Source of the DNA: Thalassotalea atypica | GTDB taxonomy: Bacteria; Pseudomonadota; Gammaproteobacteria; Enterobacterales; Alteromonadaceae | Direction of reading: 5' to 3' | Length of the DNA: 64,000 bases | NCBI RefSeq assembly: GCF_030295975.1 | Contig: NZ_AP027364.1 | Span: 372,001-436,000 of the forward strand | In this document: positions 1 through 64,000 of the stretch, one piece after another | Layout of the letters: every line of letters begins with the position of its first letter | How positions within the stretch are numbered: the first letter of the stretch is position 1 | Translations under genes and position numbers: made by a program | The notes under the pieces: model-generated | Database searches by the model: none | Told to the model about the DNA's origin: nothing | What the model saw: the letters and a program-made list of their open reading frames with translations, nothing else

Positions 1-1637
<1,637 letters not shown>

Positions 1638-1717
1638 TCACTTAATCATTATCGACCTAATGGTCATACCTGCATATAACTTACTTGTGTTCAGGTAAAA
1701 ACTCAAGCTAATTTTGA

Positions 1718-1734
1718 CACCTGTCAGATAGGTG
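1718..1734. promoter_or_regulatory. short palindrome upstream of fadH, possible operator
   Basis: CACCT and AGGTG arms flank a 7-base centre in the divergent fadH/gre-like intergenic region. It vaguely recalls fatty-acid regulator sites, but the match is too weak to name a regulator. Confidence 0.2.
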
Positions 1735-1784
1735 GAGGGTGATAGGTATTAGCAACTCGATAATTAACTGGTTAATATACTGAA

Positions 1785-2258
1785 ATGAATAAAAAGATAC
1801 TTATTGAGCAATTACAAAATCAATTGCTGTCGTTGCTTGAAGAAGCTGAGCTTGCCGCTACAAATGCTCGACTTGCAGCAACTGATGAGCAGTCCAAAGC
1901 GGAAACCCAATACGATAGCTTAGCGATTGAATCTGGCTTTTTGGCGGAAGGCCAATCTCGACGAATTGACGAATTGCGTAAGAGCATTAATACCTTGAAT
2001 TCGCTTAAAGTGGGTGAAAGTCGTCAGGTAGAAATCGGCGCTTTGGTTTATTTGGAAGATGATAATAGTCAGGTTAAACTGTTCTTTATTTTACCTGTTG
2101 GTGCAGGACATCAACTCTCATTGGTAAAAGAAATGGTAACGGTAATAACGCCAGATGCGCCGCTGTCGTCGTCTCTAAAGGGCTGTATTGTCGATGATGA
2201 AGTACGCCTGCAAATGGGAGCAAAAGAGAACTTCTATACGGTGATTGATATCAAGTAA
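1785..2258 (+). CDS. GreA/GreB-family transcription elongation factor-like protein
   Basis: 157 residues. The N-terminal half is a charged helical region (about 1-75) as in the Gre coiled coil. The C-terminal half (about 85-157) is the FKBP-like Gre domain, with the typical features of a polar modification segment and a final stretch ending near GAKENFYTVIDIK. Canonical GreA and GreB bind in the RNA polymerase secondary channel and stimulate transcript cleavage. This member diverges in the N-terminal tip, so cleavage activity cannot be assumed, and an Rnk-like or DksA-like competitor role is possible. The gene is monocistronic and ends in a strong bidirectional hairpin shared with the convergent MFS gene. 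Confidence 0.75.
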   Translation: MNKKILIEQLQNQLLSLLEEAELAATNARLAATDEQSKAETQYDSLAIESGFLAEGQSRRIDELRKSINTLNSLKVGESRQVEIGALVYLEDDNSQVKLFFILPVGAGHQLSLVKEMVTVITPDAPLSSSLKGCIVDDEVRLQMGAKENFYTVIDIK

Positions 2259-2301
2259 AGCCAATGGAAATACTCAACATCAGGTTTGACTGTAAGAATA
2301 G

Positions 2302-2328
2302 GAAAAAACGGCTTGTCACCGTTTTTTC
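2302..2328. terminator. bidirectional Rho-independent terminator
   Basis: Perfect 10-bp stem GAAAAAACGG / CCGTTTTTTC around a 7-base loop, with T-runs on both strands. It lies between the convergent Gre-like gene and the MFS gene and can serve both. Confidence 0.85.
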
Positions 2329-2371
2329 TTTAATGCGTTATCCATGAGATACCTCTGCTACTTGAAATGTC

Positions 2372-3736
2372 TTATGGATTTAACAATGCTTTAATTTGCA
2401 AAATATCTGCTTGTTTGTCGTCCAGCTTTAAATAGGCGACCGCCTCTGAATGTACCAAAGTCGCCTCTACAACGCCCGGCATATTGATCAGTTTTTCCGC
2501 TGCGTCATCGGCTTGCTGCTCAGAAGCAAAGGCAGTAGTGAAACTAAAGCTCTTTGACTTTGTTTGGCGCTTCATGCCTAAGGCGATCAATAACCAAACT
2601 ACAGCACAACATGCCATCACGACAAACACGCCGGATTCTCCATAGCTACTTGATAATGCCCCACCCAAGGCACCACCAACGAAGGCTCCTAGAAACTGGC
2701 TGCTTGAGAAAATCCCCATTGCGCTGCCTTTGACGCCTGCTGGCGCGATACGCGAAAGTATCGAAGGCATCGTAGCTTCCAAATAATTAAAGGCAGCAAA
2801 AAACATGACAATCAAAACAACTAAGGTAGTTAGATTATTCGGTAGCTGTGAGAACAGGGCTAACGTCAAGGCAAGCAAAGCGATGGCGCCTGCAAACATT
2901 TCTTTTTCTTTTTGTTTTTTCATCCCAATTATCATAAACGGCACCATCAAAAAGAAAGAGCCAAAAAGAGCGGGTAAATACAGCTGCCAATGATTCTCAA
3001 GCAATAAACCACTATCAATTAATTTGAGAGGCAAATAGATAAAACAAGCGGTAAGCACCATATGCAAAGTAAACACACCCACATTGAGACGAAACAGTTG
3101 TGGGTGAGTGAATAAATTACTGAGCTGATCAAGCATGGCCACATTATCGCCTTTTGGCGCTTTATTAACAGAGTTGGGCACCATAAACTGAATCAGCAAC
3201 ATCGCTAGCACAGTCAATATGGCGGTAAACCAAAACAAGCCACTTAAACCAAAACTTTTGGTAATCACGGGGCCAATAACGAGTGCAACGGTGAAGGACA
3301 AACCGATAAACATACCAATTGTTGCCATAACTTTGGGACGTTGCTCTTCACGGGTTAGGTCTGCGGCAAGCGCTAATATTGCTGCTGCTATTGCGCCCAT
3401 TCCTTGCATTGCTCGACCTAATACCACGCCGTAGATGGTGTCTGACATTGCCGCAACAATACTACCTATCATAAAAACGACAAGACCCGCCAAGATAATC
3501 GGCTTTCGGCCAAACTTATCAGACAATATCCCCATGGGGATTTGCAATAGGGCTTGGGTCAAACCATAAGCGCCAATGGCTAGCCCTAACCAAATCGGGG
3601 AGTAACCTTTAAGCTCGGGCCCATAGATGGCAAATACAGGTAGGATCATGAATAAGCCGAGCATACGCAAACCAAACACGGTTGCTAGAGAAAAAGCGGC
3701 TTTCTTTTCAAGAGAATTTAATCCAGTGGCACTCAT
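2372..3736 (-). CDS. yajR: YajR-type MFS transporter with C-terminal YAM domain
   Basis: 454 residues, the same length as E. coli YajR. Twelve hydrophobic segments cover about residues 15-385. The major-facilitator motif A appears as GILSDKFGRKP in the loop after TM2. The last about 65 residues form a soluble ferredoxin-like tail (the YAM domain), with the typical alternation MPGVVEATLVHSEAVAYLKLD. The family comprises inner-membrane drug/proton antiporter-like proteins whose physiological substrate is not settled. The gene is divergent from uvrA and monocistronic. Confidence 0.85.
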   Translation of the reverse strand: MSATGLNSLEKKAAFSLATVFGLRMLGLFMILPVFAIYGPELKGYSPIWLGLAIGAYGLTQALLQIPMGILSDKFGRKPIILAGLVVFMIGSIVAAMSDTIYGVVLGRAMQGMGAIAAAILALAADLTREEQRPKVMATIGMFIGLSFTVALVIGPVITKSFGLSGLFWFTAILTVLAMLLIQFMVPNSVNKAPKGDNVAMLDQLSNLFTHPQLFRLNVGVFTLHMVLTACFIYLPLKLIDSGLLLENHWQLYLPALFGSFFLMVPFMIIGMKKQKEKEMFAGAIALLALTLALFSQLPNNLTTLVVLIVMFFAAFNYLEATMPSILSRIAPAGVKGSAMGIFSSSQFLGAFVGGALGGALSSSYGESGVFVVMACCAVVWLLIALGMKRQTKSKSFSFTTAFASEQQADDAAEKLINMPGVVEATLVHSEAVAYLKLDDKQADILQIKALLNP

Positions 3737-3930
3737 AAAAAACTACAAACATCGACAATATTGATTCTAGGCGCGCAATTTTAGCACGCTTAAACGACGA
3801 ACAAAAATGCCCAGTATCGAACGGATCAAATAAAGCGAAATTTATTATTATCTACATTCATTTTTCTTAATGATAAGTGCGTTTATTTTGTGCGATAATG
3901 GTCGATTACAGAAATTCGTGCGGAAATTAT

Positions 3931-6762
3931 ATGCAATACATTGACGTTAGAGGCGCCAGAACACACAACTTAAAGAATATTAACCTCGAAATACCACGAG
4001 ATAAGTTGATTGTGATCACTGGTTTATCAGGCTCTGGTAAATCTTCATTAGCCTTTGATACACTTTACGCTGAAGGTCAACGACGCTATGTTGAATCGCT
4101 TTCTGCTTATGCTCGTCAATTCTTGTCTCTGATGGAAAAGCCAGACGTGGACCACATTGAGGGACTTTCTCCGGCCATTTCGATTGAACAAAAATCAACT
4201 TCGCACAACCCGCGCTCAACCGTTGGCACTATAACGGAAATATACGATTATTTACGTTTGTTATATGCACGTGTCGGTGAACCTCGGTGCCCAGAGCATA
4301 AACAGCCGCTTGCTGCACAAACTGTGTCTCAAATGGTTGACAAAGTACTTGCCCTAGAAGAAGGCACGAAAGTGATGATCTTGGCGCCAGTATTGCAAAA
4401 CCGAAAAGGTGAACACGTAAAATTGTTGGATAACCTTGCCGCACAAGGTTATATCCGCGCTCGGATTGATGGTGAAGTATGTGACCTATCCGATCCTCCG
4501 ACATTAGAATTACATAAAAAGCATACTATTGAAGTGGTGGTAGATCGCTTAAAGGTACGTGAAGACATTCAACTGCGTTTATCAGAATCATTTGAAACGG
4601 CATTAGGCCTCACTGCAGGTACGGCTAAAGTCGCTTTCATGGATGAGCCAGACAAAGGAGAGCTGATTTTCTCAGCAAACTTTGCCTGTCCACATTGTGG
4701 CTATAGTATGCAAGAGCTAGAGCCAAGATTGTTCTCTTTCAATAACCCAGCAGGTGCTTGCCAAACATGTGATGGCTTAGGTATTCAACAGTTTTTTGAC
4801 CCTTCTCGAGTGATCACGAATCCTGAGCTTAGTTTGAGTGGTGGTGCAATTCGTGGTTGGGATAAGCGAAATTTTTATTATTTTCAAATGCTACAGGCCT
4901 TGGCTGATCATTACGGCTTTACCTTAGAAACGGCGTTTGAAGCACTCGATGATGACATACAAAACTATGTGCTTTACGGTAGCGGCAAACAAAAAATAGA
5001 ATTTAAATACATGAATGACCGCGGTGACGTGATTGTTCGAAATCATCCGTTTGAAGGTATTTTGAACAACATGCAGCGCCGGTACAAAGAAACGGAATCA
5101 AATGCTGTTCGTGAAGAGTTATCAAAATATTTAAATAGTCAGCATTGTCCTGACTGTGAAGGAAGCCGTCTTCGTCTTGAAGCGCGTAATGTTTTTATCG
5201 ATGATAGACCATTGAACCACATTGCTGAGCTATCAATATTTGATGCCTTGTCATTTTTTGAAGGGTTAAACCTTGAAGGGCAAAAAGCGCAAATAGCAGA
5301 AAAAATCTTAAAAGAAATCAATGAACGGTTAGGCTTCTTGGTCAATGTCGGTCTTAATTACCTTAACCTTTCACGCAGTGCTGATACTTTGTCTGGTGGT
5401 GAAGCACAACGTATCAGACTGGCCAGCCAAATAGGTGCGGGTCTTGTAGGCGTCATGTACGTACTTGATGAGCCTTCAATTGGTTTGCATCAGCGCGACA
5501 ATGAAAGATTACTCGGTACGCTGACGCACTTACGTGATCTAGGCAATACTGTGATTGTTGTTGAGCATGATGAAGATGCGATTCGCGCAGCGGATTACGT
5601 CATCGATATAGGCCCAGGTGCAGGTGTGCATGGGGGCGAAATTATTGCGCAAGGTACTATGGAAGATATCTTGAAAAGTGAGCATTCACTTACGGGTAAG
5701 TATTTATCAGGTAGAGAAGAGATTTCAGTGCCTAAAAAGAGAACTCCGTTTGATAAAAAAGAAGTGGTGACGCTAAAAGGAGCAACAGGCAATAACCTGA
5801 AGAATGTTGATTTACATATTCCACTAGGGTTAATGACCTGTATTACTGGTGTTTCAGGCTCGGGTAAATCAACACTGATTAATGACACGCTTTACAAAAT
5901 TGCTCACACAGAATTAAACGGCGCAACTACACAAGAGCCGTCGCCTTATAAGTCAATTAAAGGTTTAGACAAGCTCGATAAAGTGATTGATATTGATCAA
6001 AGCCCTATTGGGCGAACGCCACGTTCTAACCCAGCTACGTACACAGGTATATTTACCGCTGTGCGTGATATTTTCTCCGCGACACAAGAAGCCCGTTCTC
6101 GCGGGTATAAACCCGGACGCTTTAGCTTTAATGTCAAAGGTGGCCGCTGTGAAGCGTGCCAAGGTGATGGTGTGATCAAGGTGGAAATGCACTTCTTGCC
6201 GGATGTATATGTACCATGTGATGAATGTAAGGGTAAGCGCTATAACCGTGAAACCTTGGAAGTTAAATACAAAGGGCAGAACATTCACGAAGTGTTGGAC
6301 ATGACCATTGAAGATGCACTTGAATTTTTCAATGCCATCCCTGCGGTGAAGCGTAAATTGCAAACTTTGATGGATGTTGGCCTGAGTTATATTAAGTTGG
6401 GTCAGTCAGCGACGACACTTTCCGGTGGTGAAGCCCAGCGAGTGAAATTGTCAAAAGAGCTATCTAAACGCGATACAGGACAAACGCTATATATCCTTGA
6501 TGAGCCGACCACAGGTCTACACTTCCATGACATTAAACAATTGCTGCAAGTTATTCATCGCTTGCGTGATCACGGCAACACCATCGTTGTAATTGAGCAT
6601 AACCTTGATGTCGTTAAAACGGCCGATTGGATTGTAGACCTAGGTCCTGAGGGCGGTGCAGGTGGTGGAGAAATTTTGGTGACAGGGACACCTGAAAAAG
6701 TGGCAGAACATCAAGCGTCACATACCGCGCGATTCCTAAAACCACTGTTAGTGAAAAAGTAA
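3931..6762 (+). CDS. uvrA: excinuclease ABC subunit A
   Basis: 943 residues from the ATG at 3931, matching the usual UvrA length of about 940. Upstream in-frame starts (GTG 3877, ATG 3898) would add residues not seen in the family. Two ABC ATPase modules are present: Walker [10 protein letters not shown] near residue 31 and GVSGSGKST in the second half, each with an LSGGEAQR signature. Two zinc modules are visible: CPHC...CQTC and CEAC...CDEC. UvrA is the damage-sensing dimer of nucleotide excision repair and loads UvrB. No clear LexA-box (CTG-N10-CAG) was found in the 194 bases upstream of the gene, so SOS control is not supported by eye. Confidence 0.98.
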
Positions 6763-6800
6763 ACGTTCTAACAAGTTCAGTAGGACATCAATTATTACAA

Positions 6801-6838
6801 AGCCAGCAGTTATCTAGGTGATATCTGCTGGCTTTTTT
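6801..6838 (+). terminator. Rho-independent terminator of uvrA
   Basis: Stem AGCCAGCAG / CTGCTGGCT extended by TATC/GATA past one mismatch, followed by six T residues. Confidence 0.9.
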
Positions 6839-6914
6839 ATTTCAGGCAAAGTAAGGTGAATTAGCTTCAAATATCAATTTGTTAAATTATTTTATTAAAA
6901 ACGGATAGTTACCA

Positions 6915-7562
6915 ATGAATAGCCTTTGGCAAAACCGGCTTATTTACTTACTCGCGTTCACTAGCGGGTTTTCTATTATGGGCGTTGAATTACTGGGCGG
7001 TAGAATACTAGCGCCATTTTTTGGCAGTAGTGTACATATTTGGGGCAGTATTATCACCGTGTTCATGCTGAGTTTATCGATAGGCTATTTACTGGGCGGT
7101 AAATTGTCGATGCGAGCGGCGTCTTTGTCACGCTATGGTGTTATTTTCCTTATCGCCGGTATCTTAGTATTCCCTATCACTTATATTGGCAACCCGGTGA
7201 TGGAGTATATATTCATAGCGATAGAAGATAGTCGATACGGCTCTTTGCTTGCCTCGTGTGCATTATTTTTACTGCCCACTATCGTGCTTGGTATGATTTC
7301 CCCTTATTCAGTGCGGCTGTTAGTTACCCATCACCATGAAAGTGGTCAGGTGGCAGGTAAGCTCTATTTTGTCTCAACACTAGGCAGTGCACTCGGCACA
7401 ATAATTACGTCGTTTTATTTGGTTTTGTATTTTGAAGTGGACCAAATCATTACAACCTTTAGCTTAACGTTGGCGTGTTTGGGGATGGTGGCGATAACGT
7501 TAGGCAGACAACAATTATCTGCAAATAGTGAAAAAAGTAATGGTGCTATCCATGAAGGTTAA
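6915..7562 (+). CDS. membrane half of a fused spermidine-synthase-type protein
   Basis: 215 residues, almost entirely hydrophobic, with about six or seven transmembrane segments. The opening GFSIMGVELLGGRILAPFFG is typical of the membrane domain that many bacteria fuse in front of a spermidine-synthase-like catalytic domain. Here the membrane part ends in its own stop codon and the catalytic part is a separate gene overlapping by 11 bp (ATG at 7552 inside this gene), so the two are probably translationally coupled. The membrane part may transport or present a substrate to the enzyme; this is not known for the family. Confidence 0.75.
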   Translation: MNSLWQNRLIYLLAFTSGFSIMGVELLGGRILAPFFGSSVHIWGSIITVFMLSLSIGYLLGGKLSMRAASLSRYGVIFLIAGILVFPITYIGNPVMEYIFIAIEDSRYGSLLASCALFLLPTIVLGMISPYSVRLLVTHHHESGQVAGKLYFVSTLGSALGTIITSFYLVLYFEVDQIITTFSLTLACLGMVAITLGRQQLSANSEKSNGAIHEG

Positions 7563-8448
7563 CTACAGCCTTACTATTCTCGTGGTGCTAGTCATACTGA
7601 TATTTACTTTTTCGGCGCAGGCACGGGTTATTCATAGCGAGCGATCTTTATACCGCAACATCTTAGTTGAAGATACGGCAGATCTTCGCTGCCTTAAATT
7701 CAATGTCAAAAGCCGAAAAACCAATCAAAGCTGTTTTTTAAAATCTAAGCCACAAGAGCTGGTTTTTAATTACACCAAGTTAATGTTCTCCGGCCTACTG
7801 ATTAACCAAAGTCCAAAACGAATTTTAATTGTCGGTTTAGGTGGCGGCACCATGTCAAACACACTGCACGAGTTGTTTCCTGACAGTGTAATTGATAACG
7901 TCGAACTCGACCCTGCGGTTACTAAAGTGGCGCGGGAATATTTTGGCTTTTTTGAAAATACAAAAGTTAAAACGATCACCCAAGACGGGCGTGTTTATAT
8001 CAAACGCGCCTTGCTTAAAAAGCAGCAATACGATTGGATTATTTTAGATGCGTTTAATGGTGACTATATTCCAGAGCACCTCCTAACGGCAGAGTTTCTA
8101 CAAGAAACCAAAGGCTTACTTTCTGAACAAGGCGTATTAAGTGCAAATACTTTTTCTAACAGCCGTTTATATGATCATGAATCAGCCACTTATGCTGCCG
8201 TTTTTGATCAATTCTTCAGTGTAAACAACAGCTCTAATGAAAACCGTATTATCGTTGCGGTCAAAGGTGAGTTGCCTGAAAAATCGTCTTTAACTAAGCA
8301 TATCGCGCCATTACAACAACGTTTAAAGCCTTATGGCGTCAATGTCACTCGCATATTTAATAGCATTACAACTAAACAAGACTGGCAACAGGACACGAAA
8401 ATATTAACCGATCAGTTTTCACCTGCGAATTTGCTCAATACTCAGTGA
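7552..8448 (+). CDS. spermidine-synthase-like aminopropyl/methyltransferase-fold protein
   Basis: 298 residues from ATG 7552; an upstream GTG at 7528 is less likely. An N-terminal hydrophobic stretch ending in AQA looks like a signal or anchor. The Rossmann nucleotide motif reads VGLGGGTMS (about residue 95), followed by an acidic NVELDPAV strand and the DAFNGDYIPEHLLT segment that takes the place of the catalytic Asp region of spermidine synthases. The substrate is unknown. The periplasmic or membrane location implied by the leader would be odd for polyamine synthesis. The gene overlaps the preceding membrane gene and ends 7 bp inside the convergent GNAT gene. Confidence 0.75.
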   Translation: MKVNYSLTILVVLVILIFTFSAQARVIHSERSLYRNILVEDTADLRCLKFNVKSRKTNQSCFLKSKPQELVFNYTKLMFSGLLINQSPKRILIVGLGGGTMSNTLHELFPDSVIDNVELDPAVTKVAREYFGFFENTKVKTITQDGRVYIKRALLKKQQYDWIILDAFNGDYIPEHLLTAEFLQETKGLLSEQGVLSANTFSNSRLYDHESATYAAVFDQFFSVNNSSNENRIIVAVKGELPEKSSLTKHIAPLQQRLKPYGVNVTRIFNSITTKQDWQQDTKILTDQFSPANLLNTQ

Positions 8449-8894
8449 GGCTTATTGGGTTGACTACGTCGCATATGCAAGATCGGAAAGGGTTTTCCCA
8501 TATCATCAAGCGGTGAACGAGCAATGACTTCAAAGCCATTAGATTGATAAAATCCTACGGCCTTCGGGTTTTGTTCATTCACATCAACCGTCTCAGCATT
8601 CAAACTGTTAATCGCGTACTGCAGCAATAGGGTGCCTACGCCTTGGCCTCGTGCGCGATTTAGAATAAATAACATTTCAATTTTGCCTTCGTGAACCCCT
8701 AAGAAGCCTAGTATTGAGCCGTGCTCATCTCTGACCAGCTTTAAAAGGACGTGGGGAAATGCTTGCTCAATAATAATCGGTTTGAAAAATGCTATATCGG
8801 CTTCGCTAATAAAGTCATGGGTGGCGCGGACAGAGTTTTCCCATACAGCGAGCATTTCAGCATAATCAGCTTTGTTTGCGTTTTCTACTATCAT
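8442..8894 (-). CDS. GNAT-family N-acetyltransferase
   Basis: 150 residues from ATG 8894; a GTG at 8906 would add four residues. The acetyl-CoA binding segment RARGQGVGTLLL (motif A, Q/RxxGxG/A) is clear, and it is followed by the NPKAVGFYQSNGFE motif B typical of GNAT enzymes acting on small molecules or peptides (YjaB-like). The substrate is not predictable. The 3' end overlaps the 3' end of the convergent spermidine-synthase-like gene by 7 bp. Confidence 0.85.
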   Translation of the reverse strand: MIVENANKADYAEMLAVWENSVRATHDFISEADIAFFKPIIIEQAFPHVLLKLVRDEHGSILGFLGVHEGKIEMLFILNRARGQGVGTLLLQYAINSLNAETVDVNEQNPKAVGFYQSNGFEVIARSPLDDMGKPFPILHMRRSQPNKPH

Positions 8895-8943
8895 AATAAA
8901 GTGCACTATTCTTTAGGAAAATGGCAGATTTTCAATGGCTGTC

Positions 8944-9537
8944 TTACAGGCTTAGTTGTTTCATTATATTTAACAATGATTGGCTTTCTGGCGTATCTAA
9001 CTTGGTTAACGCTTTTAGCACGCCTTGTTGATCATCTATTGAACGATGCTGCCCAAGCTTCGCTTTCGCTTGGATATCATCAATGGATAAACTAAAACCA
9101 ACGATACCTTTAAGTAATTTTTCTTGAATTTCTGGAGTAACAATATCGCGACGTTGTAAAAGCTCAGGCTCGTATTTTTTCATCAATGCATTGAGGCTGG
9201 CAATGGTTTGCTCATTTGATAAAGGTGTTAATGCTCCATGAACATGGACACTAACATAATTCCATGTAGGAACCGCTGGCGCTTTGTCATACCAGCTCGG
9301 TGAAATGTAATGGTGAGGCCCATTAAAAATAGCGACGGCTTTATCACCGGATGCAAATTTGCTTTGTGAATTGTTGCGAGCAAAATGGCCAACAATCGAG
9401 TTGGTTCTTTCATCGTAAATCAGTGGTAAGGGGCTTGCATTTAAATCCGTGGTCACGAGCGTGGCAAAGCCAAAGTTATCTATTAAACGAATGGCCTTTT
9501 TTGAGTCTTCAATATTCCATTTCTCCGGGACGTGCAT
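8944..9537 (-). CDS. PaiB-like FMN-binding protein
   Basis: 197 residues. It starts MHVPEKW and contains the PaiB hallmarks GHFARNN and PTWNYVSVHVHG, the FMN-binding split-barrel segment. Bacillus PaiB was described as a negative regulator of sporulation and protease genes; in proteobacteria the family is annotated as FMN-binding transcriptional regulators, but an enzymatic flavoprotein role is equally possible. It lies just downstream of rluF on the same strand (27-bp gap) and may be co-transcribed with it. Confidence 0.82.
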   Translation of the reverse strand: MHVPEKWNIEDSKKAIRLIDNFGFATLVTTDLNASPLPLIYDERTNSIVGHFARNNSQSKFASGDKAVAIFNGPHHYISPSWYDKAPAVPTWNYVSVHVHGALTPLSNEQTIASLNALMKKYEPELLQRRDIVTPEIQEKLLKGIVGFSLSIDDIQAKAKLGQHRSIDDQQGVLKALTKLDTPESQSLLNIMKQLSL

Positions 9538-9564
9538 GGTCAGTTCCTTCTATTCACATGTAGA

Positions 9565-10506
9565 CTATATTTTCTTTTTCTTGCCTAAAGTCAAGGTGTT
9601 ATTACTTGTTTTCTTTGAGCTGACTTTCCCAGATGTTGGTGCTTTACCTGCTGGAGTGTAACGAACAGGCCCTTTATTTACAGGGGCTTTCTTGGAAGGT
9701 GTTTCAGTCGGCTTTACTTCATTTTTCTGGTTAAGCTTGTCAATGCGATTTTGCTCTGCATCTACCTTGGCTGAGGTTTTACGTGACGATGCGACCGCGG
9801 TATTGATATCATTGAGCTCTTGTTTGGTCATGTCACGCCATTGGCCCGGCCTTAGCCCTGTTAAGTCGATATTCATGATCCGAGTACGTTTTAACTTTGT
9901 CACTTCATAACCAAGGAACTCACACATACGGCGAATTTGGCGATTGAGTCCTTGGGTTAAAATAATTTTAAACACAAATTTGCTTTGCATTGTTACCCGA
10001 CATGGTTCTGTAATGGTGCCAAGAATAGGCACACCTTTGGACATACGGGTAATAAAACGTTCGCTGATGGGTTTATCAACAGTGACGATATATTCTTTAT
10101 CGTGGGCATTTTCAGCACGGAGGATCTTGTTAACAATATCGCCGTCACTGGTTAGGAAAATTAAACCTTCTGAGGGTTTATCTAAACGCCCGATCGGAAA
10201 AATGCGCTCTTTATGATTAATAGCATCGATGATGTTGCCTTTGACATGACGCTCAGTCGTGCAAGTGATACCGATAGGTTTATGGTACGCAATATAAATT
10301 CTGTCAGACTTGTTTTTCGCACTGGCTGAAATAGCACGGCCATTTACTTTAACAACGTCGCCTGGCATTACTTTGGTGCCCAGTTCAGGTACTTTGTCGT
10401 TAATGGTGACGCGTTGTTGTTCAATCAGTTTATCCGCCTCTCGGCGAGAGCAATAACCAGACTCACTGATGAATTTGTTAAGCCTCTTTGCGTTGCTGTT
10501 TTCCAC
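9565..10506 (-). CDS. rluF: 23S rRNA pseudouridine synthase, RluF type
   Basis: 313 residues. The N-terminal S4 RNA-binding domain (about 5-65) begins [18 protein letters not shown]. The RsuA/RluB/RluF catalytic core contains [18 protein letters not shown], where the Asp of GRLDK is the catalytic residue. The segment [21 protein letters not shown] is RluF-like rather than RluB or RluE. RluF of E. coli modifies U2604 of 23S rRNA. The last about 70 residues are a Lys/Pro/Ser/Thr-rich basic tail, probably disordered, ending in KKKKI, which would help rRNA binding. Confidence 0.9.
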
Positions 10507-10647
10507 GTTCTAATCCTAACGGTAAATTAACACGCACATAATACCTAAAAACTGGATTTTTCGCGCTGACATTTTGTCTTAACTTTTAGACTTATCTGTT
10601 ACGAAGATGTATTTTAATAGAAAACCTGAAATGGAGTTCACTATTTG

Positions 10648-11274
10648 ATGTCTGGTTTAAATAAAACATTTTGCTTAGCGATGATGTTCTCGCTTCTTTC
10701 TGTTCAAACACTAGCGAGCAATACTGATAGAAACAGCCAAGTCTTTAAATATCAGTCTAAGACGGGCGTCACCTCCTTTTCAGATATTGAACCTATTGAT
10801 ATGTACTATGAAGTAATCAAAGCGGGGTGTTACGCTTGTCGAGTGAGTTCACAAGTGGATTGGTACAACACCAAGCTCTATCCGGAACAATACTTTGATG
10901 AAATTGAATATGCATCCCATTTATATCAAGTTGATGCCAATTTAATACGGGCGATTATTCATGCAGAATCTCATTTTCGTAAAGACGTTATCTCTAAACA
11001 AGGCGCGTTAGGGTTAATGCAGCTTATGCCTGAAACAGCAAAAGAATTGGGGGTGAGAAACCCTTTTATTGCTGAGCAAAATATCAGGGGCGGGACGAAA
11101 CACTTAGCCAAGCTATTCAAAAAATATTATGGAGATATTCGACTTGTTGCCGCCGCTTATAATTCCGGTGAGGGAACTGTTAAGAAGTATAATGGTGTGC
11201 CGCCGTATCCTGAAACGAAGGTGTATATTGAACGTGTTGAAATTCTCCACAAAAGATACCGACAATCAATTTAA
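10648..11274 (+). CDS. secreted lytic transglycosylase (SLT domain)
   Basis: 208 residues from ATG 10648 with GGAG upstream. A signal peptide (about 1-22, ending LAS) is followed by a short DUF4124-like strand (FKYQSKTGVTSFSD). The SLT domain is at about 85-200. The catalytic Glu lies in IIHAESHF, followed by GALGLMQLMPETAKELGV and AAYNSGEGTVKKY, the conserved motifs of family 1 lytic transglycosylases. It should cleave peptidoglycan glycan strands in the periplasm, forming 1,6-anhydro ends. It is small compared with Slt70 and resembles stand-alone MltE/PilT-associated enzymes. Confidence 0.9.
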   Translation: MSGLNKTFCLAMMFSLLSVQTLASNTDRNSQVFKYQSKTGVTSFSDIEPIDMYYEVIKAGCYACRVSSQVDWYNTKLYPEQYFDEIEYASHLYQVDANLIRAIIHAESHFRKDVISKQGALGLMQLMPETAKELGVRNPFIAEQNIRGGTKHLAKLFKKYYGDIRLVAAAYNSGEGTVKKYNGVPPYPETKVYIERVEILHKRYRQSI

Positions 11275-11372
11275 TGCTTACCTCATATAGTGTTAGCCAA
11301 GCCAGACATTGTTGTATTTTTTTATATAATCGGTAGGCTAGAGTTTAATATTGGTATTAATGATGAAAATTC

Positions 11373-11936
11373 ATGGTTAAACATTTCTTAGTACTTTGTC
11401 TTCTCTTGCTTGCTGGTTGCAGCGCGCCTAAGGTGGCCAAAGTTAAATATCAGGAAATCTTCGATTTTTCTACGATCCAAAAATACAGCCTTTATAAACG
11501 CGATGATGAGTTTAATGAGTGGCAGCTAATCAGTGATGCGACACGCAATGACATTGAATTTGCAATAGAAAACGCACTTGATGGTCAAGGATTTGTCTAC
11601 TCTTCGCTAGAAGACTCTGATGTCGTGATCACCTATCATTTAGTTAGCGGCCGAGTATCAGGACTAAAAAAATACAACCATGGCGTGAATTACTGCTCGT
11701 ATTGCCTTGTCAATGCAACGACGGGGTCACGCGCTGATAAACTTGCTATTGGGCCGGGCCATATCATTATTGATGCTGTCAACGCTAGAACTAAACGCTC
11801 GATATGGCGTTCGGGCTACCCACTGAATATTAAAGCGAAGGATAATAGTCGAGTAGCGCAAGACAAAATTCATCACGTGATTGCTCTAATGTTAAGCGGC
11901 TTAGGCAATCCCAAACTTCCACTGCAAAAAAGTTAG
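11373..11936 (+). CDS. DUF4136 lipoprotein
   Basis: 187 residues. The short signal peptide ends in the lipobox LLAGC (Cys16), so the product is a predicted outer-membrane or periplasmic lipoprotein. The body matches DUF4136 in layout: FDFSTIQKYSLY near the start, DVVITYHL in the middle, GHIIIDAVNARTKRSIWRSGY near the end. Function is unknown. A small membrane-protein gene starts 9 bp downstream and probably shares the transcript. Confidence 0.8.
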   Translation: MVKHFLVLCLLLLAGCSAPKVAKVKYQEIFDFSTIQKYSLYKRDDEFNEWQLISDATRNDIEFAIENALDGQGFVYSSLEDSDVVITYHLVSGRVSGLKKYNHGVNYCSYCLVNATTGSRADKLAIGPGHIIIDAVNARTKRSIWRSGYPLNIKAKDNSRVAQDKIHHVIALMLSGLGNPKLPLQKS

Positions 11937-11945
11937 TTGGTGATC

Positions 11946-12107
11946 ATGAAGCAGCCATCATTTCTTAAAACACTACTAAAGTGGTTTATCATCACTATGA
12001 TTGTTTTTGCTGGGTTTATTACGATATTGCTTGGTCTAGGCTATTTGCTACATGAAAATGAGAAAGAAACACGAGCATTAAAAGAAGAGATTGAAGCGAG
12101 CCAGTAA
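11946..12107 (+). CDS. small single-pass membrane protein, 53 aa
   Basis: Reads M-K-Q-P-S-F-L-K-T, then one long hydrophobic helix (about residues 12-35), then a charged tail HENEKETRALKEEIEAS. It has an ATG start 9 bp after the DUF4136 lipoprotein gene and a TAA stop at 12105-12107. The layout (short positive N-terminus, helix, acidic/basic heptad-like tail) is that of a genuine micro-membrane protein, although no family was recognised. Confidence 0.6.
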   Translation: MKQPSFLKTLLKWFIITMIVFAGFITILLGLGYLLHENEKETRALKEEIEASQ

Positions 12108-12219
12108 CGTCGTAAACTGCATGTATATAGATCACCATTTTAACCCTCACTTCATTCTTTACTATCTATCCTAAAGGGCTGCGCTTATAATTGCGCTAAC
12201 TTGATTCAGAGAATTTATA

Positions 12220-12543
12220 ATGACATTTCCAAATGATGAAACAGGACAAGTGTTGGCTGAAATGGCTGATGCTGGTATTGATCTAACCGTAATTCACGAT
12301 GTTGTGTTTTTTCATCTTTTTGAAAACAAAGCTGATGCTGAGGCAATGCTTGCCCATCTAACGGATACTGCGCCTGACATGGTGGTGACGCTTCAACCAG
12401 ACGAAACACCAAATGTTTGGGATGTAGACTGCAAAGTTAAAATGACGCCAAGCTATGATGGCATTGTGGCTCAAGAAGCTGAGTTTGAACAATTGGCGCA
12501 GAAATTCAAAGGATACAATGACGGTTGGGGGATAGAAGCTTAA
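12220..12543 (+). CDS. rraB: ribonuclease E inhibitor RraB
   Basis: 107 residues. RraB signatures are visible: an N-terminal DETGQVLAEMADAGIDLT, then HDVVFFHLFENKADAEAM and the acidic C-terminus VAQEAEFEQLAQKFKGYNDGWG. RraB binds the RNase E scaffold region and modulates mRNA decay. The gene is monocistronic and converges on the TRIC-type channel gene, with no clear terminator hairpin in the 26-bp gap. Confidence 0.9.
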   Translation: MTFPNDETGQVLAEMADAGIDLTVIHDVVFFHLFENKADAEAMLAHLTDTAPDMVVTLQPDETPNVWDVDCKVKMTPSYDGIVAQEAEFEQLAQKFKGYNDGWGIEA

Positions 12544-12569
12544 CACGCTTTTCGCTATAAATTTTTTCG

Positions 12570-13199
12570 TTAGTCTTTATCTGATTGCTCTAATATTTGA
12601 AAGGCAGGTAGTGATACTTGCCAGTAAATTGCCGCAAGTCTTAATGTCAACGCACTACTAACCGCGACAATAATCGAGATGTATTCTGGTACTTGCAAAT
12701 GCACCATCAATACAAACAACGCTCCTCCCAATGCAGCTGCAGTCGCGTAAATTTCTTGTCGCAATATCATCGGGATTACGTTGCATAACACATCTCGTAT
12801 CATCCCGCCCGCTACGCCTGTGATGGTGCCAAGCACAACGGCAGCCGTGTAAGAGGTTCCTAGGCTGATCGCTTTTTCTGTACCGAGTACAGCGAATAAA
12901 GCGAGCCCAAAAGCATCGGCTATCATTAAAAATCGTTTCGGGATCCGTTTTGGGCGACGAATAAAGACAATAGTTAGTAATGCGGTTGCTGAAATAATCC
13001 ACAAGTAATAGGTTTGTTCAACCCAGAATACTGGCGTATTTAAAATAATGTCTCGGATTGTCCCACCACCAATTGCCGTGACCGAGGCAAGCACAATTAC
13101 ACCAAACGGATCGAGTTGATATCGGCCAGCCATTAATGCGCCGGATAGCGCAAAAACAATGATGCCGAAAATATCGAGCCAGAAGAGCAACTCACTCAT
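12570..13199 (-). CDS. TRIC-type (UPF0126, YicG-like) cation channel family protein
   Basis: 209 residues with seven hydrophobic segments in two repeats. Each repeat carries the family motif: GAIGGGTIRD-type (ASVTAIGGGTIRDIIL) and GTITGVAGGMIRDVLC. Bacterial TRIC homologues are trimeric monovalent cation channels of the inner membrane. It is the last gene of a minus-strand run mtnN, CbiB-like, rhodanese, TRIC with gaps of at most 27 bp, so it is probably co-transcribed. Confidence 0.85.
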   Translation of the reverse strand: MSELLFWLDIFGIIVFALSGALMAGRYQLDPFGVIVLASVTAIGGGTIRDIILNTPVFWVEQTYYLWIISATALLTIVFIRRPKRIPKRFLMIADAFGLALFAVLGTEKAISLGTSYTAAVVLGTITGVAGGMIRDVLCNVIPMILRQEIYATAAALGGALFVLMVHLQVPEYISIIVAVSSALTLRLAAIYWQVSLPAFQILEQSDKD

Positions 13200-13226
13200 A
13201 CTTCAAATCCTGCTAATGGCTCAGCA

Positions 13227-13622
13227 TTAATGAGACTCAACCGGTAGGTTGCTTTCAAGCCAACCATTCATGTCGCCGGATAAATGCTTAACTTGTGTAT
13301 ACCCTTTTGCTTTTAATAGTTGCTCTGCGATACCTGCGCGTCGACCAGAGCGACAATATACAATCACCATTTGATCTTTATCTTGAGGCATTAAATTTAG
13401 TTGCTCACCTAAAGTTGAATGGCTGATGTTGAGAGCACCTTTGATATGGCCGGCTTGATACTCTTTTGCCGAGCGCACATCAAGTAATGTATATGCAGGG
13501 GCGAGGGGCGCCGCTTGTAAACTAACAAGTTGTGGCTGAGTAAATGTGGCGCGTTCATTTGCGTTAGCGTATAGACTTGTTAATACCAGAACAATTGCAA
13601 GCATGAAGTTAAAACGTTTCAT
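13227..13622 (-). CDS. periplasmic rhodanese-like protein
   Basis: 131 residues with a signal peptide (about 1-21, ending ANA) and one rhodanese domain. The catalytic Cys is in VYCRSGRRA and the upstream structural motif is LLDVRSAKEYQAGHIKGALNI. Single-domain exported rhodaneses resemble PspE and transfer sulfane sulfur in the periplasm. It sits 9 bp after the CbiB-like gene and 27 bp before the TRIC gene in the same operon. Confidence 0.87.
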   Translation of the reverse strand: MKRFNFMLAIVLVLTSLYANANERATFTQPQLVSLQAAPLAPAYTLLDVRSAKEYQAGHIKGALNISHSTLGEQLNLMPQDKDQMVIVYCRSGRRAGIAEQLLKAKGYTQVKHLSGDMNGWLESNLPVESH

Positions 13623-13631
13623 ATTATTCCC

Positions 13632-14591
13632 TTATTGTAATAATTGAGATGTTACGGAAATAGCAGCGACGGTCACTGCCATTAGCGCATATATTCGCGA
13701 CATAAATCGCTGTACATGTATGATATCTTTCGGCTCTGGCTGGCGGCCATTGTCATTAAATGCTTTTCGTCTGAGCTTGGTTCCATTATACATTGCTACA
13801 CCACCTAATTTAATGTTGTGGGTGGGCGCAAAAAATGCCAAAACGCAGTTGTTGTTTACGCGAAAAAAGTGTTCCAAGGTCAATCGCCAAATCAAAACAA
13901 AATTATGCCCTACTGACAATATTAGGGCAAAAAGCAAAAATATCCGATTGGGTAACCATTGAATTATTTGAGAGAGTGCATTAGTAAATGCACCAAAATA
14001 TTGAAAACGATGTTGCTTAATATTCCAACTGTAATGCATTTCGTGCAACAGACGATAACTGAACGCGACGAGCGATCCAAACGTTAAAAACAATAAAACC
14101 GGTACGAGATAAAGTTGCAAGTGCTTTAGTATTTGCATTTCGATCACGGCCTTGTTGATGCCTAAGCCCGAAAGTTGTTCTGTATCTCGTAAGATATAGT
14201 GATTGAGCAACTGCTTGGCGCGATAGTTATCATTAGCGGTCACAGCTTTGGCTGCCTTCTTCGCTACTGCAAAAATATCACCACAGCCAATCGCTAAATA
14301 AAGTAGTAAACCTTGCCAAAGTTCTGGTACAGCAACTAAAGACTCAAAAAGCCAGACAATCAGCCAAATCGGTACAAAAGTGATCAGCACAGCTATTATC
14401 CCCGCGACTCTTTGTTGTGCGTGGCTGTTTTCTGCTTTGTTGACTTTGTTCGCTAATGCAGCGCAGTAGAAACGAAAAGCTGCCCATGGATGGTGCGGCG
14501 CAATGCGTTGTATGGCTATGCGCGTGACCAACACAATAACCAGCAACAGTAATTGCTGGTTAAAGGCGCTTACATCAGTCCAAGTGATCAT
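13632..14591 (-). CDS. CobD/CbiB-family membrane protein
   Basis: 319 residues with several transmembrane helices. The C-terminal region contains LGGVAMYNGTKLRRKAF, comparable to the LGGxxxYxG element of CobD/CbiB, the cobinamide-forming enzyme family. No other cobalamin genes are nearby and the protein is divergent, so a cobalamin role is doubtful. An AmpE-like membrane modulator is an alternative. Its ATG overlaps the mtnN stop (TAATG), indicating translational coupling to mtnN. Confidence 0.7.
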   Translation of the reverse strand: MITWTDVSAFNQQLLLLVIVLVTRIAIQRIAPHHPWAAFRFYCAALANKVNKAENSHAQQRVAGIIAVLITFVPIWLIVWLFESLVAVPELWQGLLLYLAIGCGDIFAVAKKAAKAVTANDNYRAKQLLNHYILRDTEQLSGLGINKAVIEMQILKHLQLYLVPVLLFLTFGSLVAFSYRLLHEMHYSWNIKQHRFQYFGAFTNALSQIIQWLPNRIFLLFALILSVGHNFVLIWRLTLEHFFRVNNNCVLAFFAPTHNIKLGGVAMYNGTKLRRKAFNDNGRQPEPKDIIHVQRFMSRIYALMAVTVAAISVTSQLLQ

Positions 14592-15301
14592 TAAGCGAGA
14601 TTTTTTCCTTTTAGGCTGTCTAACATGCTTTCGACCAACTTCGATGAATTGACCGATGCTGTTTCAAGGTATGCTTCAAATGACGTTGGCGACTCTTTAC
14701 CAGCAATATCCGACATCGAGCGAATAACAACAAATGGAGTGTCAAACTGATGACAAGTTTGTGCAATGGCAGCGCCTTCCATTTCTACCGCTGCCATGGT
14801 CGGGAAATTAGCTCGCGCTTTGGCGATGTCTTCATCAGCCGTCATAAATGTATCACCAGTAGTGATTAAACCAACTAACGTGTTGATGTTTTCAAGACTA
14901 GAAATTCCAGTTTGAGCTGCCTCTACCAATGTAGGGTGTGGAATAAATGCTGGTGGGCAGGCGGGTAGTTGGCCAATTTCATAGCCAAATGCGGTCACGT
15001 TAACGTCGTGATGTCTCACTTCCGAGCTGATCACAATATCGCCGACTTTTAGCGATTGATCAAAACCGCCCGCCGAGCCTGTATTAACAACATAGTCTGG
15101 TGAAAACTTATCAATAAGCAGTGCCGCGGCTAGTGCTGAAGCGACTTTTCCGATACCTGACTGGACGATAACCACGTCTGTGCCATTTAGTTGACCTTGA
15201 TAAAACTCATAACCAAAATGTGTAGAGGTAACAGCATTGGTTAATGCACCTTTTAAAATAGCGACTTCCGGCTCCATCGCGCCAATAATGCCTGCTTTCA
15301 T
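14591..15301 (-). CDS. mtnN: 5'-methylthioadenosine/S-adenosylhomocysteine nucleosidase
   Basis: 236 residues from ATG 15301, beginning MKAGIIGAMEPEV exactly as in the family; an upstream in-frame ATG at 15337 adds 12 unrelated residues, and AGGA lies just before 15301. Conserved motifs are NTGSAGG, GDTFMTADE, AAVEMEGAAIAQ (catalytic and ribose-binding Glu residues) and RSMSDIAG with the catalytic Asp. The enzyme hydrolyses MTA and SAH in methionine salvage and quorum-signal (AI-2) metabolism. It is the first gene of the mtnN, CbiB-like, rhodanese, TRIC operon. Confidence 0.96.
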   Translation of the reverse strand: MKAGIIGAMEPEVAILKGALTNAVTSTHFGYEFYQGQLNGTDVVIVQSGIGKVASALAAALLIDKFSPDYVVNTGSAGGFDQSLKVGDIVISSEVRHHDVNVTAFGYEIGQLPACPPAFIPHPTLVEAAQTGISSLENINTLVGLITTGDTFMTADEDIAKARANFPTMAAVEMEGAAIAQTCHQFDTPFVVIRSMSDIAGKESPTSFEAYLETASVNSSKLVESMLDSLKGKNLA

Positions 15302-15408
15302 TTTTAATCCTAAACGTCGAAAATAATTCACTAGCACGATTATAAAGTGCTGATAGCAATTTGTCGCTACTAACCCTAAGACTCAAATCAATTCTCTGGT
15401 AAATAGCA

Positions 15409-15432
15409 AAAAAGCCGGATAACCGACTTTTT
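15409..15432 (-). terminator. Rho-independent terminator of the DUF2726 gene
   Basis: Read on the minus strand: AAAAAGTCGG, 4-base loop, CCGGCTTTTT, with one G-U pair. It lies 33 bp past the DUF2726 stop codon. Confidence 0.75.
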
Positions 15433-15464
15433 ATATGATTTCACCCGAATTTTTCTTGGTAGCG

Positions 15465-16127
15465 CTAGTGAGTCAGTGCACCCAATTGCGGCGCTGGTAT
15501 TTGCCGTGCCATTGCTGGAGTGGGTTCATTGACCGTATTTTTTGCGGCTGCTGCCGTGATAACACCGGTGGCTTTAGGGCGTGGTTTCACTAAAGGCGCG
15601 GGAATTGTGCGCCCTTTAATTTTTGGTGTTGCTGTGATTTTTTGCCCTAATAAACGAGTGGCAATACAAGCTCTAATTTCTTCAATGCTGTAGTTAGGTT
15701 TTACTTTGATGCGAATATGTGGAATCGACGCTGCTTCTAACGCACCGCTAACAAACCAGTCTTTCTTTACTTTGTAGCCTTTACCTTTGGTATCAACTAA
15801 GTCTAGCGTGCCGACCAGTTTCATGGTGTCACGATCACAAATGACAAAGTCTAAATAGCGGCTGTTAGCGTTATTAATGGCGGCTTGACTTGCCTTACTT
15901 GAAACGCCTTTACGTACGGTGACGATGTCAGATAGTTTGACGCGATTAATCACGCGATATTTTTCACCGAGGGCTTTTTCAACTAAGTTTTGAAAATTCT
16001 TTTCTGCGGGCGTAAATACGTTACTTTTACTGTCAAAAGGGAAGGGAAAACTGTTGTCGGTTAATCGACTCGCCAATAATGTGACAATAACAATTAAGCC
16101 AATCAGGCCTACAAGGATAAGTTCCAT
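15465..16127 (-). CDS. membrane-anchored DUF2726 protein
   Basis: 220 residues from ATG 16127, with GGAG six bases upstream; two earlier in-frame starts lie at 16133 and 16142. One N-terminal transmembrane helix (about 3-23) precedes a DUF2726 domain (about 35-165), with the motifs FTPAEKNFQNLVEKAL and RYLDFVICDRDTMKLVGTLDL. That fold resembles a restriction-endonuclease-like or topoisomerase-associated nuclease fold in some predictions. The tail (about 170-220) is Pro/Ala/Lys-rich. Function is unknown. Confidence 0.75.
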   Translation of the reverse strand: MELILVGLIGLIVIVTLLASRLTDNSFPFPFDSKSNVFTPAEKNFQNLVEKALGEKYRVINRVKLSDIVTVRKGVSSKASQAAINNANSRYLDFVICDRDTMKLVGTLDLVDTKGKGYKVKKDWFVSGALEAASIPHIRIKVKPNYSIEEIRACIATRLLGQKITATPKIKGRTIPAPLVKPRPKATGVITAAAAKNTVNEPTPAMARQIPAPQLGALTH

Positions 16128-16216
16128 ATACATCTCCAGCAATTCAAATTCTTGACGGATTAATTTCTATAATCCAATAAAGCAGAATTTGTGCCAGAGA
16201 TGTAATGTATTACTTA

Positions 16217-16846
16217 TTAGCTTGGATAATGACTCTTTAGCGCATTATAAAGTTGTTGTTGAAAGTCTTCAGCACTTGCATCTAAGGTGTTAACCACTTC
16301 TGCCAGTACTTCATTGTCTTCTTTACCATTCCAAACTTTAATGTACGTGCCTTCTTTGTAGCCGAAATCTTGACGGAAGAAGTTTAAAGTATTCTTTCCG
16401 ACGTATTGTCTAAACAATTCATCTAAATCCATGTCAATCAAACGCATACAATCAGCAAAAGCCGCTGCATTAAATGCTTTGTCTGTTACTGCGCTAGAGG
16501 CTAACGACTCTAATGCCAGTTTAAAGTCAGACTCGTCAGTGCCTTGAGAGAGTTGCTCCGTTAATTCTGATGCAATTGCAGTAACGCTTTGCCCAGTCAT
16601 TAATCGAAGACTTAAGCCGAAATGGAAAATGTCAACCAGCTCAAGTTGTACTTGAGGCACGTCAATTTCTTGGTGCTTCCACCATTTCCAACCGTGATGG
16701 TCGAGCATTTCAGCACATTCAACCCAAATTGCGCGGTACCATTCGTAGTTGTTGTTGCGCCATGTGTCGCTAACGCGAGAATTCATCGCATCTTGCATCG
16801 ATAGCATTTGGTTAATTTGGTTTGTGGCAATTGTTAGAGCTGTCAT
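16217..16846 (-). CDS. dimeric (all-alpha, MazG-like) dUTP diphosphatase
   Basis: 209 residues. Hallmark metal-binding motifs are present: WVECAEMLDHHGWKWWK (the ExxE/D pattern) and QVQLELVDIFHFGLSL. Later segments GKNTLNFFRQDFGYKEG and YIKVWNGKEDNEVL match dimeric dUTPases of the dUTPase_2 family (Campylobacter/Leishmania type). It hydrolyses dUTP to dUMP, keeping uracil out of DNA. It lies 38 bp after the UbiA-type gene and may be the last gene of that run. Confidence 0.9.
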   Translation of the reverse strand: MTALTIATNQINQMLSMQDAMNSRVSDTWRNNNYEWYRAIWVECAEMLDHHGWKWWKHQEIDVPQVQLELVDIFHFGLSLRLMTGQSVTAIASELTEQLSQGTDESDFKLALESLASSAVTDKAFNAAAFADCMRLIDMDLDELFRQYVGKNTLNFFRQDFGYKEGTYIKVWNGKEDNEVLAEVVNTLDASAEDFQQQLYNALKSHYPS

Positions 16847-16884
16847 GTATCTCTCAAAAATTCTTAAAAATCGAAAGGTATAGT

Positions 16885-17799
16885 TTACCTAAAAACGTCG
16901 CTAAATAAACTGATGGCCAAAATTAAAGGTGTTAATAAAGTGCAGGCAACATTGGTGGCCAAATAGATCGAATGGCTGCCAATAGAGCTACCGTAGGTGA
17001 GTGCACCTTTTAAGGAAAAAAGTGCCAACGGCAGAGTCAAGGTTGCAATTAATGATGTCTGAGGTATAAATTGATTAAACGCCAAATAAAAAATCATCCA
17101 ATAGGGCGCTATCGCGCAAACTGCGTATATTATACTGCTAGTTTTTGTGCCATACCTGATCGGGAAGGTAGATCGCCCTATGCTTTTGTCAGCATCGATA
17201 TCCGGAAATTGGTTTAACAACAATAAGTTGTTGATTTGGAAAAAAGGGACCAAAGACAACAGCAGTACGTCGGTTGGTATTTGCATGCTAAAAACCAAAT
17301 AGGTGCCTAATACCATCACGGTACTAAATCCTACTCCAGGTGCTATTAAGCACAGTAAAGGTGAGCGGTTCAACCAAGTCGTATATGCGGCGACTACGGC
17401 TACGCCAAGTATACCCAACCACAGCAGCGCTGCGTTGATACAGAGAACGAAGTAAAGGCCAAGCAATACGGTTGAGCCTAGTGTTAATAGTCCAATCCAC
17501 ATAACGATGACTGCCAATTCTGGATGCATAGGTAAGGTGCCGCTACCACCACTGAACGGTGTTCTCTGGGTTTTTAAATCAAGCCCGCTCTTAAAATCTA
17601 AGTATTCATTAAGGGTATTGACGCTGATATGAGCACATAGTGCGGTCAATAAAATTAAGCACGACAAGGAGACGTCAATTTTGACACCATGGAATTTGGC
17701 CAAGCTTATGGCGAGAAATAGACATATTGGCGTTAAGACCAAAAAAGGCGGACGAAAAGTTTGTATGATAATAAGTGCTTTATTCGTTTTTCCGTCCAT
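16885..17799 (-). CDS. UbiA-family prenyltransferase (MenA-like)
   Basis: 304 residues with eight or nine transmembrane helices. The two Asp-rich prenyl-diphosphate/Mg binding motifs are visible: NTLNEYLDFKSGLD (NxxxxxxDxxxxxD) and DIDADKSIGRSTFPIRYG. Members transfer prenyl chains to aromatic acceptors in quinone or heme synthesis; the layout is closest to 1,4-dihydroxy-2-naphthoate prenyltransferase-like proteins, but the substrate cannot be fixed. It is 13 bp downstream of the racemase gene in a probable operon. Confidence 0.85.
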   Translation of the reverse strand: MDGKTNKALIIIQTFRPPFLVLTPICLFLAISLAKFHGVKIDVSLSCLILLTALCAHISVNTLNEYLDFKSGLDLKTQRTPFSGGSGTLPMHPELAVIVMWIGLLTLGSTVLLGLYFVLCINAALLWLGILGVAVVAAYTTWLNRSPLLCLIAPGVGFSTVMVLGTYLVFSMQIPTDVLLLSLVPFFQINNLLLLNQFPDIDADKSIGRSTFPIRYGTKTSSIIYAVCAIAPYWMIFYLAFNQFIPQTSLIATLTLPLALFSLKGALTYGSSIGSHSIYLATNVACTLLTPLILAISLFSDVFR

Positions 17800-17812
17800 T
17801 TACCGTACTGAG

Positions 17813-18505
17813 TTAGTTCAAAGCAAACTTAACTGCCGCGTCTGCGTGTATTTTCGTGGTGTCAAAAAGTGGCACGTCGGTATCTTGCTGATTGATTAAA
17901 AGAGCAATTTCAGTGCAGCCTAGAATAACTCCTTGCGCACCCTTTTGGTACATATCATCAATTATTTCTAAATATCGTTGTTTAGATGAAAATTCAATCT
18001 TGCCCAAACATAATTCTTGATAAATGATGCGATGAATATCGTCAATTTGTGTTGTGGTCGGGATCATTACATCAATCCCGAATTTGTCGATCAGACGTTG
18101 CTTATAAAAATTTTGTTCCATGGTAAAACGCGTACCCAATAGACCTATTTTTGTAATATTATTGATCATCAACACTTGTCCCGTTGCGTCGGCAATATGA
18201 ATGATAGGTATATCTATTTGTGCTTGAATATTGCCAGCAACTTTATGCATGGTGTTTGTGCAAATTAATAGGCAATCAGCGCCACCTGCCTGAATTGATT
18301 GGGCTGCTACCGTTAGGATGTCAGCAGTTTCTTGCCATTTGTTTTGATGTTGTAGTGTTTCAATGGGCTGAAAATCAACGCTGTTGAGCAGTATTTTGGC
18401 AGAATGTAATCCGCCTAATTGAGACTTAACACCTTGGTTTATCGCTTTGTAATAACTAACCGTGGACTCCCAACTCATGCCGCCGAGTAAGCCGATTGTT
18501 TTCAT
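17813..18505 (-). CDS. aspartate/glutamate racemase family protein (YgeA-like)
   Basis: 230 residues from ATG 18505, preceded by GAGGAA at six bases; an in-frame GTG at 18511 is less likely. It begins MKTIGLLGGMSWEST. The two catalytic cysteines are in ICTNTMHK and LGCTEIALL, the cofactor-independent racemase signature. E. coli YgeA is a broad amino-acid racemase. It lies between the hydrolase and the UbiA-type gene with 13-bp gaps on both sides. Confidence 0.9.
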   Translation of the reverse strand: MKTIGLLGGMSWESTVSYYKAINQGVKSQLGGLHSAKILLNSVDFQPIETLQHQNKWQETADILTVAAQSIQAGGADCLLICTNTMHKVAGNIQAQIDIPIIHIADATGQVLMINNITKIGLLGTRFTMEQNFYKQRLIDKFGIDVMIPTTTQIDDIHRIIYQELCLGKIEFSSKQRYLEIIDDMYQKGAQGVILGCTEIALLINQQDTDVPLFDTTKIHADAAVKFALN

Positions 18506-18518
18506 GGTCACTTCCTCT

Positions 18519-19202
18519 TCAGTAGCTTAAATTGCTTATTTCATTGCGGAGCAATGTCGGAGTTGATAGCAAACGAATATTGGTTAACAAAGGCAAATAC
18601 AAGTTTATTGCATCTTGTTCAAAATTTGGTGATAACGAATTGAAAAAACCATGTTGCCATGGGGCCTTAATACATGAGGTTAAGTGACCCATTTTCAGTT
18701 TCTTACTGGCTATATCGACATCAAAATGAGGTTCGCTATCAGGAAAGATAATTGTACTCGGACAATTCATTCGAAGATCAAGGTAATGCCTTATTTGGCT
18801 TGGATAAAAGCCGATAAAATGTTTAACGTGAGTCGTATCGCGCCGCGCAGAAGTGGATGATGATTGACTTTTGCTTAAAGCGCGCCAACAAGCAGAGGCG
18901 CCAGCGCTAAAACCAAGTACAATGAATTGAGAGTCTTGAGATAATAATGTTTGAAGTGCCAGTATGACTTTTTCTAAGTAGGCATCATGACCGCACTGTT
19001 TGACAAAAGTTCGATAAACGGCCTTTTCACCAGCGACAAGGTCGGAGCAGCCTGTGAATGTAATCGCTGTATCATCCTTATCGGCGTGATAAGGCGTGAC
19101 GAGATGAGTATTGACGCCATTTGCTTCAAAGCGTTCAATGAAATTTGATAATTGGGATGTATGGCCAAAAATATCACTACAAATTAATAGGTCTATCGCC
19201 AT
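18519..19202 (-). CDS. alpha/beta hydrolase, dienelactone-hydrolase-like
   Basis: 227 residues. The nucleophile elbow GFSAGAS (Ser near residue 107) follows a strand FIVLGF. A late Asp (FPDSEPHFD) and His (APWQHGFF) could complete the triad. The natural substrate is not predictable; dienelactone-hydrolase-like proteins without a catabolic cluster are common. It is the first gene of a likely operon with the racemase, UbiA-type and dUTPase genes. Confidence 0.7.
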   Translation of the reverse strand: MAIDLLICSDIFGHTSQLSNFIERFEANGVNTHLVTPYHADKDDTAITFTGCSDLVAGEKAVYRTFVKQCGHDAYLEKVILALQTLLSQDSQFIVLGFSAGASACWRALSKSQSSSTSARRDTTHVKHFIGFYPSQIRHYLDLRMNCPSTIIFPDSEPHFDVDIASKKLKMGHLTSCIKAPWQHGFFNSLSPNFEQDAINLYLPLLTNIRLLSTPTLLRNEISNLSY

Positions 19203-19238
19203 AAAATATTATTGTCCTTTTACATCAGTTTAAATAAC

Positions 19239-19261
19239 TAAGGCCAGATAATCTGGCCTTA
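19239..19261 (-). terminator. hairpin downstream of the DUF885 gene
   Basis: Ten-bp perfect stem TAAGGCCAGA / TCTGGCCTTA with a 3-base loop. On the minus strand it is followed by AGTTATTT, a weak U-rich tail. Confidence 0.55.
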
Positions 19262-19287
19262 GACGTGAACATAAATCTACAGATAAT

Positions 19288-21105
19288 CTATGTGCTTGCG
19301 ATATATTGTGCGACTAATCGTTCAAGGATATCAAGCGGTACTGCGCCATTTTTCAACACAACATCATGGAAGTCTCTAAGATCAAACTTCTCACCAAGTG
19401 CTTGTTTAGCACGCTCTCTCAGCTCAAGAATTTTCATCATACCCACTTTGTATGAGGTAGCTTGTCCTGGCATGACAATATAACGCTCTATTTCTGAAAC
19501 AACATCCGATTGTGCCATACCTGTGTTGGCTTTCATGTAGTCGATTGCTTGTTCTCTTGTCCATCGTTTTTCATGAATGCCAGTATCAACGACTAAACGA
19601 ACCGCTCTAAATAATTCTGCTTGCAAACGGCCAATATTATCAAAGGGATCGTCTTGGAAGCCCAATTCCCAAGCGAGTCGCTCGGTATAAAGAGCCCAAC
19701 CTTCGGTATAAGCAGTAAACGGTGAAATACGGCGAATAAATGGCATACCTTCGAGTTCCATTGATATCGCAATTTGGAAGTGATGCCCAGGAATACCTTC
19801 GTGGTAGGCCAATGTTCTCATGCTGTATTTTGGCGTAGCCTTGATATCATACAAGTTGGCAAAAAAGCGACCAGGACGACTGCCGTCAATGGCTGGCTGC
19901 TGGTAATAGGCACCAGGCGATGTCTTTTCTTTAAATTCAGGAATTCTTACCACTTCCATACCCGCTTTTGGGCGCACCCTAAAGGCATCATCAAGACCGA
20001 CATTAATTTCATCTAAAATGGTTTGGTAATCGGCGAGAATTTGGGCTCTGCCTTCATCACTGTCTTCATAATAAAAGCGTTGATCAGCCGCCAGTGCTTC
20101 AATGGCAGCACTAAAACCTAAACTGGTATCAAAATTCTCAGCAGATAAGATTGCTAATATTTCGGCCTGAATTCGATCGACTTCAGTTAGGCCAATTTGA
20201 TGAATTTCATCGGCACTATAGTCTGTGGTAGTGAAAAACTTTAATGAGGCTTGATACGCTTTATCGCCATTAGGTAAGCGCCAAAAACCATCATCTGTTC
20301 CTGCTCTATTTTTAAGTCGATCAAAATATTCAATAAACAATTGATATGCCGGGTAAACATAAGTGGTGATATTGCTTTCGGCACTGGCCAAAATTCGCGC
20401 TTGCTCTCCTACTGGAATCTCTTTTGCGTCATCAAGTTTCAGTTTTAAAGACGTATATAGAATGTTTTCAGTTGCAGGTGTTTCGATAAAATCAGTCATT
20501 TCTGTTAATACACGATCAATCACAAAGCGCGGTGGGATAATACCTTCTTGTTCTCGAATTTGAATGCCTGCCAAATTTTGTGCAAATTTAACCCGCACCG
20601 CTTCTAAACGTGCAAGGTAATTGTCTGCATCTTCAACAGTGTGTACCTGATGTTGCGCCTCCATAAAGCTTGGGTAGCCGTTTTGAACACCGAAAAGCTG
20701 GTTGACGGGATAATTGTGATACCTAAATTGCTCTGCTTGCTCACCAACATCAAGTAGATAAAGAGTGATCTCTTTTGATAGACGATCAGACTCCGACAAA
20801 CTTTCATCATCATACTGTAATAAGGCTTGTTTAATCTTCGGCAATTTGGTGAATAACTCGTCAGCCCGTTCAGGACTATCATCATCTAACTTTGCGTTGT
20901 GGCTTTTAAAGCCCATTGACTCTAAAAAGCCAAGGGAGGTGAGTGTTTCCGGGCTTTCAAATGCAAATTGAATCAAGGTTCGATCAAGAAAAGCCCTGAA
21001 AATAAAAGGTTTTTCTGCTTTCCATTCATGTGTAGCGAATGCGCCCGCCAACAATATGATGATCAAAAGCCCTAAAAATAGCCTTTTAAAGAAAGTTTTT
21101 ATCAT
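19288..21105 (-). CDS. DUF885 putative metallopeptidase, membrane-anchored
   Basis: 605 residues, a normal family length. An N-terminal hydrophobic helix (about 5-22) acts as signal or anchor, placing the protein in the periplasm. The conserved core includes YHEGIPGHHFQIA (a likely zinc site) followed by YTEGWALYTERLAWELG, which provides the conserved Glu residues, then GIHEKRWTREQAIDYM near the end. The arrangement resembles gluzincin-like peptidases, but activity of the family is poorly documented. The gene appears monocistronic. Confidence 0.88.
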   Translation of the reverse strand: MIKTFFKRLFLGLLIIILLAGAFATHEWKAEKPFIFRAFLDRTLIQFAFESPETLTSLGFLESMGFKSHNAKLDDDSPERADELFTKLPKIKQALLQYDDESLSESDRLSKEITLYLLDVGEQAEQFRYHNYPVNQLFGVQNGYPSFMEAQHQVHTVEDADNYLARLEAVRVKFAQNLAGIQIREQEGIIPPRFVIDRVLTEMTDFIETPATENILYTSLKLKLDDAKEIPVGEQARILASAESNITTYVYPAYQLFIEYFDRLKNRAGTDDGFWRLPNGDKAYQASLKFFTTTDYSADEIHQIGLTEVDRIQAEILAILSAENFDTSLGFSAAIEALAADQRFYYEDSDEGRAQILADYQTILDEINVGLDDAFRVRPKAGMEVVRIPEFKEKTSPGAYYQQPAIDGSRPGRFFANLYDIKATPKYSMRTLAYHEGIPGHHFQIAISMELEGMPFIRRISPFTAYTEGWALYTERLAWELGFQDDPFDNIGRLQAELFRAVRLVVDTGIHEKRWTREQAIDYMKANTGMAQSDVVSEIERYIVMPGQATSYKVGMMKILELRERAKQALGEKFDLRDFHDVVLKNGAVPLDILERLVAQYIAST

Positions 21106-21398
21106 AATTATCTCTGTTTTTATTATTTTGGCTGCAACACAATGGTGCTCCAGACGATAAATTCTTAACTGAAAGAGTTATAAATGCCTGAACTTAATGT
21201 ATAGCATTTGAAGGGATTGGTTAAGTAAATTGTTAACTAGACTGTAACAACCCATCGAGATGTTCACCTCAATTAAGGTGCATTTGATTAAGGTAAACGT
21301 TTGAAGCATTGATATGCCTAGTGGTTTTTGCAGTATTCTTTTAATGTATTACGCCCAGCTTATTTTGCGCTATATAATGTTTTATCGGCTTGAGACAA
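21106..21398. other. intergenic, no gene seen
   Basis: AT-rich promoter region of the DUF885 gene and the 3' flank of the decayed GGDEF gene. No convincing ORF, hairpin or repeat. Confidence 0.5.
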
Positions 21399-22298
21399 CT
21401 ATTGGTTTGGTTTTATATCGGTTAAGTTTTCACTGCGGGAATAACTGACACTGACTGTGACGACTTTATCTGCCGATGCCGGTGTATTTTTGTGAGCAAG
21501 TCCTAGCTCCTTAATTCCATTACATATATATCGTGCAATAACATTGCTGGGACGGTGTGTCATATTAAGCCCCGTTAAGGACTTGTTAAGCACTTATCTC
21601 CAGCTTGATGGCCATAGTAGTCGTTATATTGTTTAAAATAATCGATATCAAAAATAATCTCTGTAAATGATTTACCATCGCGCAGGCAACGCTGCCATTC
21701 TAGGTCGTACTGCTCATCAAAAAATCGACTTTCGGTCAGTAATTGCCAAGAATATACTCGATTGTTTTTTGCCACCCATATTGATACTTGCCGTGGGCAG
21801 ATCCAACCAATGGGGGAATGAACACTGAGTTACCGCTAAAGGCGTTATCTAACAGCTTTTCTTAGTTTAGTTGAATTAAGTTTACTGTCACGATATTGCT
21901 GTCTCACATTGAGGCTATGCTGACTCTATCAGGGGCGATGACAAGAAATCCTCGGTCATTCTAATTGTTGATGATGGAGTTGAGAACTTGACGTAAGCCG
22001 TGTAAGGATGCGCTGCTAGTTATGGCTAGGTTTGTGTCATAATCATTCAATAGTTACTCAACCAGTCTAATGAATTGTTTTGTTTCGGCAATACTTTCAA
22101 TTGAAATTAGGCGCTGTTCACCCATATATTGGTTGAACAGCGCACGGTAAGTAACAGCGTTAGTAATGTAGCGCTGATTTGCCCAAGTGTGGTTTGCTTT
22201 ATTTGGTTCTGTGCAATCACTGACAAAATAGCAACGGCACTTATGAATACCGCGATTAAACTAATCGCATCGAGCTTTAATCTTTGAACTCTTTGCAT
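21399..22298 (-). pseudogene. decayed Cache-GGDEF sensor diguanylate cyclase
   Basis: Reading the minus strand across frames gives the remains of one sensor protein. An N-terminal membrane helix comes first (start at 22298, LISLIAVFISAVAIL-like). A frame change follows near 22140, leading into ALFNQYMGEQRLISIESIAE. Then comes a dCache-like stretch with RGFLVIAPDRVSIASM and SVFIPPLVGSAHGKYQYGW (about 21780-21970), interrupted by several stops. The start of a GGDEF domain follows (DIDYFKQYNDYYGHQAGDKCL, about 21610). The central part carrying the GGDEF signature is missing, and only the domain end (KVVTVSVSYS, about 21450) remains. At least three in-frame stops plus deletions make it non-functional. 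Confidence 0.75.
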
Positions 22299-22379
22299 AA
22301 GTTTCCCTCGAAGCCGCTTCTTGGTAGTACTATTGTATCGATTGAAAATATCTGGTTTTAGTGTAATTTTAGTGACAAA

Positions 22380-22401
22380 AAAGCGGCTAGAAAGCCGCTT
22401 T
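22380..22401 (-). terminator. Rho-independent terminator of pckA
   Basis: Minus strand AAAGCGGCT, loop of four, AGCCGCTTT followed by a T-run. It starts 25 bp past the pckA stop. Confidence 0.9.
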
Positions 22402-22425
22402 AAAATAGTCGTTTAAAACAAGAAA

Positions 22426-24039
22426 CTACTTTAGTTGAGGGCCAGCATCTACTAAAGACGCGCCACGTTCTGTGTCAGTAAATTTCTCAAAGTTTGCGAC
22501 AAATCTTGTGGCTAAGTCATCAGCTTTTTGTTGCCATTGGCTAGCGTCTTCGTAAGTGTTACGAGGGTCAAGAATGTTGGTATCGCAGTCGTGAAGTGCT
22601 GTTGGTACCGTTAAGTTAAACAGTGGTAACGTGACTGTGTCTGCATTGTCAATTGAGCCATCTAAAATAGCATCAATGATCGCACGGGTATCTTTAATTG
22701 AAATACGCTTACCTGTACCGTTCCAACCAGTATTAACCAAGTAAGCTTCTGCACCGACATCGTTCATGCGTTTACGTAAAACTTCAGCGTACTGCGTTGG
22801 GTGTAAACTTAAGAACGCTGCACCGAAACAGCTTGAGAATGTTGGTGTAGGCTCTGTAATACCACGTTCAGTACCAGCAAGCTTTGCCGTGAAACCTGAT
22901 AAGAAGTAGTATTCAGTTTGCTCTGGCGTTAGTTTAGCCACAGGAGGTAGTACACCAAAAGCATCTGCCGTTAAGAAAATGACTTTTTTAGCATGACCTG
23001 CACGAGAAACCGGCTTAACGATGTTGTCTATGTGGTGGATTGGGTAAGAAACACGTGTGTTTTCTGTCTTTGAATTATCGTCAAAGTCGATAGTACCATC
23101 AGCGGCTACGGTAACGTTTTCTAATAACGCATCACGTCGAATGGCATTATAGATATCCGGCTCATTTTCTTTGCTTAAATTGATGGTCTTAGCGTAACAA
23201 CCACCTTCAAAGTTGAAAACGCCGTTATCATCCCAACCATGCTCATCATCACCAATCAGTTGACGCTTAGGATCTGTTGATAGCGTGGTTTTACCTGTGC
23301 CAGACAAACCGAAGAAGATAGCGGTGTCGCCATCTTTACCTACGTTGGCACTACAATGCATTGAGGCAATACCTTGAAGCGGAAGGTAGTAGTTCATCAT
23401 TGAGAACATACCTTTTTTCATTTCGCCGCCGTACCAAGTACCACCAATTAATTGAATTTTTTCAGTTAAGTTAAAAGCTACAAAGTTTTCAGAGTTTAAG
23501 CCTTGTTCTTTCCACTTATCATTCACCGTTTTAGCGCCGTTCATGACAATGAAGTCTGGTTCGTAAGTTTCTAACTCTGCATCCGTAGGACGAATGAACA
23601 TGTTCTTCACGAAATGTGCTTGCCACGCTACTTGCGTAATAAAGCGTACTTTTAAACGAGTCGCTTCGTCAGCGCCACAATAAGTATCGACAACAAATAA
23701 ACGTTGACCAGAAAGTTGGTTAGTCACTAAGCCTTTTAAATGATCCCATGTTTCAGGTGTCATTGGCTTGTTATCGTTCTTACCTTGATCAGACCACCAA
23801 ACGGTATCGCGAGTGGTGTCATCACGAACAATATACTTATCTTTAGGTGAGCGACCTGTAAAGATACCCGTGTCAACAGAAACTGCGCCCAATTCCGTGA
23901 GATAACCTTTGTCATAACCCTCAAGGCTCGCTTTCGTTTCTTCTTCAAACAACAAGTCATAAGAAGGATTGTAAACGATCTCAGAAACATTAGTGATTCC
24001 GTATTGAGATAAGTCAATCGAGGTTGCCAAGGCAGACAT
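22426..24039 (-). CDS. pckA: phosphoenolpyruvate carboxykinase (ATP)
   Basis: 537 residues, the typical size. It contains the phosphate-binding loop [11 protein letters not shown], the substrate segment [14 protein letters not shown], the metal site around MHCSANVG, and the adenine-binding [17 protein letters not shown]-like region. GGAGAG precedes the ATG. The enzyme converts oxaloacetate plus ATP to PEP, CO2 and ADP, the first committed step of gluconeogenesis. A long leader separates it from hslO; it is monocistronic with its own terminator. Confidence 0.98.
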
Positions 24040-24287
24040 AGTTCATACTCTCCAATTGGGTATAGCAAAAATTTAAAATTTAAGGCTCAGAATATCTCTG
24101 AGGTCGCAATTCTAGGGCATGACTGAGCAAAACAAAAGCAATAATTTTTTCTGACTGAAAGTTTTCATCTTTTATTACAATGTTAAGGTTATTTAGTGGT
24201 TTTTTTATGTAAAAAAACGACAAAATGAGATTTAAACTAGAAAATGAACGTGGTAGAAACGCTTTAATTACGGGGATGGTTTATAAA
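24040..24287. other. pckA promoter region, no gene seen
   Basis: AT-rich stretch upstream of pckA and downstream of hslO. Apart from the hslO terminator at its right edge, no ORF or clear operator was recognised. Confidence 0.45.
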
Positions 24288-24311
24288 AAAGGACGCAAAA
24301 TAGCGCCCTTT
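24288..24311 (-). terminator. Rho-independent terminator of hslR-hslO
   Basis: Minus strand AAAGGGCGC, 6-base loop, GCGTCCTTT (one G-U pair), followed by TTT. It lies 19 bp past the hslO stop. Confidence 0.85.
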
Positions 24312-24329
24312 ATATCAATTTTGTATTAA

Positions 24330-25193
24330 CTAGTGTTTTATTTCATTTAAATAACTAGATAACTGGCTTTCATCGAAGGCATAAGTTGTTTGACAGTAAT
24401 CACAAGTCATACTGACGTTACCTTGTTCTTCAATGAGTTTTTTTAGCTCAATTGGATTGAATTGCGAGATTGCATTTAAGCATTTTTCTTCTGAGCAAGA
24501 ACAGCTGTATGACACCGACTGAGGTTCAAAAATTCGTACTTCTTCAGCGTGATACAGTCGATGAAGCAAATCTTGTGCTTCTAATGAAAATATCTCGTTA
24601 GGCTTAATAGTATTGGTTAATTGACATAAGTGATCATAATCACTCATTTGTTGCTCTTTATTACCACTGTCAGGCAATAACTGAACTAGTGCGCCTCCGA
24701 CTGTTTCCTTTTTTATATCAGTAAAAAGCCATAAAGACGTAGGAATTTGGTCTGAAGTTTCAAAATACTGGGCCAAACACTCAGCAACTGTCGGCTTATC
24801 TAATAACACAACACCTTGATAGGGTTCGCCTTTGTCAGGCCTGATAGTGATTACCATTGTCCCTTTGCCAATCAAATTTTCTAAGCCCGTCGCACTTGTT
24901 TCTTCATTAACTTTAGCAATACCGCGCATGATTTGATCATGGGTACCATTGATTACTGCATAGGATACAGGACCTTTACCTTGTAACTGAACAGCAATTT
25001 CGCCTTCAAATTTAAGTGTGGCTGTTAATAAACAAGTTGCCGCAAGTAGTTCACCTAATAGTGCTTTGACACCATCTGAATAATTATGGCCATCGATAAT
25101 ATCTTTAAACGTATGATGTAATTGAACCAATTCGCCACGGGCATGCATGCCATCAAATAAGTAGCGATTTAAGACATCGGTGTTAGGAGTCAT
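24330..25193 (-). CDS. hslO: redox-regulated chaperone Hsp33
   Basis: 287 residues. The C-terminal zinc/redox switch is CSCSEEKC ... CDYCQ (CxC and CxxC motifs), and the N-terminal holdase domain begins with DVLNRYLFDGMHARGELV. Oxidation releases zinc and activates holdase activity against protein aggregation under oxidative and heat stress. The start lies 6 bp after hslR, so the two are an operon, as in E. coli. Confidence 0.97.
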   Translation of the reverse strand: MTPNTDVLNRYLFDGMHARGELVQLHHTFKDIIDGHNYSDGVKALLGELLAATCLLTATLKFEGEIAVQLQGKGPVSYAVINGTHDQIMRGIAKVNEETSATGLENLIGKGTMVITIRPDKGEPYQGVVLLDKPTVAECLAQYFETSDQIPTSLWLFTDIKKETVGGALVQLLPDSGNKEQQMSDYDHLCQLTNTIKPNEIFSLEAQDLLHRLYHAEEVRIFEPQSVSYSCSCSEEKCLNAISQFNPIELKKLIEEQGNVSMTCDYCQTTYAFDESQLSSYLNEIKH

Positions 25194-25199
25194 TGTTGA

Positions 25200-25610
25200 T
25201 TAGATCCTTTCTTTCAGTTGACGTATTTGACGTCGTTGTTTTTTGTCTGGTTTATTTTCACTGGCGGGGCTAAGCAAAATACCTTGTTTACGGGCAAGCG
25301 TATTTCGTTCACGGCTTTCTGCGCTTTCTTTTGTTTCTTTATACAGGGTAGAGGCAAATGTTGCATCACGCCTTTTATCTGCCAACGCAATCACTTTAAC
25401 TTCCTTTTCTTCGTACCCTTGACGCAATCTAATTATGTCGCCCAAAGATACAGCCTTACCTGATTTAGTGCGTTGACCATTGTAGAAAACCTTACCACCG
25501 TCAATCATTTGTTTGGCAATTGCCCTGGTCTTATAAAAACGCGCAGCCCATAGCCATTTGTCTAAACGAGTCGCAGTTGAATCAACTTTCGTTGATTGAG
25601 TAATAGCCAT
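25200..25610 (-). CDS. hslR: ribosome-associated heat shock protein Hsp15
   Basis: 136 residues. An S4 RNA-binding domain at about 15-75 (RLDKWLWAARFYKTRAIAKQMIDGGKV) is followed by a basic C-terminal tail rich in Lys and Arg. Hsp15 binds 50S subunits carrying nascent chains and helps recycle stalled subunits. It is the first gene of hslR-hslO and is divergent from the gsp operon. Confidence 0.95.
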   Translation of the reverse strand: MAITQSTKVDSTATRLDKWLWAARFYKTRAIAKQMIDGGKVFYNGQRTKSGKAVSLGDIIRLRQGYEEKEVKVIALADKRRDATFASTLYKETKESAESRERNTLARKQGILLSPASENKPDKKQRRQIRQLKERI

Positions 25611-25704
25611 AAGCCGCTCCGGTGAAAATTTGCGCGCAAGGTATCATAAATCGCTGTTTTTCGCTACTCATCGTCACTTATTATCGTTGCCTTTGAATTA
25701 AAAT

Positions 25705-25744
25705 AGTGACTTTAGCCACATTCATGAGTAAGGCTAAAGTCACT
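25705..25744. repeat. 13-bp perfect inverted repeat between hslR and gspC
   Basis: Arms AGTGACTTTAGCC (25705-25717) and GGCTAAAGTCACT (25732-25744) around a 14-base centre. No T-run follows on either side, so it is not a standard terminator. It could be an operator, a processed hairpin in the 5' leader of hslR, or the end of a small transcript. Confidence 0.7.
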
Positions 25745-25799
25745 GTGTAATATTCTTAGTGTAGAAATGGACAGGTGGAATACAAGAGAATTAAATGTA

Positions 25800-25827
25800 T
25801 TGACTTTATACACTCAGTTTCAATATT
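25800..25827 (+). promoter_or_regulatory. candidate sigma-70 promoter of the gsp operon
   Basis: TTGACT at 25800 (one mismatch to the -35 consensus), 16-base spacer, AATATT as a weak -10 (four of six). No better match was noticed upstream of gspC. Confidence 0.35.
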
Positions 25828-25950
25828 GTTAACAAAATGTTGCAACGAGGCTGGGTGTAAAAATAGTTAAATTTTATGTTGATAGCTTGTTGCTTAGCCG
25901 CAGGTCAAGTATTATCAAGCGTATTATCAGGATTATTCAATAACTATAAC

Positions 25951-26883
25951 ATGCAAATGCCTAATGATTTTGCCACGCTTACAGCAGCACTGGCTAAGCT
26001 TCCACATATCAAAATCGCGAAAGCGATCAGTGTTACTGCGTTAGTATATATCGCGTATGTGTGTGCGCAATTAACTTGGCAATTAAGCGCTGATGTTACA
26101 CCTATTAGCATTGGGCACTCTGGTGTTAAAGCCACTGATAAATTCAACACAAAGCCGGGAACTAATATTGATAAATTAGTGGCACTAAACTTGTTTGGTA
26201 AAGTCAATGTGTCGGCAAATGTCACAGAAACGGTTATGGTCGATGTACCTGAAACTAAACTGAACCTGACCTTATCTGGTGTCGTTGCATCTTCAGATCA
26301 AAGTAAAGCCGCAGCGATAATTGAGCGAAGTGGTGCTCAGGAAACTTATGGCATTGGAGATAAAATATCTAATACTCGAGCAACTTTAGAGCAAGTACAT
26401 GCAGATCGTGTGATCATCAAACAATCTGGCCGAATGGAAACTTTAATGCTTGATGGTTTTGATTATTATAAAGCAAAGCAACAACCTAAGCCCCGTCCTA
26501 AGCAGAATGTATCATCAAAAAACTCATCAGGCGCGAAGGTCATTGATCATCGCGAAAATGAGTCGTTTTTAACTCAAGCAAAACTATTTAAACAAGACGT
26601 GGTCAATAACCCTAGCAACATTGGGGCATATTTGAACATACGACCAGCACGCATAAATAATGAAGTGATCGGTTATAAACTATCGCCAGGAAAGAGCTCC
26701 GATTTTTTTAAAGCGTCAGGGCTAAAATCTGGTGATGTTGCAATACAAATGAATGGTCTCGACTTAACTGAAGGCAGTCAAGCACAACAAGCACTACAGT
26801 TATTAAAATCAGAACAAGAAATATCATTACTTGTAGACCGTAATGGAGAGTTAACCGAAATACTATTTAGTATTGAGAATTAG
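25951..26883 (+). CDS. gspC: type II secretion system protein GspC
   Basis: 310 residues from ATG 25951. An upstream in-frame ATG at 25876 would add 25 residues; neither has a good ribosome site. The chosen start gives the short cytoplasmic N-terminus usual for GspC. Domains: one transmembrane helix (about 27-43), a homology-region beta domain (about 95-150, LTLSGVVASSDQSKAAAII ... GDKI), a Lys/Pro-rich linker, and a C-terminal PDZ-like domain (about 225-310). GspC links the inner-membrane platform to the secretin. It is the first gene of gspC-N. Confidence 0.92.
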   Translation: MQMPNDFATLTAALAKLPHIKIAKAISVTALVYIAYVCAQLTWQLSADVTPISIGHSGVKATDKFNTKPGTNIDKLVALNLFGKVNVSANVTETVMVDVPETKLNLTLSGVVASSDQSKAAAIIERSGAQETYGIGDKISNTRATLEQVHADRVIIKQSGRMETLMLDGFDYYKAKQQPKPRPKQNVSSKNSSGAKVIDHRENESFLTQAKLFKQDVVNNPSNIGAYLNIRPARINNEVIGYKLSPGKSSDFFKASGLKSGDVAIQMNGLDLTEGSQAQQALQLLKSEQEISLLVDRNGELTEILFSIEN

Positions 26884-26900
26884 TCATGAGGAAGATATTG

Positions 26901-28976
26901 ATGCGCCTATTTCCGCGCAAGCCGTTTATCAAAAGCACACTGACACCCGTAATTACCATGGCGGCAGTGAGTTGTATTTCTATTTCAGCTATTGCTAGCG
27001 AATTTTCTCCCAATTTCAAAAATACGGATATGGGTGAGTTTGTTAATATTGTTGGGAAAAATTTAAAGAAAACTATGATTGTTGATCCCAATGTTAGGGG
27101 CAAGATCAATGTGCGTAGTTATGATGTGTTGACTGAAGAGCAATACTATCAGTTTTTCCTAAACGTACTCGAAGTATATGGCTTTGCAGCGGTTAAGATG
27201 GACAACAACATCATCAAAATTATTCGTAATAAAGATGCTAAAACGTCGTCAATTCCTGTAGTTGGTAATAATGCGACTATTGCGGGTGATGAAATGGTGA
27301 CCCGTGTTGTTGAAGTAAAAAATGTTACTGTGCGCGAATTAGTGCCTTTGCTTAGACAATTGTCTGATCAAGCAGGTGGTGGCAATGTTGTAAATTATGA
27401 CCCTGCCAATGTCATTATGCTGACCGGATCTGCGGCGGTAGTAAATCGGTTAGTCAATATCATTGAACGTGTCGACAAAGCGGGCGATCAAGACGTTCAA
27501 ATTATCAAGCTCAAATATGCTTCAGCCTCAGAAATGGTCAGAATCATTGAGGCAATGAATAAAACAACCCAAGGGAAACCAGGTACGCCGACCTTTCTTA
27601 TTCCAAAAATTGTTGCTGACGACAGAACTAATAGCGTGATTGTTAGCGGTGAAGGACAAGCCCGTGAACGAATTGCAAAGCTCGTTGCGCGCCTCGACAG
27701 TGAATTGGAAACCAACGGCAATACCCGAGTTTACTATCTAAAGTATTCGAAAGCGGAAGATTTAGTTGATGTCTTACAAGGGGTCAGCGAGTCGATTCAA
27801 GCAGAAGAGCAGGCAGGTACATCGACTAAAAGAGCCTCTAAAAAGCGCAACATCAGTATTGACGCCCATAACGACACCAATACGTTAGTGATAACTGCAC
27901 AGCCTGATATGTTACGTTCACTTGAAGCGGTCATTCGTAAGTTAGATATTCGCCGTGCACAAGTGTTAGTCGAAGCGATTATTGTTGAAGTTTTTGAAGG
28001 TGACGGCGCAAGTTTAGGGGTTCAGTGGTATCATGAAGACGCTGGTTTTACCCAGTTCACCAATGGCCCAGCACCCATCAGCAGTGTTGCTGCAGCAGCA
28101 CAGTTAGCTCAAGGTGAAAAAGGCACAACCGTAACCACAATTGATGGTAATGGTAACCCTGTGACCACAACCAACCCGGATACTGATGGTGACTATTCTG
28201 CGTTGGCAAGCGTTTTAGGTGGCGCCAGTGGCATGATGCTTGGCTTTGTTGATAACGATTGGGGTGCCATTATTCAAGCGGTAAATTCTGATACCAATTC
28301 AAACATTCTTTCAACACCGAGTATTACCACACTTGATAATGAAGAAGCTTACTTCATTGTGGGTCAGGAAATTCCGATCATAACGGGCTCAACCACAGGT
28401 AGCGATAACAGCAATCCATTCCAAACGGTTGATCGTCAAGAAGTGGGTATTAAGTTGAAAGTGACGCCGCAAGTTAATGAAGGCAGCGGTGTGCAATTAA
28501 CCATTGAACAAGAAGTTTCTTCTGTCAGTGGTACGACTGGAGTCGATATATCCATAAATAAACGTGAAATTAAAACCACGGTGATGGCGGATAATGGTGC
28601 AACCGTAATTTTAGGTGGCTTAATTGATGAAGACGTGCAAGAAAGTCAGCAAAAAGTCCCATTCTTAGGTGACCTACCTCTAATTGGTGCATTATTCCGT
28701 TCAACCAGCAACAGTGTACGAAAGCGTAATTTAATGGTCTTTTTACGTCCAACAATTATCCGAGATGGAAATCTGATGAATCAAGTGACTCGGGAAAAAT
28801 ATAACTATATTCGAGCCGATGAACTACGTAAGCAAGAGTTAGGTTTGAAGTTGCTGGACGATGAAAAGTTACCGTTATTGCCAGACTGGAATGAATCACT
28901 TGTGTTACCGCCATCTTTCGATGAGTACATGGAAGATAAAGAGCAAAACAAAACGCAGCAAGACAAAGAGCAGTAA
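26901..28976 (+). CDS. gspD: type II secretion secretin GspD
   Basis: 691 residues from ATG 26901, which has GAGGAAG at ideal spacing; an earlier ATG at 26886 has none. The signal peptide ends near SAIAS. The N0 domain begins [14 protein letters not shown], followed by N1-N3 ring domains. The secretin core includes [19 protein letters not shown] and the closing [15 protein letters not shown]. The C-terminal tail is short and Gln/Lys-rich. It forms the outer-membrane channel. Confidence 0.97.
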
Positions 28977-28981
28977 TCGCA

Positions 28982-30520
28982 ATGCAAGAACCTGTTGCTG
29001 AACATTCAGTATTAGAAAGTGATGATGTTGTCGCGCCGGAGGCTGTAACGCCCAATACCGTGCAGTTACCTTTTTCGTTTGCAAAACGATTTCTGGTCTT
29101 GCTAGAAAAAGACCAACATGGCTACATTTTACAATGTGCGGAACAAGTCACGCTTGAAACCATCGCCGAAATACGTCGCTTTTTGCAACAACCATTTCGT
29201 GTACAAAAAAATAGTACGTCAAAATTTGAACTGTTGTTAACGGAAGCCTACCAGCGTGACTCGTCCGAAGCGCAGCAAGTAATGGAAGACATCGGTAATG
29301 AAGTGGATTTATATTCACTAGCAGACGAAATGGTTGAAACCGAAGACTTACTTGAAAATGAAGATGACGCGCCGATTATTAAACTGATCAATGCTATGCT
29401 CAGCGAAGCAATTAAAGAAAGTGCTTCCGATATTCACATTGAAACCTTTGAGCAGGTATTACAAATTCGCTTTAGAATTGACGGTGTTTTACGAGAAGTA
29501 TTAAAGCCCAATCGTAAATTAGCTTCGTTACTGGTCTCGCGTATCAAAGTTATGGCAAAACTCGATATCGCCGAGAAGCGCATTCCGCAAGATGGCAGGA
29601 TCTCGCTTCGTATCGGTGGTCGTGCTGTAGATGTTCGTGTTTCAACCATGCCAACCGGCCATGGTGAGCGTGTGGTTTTACGTTTATTGGATAAAAATGC
29701 TGCACGCCTAGATTTGCAAGACTTGGGGATGACAGATAAAAACCGTGAGTTATTTTCCGCACTGATTGATAAGCCACACGGTATAATTCTGGTGACCGGT
29801 CCAACAGGCTCCGGTAAAAGTACTACCTTGTATGCTGGACTTACCCAAATTGATCATAAACAGCGCAATATCTTGACTGTAGAAGACCCCATTGAGTTTG
29901 CCATAGAGGGGATTGGTCAAACACAGGTTAATACCAAGGTTGATATGACATTTGCTCGTGGACTCAGAGCAATTTTACGTCAAGATCCAGACGTAGTGAT
30001 GGTGGGTGAAATTCGTGATCTAGAAACCGCACAAATTGGTGTACAAGCCAGTTTGACTGGGCATTTGGTATTATCAACTTTGCATACTAATACAGCAGCT
30101 GGCGCCATTACAAGAATGGAAGATATGGGTGTTGAGCCATTTTTATTATCTTCCAGTTTACTGGGCGTGTTAGCGCAACGTTTAGTGCGAACTTTATGCC
30201 CATATTGTAAAGAAAGCCACTTACCAAGTGATGACGAGCGTCAATTGTTGTCTCTTGATATCAGCAACAGCAGTCCAATTTATCGTGCCGTAGGGTGCAG
30301 TGAGTGTAATTTTAAAGGGTACAAAGGGCGTACCGGTATTCATGAGCTTATCGTTATTGATGATAAGGTCAGAGAGCTGATTCATGACGGCAAAGGTGAG
30401 CAGGCGATTGAAAAACTTGTTCGTCACAAGACTCCCAGTATCAGACAAGATGGTTTTGACAAAGTAATAGCAGGTTTCACAACGTTAGAAGAAGTGCTCC
30501 GTGTCACTCGTGAAGATTAA
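28982..30520 (+). CDS. gspE: type II secretion ATPase GspE
   Basis: 512 residues. The N-terminal domain (about 20-110) contacts GspL. The AAA-type core has Walker [13 protein letters not shown], an Asp box with [20 protein letters not shown], Walker B ([16 protein letters not shown]) and a His box ([15 protein letters not shown]). The zinc-binding tetracysteine CPYC ... CSEC sits near residues 395-435. It powers pseudopilus assembly from the cytoplasm. It follows gspD by 5 bp. Confidence 0.98.
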
Positions 30521-30531
30521 AGGAAAAGTCA

Positions 30532-31752
30532 GTGGCAGCATTTGATTTTCAAGCCGTAGATAGCAATGGAAAAACCCAAAAAGGGGTGATCGAAGGAGAT
30601 ACTCCTCGCCACGTGCGCAGTTTGTTGCGTGATCAAGGTTTAATGCCTGTTGAAGTTAATTTGAGCTTGAAAAAGCAAAAGCAGATCAGTGGAAAAAAAA
30701 TTGCTAGAGGTAATAAAATCTCAGCGGCAGATTTGGCATTAATCACTCGGCAACTAGCCACATTGGTAGAATCAGGCTTGCCGATTGAAGAGTCGCTGAT
30801 GGCGGTGGCAGAGCAGAGCGAGAAAAACAGCCAAAAAAGTATGATTATGGCAGTGCGGTCGAAAGTCACTGAAGGTTTTGGACTAGCTGAAAGTATGGCT
30901 GAATTTCCCGATGTATTTTCTCAGCTTTATCGCGCCATGGTCGCAGCAGGTGAAAAATCAGGTCACTTGGATAATGTACTCAATCGCTTGGCCGATTATA
31001 CCGAACAGCGACAACACATGCGCTCTCAACTAGTTCAGGCTTTGGTTTATCCTATTATTATGACCATAGTGGCGATTGCCGTTATCGTTATATTGTTAAC
31101 CTCTGTTGTTCCCAAAATTGTCGTGCAATTTGAACATATGGGACAAGGGCTACCTGATACCACATTAGCACTAATTGCCACCAGTGAATTTATGCAGAAC
31201 TATGGACTGGTTATTATGGTCTTATTAATGTTGAGTTCAGTTCTGTTTAAGCATTTAATGAATAAACCAAAGCTAAAATTTGGTTTTCATCAAAAATTAT
31301 TGGCAATGCCACTAGTAGGCAAAGTGGTCAGAGGCTTGAATACAGCTAGATTTGCTCGTACTTTGAGTATCCTGACGGCGAGTGCTGTGCCGTTGCTTGA
31401 AGCGATGAAAATTGCTGGTGAAGTGCTGGATAATTTATATATCAAACAAAAAGTGGCGGAATCTGCTGATATGGTGCGAGAAGGCTCAAGTTTACGGGTT
31501 GCGCTTGATCAAACCAAACTGTTCCCGCCCATGATGTTGCATATGATTGCCAGTGGCGAAAAAAGTGGTGAGCTTGAACAAATGCTCGGGCGCGCAGCGG
31601 ATAATCAAGATAATGAGTTTGAAGCGTTAATGAACATCTCAATCAAAGCTTTTGAACCAGCATTAATGGTTTCAATGGCCGTTGTTGTTTTATTTATTGT
31701 TTTAGCAATATTACAACCAATATTGCAGTTAAATACCTTAGTAGGAAGTTAG
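30532..31752 (+). CDS. gspF: type II secretion inner-membrane protein GspF
   Basis: 406 residues from a GTG start with AGGAAAA just upstream. Two T2SSF domains with the repeated pattern (LITRQLATLVESGLPIEESL and RTLSILTASAVPLLEAM) and three transmembrane helices are visible, with the last helix near the C-terminus. It is the polytopic platform protein contacted by GspE and GspL. Confidence 0.97.
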   Translation: MAAFDFQAVDSNGKTQKGVIEGDTPRHVRSLLRDQGLMPVEVNLSLKKQKQISGKKIARGNKISAADLALITRQLATLVESGLPIEESLMAVAEQSEKNSQKSMIMAVRSKVTEGFGLAESMAEFPDVFSQLYRAMVAAGEKSGHLDNVLNRLADYTEQRQHMRSQLVQALVYPIIMTIVAIAVIVILLTSVVPKIVVQFEHMGQGLPDTTLALIATSEFMQNYGLVIMVLLMLSSVLFKHLMNKPKLKFGFHQKLLAMPLVGKVVRGLNTARFARTLSILTASAVPLLEAMKIAGEVLDNLYIKQKVAESADMVREGSSLRVALDQTKLFPPMMLHMIASGEKSGELEQMLGRAADNQDNEFEALMNISIKAFEPALMVSMAVVVLFIVLAILQPILQLNTLVGS

Positions 31753-31754
31753 TT

Positions 31755-32192
31755 ATGACTATGTACAAAGCCAAGCATCAAGGCTTCACGTTAATTGAAA
31801 TCATGGTAGTGATCGTGATTTTAGGAATTCTAGGCAGCTTTGTTGTCCCCAACATAATGGGCAGCCAAGAAAGAGCTAATTTGCAAAAAGCCGTGTCTGA
31901 TATTAACGCACTTGAAGCATCTTTAAAGATGTACAAATTAGATAATTATAAATACCCAAGCACTGAGCAAGGCATTGAGTCGTTGGTCACAGCAACAGAC
32001 ATTGAGCCGTTACCTCGCCGCTTTCCTGAAGAAGGATATATAACGCGCTTACCAAAAGATCCGTGGGGCAATGATTATCAACTATTGAATCCGGGTGAAA
32101 ATGGCAAAATCGATGTTTTCACTATGGGCCCAGATGGCGAAGCAAGTACCGATGATGATATTGGTAATTGGAATTTAGCAGACTACCAGTAA
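31755..32192 (+). CDS. gspG: major pseudopilin GspG
   Basis: 145 residues. A short leader MTMYKAKHQG precedes the prepilin cleavage site G|FTLIEIMVVIVILGILG. The C-terminal calcium-binding half has the typical LPKDPWGNDYQL, GPDGEASTDDDIGNW segments. GspG is the main subunit of the pseudopilus and is needed in excess over the other subunits. A hairpin with a T-run directly follows the gene. Confidence 0.98.
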   Translation: MTMYKAKHQGFTLIEIMVVIVILGILGSFVVPNIMGSQERANLQKAVSDINALEASLKMYKLDNYKYPSTEQGIESLVTATDIEPLPRRFPEEGYITRLPKDPWGNDYQLLNPGENGKIDVFTMGPDGEASTDDDIGNWNLADYQ

Positions 32193-32210
32193 GTAAGCCG
32201 TTATCATACG

Positions 32211-32238
32211 AAGGCTAACGAAAATGTTGGCCTTTTTT
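32211..32238 (+). terminator. intra-operon Rho-independent terminator after gspG
   Basis: Stem AAGGCTAAC (32211-32219) / GTTGGCCTT (32226-32234), nine pairs with one G-U, 6-base loop, then a T-run TTTT CTTT. It lies 18 bp past gspG. Partial termination here would leave more gspC-G than gspH-N message. Confidence 0.75.
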
Positions 32239-32262
32239 CTTTCACTTAAGTGGTTTGCCAAT

Positions 32263-32880
32263 ATGTTCCGTCACTCGTCAGCTAAGAAAAAGCCATCACA
32301 ACAAGGTTTTACCTTGATTGAGATCATGCTGGTGCTGGTCTTAATTGGAGTGATGGTTTCACTAGTACAGTTTACTTTTCAAGGAAATAAATTAGAGCAA
32401 GACTTAAAAAAAGTAAGTAAACAATTTATAGGTTCGTTTACCATCGCGGCTGAATATGCCTTACTCAATAACCTAGAGTTAGGTGTCTTAGTTGAAGAAG
32501 ATCATTATCAATTTTTAGGATTTGATGGTGAAAACTGGCAAGCTATTTCAGACAGTGATTACTTGAAAGATTACCGATTGCCAGAGCATCTTAAAATGGC
32601 GGTCAACCTGGAAGGCTTGGAGGTAGACGAGCAAGCGTTATTCGATATCGAAACCTTTGTTAAAGACGATGAAGGGTTATTTAATAATGGTGAGAGCTTT
32701 AAAGACAGTGATGAAGAAAAGAAACTGATCCCACAAATATATATTTTATCTGGTGGCGAAATTACGCCATTTGAGTTGAACTTTATGCCAGCCGATGAGC
32801 TCGATGATGACTCGGATATTATGTATCAAGTCATTGGTCAATATAGTTTACCTTTGCAGCTACTAGGGCCAGAGTCTTAG
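32263..32880 (+). CDS. gspH: minor pseudopilin GspH
   Basis: 205 residues from ATG 32263. The upstream ATG at 32224 lies in the loop and stem of the terminator hairpin and would give an unusually long leader of about 28 residues before the cleavage site. The prepilin motif is QQG|FTLIEIMLVLVLIGVMVS. The globular part is acidic (runs of Asp and Glu at about 130-160). GspH sits near the tip of the pseudopilus. Its stop overlaps the gspI start (TAGTG). Confidence 0.92.
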   Translation: MFRHSSAKKKPSQQGFTLIEIMLVLVLIGVMVSLVQFTFQGNKLEQDLKKVSKQFIGSFTIAAEYALLNNLELGVLVEEDHYQFLGFDGENWQAISDSDYLKDYRLPEHLKMAVNLEGLEVDEQALFDIETFVKDDEGLFNNGESFKDSDEEKKLIPQIYILSGGEITPFELNFMPADELDDDSDIMYQVIGQYSLPLQLLGPES

Positions 32881-33308
32881 TGAATTGTAATCTATCTGCT
32901 CGGGCAACGTCTAAAGGCTTATGCAATCATAAAAAATCAAGCCCTGTATTTGGCTTTACCTTAATTGAGGTGATGCTGGCGATGGCCATTTTTGCTATCG
33001 CTGGTGTGGCGTTATTGGGCTCAGCTAAAAATAGTCTATCGAATTTTGGCCAATTGGAACAAAAAACGGTGGCTCAATGGGTAGCGTCTAATCAACTAGT
33101 AGCCGCCTCATTAGTCTCAGAATGGCCCCCTAAAAACAACCTCAAAGGAAAAGTAGAAATGTCGGGCGTGACGTGGTTTTGGCGTCAGAAAGTTGTACGT
33201 ACTACCGACAAAAACATGCGTCAAATCACCATGGAAATTCGCATAAATGAAAAAGATGAACAACCCATCACCAGCTTAGTCACTTTTATTGCGAAGAGCG
33301 GAAAATAG
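32880..33308 (+). CDS. gspI: minor pseudopilin GspI
   Basis: 142 residues from a GTG overlapping the gspH stop codon by one base. The cleavage motif is VFG|FTLIEVMLAMAIFAIAG, preceded by a leader of about 25 residues with several Lys and Arg. The body WVASNQLVAASLV ... VTWFWRQKV is typical of GspI. With GspJ and GspK it forms the pseudopilus tip complex. Confidence 0.95.
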   Translation: MNCNLSARATSKGLCNHKKSSPVFGFTLIEVMLAMAIFAIAGVALLGSAKNSLSNFGQLEQKTVAQWVASNQLVAASLVSEWPPKNNLKGKVEMSGVTWFWRQKVVRTTDKNMRQITMEIRINEKDEQPITSLVTFIAKSGK

Positions 33309-33309
33309 T

Positions 33310-33963
33310 ATGGTTCGCCAAGGCTTAGTTCATCACCGTCTAGGTTTTACGCTGATTGAGTTACTGGTTGCGATGGCGATATTTTCGGTGATCAGCTTGA
33401 CCAGTTTTACGATATTATCAACGGTGATCACCAGTGATGAAACGTTAACAGCTAAAAACCAACGATTAAACGCACTAGATAGTGCTTTTATCGTTATGGA
33501 GCGAGATTTCCTTCAACTGGCAAGACGCACCGTACGGCTAAACGGTGAAGCTCCAATATCGGGCTTTCTTCACTTAGATACTGATGGTATTTTTTCAGAA
33601 ACCTCAGGAGTCGCTTTTGTTCGTGCCGGTTGGACAAACCCTGGATTATTACTGCCGCGCAGTAACTTACAACCGGTGGTTTATCAATTAAAAGACAGTC
33701 AAGTACAGCGATTATTTTTCAATTTTGTAGACAATGTGGTTGGGGAAGAACCAAAAACTAGGGTATTGCTTGAAGAGGTTGATGAATTAGCCTTTGAATT
33801 TTATTATCAAAATAAATGGCAAGAAAGCCTCAGTAGCGAAAGCTTACCACAAGCAATTGCGGTGATTATTAGCTCCAAAGATTTTGGCGAGATCAGGCGT
33901 CAGTTTTTATTGCCTGCGAGCGCAGATGTTGAGCTTCAAGATGAAGGGAGTGGTAATGGTTAG
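33310..33963 (+). CDS. gspJ: minor pseudopilin GspJ
   Basis: 217 residues from ATG 33310, immediately after gspI; a TTG at 33289 would extend into gspI. The cleavage motif is RLG|FTLIELLVAMAIFSVIS. The globular domain contains AFIVMERDFLQLARR and a late YYQNKWQESL segment seen in GspJ proteins. It is part of the GspI-J-K tip. Confidence 0.95.
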   Translation: MVRQGLVHHRLGFTLIELLVAMAIFSVISLTSFTILSTVITSDETLTAKNQRLNALDSAFIVMERDFLQLARRTVRLNGEAPISGFLHLDTDGIFSETSGVAFVRAGWTNPGLLLPRSNLQPVVYQLKDSQVQRLFFNFVDNVVGEEPKTRVLLEEVDELAFEFYYQNKWQESLSSESLPQAIAVIISSKDFGEIRRQFLLPASADVELQDEGSGNG

Positions 33964-34966
33964 TCATTCAACTCACCGTCAACGGGGTATTGCTTTAATC
34001 ACTGTCATGCTTGTCGTGGCACTTGTGGCTATTGTAGCTACCGAAATGAGTGGTCGATTAATGCTGCAAATGCAACGCAGCGCCAATATTCAAATGAACC
34101 AACAAGCGTTTTGGTATGCCATGGGGGCCGAAGCGTTTGCTAAACGTGTGATCATCCAAGCACAAGAAGAAAATGAAAAAGTGACACACCGAGAGCAAAA
34201 TTGGGCGCAAGGGTATCAAAATTTTCCGGTCGATTTTGGTGAAATTTCTGGCGAAATAAAAGACTTACATGCCTGCTTAAACCTTAATGCATTACGTGAA
34301 GAAGGCAATGAAACCCCAAAAAATGGCAACGTCAAAAAAGCGCCAGCAAAGGCCGCACTTGAAGAGCTGATCGTCAACTTAAATATAGAAGGTGTTGGGC
34401 AATTTGAAGCAGAATACATGTCAGACAGTTTAAGCGATTGGCTAGACAGCAATGACGGGATTGCTAGCGCTGGAGGCGCTGAAGATAATGACTATGCGGC
34501 CAAAGAACACCCTTACCTCACCGCCAATCATTATTTGGCTAACGTTAATGAATTACGACTGGTCGAGCATTTTAGTGTACCAGTTATTAATGAACTTAAA
34601 GCCCATGTCTGTGTGATCCCGCAAAGCAATATTCATAAAATTAACATCAATACACTTGACGCCGAACATCCTCAATTACTGCAAAGCTTACTGGGTATTG
34701 ATGCCCAAAAAGCCGCGGATATATTAGCCGCCAGAGATGATAAAGGGTTTGAAACTATTGATGAATTTTTTAATTTACCTGAAGTCACATCGGTTAATTT
34801 CACCGATGATCAAAAACAACAGTTTGTAGTTGATAGTGAATATTTTAAACTGGTAGCCAATACACGCTTTAGTGATAGCTATTTTAGCCTTAATACCACG
34901 CTCAAAGTGGTGAGTAACAATGAAGTGGCTGTACTCAGTCGCACGATAGGACGTTTCAATGAGTGA
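33956..34966 (+). CDS. gspK: minor pseudopilin GspK
   Basis: 336 residues from ATG 33956, overlapping gspJ by 8 bp with GGGAG upstream. The cleavage motif is RQRG|IALITVMLVVALVAIVA; like other GspK proteins it has no Glu5. The large periplasmic part has the inserted helical domain (about 100-300) including NINTLDAEHPQLL, a helix-hairpin-helix-like element. It caps the pseudopilus tip. Confidence 0.95.
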   Translation: MVSHSTHRQRGIALITVMLVVALVAIVATEMSGRLMLQMQRSANIQMNQQAFWYAMGAEAFAKRVIIQAQEENEKVTHREQNWAQGYQNFPVDFGEISGEIKDLHACLNLNALREEGNETPKNGNVKKAPAKAALEELIVNLNIEGVGQFEAEYMSDSLSDWLDSNDGIASAGGAEDNDYAAKEHPYLTANHYLANVNELRLVEHFSVPVINELKAHVCVIPQSNIHKININTLDAEHPQLLQSLLGIDAQKAADILAARDDKGFETIDEFFNLPEVTSVNFTDDQKQQFVVDSEYFKLVANTRFSDSYFSLNTTLKVVSNNEVAVLSRTIGRFNE

Positions 34967-36173
34967 AGTGTTATATATTCGACTCAATAGCCACGCGGAT
35001 GCGCCCATCTGGTGGTTAATTTGGTCAAATGTCGAAAGAGAAATCATCGCCAGCGGAGAGTTGTTATCAGCTGAACAGCTTTCAACACTGTCAGATAAGG
35101 CGGATCACCGCAAAGTGGTTGTGATTGTACCGAGCCAAGACGTTACTTTGAAGTCAGTAAATGTGCCAGGTAAATCAAGTCGTGCACACAAAGCTGTAGT
35201 CCCCTACATGCTTGAGGATGAACTGACCGAAGACGTTGATGAGTTGTTTTTTGCCTATAGCAACACTAAAATTGCTGATGAAGATAATAATTGTTTTATC
35301 GCAGTGGTTAAACGCCAATTGTTTAGAGATTGGCTACAGTGCCTACAAGCTGCCAATATTAAGTGTCAGCTAATGATACCTGAAATTCTGGCGATGCCAT
35401 TAGAAGCTGACGGATGGAGTGTCGCCCAAGTTGATGAGCAAATTATTGTGCGTCAAGGTCAGTGGCGTGGCATGACACTTGATACGAGTTTGTGGACGTT
35501 TGCTTGTGAGCAGTGGTTAATGGAAGATGGCACTCCTAGTATCGCTAGCTATACCACCCTACCGAACACTCCCGAAGGCTTAGTTGTTGAACAAAAGCCC
35601 CAGGAAATGCTACTCACTTTAATTGCTCAGTCAGGGCAATCGCAGTTCAACTTGCTACAAGGTGAATTTTCAGTAAAAGATGATCGTTCGCCCATTGTTA
35701 AAACATGGGCTATGGCGGCAGGCATTTGTTTGGTAGCGCTCTTGCTGTCGTTGGGCCAAAAAGGCGCGGCGTTATTTCAGCTAAAAGCCCAACAAGCCCA
35801 AATTGAACAGCAAATTATTGATACTTATATCGGGGCTTTTCCAGAGACCAAACGAGTGCGGGTTTCAACAATAAGATCACAACTTAAAAGGAAGATGTCT
35901 GGTATCGGCAGTGGCGTAAATGAGCAGAGCTTCTTGATGTTGCTATCTAAATTAGGAAATGCTTATACGCAGGTGCCTACCTTTACCACAACGTCAATAA
36001 AGTTTGACAGTAAGCGTGGCGAAATCCGATTAACGGCGAGTGCACGTGATTATCAAGCTTTCGATAAGTTTAAAGGGGAGCTTGAAAAAATGAACTTGCT
36101 TGTCACTCAAGGTGCACAAAACAATCAAGGTGATTTAGTGACAGGATCATTGAGTATTAAGGAGCGTTCATGA
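34959..36173 (+). CDS. gspL: type II secretion protein GspL
   Basis: 404 residues. The cytoplasmic actin-like domain (about 1-245) binds GspE. One transmembrane helix (about 250-270, TWAMAAGICLVALLLSLG) leads to a periplasmic ferredoxin-like domain. It overlaps gspK by 8 bp and gspM by 4 bp, consistent with coupled translation. Confidence 0.95.
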   Translation: MSEVLYIRLNSHADAPIWWLIWSNVEREIIASGELLSAEQLSTLSDKADHRKVVVIVPSQDVTLKSVNVPGKSSRAHKAVVPYMLEDELTEDVDELFFAYSNTKIADEDNNCFIAVVKRQLFRDWLQCLQAANIKCQLMIPEILAMPLEADGWSVAQVDEQIIVRQGQWRGMTLDTSLWTFACEQWLMEDGTPSIASYTTLPNTPEGLVVEQKPQEMLLTLIAQSGQSQFNLLQGEFSVKDDRSPIVKTWAMAAGICLVALLLSLGQKGAALFQLKAQQAQIEQQIIDTYIGAFPETKRVRVSTIRSQLKRKMSGIGSGVNEQSFLMLLSKLGNAYTQVPTFTTTSIKFDSKRGEIRLTASARDYQAFDKFKGELEKMNLLVTQGAQNNQGDLVTGSLSIKERS

Positions 36174-36640
36174 AACAGTGGTGGACACAACTTGCAGAAA
36201 AAGAACAACGATTACTGATGTTGATGTCAGTCTTTGTTGTGTGCTTTCTATTCTATCATTTATTATGGCAGCCAGTGAATGAGGGGCTTGATAAAGAAAG
36301 TAAAAAGTTAGCACGACATCAAGCATTGCTCAGTTATGTTGAGCAACATACTTCTCAATACCAGGCGGCCTTGCGCAGTGGCGGCAACAGTAAAGCTACG
36401 GGTAGCTTGTCGAGCATCGTTAACCGAGTCGCAAAAGCTCATCAGATCAACATTAGCCGCGTTCAACCACAAGGGGATGATATTCAAGTATGGATCGAAC
36501 AAGTCGCCTTTAATCAGTTGTTGTTGTGGTTGGCGGATCTGACTGAAAAGAATGGTTTGCAGGTTAAAACAATAGACATCAGTGAAGGGAATGCAGAAGG
36601 GGCAGTCAACATTCGTCGCCTTCAGTTAGGAAAAATGTAA
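36170..36640 (+). CDS. gspM: type II secretion protein GspM
   Basis: 156 residues. A short cytoplasmic segment, one transmembrane helix (about 15-35) and a periplasmic domain with the final ISRVQPQGDDIQVWIEQVAFNQLLLWL pattern common in GspM. It stabilises GspL in the platform. Its ATG overlaps the gspL stop (ATGA). Confidence 0.94.
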   Translation: MKQWWTQLAEKEQRLLMLMSVFVVCFLFYHLLWQPVNEGLDKESKKLARHQALLSYVEQHTSQYQAALRSGGNSKATGSLSSIVNRVAKAHQINISRVQPQGDDIQVWIEQVAFNQLLLWLADLTEKNGLQVKTIDISEGNAEGAVNIRRLQLGKM

Positions 36641-37383
36641 TGAAAAAAGTGGTCACCGCAGTCGCAGTCTTTATTGCGGTTTATACGGTTTTCTTGGTTG
36701 TAAATGCGCCGGCATCAATATTAACTTACGGGGCTAAACTCCCTAAAAATATTGCGCTGCATAACTTTTCAGGCACACTTTGGCAGTCACATGTGGAACG
36801 TGTGGATGTTGATAAATTCAGCGTATTTGATGTCAATGCACAGTTGAGCCCTTTATCACTTGCACTTCTTACTCCAACAGTGAAGGTCACATTTGGTGGT
36901 GGATTGTATGAAGGACCTCAAGGGCAAGGCGTTATATCAACTGATGGAGAGCGCATTGATATTATAGGCGCTGAACTAGAAGTGGCGGCAAATACCATCG
37001 CTCCCTTTATCAACTCACCCATTCCCGTACAAGCGTTTGGGCTAATCAGAGCCAATATCGAACGATTTGATTATCAAGCAGGTCAGTGTAGCAATGCCAG
37101 TGGCCATGTTAAGTGGCTAAATGCAGCACTTTCTGCAATGGGCGAACAAGTAGAGCTTGGCCAGTTTGATGCGGAACTTGCTTGTGTCGATAACTTGTTG
37201 ACGTTGAACATTCAACCAACGAATAAACTTGGTTTGTCTTTTTCTGGTCAACTCATGAAAAACGGTCGTTTATCCGGCAGTGGGTTTATCAAGCCTGGAG
37301 CTGGTTTCCCCAGCAAGTTGCGTGAGTTATTGTCATTTTTGGGTAAACCAGACCAGCAAGGTCGCTATCGCATTCACATATAG
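36640..37383 (+). CDS. gspN: type II secretion protein GspN
   Basis: 247 residues. An N-terminal membrane helix is followed by a beta-rich periplasmic body with LSGTLWQS-like (NFSGTLWQSHVERVDV) and LSPLSLALLTPTVKVTFGG, the GspN signature. GspN is a non-essential part of some secretion systems. It is the last gene of the operon. gspO (prepilin peptidase) and gspAB are absent here, so the peptidase must come from another locus such as pilD. Confidence 0.93.
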   Translation: MKKVVTAVAVFIAVYTVFLVVNAPASILTYGAKLPKNIALHNFSGTLWQSHVERVDVDKFSVFDVNAQLSPLSLALLTPTVKVTFGGGLYEGPQGQGVISTDGERIDIIGAELEVAANTIAPFINSPIPVQAFGLIRANIERFDYQAGQCSNASGHVKWLNAALSAMGEQVELGQFDAELACVDNLLTLNIQPTNKLGLSFSGQLMKNGRLSGSGFIKPGAGFPSKLRELLSFLGKPDQQGRYRIHI

Positions 37384-37388
37384 CAGTT

Positions 37389-38078
37389 CTATTGAACGAA
37401 CTTAGTGTCAATAGGCGTGGCTTTTATACCTTCGACTAAACAATTAAAATCAGTAATGGCCAGAAAATTATCGACTTCTTTGGCGGCTTGTTTGCTGTCA
37501 GGGTTGGCGACAGCCAATAAATGTTTGATGCCAAATTGCTGTGCGGATTGTAAAATATTAATGCTATCGTCTACAAATAGGGTGCTATTAACATTGAAAC
37601 CTACTTCTTTTTGCAACTTTCTCCATAGCTCTTGTGATTCTTTAGTCACGCCAAACTGATGAGTTGAATAGAGTTTGTCAAAATACCTATCGAGCTGAGT
37701 GCGTTCGATTTTTAACGACAGACTGTCAGGGTGTGCATTGGTCACCAAAATAATGTTTCGACCACTGTGCTTTAGTGCGACCAGAAAATCGTGTGCATCT
37801 TCTCGAAGTTGAATTAAATGCTGAATTTCTCGCTTTAATGCACTGATCGGCAACTGTGTTTGCTCTGCCCAATAATCCAAACAATACCAGTCAATTGTGC
37901 CCTCTACTTTTTGGTAATGGGAGGTCAATTTGGCCTTGGCTTCACGCAATGAAATACCGGTCGATTCAGCGTACTTTTGCGGTAAATGTACTAACCAAAA
38001 TTGGTTGTCAAAATGCAAATCAAGGATGGTGCCATCCATGTCGAGTAAAACGGTTGAAATTTCTGACCAATCAAGCAT
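37389..38078 (-). CDS. yrfG: HAD-type GMP/IMP nucleotidase YrfG
   Basis: 229 residues from ATG 38078; an ATG at 38099 would add seven. HAD motif I is LLDMDGTILDLHFDNQFW, motif II VTNA, and motif IV FVDDSINIL. E. coli YrfG dephosphorylates GMP and IMP. It converges on gspN with only 5 bp between the stops and is divergent from nudE, the order seen in many gammaproteobacteria. Confidence 0.93.
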   Translation of the reverse strand: MLDWSEISTVLLDMDGTILDLHFDNQFWLVHLPQKYAESTGISLREAKAKLTSHYQKVEGTIDWYCLDYWAEQTQLPISALKREIQHLIQLREDAHDFLVALKHSGRNIILVTNAHPDSLSLKIERTQLDRYFDKLYSTHQFGVTKESQELWRKLQKEVGFNVNSTLFVDDSINILQSAQQFGIKHLLAVANPDSKQAAKEVDNFLAITDFNCLVEGIKATPIDTKFVQ

Positions 38079-38197
38079 AGATTTATACCTAGAAAACATC
38101 TTATTATGGCATTATAACGAATCAATAGCCGATCAAAAAAGCACTGATTGCAGCTAAGTTTAATTTCCTGTGTTTTAACTATAAAAATGACGCGTTA

Positions 38198-38758
38198 ATG
38201 AAAATAAATAAAAACGTATTGCCGAGCATAAATCAAAGAACACCTGTGGCTAAAAGTCGACTGTTTGCGATTGAGCAAATTGACTTAACCTTTTCAAATG
38301 GCCAGCAACGCGAATATGAGCGCATGATGGGCTCCGGTCGAGGTGCGGTCATGGTAGTGCCAATGTTAGATGACGATACTATGCTGCTAGTCAGAGAGTA
38401 TTGCGCCGGTACGCACAGTTATGAATTAGGATTTCCTAAAGGATTGATTGATGCCGGAGAACAAGCGGATATTGCTGCCAACAGAGAGCTGCAAGAAGAA
38501 ATAGGTTTTGGGGCGCGCACATTAACTCATCTTCACCAAGTCAGAATTGCGCCGGCGTTTTTTGATGCCAAAATGGAAATTTTTGTCGCGACAGAACTAT
38601 ACGCATCGAAACTAGAAGGGGATGAGCCTGAGCCGATGGAAATCGTAGAGTGGAAATTGTCGGATTATAAAAGTCTGCTTGCACAAGAAGACTTTAATGA
38701 AGCGCGTAGTATCGTTGCATTGATGATGTTAAGGGATAAAGGAGTGAATAATGCCTAA
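38198..38758 (+). CDS. nudE: ADP compounds hydrolase NudE
   Basis: 186 residues. The Nudix box reads GLIDAGEQADIAANRELQEE followed by IGFG (GX5EX7REUXEEXG). NudE hydrolyses ADP-ribose, NADH and Ap3A. The gene overlaps cysQ by 8 bp and is divergent from yrfG. Confidence 0.95.
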   Translation: MKINKNVLPSINQRTPVAKSRLFAIEQIDLTFSNGQQREYERMMGSGRGAVMVVPMLDDDTMLLVREYCAGTHSYELGFPKGLIDAGEQADIAANRELQEEIGFGARTLTHLHQVRIAPAFFDAKMEIFVATELYASKLEGDEPEPMEIVEWKLSDYKSLLAQEDFNEARSIVALMMLRDKGVNNA

Positions 38759-39575
38759 TGAGCGTTTACTTAATATAGCCCTTGAAAGTGCAAAAATGGC
38801 GGGTAAAGAGGTCATGAGCTATTACCAAAAAGGTAATTTTACCGCCGAAATGAAAGCTGATGACAGTCCAGTAACCAGTGCTGATTTAGCGGCCAACACG
38901 GTGATCATGGAGCAATTAAAATCGTTAACGCCTGATATTCCGATCATATCTGAAGAAGTTGGTGCGGTTGCATTGAGTGAGCGACAAAGTTGGCAACGTT
39001 ATTGGTTACTTGACCCAATTGATGGCACAGGAGAATTCATCATTGGCAGTGGCGATTTTGCAGTCAATATAGCACTTATTGAAAATGGCTGGCCCAGCAT
39101 TGGCGTCATTCACGCCCCAGATCATTGCTTAACTTATTATGGTCAATCAGGCCTAGGCGCTTTTAAGGACAACAGCCAACAGAGCCACCAGATTCACGTC
39201 ACTCCTTATGAACCTGGTCAGAATGTCCGCGTGGCGATTAGTCGTCGACAAGAGCTAAGTTTAATGGGGCAATATTTAAGTTCATCATTTGACTACGAGC
39301 ATATTGCATTAGGCTCGTGCTCTTTGAAAAATTGCCTCATTGCAGAAGGTGGAGCGGACTGCTATTTACGCATTGGGCCGACTGGAGAGTGGGACACTGG
39401 TGCGAGTCAGTGCATATTGGAGCAAGCGGGGGGCAAGATTTTGGACAGTGAGTTTAATCCACTTAGTTATAACAAGCGTGAATCTCTACTCAATCCTGAC
39501 TTTATGAGTTTAGGTGCTCAGGCGTTTCCATGGCAGGATATTGTTATACCCCATCGAGCGGATCGCAAATACTAA
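38751..39575 (+). CDS. cysQ: 3'(2'),5'-bisphosphate nucleotidase CysQ
   Basis: 274 residues. Inositol-monophosphatase-fold motifs: DDSPVTSADLAAN, ISEE, and the metal site DPIDGTGEFIIGSGDFAVNIAL, then GEWDTGASQCILEQAGG near the C-terminus. It converts PAP to AMP in sulfur assimilation. It is coupled to nudE. Confidence 0.95.
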   Translation: MPNERLLNIALESAKMAGKEVMSYYQKGNFTAEMKADDSPVTSADLAANTVIMEQLKSLTPDIPIISEEVGAVALSERQSWQRYWLLDPIDGTGEFIIGSGDFAVNIALIENGWPSIGVIHAPDHCLTYYGQSGLGAFKDNSQQSHQIHVTPYEPGQNVRVAISRRQELSLMGQYLSSSFDYEHIALGSCSLKNCLIAEGGADCYLRIGPTGEWDTGASQCILEQAGGKILDSEFNPLSYNKRESLLNPDFMSLGAQAFPWQDIVIPHRADRKY

Positions 39576-39622
39576 AAAACAATGAAAACAAAAAAATAAC
39601 ACATTAATTTAAGGGTTTTATC

Positions 39623-40204
39623 ATGAGTGTACGTGCAATTATCATCGCGTTCTGTTGTAGTTTATCGATTGCAATGCCAGCGTTAGCGGCGTGGCAGCTG
39701 GATAATGAAAAATCAACGTTGAGCTTTATCAGCATTAAGAAAAATGACATAGCTGAAGTTCATCAATTTAACTCGTTGTCAGGAGAGGTTGATCAAAGTG
39801 AAATAAAGTTTGTTATCGACTTAGCCAGTGTTGACACCAAAATTGCACTACGCGATCAAAGAATGCGAGATTTTTTATTTGAGACCAACAAATTCGCGCA
39901 AGCAACATTTAGCGCAAAACTAAATAATATAGATTTAACTACAATGAAAGTGGGGACAACAACGTCTATGTCCTTGCCGGGAAAAATACAATTGCACGGT
40001 CAATCTCAGTCAATCATCATTGAGATCGTTGCAGCAAAACTTAGCAATAATCGCGTGATTGTATCGGCAAAGCAGCCATTATTGATTAGGGCGCAAGATT
40101 TCGCTTTAATCGCAGGTATAGCAAAGTTGCAGTCACTAGCAGGCTTGCCAAGTATTAGCAATACTGTGCCGGTTACATTTGTGTTGCAGTTCGAGCGAAA
40201 ATAA
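39623..40204 (+). CDS. secreted YceI-family protein
   Basis: 193 residues with a signal peptide ending PALAA. The mature protein begins WQLDNEKSTLSFISIKKN, the first strand of the YceI lipocalin-like barrel that binds isoprenoids or other amphiphiles. The segment RMRDFLFETNKFAQATFSAKL is the family hallmark. The role in this organism is unknown. Confidence 0.9.
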   Translation: MSVRAIIIAFCCSLSIAMPALAAWQLDNEKSTLSFISIKKNDIAEVHQFNSLSGEVDQSEIKFVIDLASVDTKIALRDQRMRDFLFETNKFAQATFSAKLNNIDLTTMKVGTTTSMSLPGKIQLHGQSQSIIIEIVAAKLSNNRVIVSAKQPLLIRAQDFALIAGIAKLQSLAGLPSISNTVPVTFVLQFERK

Positions 40205-40304
40205 ATGTACTTCACTGATTTGAGTGCTTAAAGTGAGTTGGTTTCCCTTTAACCAGCGCTAACCAAACCTAGTTATTATTAACGTAAGAATAAAAGGCAT
40301 CAAC

Positions 40305-42218
40305 ATGCACCTATCGCTTCGGTTATTTCTGATAATCGTTGCGTTAACTGTCTATCCTCGAATTTCTGTTGCTGACAATAGTAAATTCGATCAACAGTTA
40401 GCCGACATCCAGCGTTTAGACGACAAAGCTCTTGTTTTGTCAGAACTCGCAACGCTCATGCAATCCGCTGATCTGGTGGCGAGTCAAAAATTCTCAGTTC
40501 ATTTAGCCATCATGTTTACTTATCATGAACTCAATGATTTAGATAAAGCGCTGGCGCAAGCTCAAAAGTCACAAGAATTTGCTAGCAATGTAGGTTTAAA
40601 AAAAGAAGTAGCAACGGCGCATAAAATGATCGGTGCAATGCACTATTACCGTGGCGAGAATAAAGCGGCGATAGTATCGTATGAAAGAGCGTTAGAAATA
40701 TTCATTGAAATGGAATTACCCGTATATCAAGCCAATTTACATAATAATATGGCACTGGTTTATACCACAACGGGTGAAATAGCAAAGGCCCTTCAGGCAT
40801 ATCAAACGGCAGAGCCGCTTTATCAAAAATATGGTGATGAAGAAGACAAAATTGATATTCGCTACAACATTGCGGGCCTGCATATTCGGTTAAAAAAATT
40901 CGATATAGCGATTGATATGTTGCATGAAGTAATCGAGAAGCGATTGCAAATGAGTGATGATGAAGATCTTGCTAGTGCTTATGCAGACATAGGTGTCGCC
41001 TATAAGCAAGCGAGACAATTCAAAAACGCTGAACATTATATGAATAAGGCGATGGATTATTATCTAGGCCAAAAGAACTTTTATCAGGTGACCTCGCAAT
41101 ATCAAAACCTATCTGATTTATATAATATTTCTGGCGAATACGAGAAGGCATATGATTACGCGCTTAAAACCATAGAACTTAGTCAAAAAGTCGGTCATAA
41201 AAAAGCGTTTGTTGGCGGGCTTTATACTCATGCCACATCTCTGTTTCAGCAGGGTCAGTTAGACGACGTGATCGAGCAGCTGGCACTGTCTACTCAGAAA
41301 GGCCAAGAAATAAACTATAAGCCCCAGATTATTGAAAATCTCGGGCTAAGCGCTCTGGCTCTTGCAGGTAAGCAAGATTTCACTAAATCATTGAAAGTTT
41401 ATCGCGAGTATTTACACGAAAAACACAAATTGGTGAATCTTGCATTAGATCAGCAATTGGCTCAGTTTGAAGTGCAGCAACTAACCAATCAGGTTCAAGA
41501 ACTGGAGCAAAATAAAAAGTTTCAATTGTTAGAGCAAAAACAACAGCGTCAAGCGTGGAAAAATACGGTATTCGCGAGTGTTGCAGGCGCCCTGTTGATA
41601 TTTTTTTTATATCGACGTCATGCGTTTAATCGTCTCAAACAAGATCTTGAAGTCAAAGTTAAGCAACGCACAATGGAATTGGAAGTCGCCAACAAAAGGC
41701 TGACAGAATTAAGTTTCCTTGATGGCATGACGGCGTTGTATAACCGCCGCAGTTTTGATGTTGATATGGCTGAAGCTTGGCAACGTCAAGCGAAAGATGG
41801 CGAAGCCTTTCAATTAGTCATTGCCAGTGTTGATATGTTTCATCAGTTCAACAGCAATCATGGACACCTAGCGGGTGACGATCTATTGAAAAAAATCGCT
41901 GCTCTGTTTAGAAAACACGTGCGTAGCCAAGATCGAGTTTATCGGTTCACCGGCAGTGAGTTTGCTGTACTTTGTTTAAGTTGTGAGATGACAGTTGCAA
42001 CTGAGTTGTTTGAAGATATCCTATCTAAAGTGGCCGCACTTGACATTCCCCATGACGGCAGTGATTACAAAGTAGTCACAATGAGTGCAGGTATTTGCCA
42101 ATCAGATGATCATGTTTTATCAACAGAGCAGCTAATCGACCGTGTCGACCAGCGCCTATACATTGCGAAGAAAACAGGAAGGAATCAAGTGATTAATCAG
42201 GTCGTAAAAGCAACTTAA
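40305..42218 (+). CDS. TPR-repeat protein with C-terminal degenerate GGDEF domain
   Basis: 637 residues. A signal peptide (about 1-23) precedes a periplasmic tetratricopeptide region (about 40-390, repeats such as AKALQAYQTAEPLYQKYGD). A coiled segment, a transmembrane helix near 425-440 and a second coiled segment lead to a GGDEF domain (about 470-637). The signature is RFTGSEFAV instead of GG[D/E]EF, and the usual FKxxND is FHQFNS, so catalytic residues look lost. The inhibitory-site RxxD (RSQD) is kept five residues upstream of the signature. It is therefore more likely a c-di-GMP receptor or inert sensor than a cyclase. Confidence 0.85.
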   Translation: MHLSLRLFLIIVALTVYPRISVADNSKFDQQLADIQRLDDKALVLSELATLMQSADLVASQKFSVHLAIMFTYHELNDLDKALAQAQKSQEFASNVGLKKEVATAHKMIGAMHYYRGENKAAIVSYERALEIFIEMELPVYQANLHNNMALVYTTTGEIAKALQAYQTAEPLYQKYGDEEDKIDIRYNIAGLHIRLKKFDIAIDMLHEVIEKRLQMSDDEDLASAYADIGVAYKQARQFKNAEHYMNKAMDYYLGQKNFYQVTSQYQNLSDLYNISGEYEKAYDYALKTIELSQKVGHKKAFVGGLYTHATSLFQQGQLDDVIEQLALSTQKGQEINYKPQIIENLGLSALALAGKQDFTKSLKVYREYLHEKHKLVNLALDQQLAQFEVQQLTNQVQELEQNKKFQLLEQKQQRQAWKNTVFASVAGALLIFFLYRRHAFNRLKQDLEVKVKQRTMELEVANKRLTELSFLDGMTALYNRRSFDVDMAEAWQRQAKDGEAFQLVIASVDMFHQFNSNHGHLAGDDLLKKIAALFRKHVRSQDRVYRFTGSEFAVLCLSCEMTVATELFEDILSKVAALDIPHDGSDYKVVTMSAGICQSDDHVLSTEQLIDRVDQRLYIAKKTGRNQVINQVVKAT

Positions 42219-42251
42219 CAAGATGCAACGCCGTTTTTTTTGCTGAAAGAG

Positions 42252-42482
42252 TTACTCATGGTTGTCTTGATTGAAGTGTTCTTTGGGCATGATATTTACG
42301 GTTTCATGTAATTCTGAATAAACCAAAACGGCACTGCCGTTTTGTAACTGCAGCTTTACCTGCGCAATTTTATCCGCAATGGCGACGTCTTGTGCTCCAT
42401 ACTCTGTTCCTTCACGCAGTACGAATTCCTTGATGATATTTTCAAGAATTTCAGGCGCTACTTGCTCAATGGGGATGATCAT
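42252..42482 (-). CDS. yheU: YheU-family small protein
   Basis: 76 residues from ATG 42482; a longer frame extends into yheT but the family starts MIIPIEQ. Conserved segments are [10 protein letters not shown] and [15 protein letters not shown]. Function is unknown. It overlaps the yheT stop by 4 bp (ATGA), the usual yheT-yheU pairing. Confidence 0.93.
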
Positions 42483-43450
42483 AAATGCTGCTCCAAATAG
42501 TCGGGAATACGCTTGTCTAACCAATACAATGGCTTCATTGGATTACGGCCTGAGATGAAGCCTACATGGCCCCCTTTTCGGCAAACTTCAAAGGTTAAAT
42601 GTTCAGGTAGTGGTTGATGAGGAACAATGGTTTCATGATCTAAAAATGGGTCATCTGCTGCATGAATAAATAAGCTATTGTTTTTGATGTCACCAATAAC
42701 AAACTTTCCACTTGCTTGGCGATAATAATGCTCGGCACCTTCAAATCCATTGATAGGGGCAGTGACATGTTGATCGAAATCCCACATTTTAGTGATGCTT
42801 GATAAATGTATTGAGCAAACTTGCGGCAGCAAATTCATTTCCATTTTTTCACGAGTGGCCGTTTTTAGCATATCAACAAGATATTTTTGATAAATCTTTG
42901 AAAAGCCTCTGCCGATTTTCTTGCTACAACTTGATAGATCTAGTGGTGCGCAAATAATGCAAGCGGCTTTATACGGATTTCCAGGGACTTGAGCTAGATA
43001 ACGCGTCAATACGTTCCCACCTAAAGAAAACCCTACGACAGACAATGGTGCATTAGGGTAATGTTGTTCAAGCCATTGGGTGAGATAATTTATATCACGA
43101 GTGTCGCCTGAGTGATAAGAAGGTCCTTGACGATTAGGTCTACCACTACAGCCTCTAAAATGCATTAGTACGCCAATCCAGCCTTTCGCTGTAATGGCTG
43201 TTAATAAGCCTTTAGCGTAATGGCTATCCACAGAGCCCGCTAAGCCGTGCAATACTACAACAATGGGTTTGGTAGTACTTTTATCAGGAATTTGAGTCCA
43301 AACCAAATCGATAAAATCATTATCTGGGGTTTCCAGTGTTTCAACATGACCGTTAAAAACCAGCTTTCGTCTAAGCCATTTGGCAGCGATAGTTTGAACG
43401 TGTGGGTTAGAAAGCCACCATGCAGGTTTAAAGTCGCTATTTACCACCAT
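42479..43450 (-). CDS. yheT: alpha/beta hydrolase YheT
   Basis: 323 residues. It begins with [15 protein letters not shown], the YheT signature. Oxyanion region VLHGLAGS, nucleophile GFSLGGN (Ser near residue 144), a late Asp in [11 protein letters not shown] and His in GGHVGF complete the triad. The family is an ABHD-like carboxylesterase group of unknown substrate. It forms an operon with yheU. Confidence 0.93.
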
Positions 43451-43487
43451 GAAAATATCCAGTCCTTAAGGTTCATAATTCATAAAA

Positions 43488-43509
43488 AAGCTCGCCGATT
43501 GGCGAGCTT
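43488..43509 (-). terminator. Rho-independent terminator of the flagellin-like gene
   Basis: Stem AAGCTCGCC / GGCGAGCTT with a GATT (or AATC) loop. On the minus strand it is followed by a six-base T-run. Confidence 0.88.
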
Positions 43510-43534
43510 GATATTATAACCTCGATGTAACCGA

Positions 43535-44227
43535 TTAGACTACTTGATTAATCAGCAAGCCTTTTCTTGCTTCTTCATCGTCTTTTTTGGCAACAATAGA
43601 TGCTTGCAATAGTACATTCAATTGCTCTTGGTTAGTCGTTGTCTCAGCAAAATCGGTATCTTCGATACGAGATCTTGAGTTGCTAACATTGACTACTGAA
43701 GTGTCATACGTACTGACTTGGCTAGATAAGCCGCTACTGTTTGCACCAAGTGCGACAGCTTCTTCGTTTACAACTTCCAGTGCAGTGTTAATAGAGTCTT
43801 GTGTTGTACTGGGATCTGATGCGTCTAGTGGTGCAAGAAAATTTGGATCGCCCAACACTTCGCCCGCTAGGGCATTTATTTGCTCGGTCAGTTCGTCTAG
43901 CTCATTTTGAATTGCATCAGAATCATTCAATGGACTACCTGAGGCAACACTCAATTCATTGGCACGTTGCAAACTATCATTGATCGCGGTTAGTCCACCT
44001 TCTTGAACAGTGTTATAGTTGATTTGATCCTGGGCGTTTACACTGAGCTGCGCATTTTCATTGATTTCAGCAGTTAATCGGCTAGCGATTTGCAAGCCGG
44101 CAGGGTCGTCATCGGCACCATTAATTCGTTTTCCCGACGCAATTTTCTCGTCTTCTTCTTCTCGCTGTTTTTGCTGTTGAGAAATTAAACTCAATGAAGC
44201 TGACGTTTGATTAACAGATAACTCCAT
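43535..44227 (-). CDS. orphan short flagellin-like protein
   Basis: 230 residues. The N-terminal D0/D1 flagellin pattern is clear: KIASGKRINGADDDPAGLQI followed by NAQDQINYNTVQEGGLTAIN and LQRANELSVASGSPLNDSD. The C-terminal D1 shows SRSRIEDTDFAETTTNQEQL. The extreme C-terminus departs from the usual AQANQ..VLSLL end: it reads ASIVAKKDDEEARKGLLI. The protein lacks any large variable D2/D3 region and sits far from other flagellar genes, with its own terminator. It could be a minor filament subunit, a FlgL-like junction protein, or a flagellin-derived protein of other use. Confidence 0.8.
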   Translation of the reverse strand: MELSVNQTSASLSLISQQQKQREEEDEKIASGKRINGADDDPAGLQIASRLTAEINENAQLSVNAQDQINYNTVQEGGLTAINDSLQRANELSVASGSPLNDSDAIQNELDELTEQINALAGEVLGDPNFLAPLDASDPSTTQDSINTALEVVNEEAVALGANSSGLSSQVSTYDTSVVNVSNSRSRIEDTDFAETTTNQEQLNVLLQASIVAKKDDEEARKGLLINQVV

Positions 44228-44351
44228 AATACCACCTTATAACATTTACCAGCCTTAATTATAGCAAACTAACACACAACAAATGGTTAATATTTGTACA
44301 TTTTGGGGGAGGGGACATTTTGGTATTATTTTTGTTAATAAAAATAAATAA

Positions 44352-44480
44352 TTACTTGTCTTCGGCAATATTTTTTAGGAAGTAATAAACGTAAAATGAG
44401 CAAATTCCCAGCACTATAGCTAGACCAGCCATTGAAAACCAAAATACAGGATCGTTAGCAAAACTCTTAAGTAATTCCAT
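44352..44480 (-). CDS. DUF3149-like single-pass membrane protein, 42 aa
   Basis: ATG at 44480 with GGAG upstream, TAA at 44354-44352. It reads MELLKSFANDPVFWFSMAG, then a continuous hydrophobic helix, then YYFLKNIAEDK. The FxxDPVFWxSxxGL opening and the short charged tail agree with DUF3149 proteins known from marine gammaproteobacteria. Function is unknown. Confidence 0.72.
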   Translation of the reverse strand: MELLKSFANDPVFWFSMAGLAIVLGICSFYVYYFLKNIAEDK

Positions 44481-44578
44481 GGTGAACTCCTTATTTAATG
44501 TTCTATCTCATTTTAAATAAGGAGTTGTTGCGAAGTTGTGATTCAGATCAAATCTAGTAATAAAAGTAGGGTTATTGG

Positions 44579-45307
44579 TTATTTATTCGCGTTTTTCGCT
44601 TTCATCTCTGCTTGAGCAATTAAATTTTGATACAATATTTCAGCCTTTTCTCGCGCTTTCTCTATTTGGGTATTGCCTAAGTTCCGTTCGTCTAATACTC
44701 GACTTGTTTCTGCTGGTGTGTAGCCATTTCGAGAAGAAATAATGTTCCAAATGTAAGACTCTTCAATACTCTTATTAACACCTAACCCTTCAGCATAAAG
44801 TAAGGCAAGGTTAAACTGAGCCAACGCATAATTTTGTTTGGCTGCTTTTTCATAGCTTCGCGCCGCATTCTTAAAATCTTTGTATGTACCTGTGCCATTG
44901 GCATACATTACCCCAAGATTAAATTGAGCACTTGCCAGCCCTTTATTTGCGGCGGCTTTGGTGAGTTCGAACGCTTTAGCTTCGTTTTTGGCAGTGACGT
45001 CTCCTTCACTGTACATCAATGCTAGTTCAAACTGAGCATCGGGGTAATTTTGATCTGCAGCTAATGTTAATAATTCAAATGCTTTTTTAGGGTCTTTCTT
45101 CATGCCCCAGCCGTTTAAGTGCATCATGGCCATTTGATACTGTCCAGGTGCATACCCTTCCTCAACTAAAGGCGTAAATTCGGTAATTGCTGCTTTAAAT
45201 TGCCCGCGATTGAGTTCATACATGCCCTGTTTTAAATCAGCAGCCACGCTAACGTGAGTAGTAATAGCAATCGTGCAAAACGAAATGATCGACAGTATCT
45301 TTTTCAT
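44579..45307 (-). CDS. secreted Sel1-repeat (SLR) protein
   Basis: 242 residues from ATG 45307 (MKKILSII); a start at 45331 adds eight residues. The signal peptide ends near SVAA. About five Sel1 repeats follow, for example AAKQNYALAQFNLALLYAEG and AANKGLASAQFNLGVMYANG. Sel1 proteins are periplasmic adaptors in envelope or secretion functions. No partner is obvious from the neighbours. Confidence 0.88.
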   Translation of the reverse strand: MKKILSIISFCTIAITTHVSVAADLKQGMYELNRGQFKAAITEFTPLVEEGYAPGQYQMAMMHLNGWGMKKDPKKAFELLTLAADQNYPDAQFELALMYSEGDVTAKNEAKAFELTKAAANKGLASAQFNLGVMYANGTGTYKDFKNAARSYEKAAKQNYALAQFNLALLYAEGLGVNKSIEESYIWNIISSRNGYTPAETSRVLDERNLGNTQIEKAREKAEILYQNLIAQAEMKAKNANK

Positions 45308-45395
45308 CGTAATTCTCTTTGTTGTCAGCAATGCTTATCTTTTAGTGTAGCAAAGAGCTGAGCGGTTTGAATTTTCTATCAAGACAAATGGTTAA

Positions 45396-47294
45396 TTAAT
45401 CATTTAAACTCGACATAATTTGGTCTATTTGTTCTTCCAAATCAAGCCATTGTAGCTCATGTTCAGCAATATTCTCAGTTAATTTACCTTGTGCTTTTAG
45501 CAGCCGGGAAAGCTCCGCCTTGTCGTCTGACTGATAAATGCTGCCGTCAGCTAATACGGACTCAATTTCATCGAGTTCTTGCTGCCATTTTTCCATTTGT
45601 GCATTGATTTTATCGACTTGCTTTTTTAGCGGGGCTGCTTTTTTTCTCAACTCCGCTTGCTGCTGGCGTATCGCTTTTTTATCAACGGTTGGAGACTTTT
45701 CAATAGTCGATGCGGTTGCGGCTTTTTTATCCTGATGTAACCATTGATGATAATCATCAATGTCACCGCTAAAATCAGCGACTTTACCTTGACCAACAAG
45801 TAAGAACTCATCAACACATGACTCTAGTAAATAACGATCATGAGCAATTAATATGATAGCTCCATCAAAATCCTGTAGCGCCATGACAATTGCCTGGCGC
45901 ATTTCTAAATCTAGGTGGTTGGTCGGTTCATCGAGTAATAACAACTGTGGCTTGGCTAGCACAATCATGGCTAGTACTAAGCGCGCCTTTTCTCCACCAG
46001 ACATGGTGTCAATTACAGACAACGCTTGATCGCCACTAAAGCCAAACCGACCTAAAAATGACCGCGCTTCTAATTCGGTAAACTCAGGCTTCTCTCTGAT
46101 GATATGCTCGATGGCTGTAGAATTTGAATGTAATTGCTCAAGCTGGTGTTGAGAAAAGTAGCCTATTTTCAATTCTTGGGCTGAAAAACGTTTTCCGGCT
46201 AATAATTGGATTTCTCCGGCGAGCGTCTTAATTAACGTTGATTTACCAGCACCATTGCGTCCTAGTAGGCCCAAACGTGTTCCTGGTACTAAAGTAATAT
46301 TAACGTTAGCTAGTATTTTTATATCGCCATAGCCACAATTAGTATCAGTAAGTGAAAGTAGTGGGTAGGGCAGATTTTCTGGTGTTTCAAAGCTAAAGGT
46401 AAATTGCGAATCGACATGTGCCGGCGCTAAATCAGGTAATTTTTGAAGGCGCTTTAATCGACTTTGGGCTTGTTTAGCTTTACTGGCTTTTGCGCGAAAG
46501 CGGTCAACAAATTTGGTTAAGTGTGCTACTTCTCGTTGTTGTTTCTGAAATTGCGCATCTTGTTGAGATAAGTGTTCTGCGCGCTGACGTTCAAACGAGG
46601 TATAATTGCCCGAGTATAGCTTTGCTTTTTGTTGTTCAATATGCAATATTTGACCGATGACATCGTCAAGAAAGTCACGATCGTGAGAAATTAGCATCAA
46701 CGTACCGTCGTATCGTTTTAGCCAATTTTGCAGCCAAATTACTGCGTCCAAATCTAAATGGTTAGTCGGCTCATCAAGCAACAATAAATCAGCGCGGCTG
46801 ATCAAGGCTTGGGCAAGGTTGAGTCGCATGCGCCAACCACCTGAAAAACTCTTCACAGGTAAGCTTAATTGTTCTTGTAAAAAACCTAAACCATGGAGTA
46901 ATTCGCCTGCTCTTGCGGCAAGGCTGTAACCGTTTATTGCATCAATTTGATTGATGATAATGGCTTCTTGATTACCGTTATCGGTCGCACGAGCTTGTTC
47001 TAGCTCTTGTTCTAATGCTCTATATTCTTGGTCGCCGTCAATGACGTAATCTAGTGCTGACTTATCAAGCGCGGGTGTTTCTTGTTTTACTGTGGCAATC
47101 TTCCAGCGACTAGGCAAGTTAAGATTACCTTGATCAGGTGAAAGATGGCCCAATAATACCGAAAACAATGATGACTTTCCGCAACCATTTGCGCCAACCA
47201 GCCCAACTTTGTGGTTGGCATGAATAGCAAAGTTAGCATCAATGATTAGATTTTTAGCGCCGCGATTTACGCTAAGGTTATTAGCAGTGATCAA
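45396..47294 (-). CDS. yheS: ABC-F ATPase YheS
   Basis: 632 residues with two ABC modules. Walker A motifs are GANGCGKSSLF and GRNGAGKSTLI. Signatures are SFSGGWRMRLNLAQAL and TMSGGEKARLVLAMIV; Walker B is LLLLDEPTNHLDL in both. An arm and a linker rich in Lys and Gln lie between them, and a C-terminal coiled coil (about 550-632) follows. ABC-F proteins act on the ribosome E site; YheS relieves stalling on certain nascent chains. It is divergent from yheV. Confidence 0.95.
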   Translation of the reverse strand: MITANNLSVNRGAKNLIIDANFAIHANHKVGLVGANGCGKSSLFSVLLGHLSPDQGNLNLPSRWKIATVKQETPALDKSALDYVIDGDQEYRALEQELEQARATDNGNQEAIIINQIDAINGYSLAARAGELLHGLGFLQEQLSLPVKSFSGGWRMRLNLAQALISRADLLLLDEPTNHLDLDAVIWLQNWLKRYDGTLMLISHDRDFLDDVIGQILHIEQQKAKLYSGNYTSFERQRAEHLSQQDAQFQKQQREVAHLTKFVDRFRAKASKAKQAQSRLKRLQKLPDLAPAHVDSQFTFSFETPENLPYPLLSLTDTNCGYGDIKILANVNITLVPGTRLGLLGRNGAGKSTLIKTLAGEIQLLAGKRFSAQELKIGYFSQHQLEQLHSNSTAIEHIIREKPEFTELEARSFLGRFGFSGDQALSVIDTMSGGEKARLVLAMIVLAKPQLLLLDEPTNHLDLEMRQAIVMALQDFDGAIILIAHDRYLLESCVDEFLLVGQGKVADFSGDIDDYHQWLHQDKKAATASTIEKSPTVDKKAIRQQQAELRKKAAPLKKQVDKINAQMEKWQQELDEIESVLADGSIYQSDDKAELSRLLKAQGKLTENIAEHELQWLDLEEQIDQIMSSLND

Positions 47295-47391
47295 TCCACT
47301 GTCCTCAAATTTAATAATGGTACTATTGTCCTTTTCCCACAGGTGACATTCAAGTTAAAATAACGAGGAATGGCTATCAAAGAGATATAAT

Positions 47392-47586
47392 GTGAAAAAA
47401 CGATTTATCGCTGGAGCAATATGCCCCAAATGCAAAGCTATGGATACTATGGCTTTAACGAAAGAAAATGCTGTCGAAACGGTAACGTGTGTTCAATGTG
47501 GCGAAACCATGTCACAACCTGAGGCGCATGTTGAAAAAGAAGTGCGTGACCAAGAGCAAGTCATTGGCATTTTCAAGCCTGAATAG
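47392..47586 (+). CDS. yheV: YheV-family zinc-ribbon protein
   Basis: 64 residues from a GTG start. KKRFIAGAICPKCKAMDTM and CVQCGE form a CxxC...CxxC zinc ribbon, and the end EQVIGIFKPE matches YheV. Function is unknown. It is divergent from yheS and convergent with slyX. Confidence 0.92.
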   Translation: MKKRFIAGAICPKCKAMDTMALTKENAVETVTCVQCGETMSQPEAHVEKEVRDQEQVIGIFKPE

Positions 47587-47619
47587 TTTATAGGTGGTTT
47601 ATCCTTTTCGAGCAAAGGC

Positions 47620-47856
47620 TTAATAGTGCGGTGGAGGTGGCTCGATCTCAACTTGAGTATCAGGCGAGGTCGTGGACTCTTTGATCCGCGCTGCAATTAA
47701 ACGCATGTTTTCTTTGAGTTCAGCTAACTGTGCTTGGTGAATGGTGAGTTCTTGATTCAGTTGTTCAATAACATCATCTTGAAACGCATTACGCGCTTCT
47801 AATGACTCAAGACGATGTTCGAGTTCGTTTAATGTGTTTAATTCGGCAGCTGCCAT
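47620..47856 (-). CDS. slyX: SlyX family protein
   Basis: 78 residues. A heptad coiled coil (LEHRLESLEARNAFQDDVIEQLN) is followed by the SlyX-typical C-terminal PPPPHY. Function is unknown; the gene lies close to fkpA in many gammaproteobacteria. Its start overlaps the end of the WD40 gene by 19 bp, so the two are probably co-transcribed. Confidence 0.92.
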   Translation of the reverse strand: MAAAELNTLNELEHRLESLEARNAFQDDVIEQLNQELTIHQAQLAELKENMRLIAARIKESTTSPDTQVEIEPPPPHY

Positions 47857-48860
47857 AATTCAGCGTATCCTGAAGAGCTTTCGGTAATAATGCTGTTATT
47901 ATCCCTAAAAGCGGCACTGTACACAACCGCGCCCGCCGGACGAATGTCTTTTCTTGGGGTAACACGCCAGCTTTGAATGCGATCTCCTGTACCAATACTC
48001 CATAAACTGATTTTTCTCGTTGGTGCGCCGGTTAATAGCTGTGTGCCATCAGGAGAGAATTGTACAGAGCTAAACACTTCTTGTCGGTTAGTGTATTTTA
48101 AATTTTGAATCAATTGACCCGTTTTTAAGTTCCAAATATTCGCATCTTTCTTACTGTCTGCGGTAAATGCATAACGACCTTGAGGATCTAGTGCGACTTT
48201 GGTCACCCGACTGGGGTGATTGAATTTATAAATGACCTGTCCGGTCTGCGTATCCCATACATTTGCAATAAAGTCATTGCCGCCAGAAATCGCAATACGA
48301 CCATTGGGCAGCATATCTACCGAATTAATTTTCTCTGTATGCCCTAAAAACTCGAGGCGCCTGCCATTTCGCATAGTGACATGCACCACCGTGCCATTTG
48401 ACTTGCCAATTAATAGGTAATTGCCATTGTTCGCGACGGCAATATCTCGAATGTTGGACTCTCTTACTTTCCAATATCCTTCAGAAAGTCCTGTTTCTAT
48501 ATTCCAAAGAGCAAAGCTTTCGCGATTGGCGGTTAATGCGTGGCTATTATTGTCACTGATGTCGATAGCTAGCACTAAATTATCAGCACTGTTTTGTTCT
48601 TGTGACCAGGTGAACTTCAAGGCGTTTTTTTGTAAGTCCCAAACACTAATGCCGTGATGGATAGATGAGACGACGCTGAGTGTTGCATCATTAGATATAG
48701 TTGCAGCATATGCCCCTTCCGCCGCATGTTGCCAGCGCTCAATTGGTGCATCGCCAGTTGGTTGGCAACCTAGTAAAAAGGTAGCTAAAAGCGGTAAAAC
48801 GAGCCGATAAATAAAAAGATTACATTTATTCAATATATTTATACTTTTTTCTCTGGGCAT
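47838..48860 (-). CDS. WD40-repeat lipoprotein
   Basis: 340 residues. A hydrophobic leader ends in the lipobox LLGC (Cys32), so the product is probably a lipoprotein. About six WD40 blades follow, for example GHTEKINSVDMLPNGRIAISGGNDFIANVWDTQTG. The propeller would be a protein-interaction platform in the periplasm. The 19-bp overlap with slyX suggests coupling. Confidence 0.85.
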   Translation of the reverse strand: MPREKSINILNKCNLFIYRLVLPLLATFLLGCQPTGDAPIERWQHAAEGAYAATISNDATLSVVSSIHHGISVWDLQKNALKFTWSQEQNSADNLVLAIDISDNNSHALTANRESFALWNIETGLSEGYWKVRESNIRDIAVANNGNYLLIGKSNGTVVHVTMRNGRRLEFLGHTEKINSVDMLPNGRIAISGGNDFIANVWDTQTGQVIYKFNHPSRVTKVALDPQGRYAFTADSKKDANIWNLKTGQLIQNLKYTNRQEVFSSVQFSPDGTQLLTGAPTRKISLWSIGTGDRIQSWRVTPRKDIRPAGAVVYSAAFRDNNSIITESSSGYAELWQLPN

Positions 48861-48964
48861 TTGTCGTTAGTATAAGTCTTTTTTTACGCGATTAAATAAG
48901 ATTACTAAAATAATTGCCGGTGAGAAACCTTCGCCAGAAATCTATTTAAGTTATGGAGATATAA

Positions 48965-49741
48965 ATGAAATTGTTTAAACCAGCTATGGTTGCTATTGCA
49001 CTTGCTACTGTTATGGGTTGTCAGGAACAAGCAAAAACAGAAGAGACTGTTGTTGCAGCCCCAGTTCTAGAAACTGAAATCCAAAAGCAATCATATGGCT
49101 TAGGTGCGTCAATTGGTATGTATATGGAGCGTAATTTAGAAGAACATACTAAATTAGGTCTTAACCTAGACAAAGACCTTATCATTAAAGGCTTTATGGA
49201 AAGTATTGATGGAAACTCTCAAATTCCTCAAGAAGAAATCCAAGGTTTACTGATGGCACTAGATCAGGAAATGAAAGCTAAACAGCAAGAAAAATTAGCG
49301 GCTGAAACTGCAGCAGCTTTAGCTGAAGGTCAACAATACTTAGAGCAAAACGCGAAACTTGAGGGTGTTCAAGTAACTGATTCTGGTATTCAGTATGTTG
49401 TTTTGGCGGAAGGTGAAGGCGAAAAGCCGTTAGCGACTGATACTGTTAAAGTACATTACACTGGTTCTTTCATTAATGGTGAAGTTTTCGACAGCTCTGT
49501 AGATCGTGGCGAACCAACAACATTCCCACTAAACCGTGTTATCCCGGGTTGGACTGAAGGTGTTCAGTTAATGTCTGTTGGTGCTAAGTACAAATTCACT
49601 ATTCCCGCAAACCTAGCATACGGTGAAGCAGGTAGCCCTCCGCGCATCCCAGGTAATTCAGTATTGAACTTTGAAGTTGAATTATTAGAGATTCAAAAAG
49701 CTGAGCCAGCGCCACAAGTGGGTGCGCAAGCAGCGCAGTAA
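48965..49741 (+). CDS. fkpA: FKBP-type peptidyl-prolyl isomerase FkpA
   Basis: 258 residues, with GGAG seven bases before the ATG. The leader ends VMGCQ, suggesting a lipoprotein form. The N-terminal dimerisation domain contains KQSYGLGASIGMYMERNLEE. The FKBP domain (about 145-245) has VKVHYTGSFINGEVFDSSVDRG and PANLAYGEAGSPPRIP. It is a periplasmic folding catalyst and chaperone with its own terminator. Confidence 0.95.
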   Translation: MKLFKPAMVAIALATVMGCQEQAKTEETVVAAPVLETEIQKQSYGLGASIGMYMERNLEEHTKLGLNLDKDLIIKGFMESIDGNSQIPQEEIQGLLMALDQEMKAKQQEKLAAETAAALAEGQQYLEQNAKLEGVQVTDSGIQYVVLAEGEGEKPLATDTVKVHYTGSFINGEVFDSSVDRGEPTTFPLNRVIPGWTEGVQLMSVGAKYKFTIPANLAYGEAGSPPRIPGNSVLNFEVELLEIQKAEPAPQVGAQAAQ

Positions 49742-49768
49742 TTAATTAAATAATTTATGATGACAATC

Positions 49769-49797
49769 AAAAGCGAGCTAGGGCTCGCTTTTTTTAT
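49769..49797 (+). terminator. Rho-independent terminator of fkpA
   Basis: Stem AAAAGCGAGC / GCTCGCTTTT around a TAGG loop, with a continuing T-run. Confidence 0.92.
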
Positions 49798-49861
49798 GCC
49801 TGCTATTTGACAGAAAATTAAGTAAAATATCGCACATCAATATTCTGATCTTTAAGACACA

Positions 49862-51118
49862 GTGCAAAAACAATTACTAATTATTGGCTGGGTTTGGCCT
49901 GAGCCTAAATCGTCTGCCGCGGGCAGTCGTATGTTGCAACTGATTGAGTGTTTTCAACGAGCTCACTATAGTGTGACGTTTGCGAGCCCTGCTCAACTTA
50001 CCGAGCATATGGAAGATCTGAATGCGCTTGATATAGCCACTAAAGCGATCACGTTAAATTGCGCTAGCTTTGATGAATTTATTGGTCAATTGGACCCCGA
50101 TGTGGTGATGTTTGATCGGTACATGATGGAAGAGCAATTTGGCTGGCGTGTTTCGAAAGCATGTCCGAATGCAGTGAGGGTGTTAGACACAGAAGATCTG
50201 CAAAGCCTTCGTAATGCACGCCATCAAGCTATTAAGCAACATCAATCGGCAAGTGAAGCGAGCCTTAATACTGAGCTCGCAGTCCGAGAAGTCTCTGCAA
50301 TTTTCAGAAGCGATTTAAGCATTATGATTTCTCCCGAAGAAATAAATCTTCTTGAGCAACATTATAGGGTTGATCCTAGTTTACTTGTCTATAGTCCGTT
50401 TATGTTTGAGCCAGCGGTGTTGGATCAGGAAACGCCTTGTTTTGACGAGCGTCAGCATTTTATTTCGATCGGTAATTTTCGTCACGCGCCTAACTGGGAC
50501 GCCGTTTTATTGCTCAAGCAAAAACTGTGGCCGTTAATTAGAAAAAAACTGCCACAGGCACAGCTCCATATTTATGGTGCATATCCGCCGAAAAAGGCCA
50601 CGGATTTACATGATGAAAAGTCTGGGTTTTTAGTTAAAGGCTGGGTTGATGATGCATTACTTGCTATGAAAAATGCAAAAGTGTGTATAGCACCACTGCG
50701 GTTTGGTGCTGGCATTAAAGGTAAGTTAGCTGAGGCTATGTACTGCGGTACTCCTTCGGTCACAACGGAGATAGGGGCTGAGGGTATGCATACGGAGCAC
50801 CCATGGGCAGGTGCGGTAAATGATGATATTAATGCGATGGCAGATCAGGCGATTCAATTGTATCAAGACCAACACGTATGGAATAACGCGAGCGCTTTAG
50901 GGAAAGTGAACGCTCACTTGTTGTTTGATTTAGAGCAACATAGCGATGTGCTAATTAAAGCATTTGAACATGTCACTGATAACCTAGCTCAGCACAGGGC
51001 TAATAACTTTACTGGTGCGATGTTAAATCATCACTCGCACCGAAGTACGCAGTTTATGTCTCAATGGATAGAAGCTAAAAATAAGTTAGAGAATGAACAT
51101 AACGGCGAGCGTGAATAA
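49862..51118 (+). CDS. glycosyltransferase, GT4-like
   Basis: 418 residues from a GTG start. The C-terminal GT-B half carries FGAGIKGKLAEAMYCGTPSV, the donor-binding region of GT4-type enzymes, after a strand with SIGNFRHAPNWDAVLLLK. The N-terminal half has an acceptor-domain start LLIIGWVWPEPKSSAAGSRM. Donor and acceptor are unknown, and there is no polysaccharide cluster around it. Confidence 0.82.
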   Translation: MQKQLLIIGWVWPEPKSSAAGSRMLQLIECFQRAHYSVTFASPAQLTEHMEDLNALDIATKAITLNCASFDEFIGQLDPDVVMFDRYMMEEQFGWRVSKACPNAVRVLDTEDLQSLRNARHQAIKQHQSASEASLNTELAVREVSAIFRSDLSIMISPEEINLLEQHYRVDPSLLVYSPFMFEPAVLDQETPCFDERQHFISIGNFRHAPNWDAVLLLKQKLWPLIRKKLPQAQLHIYGAYPPKKATDLHDEKSGFLVKGWVDDALLAMKNAKVCIAPLRFGAGIKGKLAEAMYCGTPSVTTEIGAEGMHTEHPWAGAVNDDINAMADQAIQLYQDQHVWNNASALGKVNAHLLFDLEQHSDVLIKAFEHVTDNLAQHRANNFTGAMLNHHSHRSTQFMSQWIEAKNKLENEHNGERE

Positions 51119-51155
51119 CACAATTCCAGACAGCTTTTCAGTGTAGGGCAATATT

Positions 51156-51860
51156 TTACTTAGTGTTGTAAAGCTGTTGTGCCGGCTTATACATGATCCA
51201 TGATGCCAGCACATATTTATCATTAGAAACAGGAGTTATGCCTCTGTGTGTGTGGGTAAACGTGCAAGGCGATAGCACAATACTGCCTTTTGTCGGTTTA
51301 ATTCTGGCTTGCTGGTAGATAAACTCAGTTTCCCCTCCTTGCTCAACATCATTCAAATAAACTAGCCACAATAATGTTCGATGTAAGCTTTTTTGTGCTC
51401 CATCAGAAGGGTGAGGATAATGCTCGGAGTGCCAATGATTAAAGTTGCCAGAGTTTTGAGGATACTTTTGTAAATTGATCTCATCAAAACAAAAAATGCT
51501 GCCTATAACACTACTTAGTGATTCATCACTCATTTGTGGAATATCTTCAACCGTCAGAGCTTTAGTTTTTTTTGTGTTATTGTCGATAAAACTGGGTGAA
51601 AGCGCGCCAATCAAAAAGTGCGGGTAGGCTCGAACGTATTGAGTCAGTGCTTGGCGCATCGTATTTGTAATCGACAAATGCTCATTTTTCCAATGGGCTA
51701 ACGTGGATAGATGTAAATCTATACTGTTTTTTTTACTTCGGTCTACGCCAGAGCCTATACGCCCTTGTGTTACATTTTCGTCTTTCTCAAACTTTGCGAT
51801 CAGGTTGTCACAAAAATCAGTGGAGAAGGCATTTTTAAATTCGACGATGAAATGTTGCAT
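51156..51860 (-). CDS. 2-oxoglutarate/Fe(II)-dependent oxygenase (prolyl-4-hydroxylase-like)
   Basis: 234 residues. The iron triad is visible: HSE in NHWHSEHYPHP, and the distal His in FTHTHRGITPV, followed by the Lys/Arg region for 2OG binding (NDKYVLASWIMYK). The central strand VYLNDVEQGGETEF is typical of the P4H superfamily. The substrate is unknown. It converges on the glycosyltransferase gene. Confidence 0.85.
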   Translation of the reverse strand: MQHFIVEFKNAFSTDFCDNLIAKFEKDENVTQGRIGSGVDRSKKNSIDLHLSTLAHWKNEHLSITNTMRQALTQYVRAYPHFLIGALSPSFIDNNTKKTKALTVEDIPQMSDESLSSVIGSIFCFDEINLQKYPQNSGNFNHWHSEHYPHPSDGAQKSLHRTLLWLVYLNDVEQGGETEFIYQQARIKPTKGSIVLSPCTFTHTHRGITPVSNDKYVLASWIMYKPAQQLYNTK

Positions 51861-51928
51861 ATAAATGAATTGGCGTAAAAGGGCAATGAGGAAATGTTAA
51901 CGCTATGTTGCAATCTTTGCTAGGGGCT

Positions 51929-51959
51929 TGATCAGATAAGTTAGTAACTTATCTGATCA
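51929..51959. repeat. 14-bp perfect inverted repeat with 3-base loop
   Basis: TGATCAGATAAGTT (51929-51942), AGT, AACTTATCTGATCA (51946-51959). It lies between the nuclease and the oxygenase genes (both minus). No T-run follows on either strand, so it is not a standard terminator, though it may end or stabilise the nuclease message. Confidence 0.75.
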
Positions 51960-51988
51960 TATTGTAATAAGTGCAAACTACAAGGCAA

Positions 51989-52888
51989 TCATAAGGACTG
52001 TTCTAGCAGGTGAGCAAGCCGGACTGATGCTTGAACAATACGCATATTAAGTTTTTTGGAATAAACCGTTTGATAGTTGTCAGCAAGCACTAAAGGCTGT
52101 TGGTTTATACGCTGGCAATTGCCGTGATGCATCCTGCAATAGCTTAATCCTTCGCTTATTGTCAGTTTCAACGATTCGTTGGCCCAATCTATGACAGTTG
52201 ATTGTTGCCAACTTTCTATTTGTTTACTCTCTTTGCTCTTTTTCAGCTGGCTTTGCAATGTCGTAAATAAGTACTGGTAGCGCATTTTATGGTCTTTGGT
52301 GTCAATTTGACGAGACAACAAACATTGATCCCAAAGCCAATGCATATTGGTACATTTACCGTCATGAGACTTCACTTTTGTTTTGTTGCCGCCCAAATCA
52401 TTGGCATAGCTGACATGCAAGGGTTGATGAATATCAGCTACCCAATGACTTAAAAACATAACTGCTTCCAGCTTTTCTTTGCTATTTGATAATGACATCA
52501 ATTGTTGTTGATGAAATGGGATAGCCTGCGTAATACAGTTTTTCCGACAGCTTTCTTCGCTTATTGAGCTTTGACCTCTATTGATATTAATGTAATGCCA
52601 TTTCTTATATTGCTGATACTTTGGAAGATTTTTAATCATATCTGGCCATGTACATGCATTAGCGAAACTCATGGGTGCCAGTTTTTTACGGTAGTTATAT
52701 TGATTAAGTTCTACTAACGAACGTTTATCAACAGCGCTCAACAAATGATCAAGCTTAGCTTTGGTGGCAGAGGTCAATTGTTGGTATGTTAAGTCGCATG
52801 TGAGTTGATGGCCAAGTTTCCCTAAAGCGTAACTTGAGGTTGAAACAAATAAAAAGAGAGTAGATAAAAGGGTGATTCGAAATGTCAT
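51989..52888 (-). CDS. S1/P1-type nuclease
   Basis: 299 residues with a signal peptide ending YA. S1/P1 signatures: WPDMIKNLPKYQQYKKWHYININ and SHWVADIHQPLHVSYANDLGGN, with His/Asp zinc ligands, and IDWANESLKL near the end. The mature N-terminus reads LGKLGHQLTC; the N-terminal Trp that binds zinc in fungal S1/P1 enzymes is absent, as in some bacterial members. It is a secreted single-strand nuclease or phosphatase-type enzyme. Confidence 0.87.
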   Translation of the reverse strand: MTFRITLLSTLFLFVSTSSYALGKLGHQLTCDLTYQQLTSATKAKLDHLLSAVDKRSLVELNQYNYRKKLAPMSFANACTWPDMIKNLPKYQQYKKWHYININRGQSSISEESCRKNCITQAIPFHQQQLMSLSNSKEKLEAVMFLSHWVADIHQPLHVSYANDLGGNKTKVKSHDGKCTNMHWLWDQCLLSRQIDTKDHKMRYQYLFTTLQSQLKKSKESKQIESWQQSTVIDWANESLKLTISEGLSYCRMHHGNCQRINQQPLVLADNYQTVYSKKLNMRIVQASVRLAHLLEQSL

Positions 52889-53033
52889 ATTTAGTACAAA
52901 GCTAGTGTGAGCTCATGGCATTGGAGTTTAATAACGACATTCTATCGAGCAATTCTTCTGGTGGCGAGCAACATCACTTTGCTCACAAAAACTTGTGACA
53001 AAGTAATGTATGCGCTCAAGTCATGCTTTGAAG

Positions 53034-53435
53034 TTAGTTGCTTGATGAAACGTAAATAACTTTAGGGGTTTCTGACTTATCTTGATGATTTAGGGCAACA
53101 TCTTTAATGGTCACAGAAGGGGTAACTCTGTTTTTGATGTTGCTGTATTTATTCAAATATTCATAGGTATCATTTGCTTCATACTTATACGCAAATTTCG
53201 CCATCGACAAGCCATTGCAAGTGAAGTTGTTAACAACTTGGTACTGATTTGCCGACTTATTACGTCTGATAGTTGACTTCAATTTTCTGCTGTCGTTAGA
53301 GCCTGCACTCACGCACATTTTTGTGGCTAAACTGTTATCTGTACCAATGAATTTATATTGTTGAGCAAACGCACTGCTGCTAATGCCTATGCTAAGTGCC
53401 AATATTGATGAGGTTAATGTAGTTAGTGTACGCAT
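53034..53435 (-). CDS. secreted DUF3718 protein
   Basis: 133 residues with a signal peptide ending AFA. The mature part has QYKFIGTDNSLATKMCVSAG and NNFTCNGLSMAKFAYKY, matching DUF3718, a small family in marine gammaproteobacteria; its two Cys may form a disulfide. Function is unknown. The gene stands alone. Confidence 0.78.
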   Translation of the reverse strand: MRTLTTLTSSILALSIGISSSAFAQQYKFIGTDNSLATKMCVSAGSNDSRKLKSTIRRNKSANQYQVVNNFTCNGLSMAKFAYKYEANDTYEYLNKYSNIKNRVTPSVTIKDVALNHQDKSETPKVIYVSSSN

Positions 53436-53975
53436 GAGTAAACTCCTTTAAAAAATTTTATCCTATTAACGCTCGGGGACGTCCTCAAAACAGCCTGCTT
53501 ACTTATTTAAAATCAGAGAAAATACCGTTCCAACTAAAGCCATTCCATTTGCTTGTATATAGTTATATCAAAAAAGATTTTTCAGCTTTTGTCAGTAATG
53601 TTTTATTAGATGAGTATTTGTAAATAACTTTATTTTTTATTGTTAACTTATTGTATTTAAAGGGTAATGTTTATGGCTTTGTAGGTGGTAATAAAACGCA
53701 TTTAATGCTTGTTTAGGAGTTTACATGATAAAAAATGGTGAAGAGTTTTAAATGTAAGTGCATCAAATGTCAATTATTTGCAAAGTTGTTGCTAAGCATG
53801 TGATTGGTCCTACCTTGTGACATTTGGACACATTTGTTCAACAGGATAACGCTCTATATTATTGCCAATAATTCAAAGGTGTTGTAGAAATACACTATAT
53901 TAGTGAGTGTTAACGCACATCTAGTCGAATGACTTAGGCGTGCCTTATCATCTATTAGCTTTAAAAAGGATTTCC
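53436..53975. other. intergenic 540 bp, no gene seen
   Basis: AT-rich divergent region between the DUF3718 gene and the serine hydrolase. No ORF with a ribosome site, no strong hairpin and no repeat copy was found by reading. Confidence 0.5.
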
Positions 53976-55121
53976 ATGGCTAGCTCTTTGTTTAAGAAAG
54001 TTCTCACATTTACCTTGGCGTTGTGCCTGTATAGCTGTGGTTCAGGCGACGGAGGCAGTAATCCTGTTTGTGGCTGTTCACCACCATTGCCTTTATATGA
54101 ATATGAGATGCCGGCGTCGCAAAATGACGGTTGGTCGGTTGGGCATGCAGGTGATACTGGCTTAAACATTCAATTAATCACGCAGTTAGTCAATGACATC
54201 ACTCAAGGAAAATACGTTAATATCGACGGCATAGTCATAGCTAAGCAAGGGCAGTTGGTCTTTGAGCATTACTTTAATGGCTTTCACGCTAATCGTCCTC
54301 ATCAGCTTCAATCAGCGAGCAAAAGTATCGGTTCGCTGCTAACCGGAATACTGCTCGATCAGCAATCCACTCTAAGTGTTGATGAGAAAATCCAAGGTTA
54401 CTTTCCACAACATCAAGACTTAGTATGGGACAATGATAAATCTGACATCACCATTGAGCATTTATTAACAATGAGCGCAGGGTTTGATTGCTTTGAAGGA
54501 ACTCAGCCACAAAAAGCTTGTGATGGCGGTCAGCTTAATGCCAGTGGAAATTGGAGTCGTTATACCTTGGCTGCTAATATGGCATTTGCGCCCGGCAGTC
54601 AATGGCGCTATTTTACAGGCATACCGATTTTACTACATGAAATTATTGAGCAGCAATCACAATTAGCGCTTGCGAAGTTTTCTCAGGATTATCTATTTAC
54701 ACCGCTGCAAATAGATGATGCAACGTGGTCACATTCACCGAGCGACGAAGCGCTGGCGTTGGAAATGACACCGCGTTCGATGGCCAAATTAGGTCAACTT
54801 TTTCTTAATCAAGGCCAATGGTTAAACCAACAGGTAATTAGTCAATCTTGGCTTGAACAGTCTTTAATTCCGCGTTTTACTATTGATGACCAACTGGATT
54901 ATGGCTATTTGTGGTATCAAGACAAATGGTTCGTGAATGAGCAATTGATTGATACCTATCAAGCGTTAGGTGATGGCGAGCAAAAAATTATTTTTATACC
55001 CATGCTTGATATGGTGATTGCTTTTACAACCAGTAACTACAGTTTTGCTGACAATAGCGTACATGGACAAACTAGTGAAATCATTGAACAATACATTATT
55101 CCGGCTATTCTGAATCAATAG
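53976..55121 (+). CDS. serine hydrolase, beta-lactamase fold (class C/6-aminohexanoate-dimer hydrolase-like)
   Basis: 381 residues from ATG 53976 with AAAAAGGA five bases before; a GTG at 53940 is less likely. The leader ends LYSC and suggests a lipoprotein. SxxK is present as SASKSIGSL (Ser near residue 117). The YxN motif seems to be represented by the RYFTGIPILL stretch, a deviation. It resembles EstB/NylB-type esterases or peptidases. The gene precedes mmcQ by 8 bp and may share its transcript. Confidence 0.85.
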   Translation: MASSLFKKVLTFTLALCLYSCGSGDGGSNPVCGCSPPLPLYEYEMPASQNDGWSVGHAGDTGLNIQLITQLVNDITQGKYVNIDGIVIAKQGQLVFEHYFNGFHANRPHQLQSASKSIGSLLTGILLDQQSTLSVDEKIQGYFPQHQDLVWDNDKSDITIEHLLTMSAGFDCFEGTQPQKACDGGQLNASGNWSRYTLAANMAFAPGSQWRYFTGIPILLHEIIEQQSQLALAKFSQDYLFTPLQIDDATWSHSPSDEALALEMTPRSMAKLGQLFLNQGQWLNQQVISQSWLEQSLIPRFTIDDQLDYGYLWYQDKWFVNEQLIDTYQALGDGEQKIIFIPMLDMVIAFTTSNYSFADNSVHGQTSEIIEQYIIPAILNQ

Positions 55122-55129
55122 GTGGAAAA

Positions 55130-55528
55130 ATGAATGATCATCAAGTGCAAGCTTATATGCTTGCGAAGCCAGAAACGCAGTTAGATTATCCCTTCGGTGA
55201 AGATGTCAAAGTTTTCAAGGTTAAAAACAAGATGTTTGCGACCTTAGCACTTGGTAAAGGCACTGAGAAAGATACCGACGGTAAGATGGCCGGATTTTAC
55301 TGTATGAACTTAAAGTGTGATCCTGATGAAGCGGCGATGTTACGCGATATTTTTCCTGCGGTGATCCCGGGTTATCACATGAATAAAGCGCAATGGAACA
55401 CGATCATTCTTGATGGCTCAATTCCACATGGTGAGCTTGAACGTATGATTGATAATTCATATATGCTGGTGGTCAGTAAAATGACCAAGAAAGACCAAGC
55501 ATCCATCTTGGTGCATTTATCAATTTAA
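55130..55528 (+). CDS. MmcQ/YjbR family DNA-binding-fold protein, intact copy
   Basis: 132 residues. CyaY-like double-wing fold motifs: LDYPFGEDVKVFKVKNKMFA and the C-terminal HMNKAQWNTIILDGSIP ... SYMLVVSKMTKK. Function is unknown despite the MmcQ name. The last about 150 bp, encoding the conserved C-terminus, recur in four damaged copies over the next 8 kb on the same strand, making this gene the likely anchor of an insertion hotspot. Confidence 0.93.
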   Translation: MNDHQVQAYMLAKPETQLDYPFGEDVKVFKVKNKMFATLALGKGTEKDTDGKMAGFYCMNLKCDPDEAAMLRDIFPAVIPGYHMNKAQWNTIILDGSIPHGELERMIDNSYMLVVSKMTKKDQASILVHLSI

Positions 55529-55550
55529 TATGTTTAAAGGTTGTCTCTTT

Positions 55551-56444
55551 CTAATAATCATTCGAATTTAATAATAGCATTTCATAAAACGCTAACGCGG
55601 CACTTCCTGTTTTGCTTCCTTTAGGCAATGTAATATGCAAAGGTACTTGATATTTTTCATTTTGTTCAATTTTGATTACTTTTAATTTTTCGCTGTTTTG
55701 CTGTTTTAAAATATGTTCAGGTAAGCGACAAAACCCAAGTCCATGCTTAATTGCTCTTACGGCATGATCAAAGTTATCCACGGTGATTCTTTGGTTTGCC
55801 TTTAGCCATCCAACATCTTTAGTGTTGTTATTTAATTGCTCTCCGCCTAAATCCCGTATAACTATTTGACAATGATTAACTAAATCTGACATGCAAATTG
55901 ATTTCAATTTGGCAAGAGGATGATTATTGGATACTACTGGAATCATATTCGTTAGAGAAAATACCTGCGCTGGATAGTTTGTTATTGGCAGCGTTATGAT
56001 TGAAACATCAGCTTTCTTACTTGTGACCATGTTAGTGGTTTTAGATAGAGATGTTTCAAGAACATGTATTGATGTAGTGGAGTTAATTGTTAAAAATTCT
56101 TTCATTGGTTGATAAATTAAGGAAGGCTCGCATAGGTGATCCATTGAAACTATAATTTCAGATTCAACACCTTTGGATAGTTGGTGACTTATTTCTTCTA
56201 TATCTCTAGCTTGCTCAATCATACTTGTTGCTCTTCTGAGTAAAGATTTAGCATGATTCGTTAGCACTGAGCGCCGCCCATTTATTTCAAGCAGTTTTAC
56301 ATCTAATTGTGTTTCCAATTTTTTAATGGAATAAATTAACGTCGTGTGACTTTTGTTGAGCAACAAAGCCGCTGCTTGAATACTTCCTGCTTTATCAACT
56401 TCTTGTAATGTAACCCATTGTTCAAGAGTACTCTTTAATCTCAT
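55551..56444 (-). CDS. LysR-family transcriptional regulator
   Basis: 297 residues. N-terminal winged helix-turn-helix (about 5-65: QEVDKAGSIQAAALLLNKSHTTLIYSIKKLETQLDV) and a substrate-binding domain. It is divergent from the YdhR-like gene, the usual position of a LysR regulator relative to its target. It starts the first accessory module after mmcQ. Confidence 0.9.
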   Translation of the reverse strand: MRLKSTLEQWVTLQEVDKAGSIQAAALLLNKSHTTLIYSIKKLETQLDVKLLEINGRRSVLTNHAKSLLRRATSMIEQARDIEEISHQLSKGVESEIIVSMDHLCEPSLIYQPMKEFLTINSTTSIHVLETSLSKTTNMVTSKKADVSIITLPITNYPAQVFSLTNMIPVVSNNHPLAKLKSICMSDLVNHCQIVIRDLGGEQLNNNTKDVGWLKANQRITVDNFDHAVRAIKHGLGFCRLPEHILKQQNSEKLKVIKIEQNEKYQVPLHITLPKGSKTGSAALAFYEMLLLNSNDY

Positions 56445-56570
56445 ATATAACCTGTCAGTTTTTTGAACATAAAGTGGTAAAATTATGAACTTTATTGTGC
56501 ATTTATTTTAGTTAATAATTTCAACAATAGAAACCAATACACAAAAAGTATCATTACTGGAGACTAAACA

Positions 56571-56885
56571 ATGAAGCTATTACAAGTTGATTTTGATTAT
56601 CAAGGACCAATGGGGGAAGAAATGTCAAATGCCCTTGTTGAACTGGCTGAGTCTATTAACAAAGAAGAAGGCTTAATTTGGAAAATTTGGACAGAAAATG
56701 TGTCTAGAAAGCTTGGTGGTGGAATTTATCTATTTCAAAATGAACAAAGTGCCCAAAATTATCTAAAAATGCATTCAAGTCGGTTAAAGGAAATGGGGGT
56801 AAAGGAAGTTAGAGGTATTATTTTTGATGTGAATTTACCATTAACTGAAATTAACCAGGGTCCTGTATTTCAAGAAGGTAATTAA
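56571..56885 (+). CDS. ydhR: YdhR-family putative monooxygenase
   Basis: 104 residues. ABM/dimeric alpha-beta barrel protein closely following YdhR: LAESINKEEGLIWKIWTEN, GGGIYLFQNEQSAQNYL, FDVNLPLTEINQGPV. Related monooxygenases act on aromatic substrates without cofactor; the YdhR substrate is unknown. It lies divergent from the LysR gene and 3 bp before a small membrane-protein gene. Confidence 0.85.
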   Translation: MKLLQVDFDYQGPMGEEMSNALVELAESINKEEGLIWKIWTENVSRKLGGGIYLFQNEQSAQNYLKMHSSRLKEMGVKEVRGIIFDVNLPLTEINQGPVFQEGN

Positions 56886-56888
56886 CAT

Positions 56889-57266
56889 ATGAGTAATCAA
56901 ACATTTTTCACGGTTCATGGAACGATCTACTTAGTTTTTGCTTTAGCATTATTTTTTCTACCTACACAAATTTGGCCTATGTATGGATTGGAAATCAATG
57001 ATAAGTACGCCAACTTTTTATCACAACATACAAGTATATTTTTAGGTGGATTAGCTGCTGTTAGTTTATTTCTGAGGAAGGTTAGTGATAAAGACGCAGT
57101 TGGTCAGCTTTTAAAAGCTTTGATAGTTACAAACTTGCTTGGCGCAGTAATAACTATCTATGCAGGAATAGTTGGTATTTTTGTTGGATTTGGCTGGAGT
57201 GACCCCGCTTTCTTCTTAATATTAACAATCTTAAGTTCTTTGCAATTAAAGAGGCATAATATCTAA
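56889..57266 (+). CDS. small four-helix membrane protein
   Basis: 125 residues with four predicted transmembrane helices (about 8-25, 45-62, 75-95, 100-118). No specific motif was recognised; it is loosely DUF4345-like in layout. It is co-transcribed with the YdhR-like gene, suggesting a shared role under the LysR regulator. Confidence 0.75.
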   Translation: MSNQTFFTVHGTIYLVFALALFFLPTQIWPMYGLEINDKYANFLSQHTSIFLGGLAAVSLFLRKVSDKDAVGQLLKALIVTNLLGAVITIYAGIVGIFVGFGWSDPAFFLILTILSSLQLKRHNI

Positions 57267-57476
57267 GAAAGCTATATAGGGTGAATCTAAAAATCTCACC
57301 CTAGAAATTTTTATGTGATGCTATAAAAATAAATTAATTCTTGCCAGATTTAACTTTGTTTTAATTTCTATTTGTATTTCAATAAAACTATCTTAAACAA
57401 CATTAAATTATGAAGAGAATAATTTTCAGCCTTATAACCTTTCGAAATAAATATGGGGTTATAGTTGCTAATTATT

Positions 57477-57614
57477 AAGGTGCAGTGGAACACCGTTATT
57501 TTAGATGGCTCAATTCCACAAGGTGAAATAGAGAGGATGATGGGTAATTCGTATATGTTGGTGGTTAGTAAAATGACCAAGAAAGATCAGTAATCAATAT
57601 GGGTGCATTTGTGA
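57477..57614 (+). pseudogene. mmcQ 3'-end fragment, copy 2
   Basis: In one frame it reads KVQWNTVILDGSIPQGEI, then SYMLVVSKMTKKDQ, then a stop at 57591, then SIWVHL and a second stop. It aligns with the last about 46 codons of the intact mmcQ gene, mostly with synonymous changes. No start codon or 5' part is present. Confidence 0.85.
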
Positions 57615-57661
57615 TTACTGTCATTTACTTGTAAGTAAAAGTTCATCTTACTGCATTGTAT

Positions 57662-58216
57662 TTACCACGAAGCAATGAGTGATTTTATCTGCTTAAACTC
57701 TTTTTCCATTTGTGTTGCATCTTCATATATTGAAATTTTTGTCAATCCAGCTAAGAAAATATTAAAGATAATATTGGCTTTCTGTGACGGTTCTTTAAGA
57801 CCTTTAATGGTAAGTTGTGCAGTAAAAAAACCGAGTAACATTTGTTCAAATTCAGTATAAGCAGCTACTAATTGCTTATCTGCTTTTAAGTCGCCATATA
57901 TACTATTTAAGATAAAGCAACCATTGTGACGTACGTCCGCAGAGTCACATGATATGAAAGCCTTAAAAAACTTTTCTAAGCCAGATTTTTCTTCTAATAA
58001 ACTTTGTGTTAACTGTTCAACAAATAGTAAATATTGTTGCAAGCACAAACTGAATATATTTTTTTTGTCACCAAAGCTATGGATTAAACTTCTGCCACTT
58101 AATCCTGTTTTTTTTTGTAAATCTCTTATGGAGGTATTGTCATATCCTGCCTTCCAAAATGCCCGCAAACAGGATTCTAATACTTGATCTTTATCGAAAG
58201 TTATTGTTCTGCCCAT
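57662..58216 (-). CDS. TetR/AcrR-family regulator
   Basis: 184 residues from ATG 58216 (MGRTITFDKDQVLESCLRAF); an upstream start at 58249 is less likely. HTH segment TSIRDLQKKTGLSGRSLIHSFGDKKNIF. The C-terminal ligand domain resembles YxaF/RutR-like C-terminal groups. It is divergent from the redoxin gene with a perfect palindrome between them, the classical autoregulated layout. Confidence 0.9.
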   Translation of the reverse strand: MGRTITFDKDQVLESCLRAFWKAGYDNTSIRDLQKKTGLSGRSLIHSFGDKKNIFSLCLQQYLLFVEQLTQSLLEEKSGLEKFFKAFISCDSADVRHNGCFILNSIYGDLKADKQLVAAYTEFEQMLLGFFTAQLTIKGLKEPSQKANIIFNIFLAGLTKISIYEDATQMEKEFKQIKSLIASW

Positions 58217-58267
58217 GGCTTTTTTTACTAAAACTGAAAGGTTTATCATTAATAGTGATTACTTTAC

Positions 58268-58283
58268 TACAACGTTCGTTGTA
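58268..58283. promoter_or_regulatory. candidate TetR operator
   Basis: Perfect 7-bp arms TACAACG / CGTTGTA around TT, with partly matched flanks (TTAC / ATAA). It lies between the divergent TetR and redoxin genes, about 52 bp from the TetR start and 74 bp from the redoxin start. Confidence 0.65.
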
Positions 58284-58357
58284 ATAAAAATCAGTTTTGG
58301 TTATATTTATATTGAAACAACTGTTGCAGTATAAATATATTACAAGGAATTAAGTTA

Positions 58358-58924
58358 ATGAAATTAAAAGTCGGCGAAATATTGGAAAACATTAAACTTC
58401 CCAATATTGATGGAAATTCGTTTGAATTGGAGTCATTAAAAGGCAAAAAAGTACTAATATCATTTCATCGATTTGCAACTTGTCCTTTCTGCAATTTGCA
58501 TATTCATCAATTAGTTAAGAATTTTGATTCCTTTGCTGATGACTTTGCCATTGTTGCAATTTTTGACTCTCCTCTTAACCATTTACAAACACATGCAGAA
58601 AGCCATCATGCACCTTTTGCTATTTTGGCTGATGATAGCAATGTTTATTATCAAAGATTTAATGTTGAACGTTCAGTTTTAAAAACAATCAAAGGTTTCA
58701 TTAAACGGTTTCCTACTCTTATATATGCGATGTTTATAAAAGGGTATTGGCCATTTCCAATTAAGGGCAATATATTTTCTATGCCTTTGGAGATACTCCT
58801 GGATAGAGACGGGCGTATTGAGCATATCCATAAAGGTAAAGACGAAGGTGATCACATTCCATTGGAGGACATTAAAAATTTTTCTAAATATGGTTCAACA
58901 CCTATAAGAGGTAAAGACAAATAA
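58358..58924 (+). CDS. peroxiredoxin-like redoxin (AhpC/TSA fold)
   Basis: 188 residues. Thioredoxin fold with CPFC in FATCPFCNLHIHQL, so both a peroxidatic-type and a resolving-type Cys are available, and DRDGRIEHIHKGKDEGDHIP late in the fold. It resembles the redoxins that accompany TetR regulators in electrophile or oxidative stress modules. It is divergent from the TetR gene. Confidence 0.82.
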   Translation: MKLKVGEILENIKLPNIDGNSFELESLKGKKVLISFHRFATCPFCNLHIHQLVKNFDSFADDFAIVAIFDSPLNHLQTHAESHHAPFAILADDSNVYYQRFNVERSVLKTIKGFIKRFPTLIYAMFIKGYWPFPIKGNIFSMPLEILLDRDGRIEHIHKGKDEGDHIPLEDIKNFSKYGSTPIRGKDK

Positions 58925-58967
58925 ATTTTTATGGGTATGTATGCTTTAATCTATGGGTATATTGATA

Positions 58968-59112
58968 CACATGAATAAGGCACAATGGAATACTGTGATT
59001 TTGGATGACCCAATCCCTCAAGGTGAAATTGAGCGCATGATAGATAAGTCTTACATGCTGGTGGTCAGTAAAATGACCAAGAAGGATCAGTCATCATTCT
59101 TGGTTCATCTTT
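58968..59112 (+). pseudogene. mmcQ 3'-end fragment, copy 3
   Basis: Reads HMNKAQWNTVILDDPIPQG, EIERMIDKSYMLVVSKM, TKKDQSSFLVHL in an open frame that runs on to a stop at 59150. It has 29 consecutive bases identical to the intact gene around the VVSKMTKK codons, while flanking codons differ mainly at third positions. The 5' two thirds of the gene is missing. Confidence 0.87.
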
Positions 59113-59347
59113 TTAATGAATTACTAATTATTGAACCATCAATACGTTGAGTTAATAATTATGCCACTCATGTGAACTTTTCTTATCTCTTAAACGTAAT
59201 AAATAGGTAATAACCATAGGTGAGATAGTTGCTCTGATACTTTATGTAGTACTTTGAGTTGAACTTGAAAAATAAGCTAGGTTAAAAGTAGTTTGTTGTA
59301 AGTTCAAAATACCATCTTAGAAGAGGAACCTTTGTTTTAACCCATGT

Positions 59348-59983
59348 ATGAGTAGAAGTAAACTTATGCTTATTAAAGCTCTGTTTACACTAATGATTTC
59401 ATTTTTTCAGCAAGTATTTATCCCCTGGTCTATTGGACAACATATGGCAAAGTCTTCAGCGCTAAACATGGTAAAACCGTATCATTATGTGATTGATTTG
59501 ACCGACGATGATGAAGACATATTATGGCGTTCAACTAATGATGGCGTGATGGGTGGGAAGTCAAAGGGACAGATAGTGATCAATAACGGTATCTGTATGT
59601 TTACGGGTAATCTTTCTATAGAAAACAATGGGGGCTTTAGTTCTATTTACCGAAATCTAGAACCGCTTCCTGTAGGCCTTGATACCATAGAAATATGTGT
59701 AGCTGGAGATGGTTTAGTGTATCAACTTAGAGTAATTGTTTACATTAATGGTTACCGATTAGCCTACAAGTATGATTTTCAGACAACCGAAGGCGAAAAA
59801 AGTCGCGTATGTATTAAGTTGAATGATTTCAAGGCAACCTTTCGAGGTAGAAGTATTACTGACGCGCCGCAATTAACTTCCGAGCAAATTCGACAAATTG
59901 GTTTCTTAGTGACCAATAAAGCCCCTGTTGCTTTCTCATTATCGCTATTTCAAGTAGACATTTACCGCCAATATGAGGTGTAA
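59348..59983 (+). CDS. CIA30-family protein (complex I intermediate-associated 30-like)
   Basis: 211 residues. The family signature WRSTNDGVMGGKSKGQI is followed by the jelly-roll body (FTGNLSIENNGGFSSIYR) and a C-terminal strand AFSLSLFQVDIY. A hydrophobic N-terminal stretch (about 8-25) could be a leader. Bacterial members are uncharacterised carbohydrate-binding-like proteins, often near photolyase or Trp-rich TIGR02450 genes. The next gene starts 4 bp downstream. Confidence 0.85.
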   Translation: MSRSKLMLIKALFTLMISFFQQVFIPWSIGQHMAKSSALNMVKPYHYVIDLTDDDEDILWRSTNDGVMGGKSKGQIVINNGICMFTGNLSIENNGGFSSIYRNLEPLPVGLDTIEICVAGDGLVYQLRVIVYINGYRLAYKYDFQTTEGEKSRVCIKLNDFKATFRGRSITDAPQLTSEQIRQIGFLVTNKAPVAFSLSLFQVDIYRQYEV

Positions 59984-59987
59984 GTCG

Positions 59988-60203
59988 ATGAATAAAATAA
60001 GCCCTAAAGCTTTACTTCACAGTAAGTGGAGTAAAGTTCATATCACCCATAAAGAAAAACACTTTACAGTCACTAAAGTGAAATTTAACGAAAAACAGCA
60101 AGTGATACTGTGTGTAATTGAAGCCGTGATCAGCAAAAAAGAATACACGATTAACTGGCGCGACCTAAAGGTCAGTGAAGAATGGGTGATAGGATGGAAA
60201 TAA
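59988..60203 (+). CDS. TIGR02450 Trp-rich small protein
   Basis: 71 residues from ATG 59988 with GAGGTG upstream. NKISPKALLHSKWSKV, KEKHFTVTKVKF and the closing INWRDLKVSEEWVIGWK match the conserved Trp-rich family. Function is unknown; it is often found beside photo-oxidative-stress genes. It is co-transcribed with the CIA30 gene. Confidence 0.87.
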   Translation: MNKISPKALLHSKWSKVHITHKEKHFTVTKVKFNEKQQVILCVIEAVISKKEYTINWRDLKVSEEWVIGWK

Positions 60204-60270
60204 TCCGCCTTTTTGTTCAGCTTTCATGCATTATCAGTATTTGTAATATTACTTGGTTGTTGTATTAATA

Positions 60271-60342
60271 CTTACCAACTTACCAACTTACCAACTTACC
60301 AACTTACCAACTTACCAACTTACCAACTTACCAACTTACCAA
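60271..60342. repeat. octanucleotide tandem array, nine units of CTTACCAA
   Basis: Nine perfect head-to-tail copies of an 8-bp unit (72 bp) ending in a partial CTTA. The final unit contains the stop codon of the SDR gene on the minus strand. Changes in copy number would therefore alter only the 3' untranslated region, not the protein. Confidence 0.97.
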
Positions 60343-61070
60343 CTTATCTTCTTCCCTTGCCAGTCGAGGTAACTTAATTGGCCATCAATATCTTTATCAT
60401 TAACAATATCGAGCAACTGTTGAGCGACAAATTTAGTGGTGAATATCTTGTTATCTGGAACGTTTTTTTGAAATGGTTTTGATAGTTTTGTGTCTGTTGT
60501 ACCTGGGTGAAAGGCTATAAGTTTTATGTTCTTAGCCCTTCGTGCAAGTTCAATTGCTGCGGTTTTCAACATCATGTTCAAGGCTGCTTTAGAAGCACGA
60601 TAACTGTACCAACCACCTAAATTATTATCACTAATGCTACCTATACGAGCGCTAAATACGGTTATCTTGCAAGGGTGTTTATGTGTTAATTTTGGCGTTA
60701 GATATTTTATCCATAACAAGGGGGTTAATGCATTAATTTTAAGTACAGTTTCAAATGATGCTGCGTTGATGCTTTCTAAGCATTTTTCAGGCTGTAAAAC
60801 ATCATTATGTAAAATACCATGGCAAATGAATACACGAGTAATCGGGCTTTTATTGTTGTTTTCAATGGCGCTAACCGCATGTTCGATTGTTTTTTCGGAA
60901 TAATCACTTACTTGAATTTTCTGGGCGCCAAGGTAGTTACCGCTGCAATATGTCTCTAGTTTTCGGCTAATTAAAATAAGGTGTTGTTCACCGTGTATCA
61001 GAAGCTCCGTACTGATTGCTTGGGCAATGGCACTATTTGCGCCGATGATTAGCGTTCGTTGATTTTTCAA
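60336..61070 (-). CDS. short-chain dehydrogenase/reductase
   Basis: 244 residues from a TTG at 61070 with AGGAG six bases upstream; an ATG at 61127 would overlap the preceding gene by 95 bp and add residues not needed by the fold. Cofactor segment LIIGANSAIAQAI (GxxxxIA in place of the usual GxxxGIG) and catalytic YSYRASKAALN (YxxxK) with the Ser in FSARIGS. The substrate is unknown. It overlaps the DCC-family gene by 38 bp. Confidence 0.83.
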   Translation of the reverse strand: MKNQRTLIIGANSAIAQAISTELLIHGEQHLILISRKLETYCSGNYLGAQKIQVSDYSEKTIEHAVSAIENNNKSPITRVFICHGILHNDVLQPEKCLESINAASFETVLKINALTPLLWIKYLTPKLTHKHPCKITVFSARIGSISDNNLGGWYSYRASKAALNMMLKTAAIELARRAKNIKLIAFHPGTTDTKLSKPFQKNVPDNKIFTTKFVAQQLLDIVNDKDIDGQLSYLDWQGKKISW

Positions 61071-61458
61071 AACATGCTCCTGATTGACATACAGCTGATT
61101 CCAACTTAAATACTTTCGCAATAGCACTAGAGATAGGGTGCCTGTACTTTGCTATCAGTAAATAAACCCAATGACTCAGCGTCTTAAGTATTGGCCAGTT
61201 TAATGGGGCTACCCAAAAACCTTTACCGACAAGAGTCCATGCTCGATGAGTTACTTCAAGACCGAGTAAAAAATGTCCTTGATAAGTACCATGCAAAATT
61301 TGCATTGCGCGATGAATATTAATGCTTGGATATAACTTGCTGAAATTCTTGCTGTGAAGGTTAACAAGCTTGATATTATTATTTTCATCATGCTTTTTTA
61401 GATGACTCATTTCAGCGCTACAAAGCGGACAATTACCGTCGTAAAATATAATCAGCAT
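61033..61458 (-). CDS. DCC-family (DUF393) thiol-disulfide oxidoreductase-like protein
   Basis: 141 residues. Starts LIIFYDGNCPLCSAEMSHL, the DxxCxxC motif of the DCC family, with ILHGTYQGHFLLGLEVTHRAW in the middle. It is a thioredoxin-like redox protein of unknown partner. It sits 24 bp after the DUF3429 gene in a minus-strand run with the SDR gene. Confidence 0.87.
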   Translation of the reverse strand: MLIIFYDGNCPLCSAEMSHLKKHDENNNIKLVNLHSKNFSKLYPSINIHRAMQILHGTYQGHFLLGLEVTHRAWTLVGKGFWVAPLNWPILKTLSHWVYLLIAKYRHPISSAIAKVFKLESAVCQSGACFEKSTNANHRRK

Positions 61459-61482
61459 AATGTTCCCAAAGTTAATACTTAA

Positions 61483-61938
61483 TTAAAACCAAAAGATAAT
61501 CGCTATCATATGTAATAAAACTACTACACTGGTCAGCCAAAACCGCATGCTCATATATTGCCTGTTTAAGGCTTTATCATGCCTAATAGAACGCTCAAAT
61601 AAGAAGATAAAGAGGTAGCTTGTTGCAAGTATCCATAATGCTAACCAAAAATCAGTGAGCAGTGTAAAACAGGCTATTAAACTGAAAAGGTTACTGATTA
61701 TTTGCGTTTTGCCTCGCTTTGTTTTTTGGTCAATTCGCCAAAGTGAACCGGCAATAAAACTTAATATAATGGCGCTGTAATAAATAAATGACTGTTTGGC
61801 AACAAGCTGTAGCTCAGGGATAAAAAGGCTTATTACCATGCAAGTAAAAAAGGGGAGCAAACCCATATAACCGAGAATTTGCCACAGTTTTACAACATTA
61901 TTGGTTTTTTTTTCAGGCAACATAAGCATCGCTGCCAT
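61483..61938 (-). CDS. DUF3429 membrane protein
   Basis: 151 residues with about four transmembrane helices. LGYMGLLPFFTCM and YYSAIILSFIAGSLWRID match the DUF3429 pattern (GxxPF, ILSFxGGxxWG). Function is unknown. Its start overlaps the flavin-reductase remnant upstream by 26 bp. Confidence 0.82.
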   Translation of the reverse strand: MAAMLMLPEKKTNNVVKLWQILGYMGLLPFFTCMVISLFIPELQLVAKQSFIYYSAIILSFIAGSLWRIDQKTKRGKTQIISNLFSLIACFTLLTDFWLALWILATSYLFIFLFERSIRHDKALNRQYMSMRFWLTSVVVLLHMIAIIFWF

Positions 61939-62164
61939 CTAGATTGAGCTTTTGTTGAAGCTGGTTAGGTTTAGCGTAACTAAAGATAGCGAAGATCGTT
62001 TGATTCTGCTGGCTATTAGTACCTATTAAGTTTGCACTTTTTACACCGAGTAAACTATTAATCAAATGTGCTCTATAGTCAGGTTCCATGCAACGAGTGT
62101 CGTCTTTTGTAATGTGTCTCAAATCAATTGCCTTAAAGTTATCGGATGTTAAAAGCTTAACCAT
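61913..62164 (-). pseudogene. truncated flavin reductase
   Basis: 83 residues. Residues 12-60 (RHITKDDTRCMEPDYRAHLI, NSLLGVKSANLIGTNS, TIFAIFS) match the N-terminus of the flavin-reductase-like FMN-binding family, which normally continues for another 140-150 residues with SSVxHxGxNPPLLGF. Here the sequence leaves the family after AIFS and ends in an unrelated short tail that runs into the DUF3429 start. It may still be translated but should not fold as an FMN-binding domain. Confidence 0.7.
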
Positions 62165-62370
62165 ATTGATGTTACGAACATAAAGTCACTAAAGATCAAT
62201 GTGAGTGTTTTTGTTTCTTAACAACGGTGCACAGCTACATGTAAATCCTAAAAACGCTATATGGCGGAATTGTTTGCTATGAAAAGAATAATGGGTATTT
62301 TCTTTATGTGAAGGAGAGCTTAAGTGTCTTATTAAAAAGTGTTGACTTAGGTTTTAGTTTATTAAGTGAA

Positions 62371-62430
62371 ATATCAGTAATGACCAAGAAAGAAAAAACA
62401 CCTATCTTGGTACATCTAGAAACAAAGTAA
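62371..62430 (+). pseudogene. mmcQ 3'-end fragment, copy 4
   Basis: Shortest copy: TCAGTAATGACCAAGAAAG and then CTATCTTGGTACATCT, encoding MTKKEKTPILVHLETK and a stop. Only the last about 17 codons of mmcQ are represented. Confidence 0.75.
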
Positions 62431-62435
62431 ACAAG

Positions 62436-62957
62436 TTAAGATTTTAAATAGCTTCTTAACTTATTGAGTGCAGCCACAGAAAAACCCTCATCATAAAAAT
62501 ACAAGATCAGACCGTTTTCATCTAACAGTACAACTCTGGCATTGTTGGGGTTTTCATTCCCGGTAAATTCTTGAACCCTCTCCCCATCTTCATAAACGGT
62601 AATAACTCCTTTCCATAGCGCTTTAGGTATACCTTTGCGCATCCCGTTATCAATCATAGTACTGAACATTTTTGGAAATAGTCCTTGAATAGTAGGAATT
62701 TCAAAAACATCAATCTTAGTTTCCGTCATGTCTAATGCAATTAACCACCTGTCTATATCAAATTGTGAATTCTGCTTATACCCAACTAGCAATAGCGTAA
62801 AGTCACTTTTAAAAAATGCAGGAATATTAATTGTTTCTTGTTCAAGATTTTGCCCACTTACTGAGATAAAGGTTTTTCCAGTAACATTTTGATTTGCATA
62901 ATTTGTCGCACACCCAGTGACGAGTAAAAGTGAAATAACTAATAATAAAATTCGCAT
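62436..62957 (-). CDS. thioredoxin-fold (Atp10/DUF4174-like) lipoprotein
   Basis: 173 residues from ATG 62957; a start at 62966 adds three. The lipobox is LLVTGC (Cys near 16). The body shows a strand-helix pattern LLLVGYKQNSQFDIDRWLIAL, then DVFEIPTIQGLFPKMFSTMI, DNGMRKGIPKALW and ARVVLLDENGLILYFYDEGF, resembling the thioredoxin-like Atp10 family without catalytic Cys. Role unknown; it sits between mmcQ fragments 4 and 5. Confidence 0.7.
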   Translation of the reverse strand: MRILLLVISLLLVTGCATNYANQNVTGKTFISVSGQNLEQETINIPAFFKSDFTLLLVGYKQNSQFDIDRWLIALDMTETKIDVFEIPTIQGLFPKMFSTMIDNGMRKGIPKALWKGVITVYEDGERVQEFTGNENPNNARVVLLDENGLILYFYDEGFSVAALNKLRSYLKS

Positions 62958-63122
62958 TGATAACATCTCTGTATTTGATAGTTACCCTTAATACGAACTA
63001 CAAAATATTTAGATCATCGCTATGATTATTATTTAACTTTCCGAATGGTTTACGTTGATGGCTCATGTAAAAATCTAACAAATATGGTTTATTGTGGTAA
63101 CCAAAAAGGTCTTTATGAATTA

Positions 63123-63221
63123 ATCCCGCAAGGCTAAATTGAGCAGGTGATAGCTAATTGGCGTAAGCTAGTAGCCAGAAAAATGACCAAGAAAGATCAG
63201 TCATCAATCTTGGTACATTTA
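63123..63221 (+). pseudogene. mmcQ-like 3'-end fragment, copy 5
   Basis: Reads IPQG, stop, IEQVIANWRKLVARKMTK, then KDQSSILVHLY. The last about 40 bases match the intact gene and copy 3 closely; the part before is more diverged. An in-frame stop and absence of the 5' part make it non-functional. Confidence 0.78.
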
Positions 63222-63239
63222 TATGGAAGGGATGTGACT

Positions 63240-64000
63240 CTATTTTTGGCCGGTATACCAATGTTTCAACACCGATTCAGCTGGCTTACCACGAACCGAC
63301 TGTGAAATATTCGGAAAGCCCTCTTTACTCGGTACTAATGTTTCTGATAGCCAATACCCCGTGTGAATATCAACGCTATTAATTTCAAACGTGTCTTGAT
63401 CTGCGACTGCTTGCATAATACCTTCAATACCAATTGCTTGTAATGAAAAGTCAGTAACAAAAGAGTTTTGGATACAGGTATCAACAGACCCATCTTCCAT
63501 CGTTTCACTTGTGCAAAAGCCATCTTCTTTCCAGCCTTTAAGGAAAAAATCATCGCGGCTTTGAACCTGAATATTTAATATAATGGGTAGCTCAATATCT
63601 GACTTTCCATGCCAGCATGGCTGATGTATGTCTAAACAATAGATTTGAGTTCTCATGCCTTCAAGCGATTCAAGCGTTTTGGTTTTAACAAGTTCAGGGG
63701 TTAAGTTAGCGTTTTCTTCGTCGGTAAATATCGTACTACCATTAACGTTCATGGCATTCACTAAGATACTGTCAATGCGCGAAAAAATTCGTTCATCATT
63801 GAACACATAACCGACTTGTCCCCAAACGATTTCACCGTCAAAATTTGCTCTGATGTCATCAATAATTTCGGCAAAACGATCAAGGTAGTAATTCTTTAGT
63901 TCATCGGTAGGTATGTTGATATTCATGGCATTCCAATCAGCAGCGATACCTTTTATACCAATTTCTTGCGCGTGTTTCGCTTGAATTATCATGTTATTTT
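63240..64000 (-). CDS. unknown protein, 5' end outside window (possible TIM-barrel glycoside hydrolase-like)
   Basis: The frame stays open to the window edge, so the ATG at 63992 is probably internal. About 250 residues are visible. AKHAQEIGIKGIAADWNAMN, YYLDRFAEIIDDIRANFDGE and IVWGQVGYVFNDE look like successive barrel strands and helices of a glycoside hydrolase-like fold, and the C-terminal half is acidic with two Cys pairs (IYCLDIHQPC, GFCTSE...DTC). No family can be named with confidence. Confidence 0.55.
   Translation of the reverse strand, partial: NNMIIQAKHAQEIGIKGIAADWNAMNINIPTDELKNYYLDRFAEIIDDIRANFDGEIVWGQVGYVFNDERIFSRIDSILVNAMNVNGSTIFTDEENANLTPELVKTKTLESLEGMRTQIYCLDIHQPCWHGKSDIELPIILNIQVQSRDDFFLKGWKEDGFCTSETMEDGSVDTCIQNSFVTDFSLQAIGIEGIMQAVADQDTFEINSVDIHTGYWLSETLVPSKEGFPNISQSVRGKPAESVLKHWYTGQK

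Follow-up and report, generated by a model that had tools for sequence, protein, structure and literature searches.

A hairpin with a T-run directly downstream of gspG in Thalassotalea atypica as a candidate 3'-end element and partial terminator within the gsp operon

The 64,000-nt stretch of Thalassotalea atypica DNA analysed here (the window, positions 372001-436000 of its contig; the host genome comprises 4.39 Mb) contains a type II secretion operon with a hairpin between gspG, the gene for the major pseudopilin, and gspH, the gene for a minor pseudopilin. The features concerned are:

25876..37383, + strand, gspC-gspN operon around the hairpin (Pfam for F, G, H and I)
31755..32192, + strand, gspG, major pseudopilin (Pfam T2SSG 3.9e-34, N_methyl)
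32210..32214, + strand, GAAGG, Shine-Dalgarno-like, inside the 5' arm and 9 nt before ATG 32224
32211..32234, + strand, hairpin (5' arm 32211-32219, loop 32220-32225, 3' arm 32226-32234)
32224..32226, + strand, upstream in-frame ATG, overlapping the loop and, by its last base, the 3' arm
32233..32242, + strand, T-run TTTTTTCTTT, of which the first two T are paired within the stem
32263..32880, + strand, gspH, minor pseudopilin (N_methyl 3e-07; start ATG 32263 supported)

Pfam confirms GspF, GspG and GspI and, for GspH, the prepilin N-terminus; the other gene names follow the usual gene order of gsp operons. The closest named matches of GspG are from Colwellia and Pseudocolwellia, same-species records possibly having been left out. 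The operon was compared across 161 loci by tblastn with the twelve proteins of the window.

The hairpin in the gspG-gspH gap is real. Its arms, AAGGCTAAC and GTTGGCCTT, form nine pairs, one of which is T-G (G-U in RNA), and an extra G-T pair lengthens it to 32210-32235, the energy being -11.5 kcal/mol for 32211-32234 and -12.8 kcal/mol for 32210-32235. The T-run is made up of TTTTTT at 32233-32238, a C and TTT, and has a tail score (nT) of 4.16. The initial annotation had described a nine-pair stem with a T-run 18 nt past gspG (stop codon 32190-32192), and the sequence bears this out: an equally good T-tailed hairpin occurs in 3 of 2000 dinucleotide shuffles of the 70-nt gap, and any T-tailed hairpin at -5 or better in 230 of 2000. 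A scan of both strands over 18 kb gave 13 terminator-like sites, a number not above that in shuffles (15.2, sd 3.7), and this hairpin ranks best among them. Five stem boundaries were scored by the d'Aubenton-Carafa terminator measure, three of them coming out positive and two negative, with a top value of 18.9 for 32213-32232 and lower or negative values for the other boundaries. Known RNA families were ruled out, since the covariance models of Rfam 15 gave no match in 31700-33000 up to E = 1. With a stem of nine to ten pairs, four of them G-C, a loop of six, the energies given above and a U-tract that adjoins the stem, the hairpin looks, as judged from its sequence, like a weak-to-moderate intrinsic terminator.

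The initial annotation had also placed ATG 32224 within the hairpin and the start of gspH at 32263, and both placements agree with our data. Translation from ATG 32224 would give GspH a 27-residue leader, translation from ATG 32263 the leader MFRHSSAKKKPSQQG, which is similar in length to the MFK, MFN, MLN or MQR leaders of the relatives. An MF/ML leader is found in six of the seven genus members, and four of the seven lack any in-frame start codon ahead of the MF/ML/MQ start. On account of the 27-residue leader and these four members, ATG 32224 was rejected as an unlikely start of gspH. The GAAGG at 32210..32214 is probably incidental. The ribosome-binding site of gspH is weak across the family, with a median predicted 16S rRNA pairing of -1.5 at 79 loci; gspG and gspI, likewise at 79 loci, have medians of -4.3 and -4.5, and gspJ has -3.7. 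The gspH site in the window reaches -3.4. Translation alone may hold GspH down.

Within the genus, seven genomes including that of the window were compared, among which G005/G006 and G002/G004 are near-duplicates, leaving five clearly distinct sequences. All seven have a hairpin in the gspG-gspH gap, each beating the shuffles of its own gap (p 0.005-0.03; 200 shuffles). The hairpin begins 13-19 nt past the gspG stop in every genome, whereas the distance from its end to the gspH ATG varies (9, 28, 39, 40, 40, 53 and 53 nt, the 28 nt being those of the window). The hairpin therefore belongs to the 3' end of gspG, and its spacing points to a putative role there and not at the start of gspH. The T-run is clear in two of the seven (the window and G001), short in two (G005 and G006, where it reads TTTTCACTTT and lies under the strict T-tail filter used for the family scans) and absent in three (G002, G003 and G004). 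Hence a hairpin and a T-run conserved together, as would characterise a terminator, are not found, the hairpin being present in seven of seven genomes and a clear T-run in two, and the three genomes that keep the hairpin without a T-run argue against a terminator as its shared function.

By sequence, the genus hairpins fall into two groups, window/G001/G005/G006 and G002/G004/G003. MAFFT misplaced the 5' arms because the loop lengths differ; the arms were hence set by hand, and the resulting pair table depends on the chosen register. Of eight tabulated pairs in the window group, both partners have changed in three and a single partner in one, three remain as they were and one outer pair is lost; the corresponding figures for the nine pairs of the G002/G004/G003 group are one, four, four and none. 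The three sequences of this latter group are too few for the shuffle control to discriminate, as 172 of 500 shuffles reach the observed pair-count score, though the pairing falls from 100 per cent to 25-41 per cent when the partner strand is slid. Within 60 nt past the stop codon, all five full genus operons have a hairpin of at least -10 strength after gspG; for the remaining ten gsp genes this is the case at 4 of 50 stops. By the same measure the family sample gives 17/81 for gspG, 23/81 for gspD and 23/80 for gspJ, and the enrichment is therefore a property of the genus and not of the family.

How unusual such a hairpin is was assessed in 464 kb of the same genome, consisting of the window and twenty sampled stretches. 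With an energy cut-off of -10.5, T-tailed hairpins occur in 1 of the 40 same-strand gaps that measure 20-50 nt, in 5 of the 33 that measure 50-100 nt and in 10 of the 49 that measure 100-200 nt, the gsp hairpin itself being missing from this count because the simple gene caller began gspH at 32224. Such hairpins are thus infrequent between same-strand genes without being rare, and in most cases they probably mark operon ends. The candidate terminators of this sample begin at similar distances from their stop codons, and their energies range from -11.2 to -22.3, which puts the gspG stem at the weak end. Near-identical stems (AAAGCCAAC/GTTGGCTTT) with T-runs occur just past gene ends at two other places in the genome, so that the window hairpin is similar to probable terminators at other sites of the genome. 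A dispersed repeat was considered and rejected, as the hairpin has one perfect site in the genome; near-matches, with two to three mismatches or more, lie at five other places on either strand. Likewise, each genus hairpin tested, i.e. all except that of G003, has one perfect site in its own genome.

Outside the genus the hairpin is mostly missing. The scan of the family and named loci covered gaps of at least 15 nt (48 of 80 family and 47 of 77 named G-H gaps), gaps of more than 400 or less than -100 nt being dropped, and the two locus sets overlap in part (e.g. L115 and L140). Of the 80 family loci with a G-H pair, five have a T-tailed hairpin in the gap between the two genes, namely the window, G001 and three loci in two other genera; all other junctions of the same loci together have three (one F-G, two M-N). 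In the named loci, where it is found in 2 of 77, the G-H junction is not prominent (F-G 4/80, E-F 3/78, M-N 3/73, C-D 2/75), and among 38 class loci (the best 40 of 69 class matches outside the family, minus two without the gspH motif) it is found in none. The own-gap shuffle test, restricted to the 36 loci with gaps of 30-200 nt, detected a significant G-H hairpin (p <= 0.05) in 4 of the 29 such loci outside the genus. On these counts a general gsp attenuator was rejected, and as sequence comparison has it the feature is lineage-specific. Since most gsp operons have no such hairpin, the excess of GspG must generally be reached otherwise, and partial termination cannot set the pseudopilin ratio in type II secretion operons generally. 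Conservation in related gsp operons thus stands for the genus and fails beyond it.

Other lineages show different structures at this junction. In genus g36, T-tailed G-H hairpins of unrelated sequence are present in three species (L098, L134 and L240), two with a strict T-tail and that of L240 weaker, and absent in a fourth (L241). Genus g38, which is Colwellia-like, has in its G-H gap a palindromic element roughly 100 nt long (L301/G082, L303/G043, L305/G137) that is dispersed in the genomes, ends near GCTGTAA/TTACAGC and looks like a MITE- or REP-type repeat; it has 23 matches in G082, 14 in G043, 31 in G137, 8 in G112 and none in the genome of the window. Mobile palindromic repeats can thus also supply G-H gap hairpins. 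The G-H gap of L245, 329 nt long, contains repeated pieces such as CGTCGCTTACCGCGACAAAA, which suggests a repeat insertion after gspG. Strong G-H hairpins without a T-run (-16 to -27) occur in Aeromonas (L166, L168, L169, L174) and Pseudoalteromonas (L188, L201); their loops contain or adjoin an in-frame gspH start codon, and translational control by these hairpins is possible. Additionally, in 4 of 14 Aeromonas loci (L160, L161, L164, L171) exeG and exeH are separated by a short ORF that copies about 40 residues of the prepilin N-terminus of ExeH before it ends; it is a partial duplication of the exeH start.

We propose, as a reading with even prospects, that the hairpin serves gspG as a 3'-end element and also terminates transcription in part, so that gspG mRNA would exceed gspH-N mRNA. 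The transcript hairpin would form just past a ribosome stopping at gspG, the T-run of T. atypica would let part of the RNA polymerases release, and the same hairpin would keep 3' exonucleases away from the gspC-G mRNA end so formed, or formed by processing. The outcome would be more gspG mRNA than gspH-N mRNA. We infer that RNA 3' ends would lie at the hairpin, that read-through would be considerable and that selection would act on how much GspG is made relative to the minor pseudopilins. The genes after gspG are thought to be needed, and a fully efficient terminator would shut them off. As no + strand promoter-like site is listed between the hairpin and gspH, termination could only be partial, and partial termination in T. 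atypica is plausible. The initial annotation had proposed that partial termination sets the GspG ratio; for the window this is favoured by the terminator features, the T-tailed analogues in the same genome and the tie to the gspG stop, but it does not extend to gsp operons in general, and the T-run is absent from three of the seven genus genomes.

Other readings of the locus have to be weighed against this one. The transcript might be cut by an endonuclease downstream of gspG and the hairpin might block 3' exonucleases without any termination, in which case gspG mRNA would outlive gspH-N mRNA, an explanation that is possible, if somewhat doubtful. Its precedent is E. coli, where such protection is common: out of 34 upstream-stabilised operon segments, 26 have their end directly behind a stable hairpin without a U-tract, and these hairpins are conserved between related species (PMC5927463). 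It also gains from the genus, in which the gspG hairpin is stable, lies shortly after the gene and exceeds chance in seven of seven genomes, three of which have no U-tract. Against it stand the U-tract of the window, with its good tail score, and the resemblance of the same-genome analogues to terminators. The T-run of the window thus favours partial termination, whereas the relatives without one favour mRNA protection, and for the relatives protection of gspG mRNA may be an explanation at least as good as partial termination. It is highly improbable that the operon truly ends here, with gspC-G and gspH-N as separate units and a promoter of its own for gspH: a terminator-like site does follow gspG, but no + strand promoter-like site was listed between 31858 and 33779, and merely 28 nt separate the hairpin from the gspH ATG.

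A translational device, in which the hairpin hides GAAGG and ATG 32224 and couples translation of gspH to that of gspG, would account for the position of GAAGG in the 5' arm and of the ATG in the loop, for the weak gspH ribosome-binding sites of the family and for the several Aeromonas loci whose hairpin loops contain a gspH start codon. We consider it quite improbable, however, as the gspH starts of the relatives lie 9-53 nt past the hairpin, four of seven genus members have no upstream in-frame start and the leader from 32224 is unusually long and hydrophobic. That the G-H gap simply tolerates insertions and the hairpin is a leftover without a role agrees with this gap being among the longest of the operon, with the dispersed repeat in the Colwellia relatives and with the many relatives that have no hairpin; it is nevertheless improbable, because all seven genus genomes keep the hairpin, with paired changes, and no genus hairpin tested is a close repeat.

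The papA gene codes for a major pilin. The papBA/papA mRNA resembles the proposed gspG 3'-end element in that a major pilin mRNA ends at an RNase-resistant terminator structure (PMC5927463); it differs in that papBA belongs to chaperone-usher pili, not to a type II pseudopilus, and in that RNase E processes papB. Protective hairpins of the malEFG type are likewise stable, located just past a highly needed gene and kept in close relatives, and three of the seven genus genomes share with them the absence of a U-tract, whereas the window hairpin has a U-tract (PMC5927463). Intrinsic termination inside operons, which sets relative expression, was demonstrated at the ioTTS of Methanococcus maripaludis by RNA 3'-end mapping and mutants (PMC10450193). 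The gspG site is like them in lying between genes of one operon with the upstream gene expected to be more abundant, and unlike these archaeal sites in that its T-run is not present in all relatives and the evidence for it is sequence. At the terminator that precedes the PI-2b pilus operon of Streptococcus agalactiae, with a predicted -12.8 kcal/mol, a read-through hairpin sets downstream expression, but it sits between two operons and not inside one past the gene of the major subunit (PMC5249243). Our search of open-access literature, by titles and abstract openings, found no report of a gspG-gspH terminator or hairpin, which is not proof of absence. The hairpin is a known kind of device at a newly noticed place.

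To our knowledge, it has seldom been asked at the level of RNA how a single operon yields far more GspG than GspH-K and platform proteins. A gspG 3'-end hairpin that is kept through sequence change makes a simple test possible within one genus, and that it is missing elsewhere implies that no single RNA signal sets the GspG excess across type II secretion operons. The G-H junction might be a recurrent site for 3'-end hairpins in the family, either unrelated ones (as in this genus, g36 and g49) or those of an inserted mobile palindromic repeat (g38), the pseudopilin step being set by lineage-specific RNA ends. We regard this wider reading as rather unlikely; if it holds, the subunit ratio of a secretion machine would be tuned by fast-turning-over RNA ends and not by one conserved signal.

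Follow-up and report, generated by a model that had tools for sequence, protein, structure and literature searches.

Islands that occupy gene or tRNA 3′ ends, such as e14 in icd and the tycheposons, supply a replacement gene end, keep the old end at the far junction, and use tyrosine recombinases. In SCC/SCCmec of staphylococci and the enterococcal cassette chromosome (ECC), large serine recombinases (LSRs) insert elements at the 3′ region of rlmH, a conserved housekeeping gene, leaving attL and attR; composites have been described, as have elements bearing additional att sites, and the cargo is highly variable (PMC6222049). The main text of an LSR survey describes distantly related LSRs that converge on a single site in a conserved gene, e.g., those for prolyl isomerase and Mg-chelatase/ATP-dependent protease, and does not name YjbR/MmcQ (PMC10083194). 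Our literature search found no paper joining yjbR or MmcQ with an insertion hotspot or integration site.

We analyzed a window of 64,000 nucleotides from Thalassotalea atypica (contig NZ_AP027364.1, positions 372,001 to 436,000), in which mmcQ/yjbR is followed by partial copies of its 3′ end, here called tails. Our results support mmcQ as a repeated landing site of mobile DNA in marine bacteria of cold waters, namely Colwellia and its relatives. In its working the mmcQ system appears to resemble SCC/rlmH, a likeness of mode: LSRs insert in the 3′ part of a conserved gene, and composite arrays bear an att site at each junction. The recombinases share a domain class (LSR) with ccrA/B and ccrC of SCC, a likeness at class level. 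In contrast to SCC/ECC, the target is mmcQ/yjbR rather than rlmH and is split 147 nt from its stop codon, the scar comprises the entire displaced gene end (~147 nt) rather than a ~50-bp repeat, and LSR-free cassettes of 0.5–8 kb with host-type genes occur, in marine Gammaproteobacteria. Convergence of different LSRs on a single position within a conserved gene is shared with the elements in the main text of the LSR survey, whereas arrays of LSR-free modules bounded by displaced gene ends, and element-borne target copies, appear not to be described there (PMC10083194). Like integron arrays, the mmcQ arrays consist of interchangeable cassettes in the same orientation with the same terminal unit, in an order differing among species; unlike them, they have no IntI at the array and no attC fold, their unit is a half-site plus a host-gene 3′ end, and multi-gene modules are common. 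A replacement gene end, with the old end kept at the far junction, would be a feature in common with e14/icd islands and tycheposons, although the adjacent enzymes here are LSRs.

The resident mmcQ and its partial copies in the window

The features of the block are listed below; G088, G259 and G315 are genomes in which an LSR element splits mmcQ, and all half-sites are putative.

55130..55528, + strand: resident intact mmcQ/yjbR, the presumed target gene (Pfam YjbR, 5.6e-31; the only full copy in the genome)
55376..55392, + strand: putative attB region, codons 83–87 (CAC ATG AAT AAA GCG), placed from the LSR-element junctions in G088, G259 and G315 and, for the window, by homology
55529..57452: module 1, LysR regulator (−), YdhR mono-oxygenase (+), membrane protein (+)
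57453..57479, + strand: half-site ATGGGGTTATAGTTGCTAATTATTAAG of an element, at the tail 2 5′ edge, resembling the half-site beside the G088 LSR element (aligning better than 99.9% of shuffled edges)
57471..57610, + strand: tail 2, probable displaced mmcQ 3′ end, pseudogene (79% identity to the resident gene, gene nt 250–389)
57611..58952: module 2, TetR regulator (−), AhpC/redoxin (+)
58953..58979, + strand: half-site ATGGGTATATTGATACACATGAATAAG of an element, at the tail 3 5′ edge, resembling the half-site of the G259 LSR element (aligning better than only 95% of shuffled edges)
58968..59117, + strand: mmcQ tail 3 (80% identity to the resident gene, gene nt 247–395)
59118..62373: module 3, CIA30, small ORF (TIGR02450 in the first-pass annotation), SDR, DCC, DUF3429, short ORF
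62374..62418, + strand: mmcQ tail 4, last ~45 nt only (84% identity, gene nt 344–390); half-site not recognizable
62419..63109: module 4, lipoprotein-like ORF at 62436–62966 (−)
63110..63222, + strand: mmcQ tail 5, the most decayed (73% identity, gene nt 279–391); half-site not recognizable

A repeat search returned a 40-nt family with exactly five copies, all on the + strand (55480, 57572, 59072, 62379 and 63182), and longer families of 113 nt and 157 nt covering the better-preserved mmcQ copies. In agreement, blastn of mmcQ against the whole genome matched five places, all inside the block (E 1e-225 to 2.5e-4), so that the intact gene and four same-strand partial 3′ copies described in the first-pass annotation are real; the start given there for the first tail, 57477, is corrected to 57471. 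The reported excess of third-codon-position differences from the resident gene holds for tail 2 (18/29), tail 3 (22/30) and tail 5 (17/31), although in-frame stops in tails 2 and 5 indicate that the tails no longer code. The most informative feature of the tails is their common 5′ boundary, at gene nt ~247–250 (codon 83–84).

No counterpart similar to module 1 was found in the fetched loci. Many relatives also have the module 3 gene cluster behind mmcQ, there with no tails, and the ORF of module 4 has no match in Pfam. Six other searched genomes of the same genus gave one mmcQ match each and thus have no tails, in line with the proposal that some relatives would carry a tail-free site. The window holds no LSR, and a profile search of its genome gave no PF07508 match.

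Tails, edges and cargo across Colwelliaceae

Downstream of mmcQ in 42 fetched loci, mostly from Colwelliaceae, we found 72 extra tails, on the strand of the resident gene in every locus with both. The asymmetry between the two gene ends is marked: extra 5′ copies were detected with a model of the 5′ part in one genome only, G315. The tails begin at model columns 17–29, near codon 83–86, in 49 of the 72 cases, and most carry at this 5′ edge a conserved ~27-bp sequence belonging to one of a few types. Of 44 tails, 29 have the edge motif AGTAGYGCTAAYGWTTAYATGATTAAA. Close matches to it in 18 genomes (≤2 mismatches) all lie at mmcQ tails except G144:C60, and when 84,980 genomes were scanned, Colwellia/Thalassotalea records accounted for 13 of the 24 exact matches, 11 of these 13 at an mmcQ tail. 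The motif is mostly no better than shuffles as a homologue of an upstream part of mmcQ, and no match resembling the E. coli-type dif site (XerCD) was found in 8–9 family genomes.

The cargo varies. LSR-free cassettes span 0.5–8 kb of host-type genes, and cassettes of 0.6–1.1 kb include ParE/ParD and GNAT. Different species have modules in common whose homology runs from the end of one tail to the start of the next, in varying order and constant orientation. This family-wide recurrence of different cargo behind mmcQ tails, which the first-pass annotation had proposed looking for, the reshuffled tail-edged modules, and the LSR elements at the tail boundary together support its suggestion of an insertion hotspot that leaves mmcQ tails. 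Neither an LSR nor an LSR remnant was found within the LSR-free arrays searched. PHROGs scans of the cargo gave no phage module among the families listed. Matches to the tyrosine integrase domain PF00589 (22 genomes) lie elsewhere, with none between tails in the first loci, and an ORF of L126 and L150 that terminates in the motif, initially taken for a possible IS110 transposase, is a dienelactone hydrolase by Pfam.

LSR elements within mmcQ and a proposed mechanism

In three genomes an LSR element splits mmcQ at the tail boundary. The gene runs to codon ~86 in G088, followed by a 538-aa LSR, with the tail 7 kb further on. Its left part ends in CATATGAATAAA in G259, followed by a 681-aa LSR, and likewise in G315, from another family, where a 501-aa LSR lies ≤60 bp from the right-end half-site and tail. 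The G259 and G315 elements each hold a complete mmcQ copy. All three LSRs have Resolvase and Recombinase domains and sit near one end of their element, and joining the flanks after removal of the insert gives an in-frame YjbR in each case. Dyad symmetry, which an attP should have, is present in the joined element ends of G315 (P 0.001) and G259 (P 0.0025), with no significant symmetry in G088 (P 0.14). Relatives of the LSRs were absent from viral contigs and only remote in phages (<30% identity among the matches listed). The earlier remark that no recombinase is visible is correct for the window but does not extend to the system, which has LSRs inside mmcQ of three other genomes.

The right-end half-sites of these elements resemble tail edges elsewhere, one of them in the window. 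With scores above >99.9% of shuffled edges, half-sites of LSR-free tails matched those of G259 (locus L051), G088 (L150, L121 and window tail 2) and G315 (L039 and L046). No LSR in Colwelliaceae pairs with the most frequent half-site (AGTAGYGC...); that of G315 is related, not identical. Across genomes, LSR presence is only weakly associated with tails (8/24 vs. 46/273 genomes, P 0.055).

We consider it probable that codons 83–87 of mmcQ are the chromosomal attB of LSR-carrying integrative elements, that the tails are displaced 3′ ends at attR, and that the window array is LSR-free and decayed. The crossover core would be ATGAATAAA. Integration would leave the 5′ part of mmcQ on the left and move the last ~147 nt to the far end, behind the element half-site, so that P half-site, core and mmcQ 3′ end together form attR. 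In G315 and G259 the function of mmcQ would be kept because the element brings a complete mmcQ of its own; in most Colwelliaceae arrays the 3′ end was apparently replaced, since no left-over 5′ fragment is seen. Arrays may have grown as integration recurred, either at intact mmcQ or at an existing tail, followed by LSR loss, and modules may pass between species through LSRs acting in trans or homologous recombination through the ~150-bp tails. Each cargo module would then end in a half-site and a tail: with the displaced gene end left as a scar, interchangeable cassettes would accumulate downstream of mmcQ with a scar between each and the next. The window array is best read as such a composite, decayed and LSR-free, whose four modules would have arrived by the LSR route. 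Several observations stand against this account. They include the lack of LSRs in the arrays searched and in the window's genome, the weak association of LSRs with tails, the most frequent half-site with no LSR of its own, the G088 ends without significant symmetry, and tail bodies that follow the host. In addition, the resident mmcQ of LSR-free arrays is complete with no 5′ fragment left, which simple attP × attB integration would not give, and the half-site match of window tail 3 is weak, with none for tails 4 and 5.

We consider it possible, if rather unlikely, that LSR-free cassettes bearing the unit of LSR half-site and mmcQ 3′ end are moved in trans by several LSR families, with mmcQ regenerated at each insertion; Gammaproteobacteria would then have an integron-like system that runs on serine recombinases. 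The target gene would thereby survive unlimited insertions and anchor an integron-like array.

Alternative explanations

Tandem partial duplicates are common in genomes generally, and of 33 tails compared, 13 resemble the resident mmcQ of their own genome most; the tails might on this ground be ordinary partial duplicates of the resident gene, decayed in place. The first-pass idea that the tails derive from related organisms is only partly right: the remaining tails are not closest to their own resident gene, and within an array the tail body follows the host more than the cargo. Yet 0.5–8 kb of unrelated cargo separates the copies, modules are common to several genera in differing order, the same gene part and edge sequence are duplicated across the family, and the relatives searched in the window's genus have no tails. 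We find duplication highly improbable, and as a full account it is refuted, both by modules that genomes share and by the genes found split. Very little probability attaches, too, to a chromosomal integron in which half-site and tail are attC-like and IntI moves the cassettes. The one-orientation array of interchangeable cassettes, ParE/ParD and GNAT among them, suits it, as does IntI above the cut-off in 144 of 197 family genomes. However, IntI never adjoins the array and is equally common in tail-free genomes, two genomes with tails, G057 and G049, lack an IntI above the cut-off, the recombination unit lacks a conserved fold (−1.5 kcal/mol), no paired R boxes were seen by eye at unit ends, and the LSR elements account for the boundary.

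Homologous recombination alone would need no site-specific enzyme: with the ~150-bp tail as anchor, circles or linear DNA of cargo plus tail would recombine by RecA with mmcQ or a tail, giving direct repeats. Arrays without a recombinase speak for it, as does the position of the tails in the best-conserved stretch of mmcQ, its 3′ part. So does the finding that the tail body within an array follows the host genome over the cargo, with only the last ~20 nt of the cargo's left-hand tail following the cargo. The fixed boundary at codons 83–86, the conserved half-sites, and LSR elements that split mmcQ with in-frame empty sites are all left unexplained, and we judge it improbable as the sole process. 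The contrast between tail body and edge points instead to added homologous exchange or gene conversion, and homologous recombination may well operate in addition to the LSRs. Between the two mechanisms offered in the first-pass annotation, site-specific or homologous, site-specific LSR integration is most likely, with homologous exchange through the tails on top.

These results identify a family-wide integration hotspot along with its likely enzymes, and the LSR/attachment-site pairs are now directly testable. In polar and marine bacteria, the mmcQ tails are a marker by which mobile cassettes can be found, with toxin-antitoxin, acetyltransferase, hydrolase and signalling modules among them. 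If trans movement of the cassettes does occur, the recombination unit of a cassette system would have been borrowed from a host gene.

mmcQ tails and their boundary

The window holds five mmcQ 3' ends on one strand, the intact gene and four partial copies (tails), as the first-pass annotation had described; the refined extents are:

55130-55528, + strand, intact mmcQ/yjbR, the resident gene
57471-57610, same strand as the resident gene, mmcQ 3' partial copy (tail 2)
58968-59117, same strand as the resident gene, mmcQ 3' partial copy (tail 3)
62374-62418, same strand as the resident gene, mmcQ 3' partial copy (tail 4)
63110-63222, same strand as the resident gene, mmcQ 3' partial copy (tail 5)

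A whole-genome search returned these five mmcQ-like places only. The differences between copies, said to fall largely at third codon positions, do so predominantly in three of the four tails, although stops show the tails to be non-coding today. Pfam assignments (LysR, YdhR, TetR, AhpC/redoxin, CIA30, DCC and DUF3429) uphold the cargo as first described. An 8-bp unit (ACTTACCA) is repeated ten times head-to-tail at 60270-60349, in the stretch that separates the TIGR02450-type ORF from the SDR gene. In many relatives the CIA30/TIGR02450/SDR/DCC/DUF3429 set (59348-62164) follows mmcQ with no tail present; some of the cargo here is therefore either inherited or has lost its tails to decay.

The tails recur across the family, and the original observation is real and deserves follow-up. 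Searched at the DNA level, many of 197 family genomes have further partial matches, up to a fourth, downstream of mmcQ. With a model built on the 3' end of mmcQ, run on the fetched loci and on further loci added later, the count came to 72 extra tails spread over 42 loci, each on the resident gene's strand wherever both were present. The tail starts inside 13 model columns near codon 83-86 in 49 of the 72, and a model of the 5' part found extra copies of that part in one genome only. The six other searched genomes of the window's genus each have a single mmcQ match, that is, an empty site; the block is thus not a trait that the genus inherited. Tails of two different Colwellia (L126 1951-2121 and L139 5245-5077) share a 14-nt insertion (GTGCTTYTTGTTYAWG...) at the same place, hinting at common descent of both.

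Immediately upstream of the tails is a conserved sequence that is absent from the gene itself at that point; no conservation was found 3' of the tail stop codon. This edge sequence is AGTAGYGCTAAYGWTTAYATGATTAAA at 29 of 44 tails, the remainder having other flavours. In 18 genomes all but one of its close matches lie at mmcQ tails. Of 24 exact matches across 84,980 scanned genomes, 13 were in Colwellia/Thalassotalea records, and 11 of these were at mmcQ tails.

Large serine recombinase elements at mmcQ

Large serine recombinase (LSR) elements split a fixed site in mmcQ, and the array unit is exactly the displaced mmcQ 3' end plus the element's half-site, the element sequence at the 5' edge of the tail. 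The first-pass annotation saw no recombinase; no tyrosine integrase was found at the tails in the first 22 genomes checked, or among the Pfam/PHROG families listed for the cargo. A motif-plus-tail model applied across the order led to G315, a genome from another family, where an LSR of 501 aa, recognised by its Resolvase and Recombinase domains, lies within ~60 bp before a tail with edge sequence AATAGTGTTTGTGTTTATATGATTAAA. Its relatives in the family include two matches adjoining mmcQ, in genomes G088 and G259. LSR genes are only weakly enriched in tail-bearing genomes (P 0.055).

In G088, mmcQ breaks off at codon ~86, a 538-aa LSR starts 58 bp on, and the remainder of the gene follows 7 kb further. 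With the gene disrupted by this 7-kb element (L191 11260-18637) and no further mmcQ among the genome-search matches listed, mmcQ seems dispensable in G088. In G259 the gene terminates ...CATATGAATAAA, followed by 54 bp and a 681-aa LSR, and the 5' fragment in G315 terminates likewise. The G315 element brings, after the 5' fragment, its own complete mmcQ; G259 also has a similar extra copy (L148 2090-2450), both of a divergent type (YHMDKKHW...). A 193-aa tyrosine-recombinase-like ORF and the complete divergent mmcQ were both located in the G315 element (L169 2735-3316, L193 1083-724).

The three LSRs share only 27-31% identity, indicating that different enzymes use the same mmcQ site. When the mmcQ flanks of each element are joined, a single in-frame YjbR protein results in all three genomes, with a core base assignable to either side in the G259 and G088 joins. 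The joined element ends are dyad-symmetric, better than shuffles, in G315 (GTGTTTATATG ... CATATAAACAC) and G259 (GGGTATAATA ... TATAATACCC); dyad symmetry in G088 is not significant. Half-sites of LSR-free tails resemble those of the elements, each scoring above 99.9% of shuffled edges: that of L051 resembles G259, those of L150, L121 and window tail 2 resemble G088, and those of L039 and L046 resemble G315. Window tail 3 resembles G259 at the 95% level only. One half-site-plus-tail unit (L144 6349-6185) sits on a contig without mmcQ (G175 contig C7, 64 kb), near whose far end is a 222-aa tyrosine recombinase ORF.

Shared modules and the origin of the arrays

Alignment of each inter-tail module against each locus demonstrated homology extending from tail to tail.

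Modules shared between loci.
Hydrolase module: whole in L126 and L150, 87%
EAL-type module: L041, L150, L043, L048
Two-gene module c88-c89: L041, L150, L054, L133
Four-gene module c8-c10-c16-c11: L041 and L148, 88%
ParDE: L133, L134, L118
GNAT: L119, L134

A module that adjoins the resident gene in one species may sit behind a tail in a second species; in both settings homology begins directly after the stop codon. Module order varies among loci and orientation is constant; in this the tail-bounded modules resemble a cassette array. No relative of the first two window modules is present in the locus set.

We infer that the LSR-free arrays arose through LSR insertions, the LSR being later lost or never carried. 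Their resident mmcQ is whole, and the 5'-part model detected no left-over 5' fragment in them. Recombination between an element-borne mmcQ and the 5' fragment may account for this; alternatively, the cassettes may carry the gene end as a right arm. A linkage analysis covering nine or ten groups of modules showed that, of the tail to the left of a cargo, no more than the final ~20 nt travel with that cargo (excess identity 0.087 +/- 0.025), and neighbouring tails within one array are alike along the body (0.09 dropping to 0.03-0.04). This pattern is consistent with site-specific insertion overlaid by homologous exchange or gene conversion. Cassettes may be mobilised in trans. The mechanism is by now mostly identified, most probably as LSR-mediated integration.

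Comparison with known systems

In how they work, the mmcQ arrays come closest to the cassette chromosome (SCC) at rlmH (PMC6222049), but the target gene differs and they are therefore not filed as SCC. That unrelated LSRs converge on a single site within a conserved gene is general behaviour already described in an LSR survey, whose main text does not name YjbR/MmcQ (PMC10083194). An integron identity was rejected, since IntI is absent at the arrays and the unit lacks an attC fold. Of the 197 family genomes, 144, the window's own included, have integron integrase genes that pass the curated cut-off (e.g., G000:C1:1801119-1802063). The mmcQ system is best called a variant of LSR-mediated integration, unusual for its integron-like array of modules.
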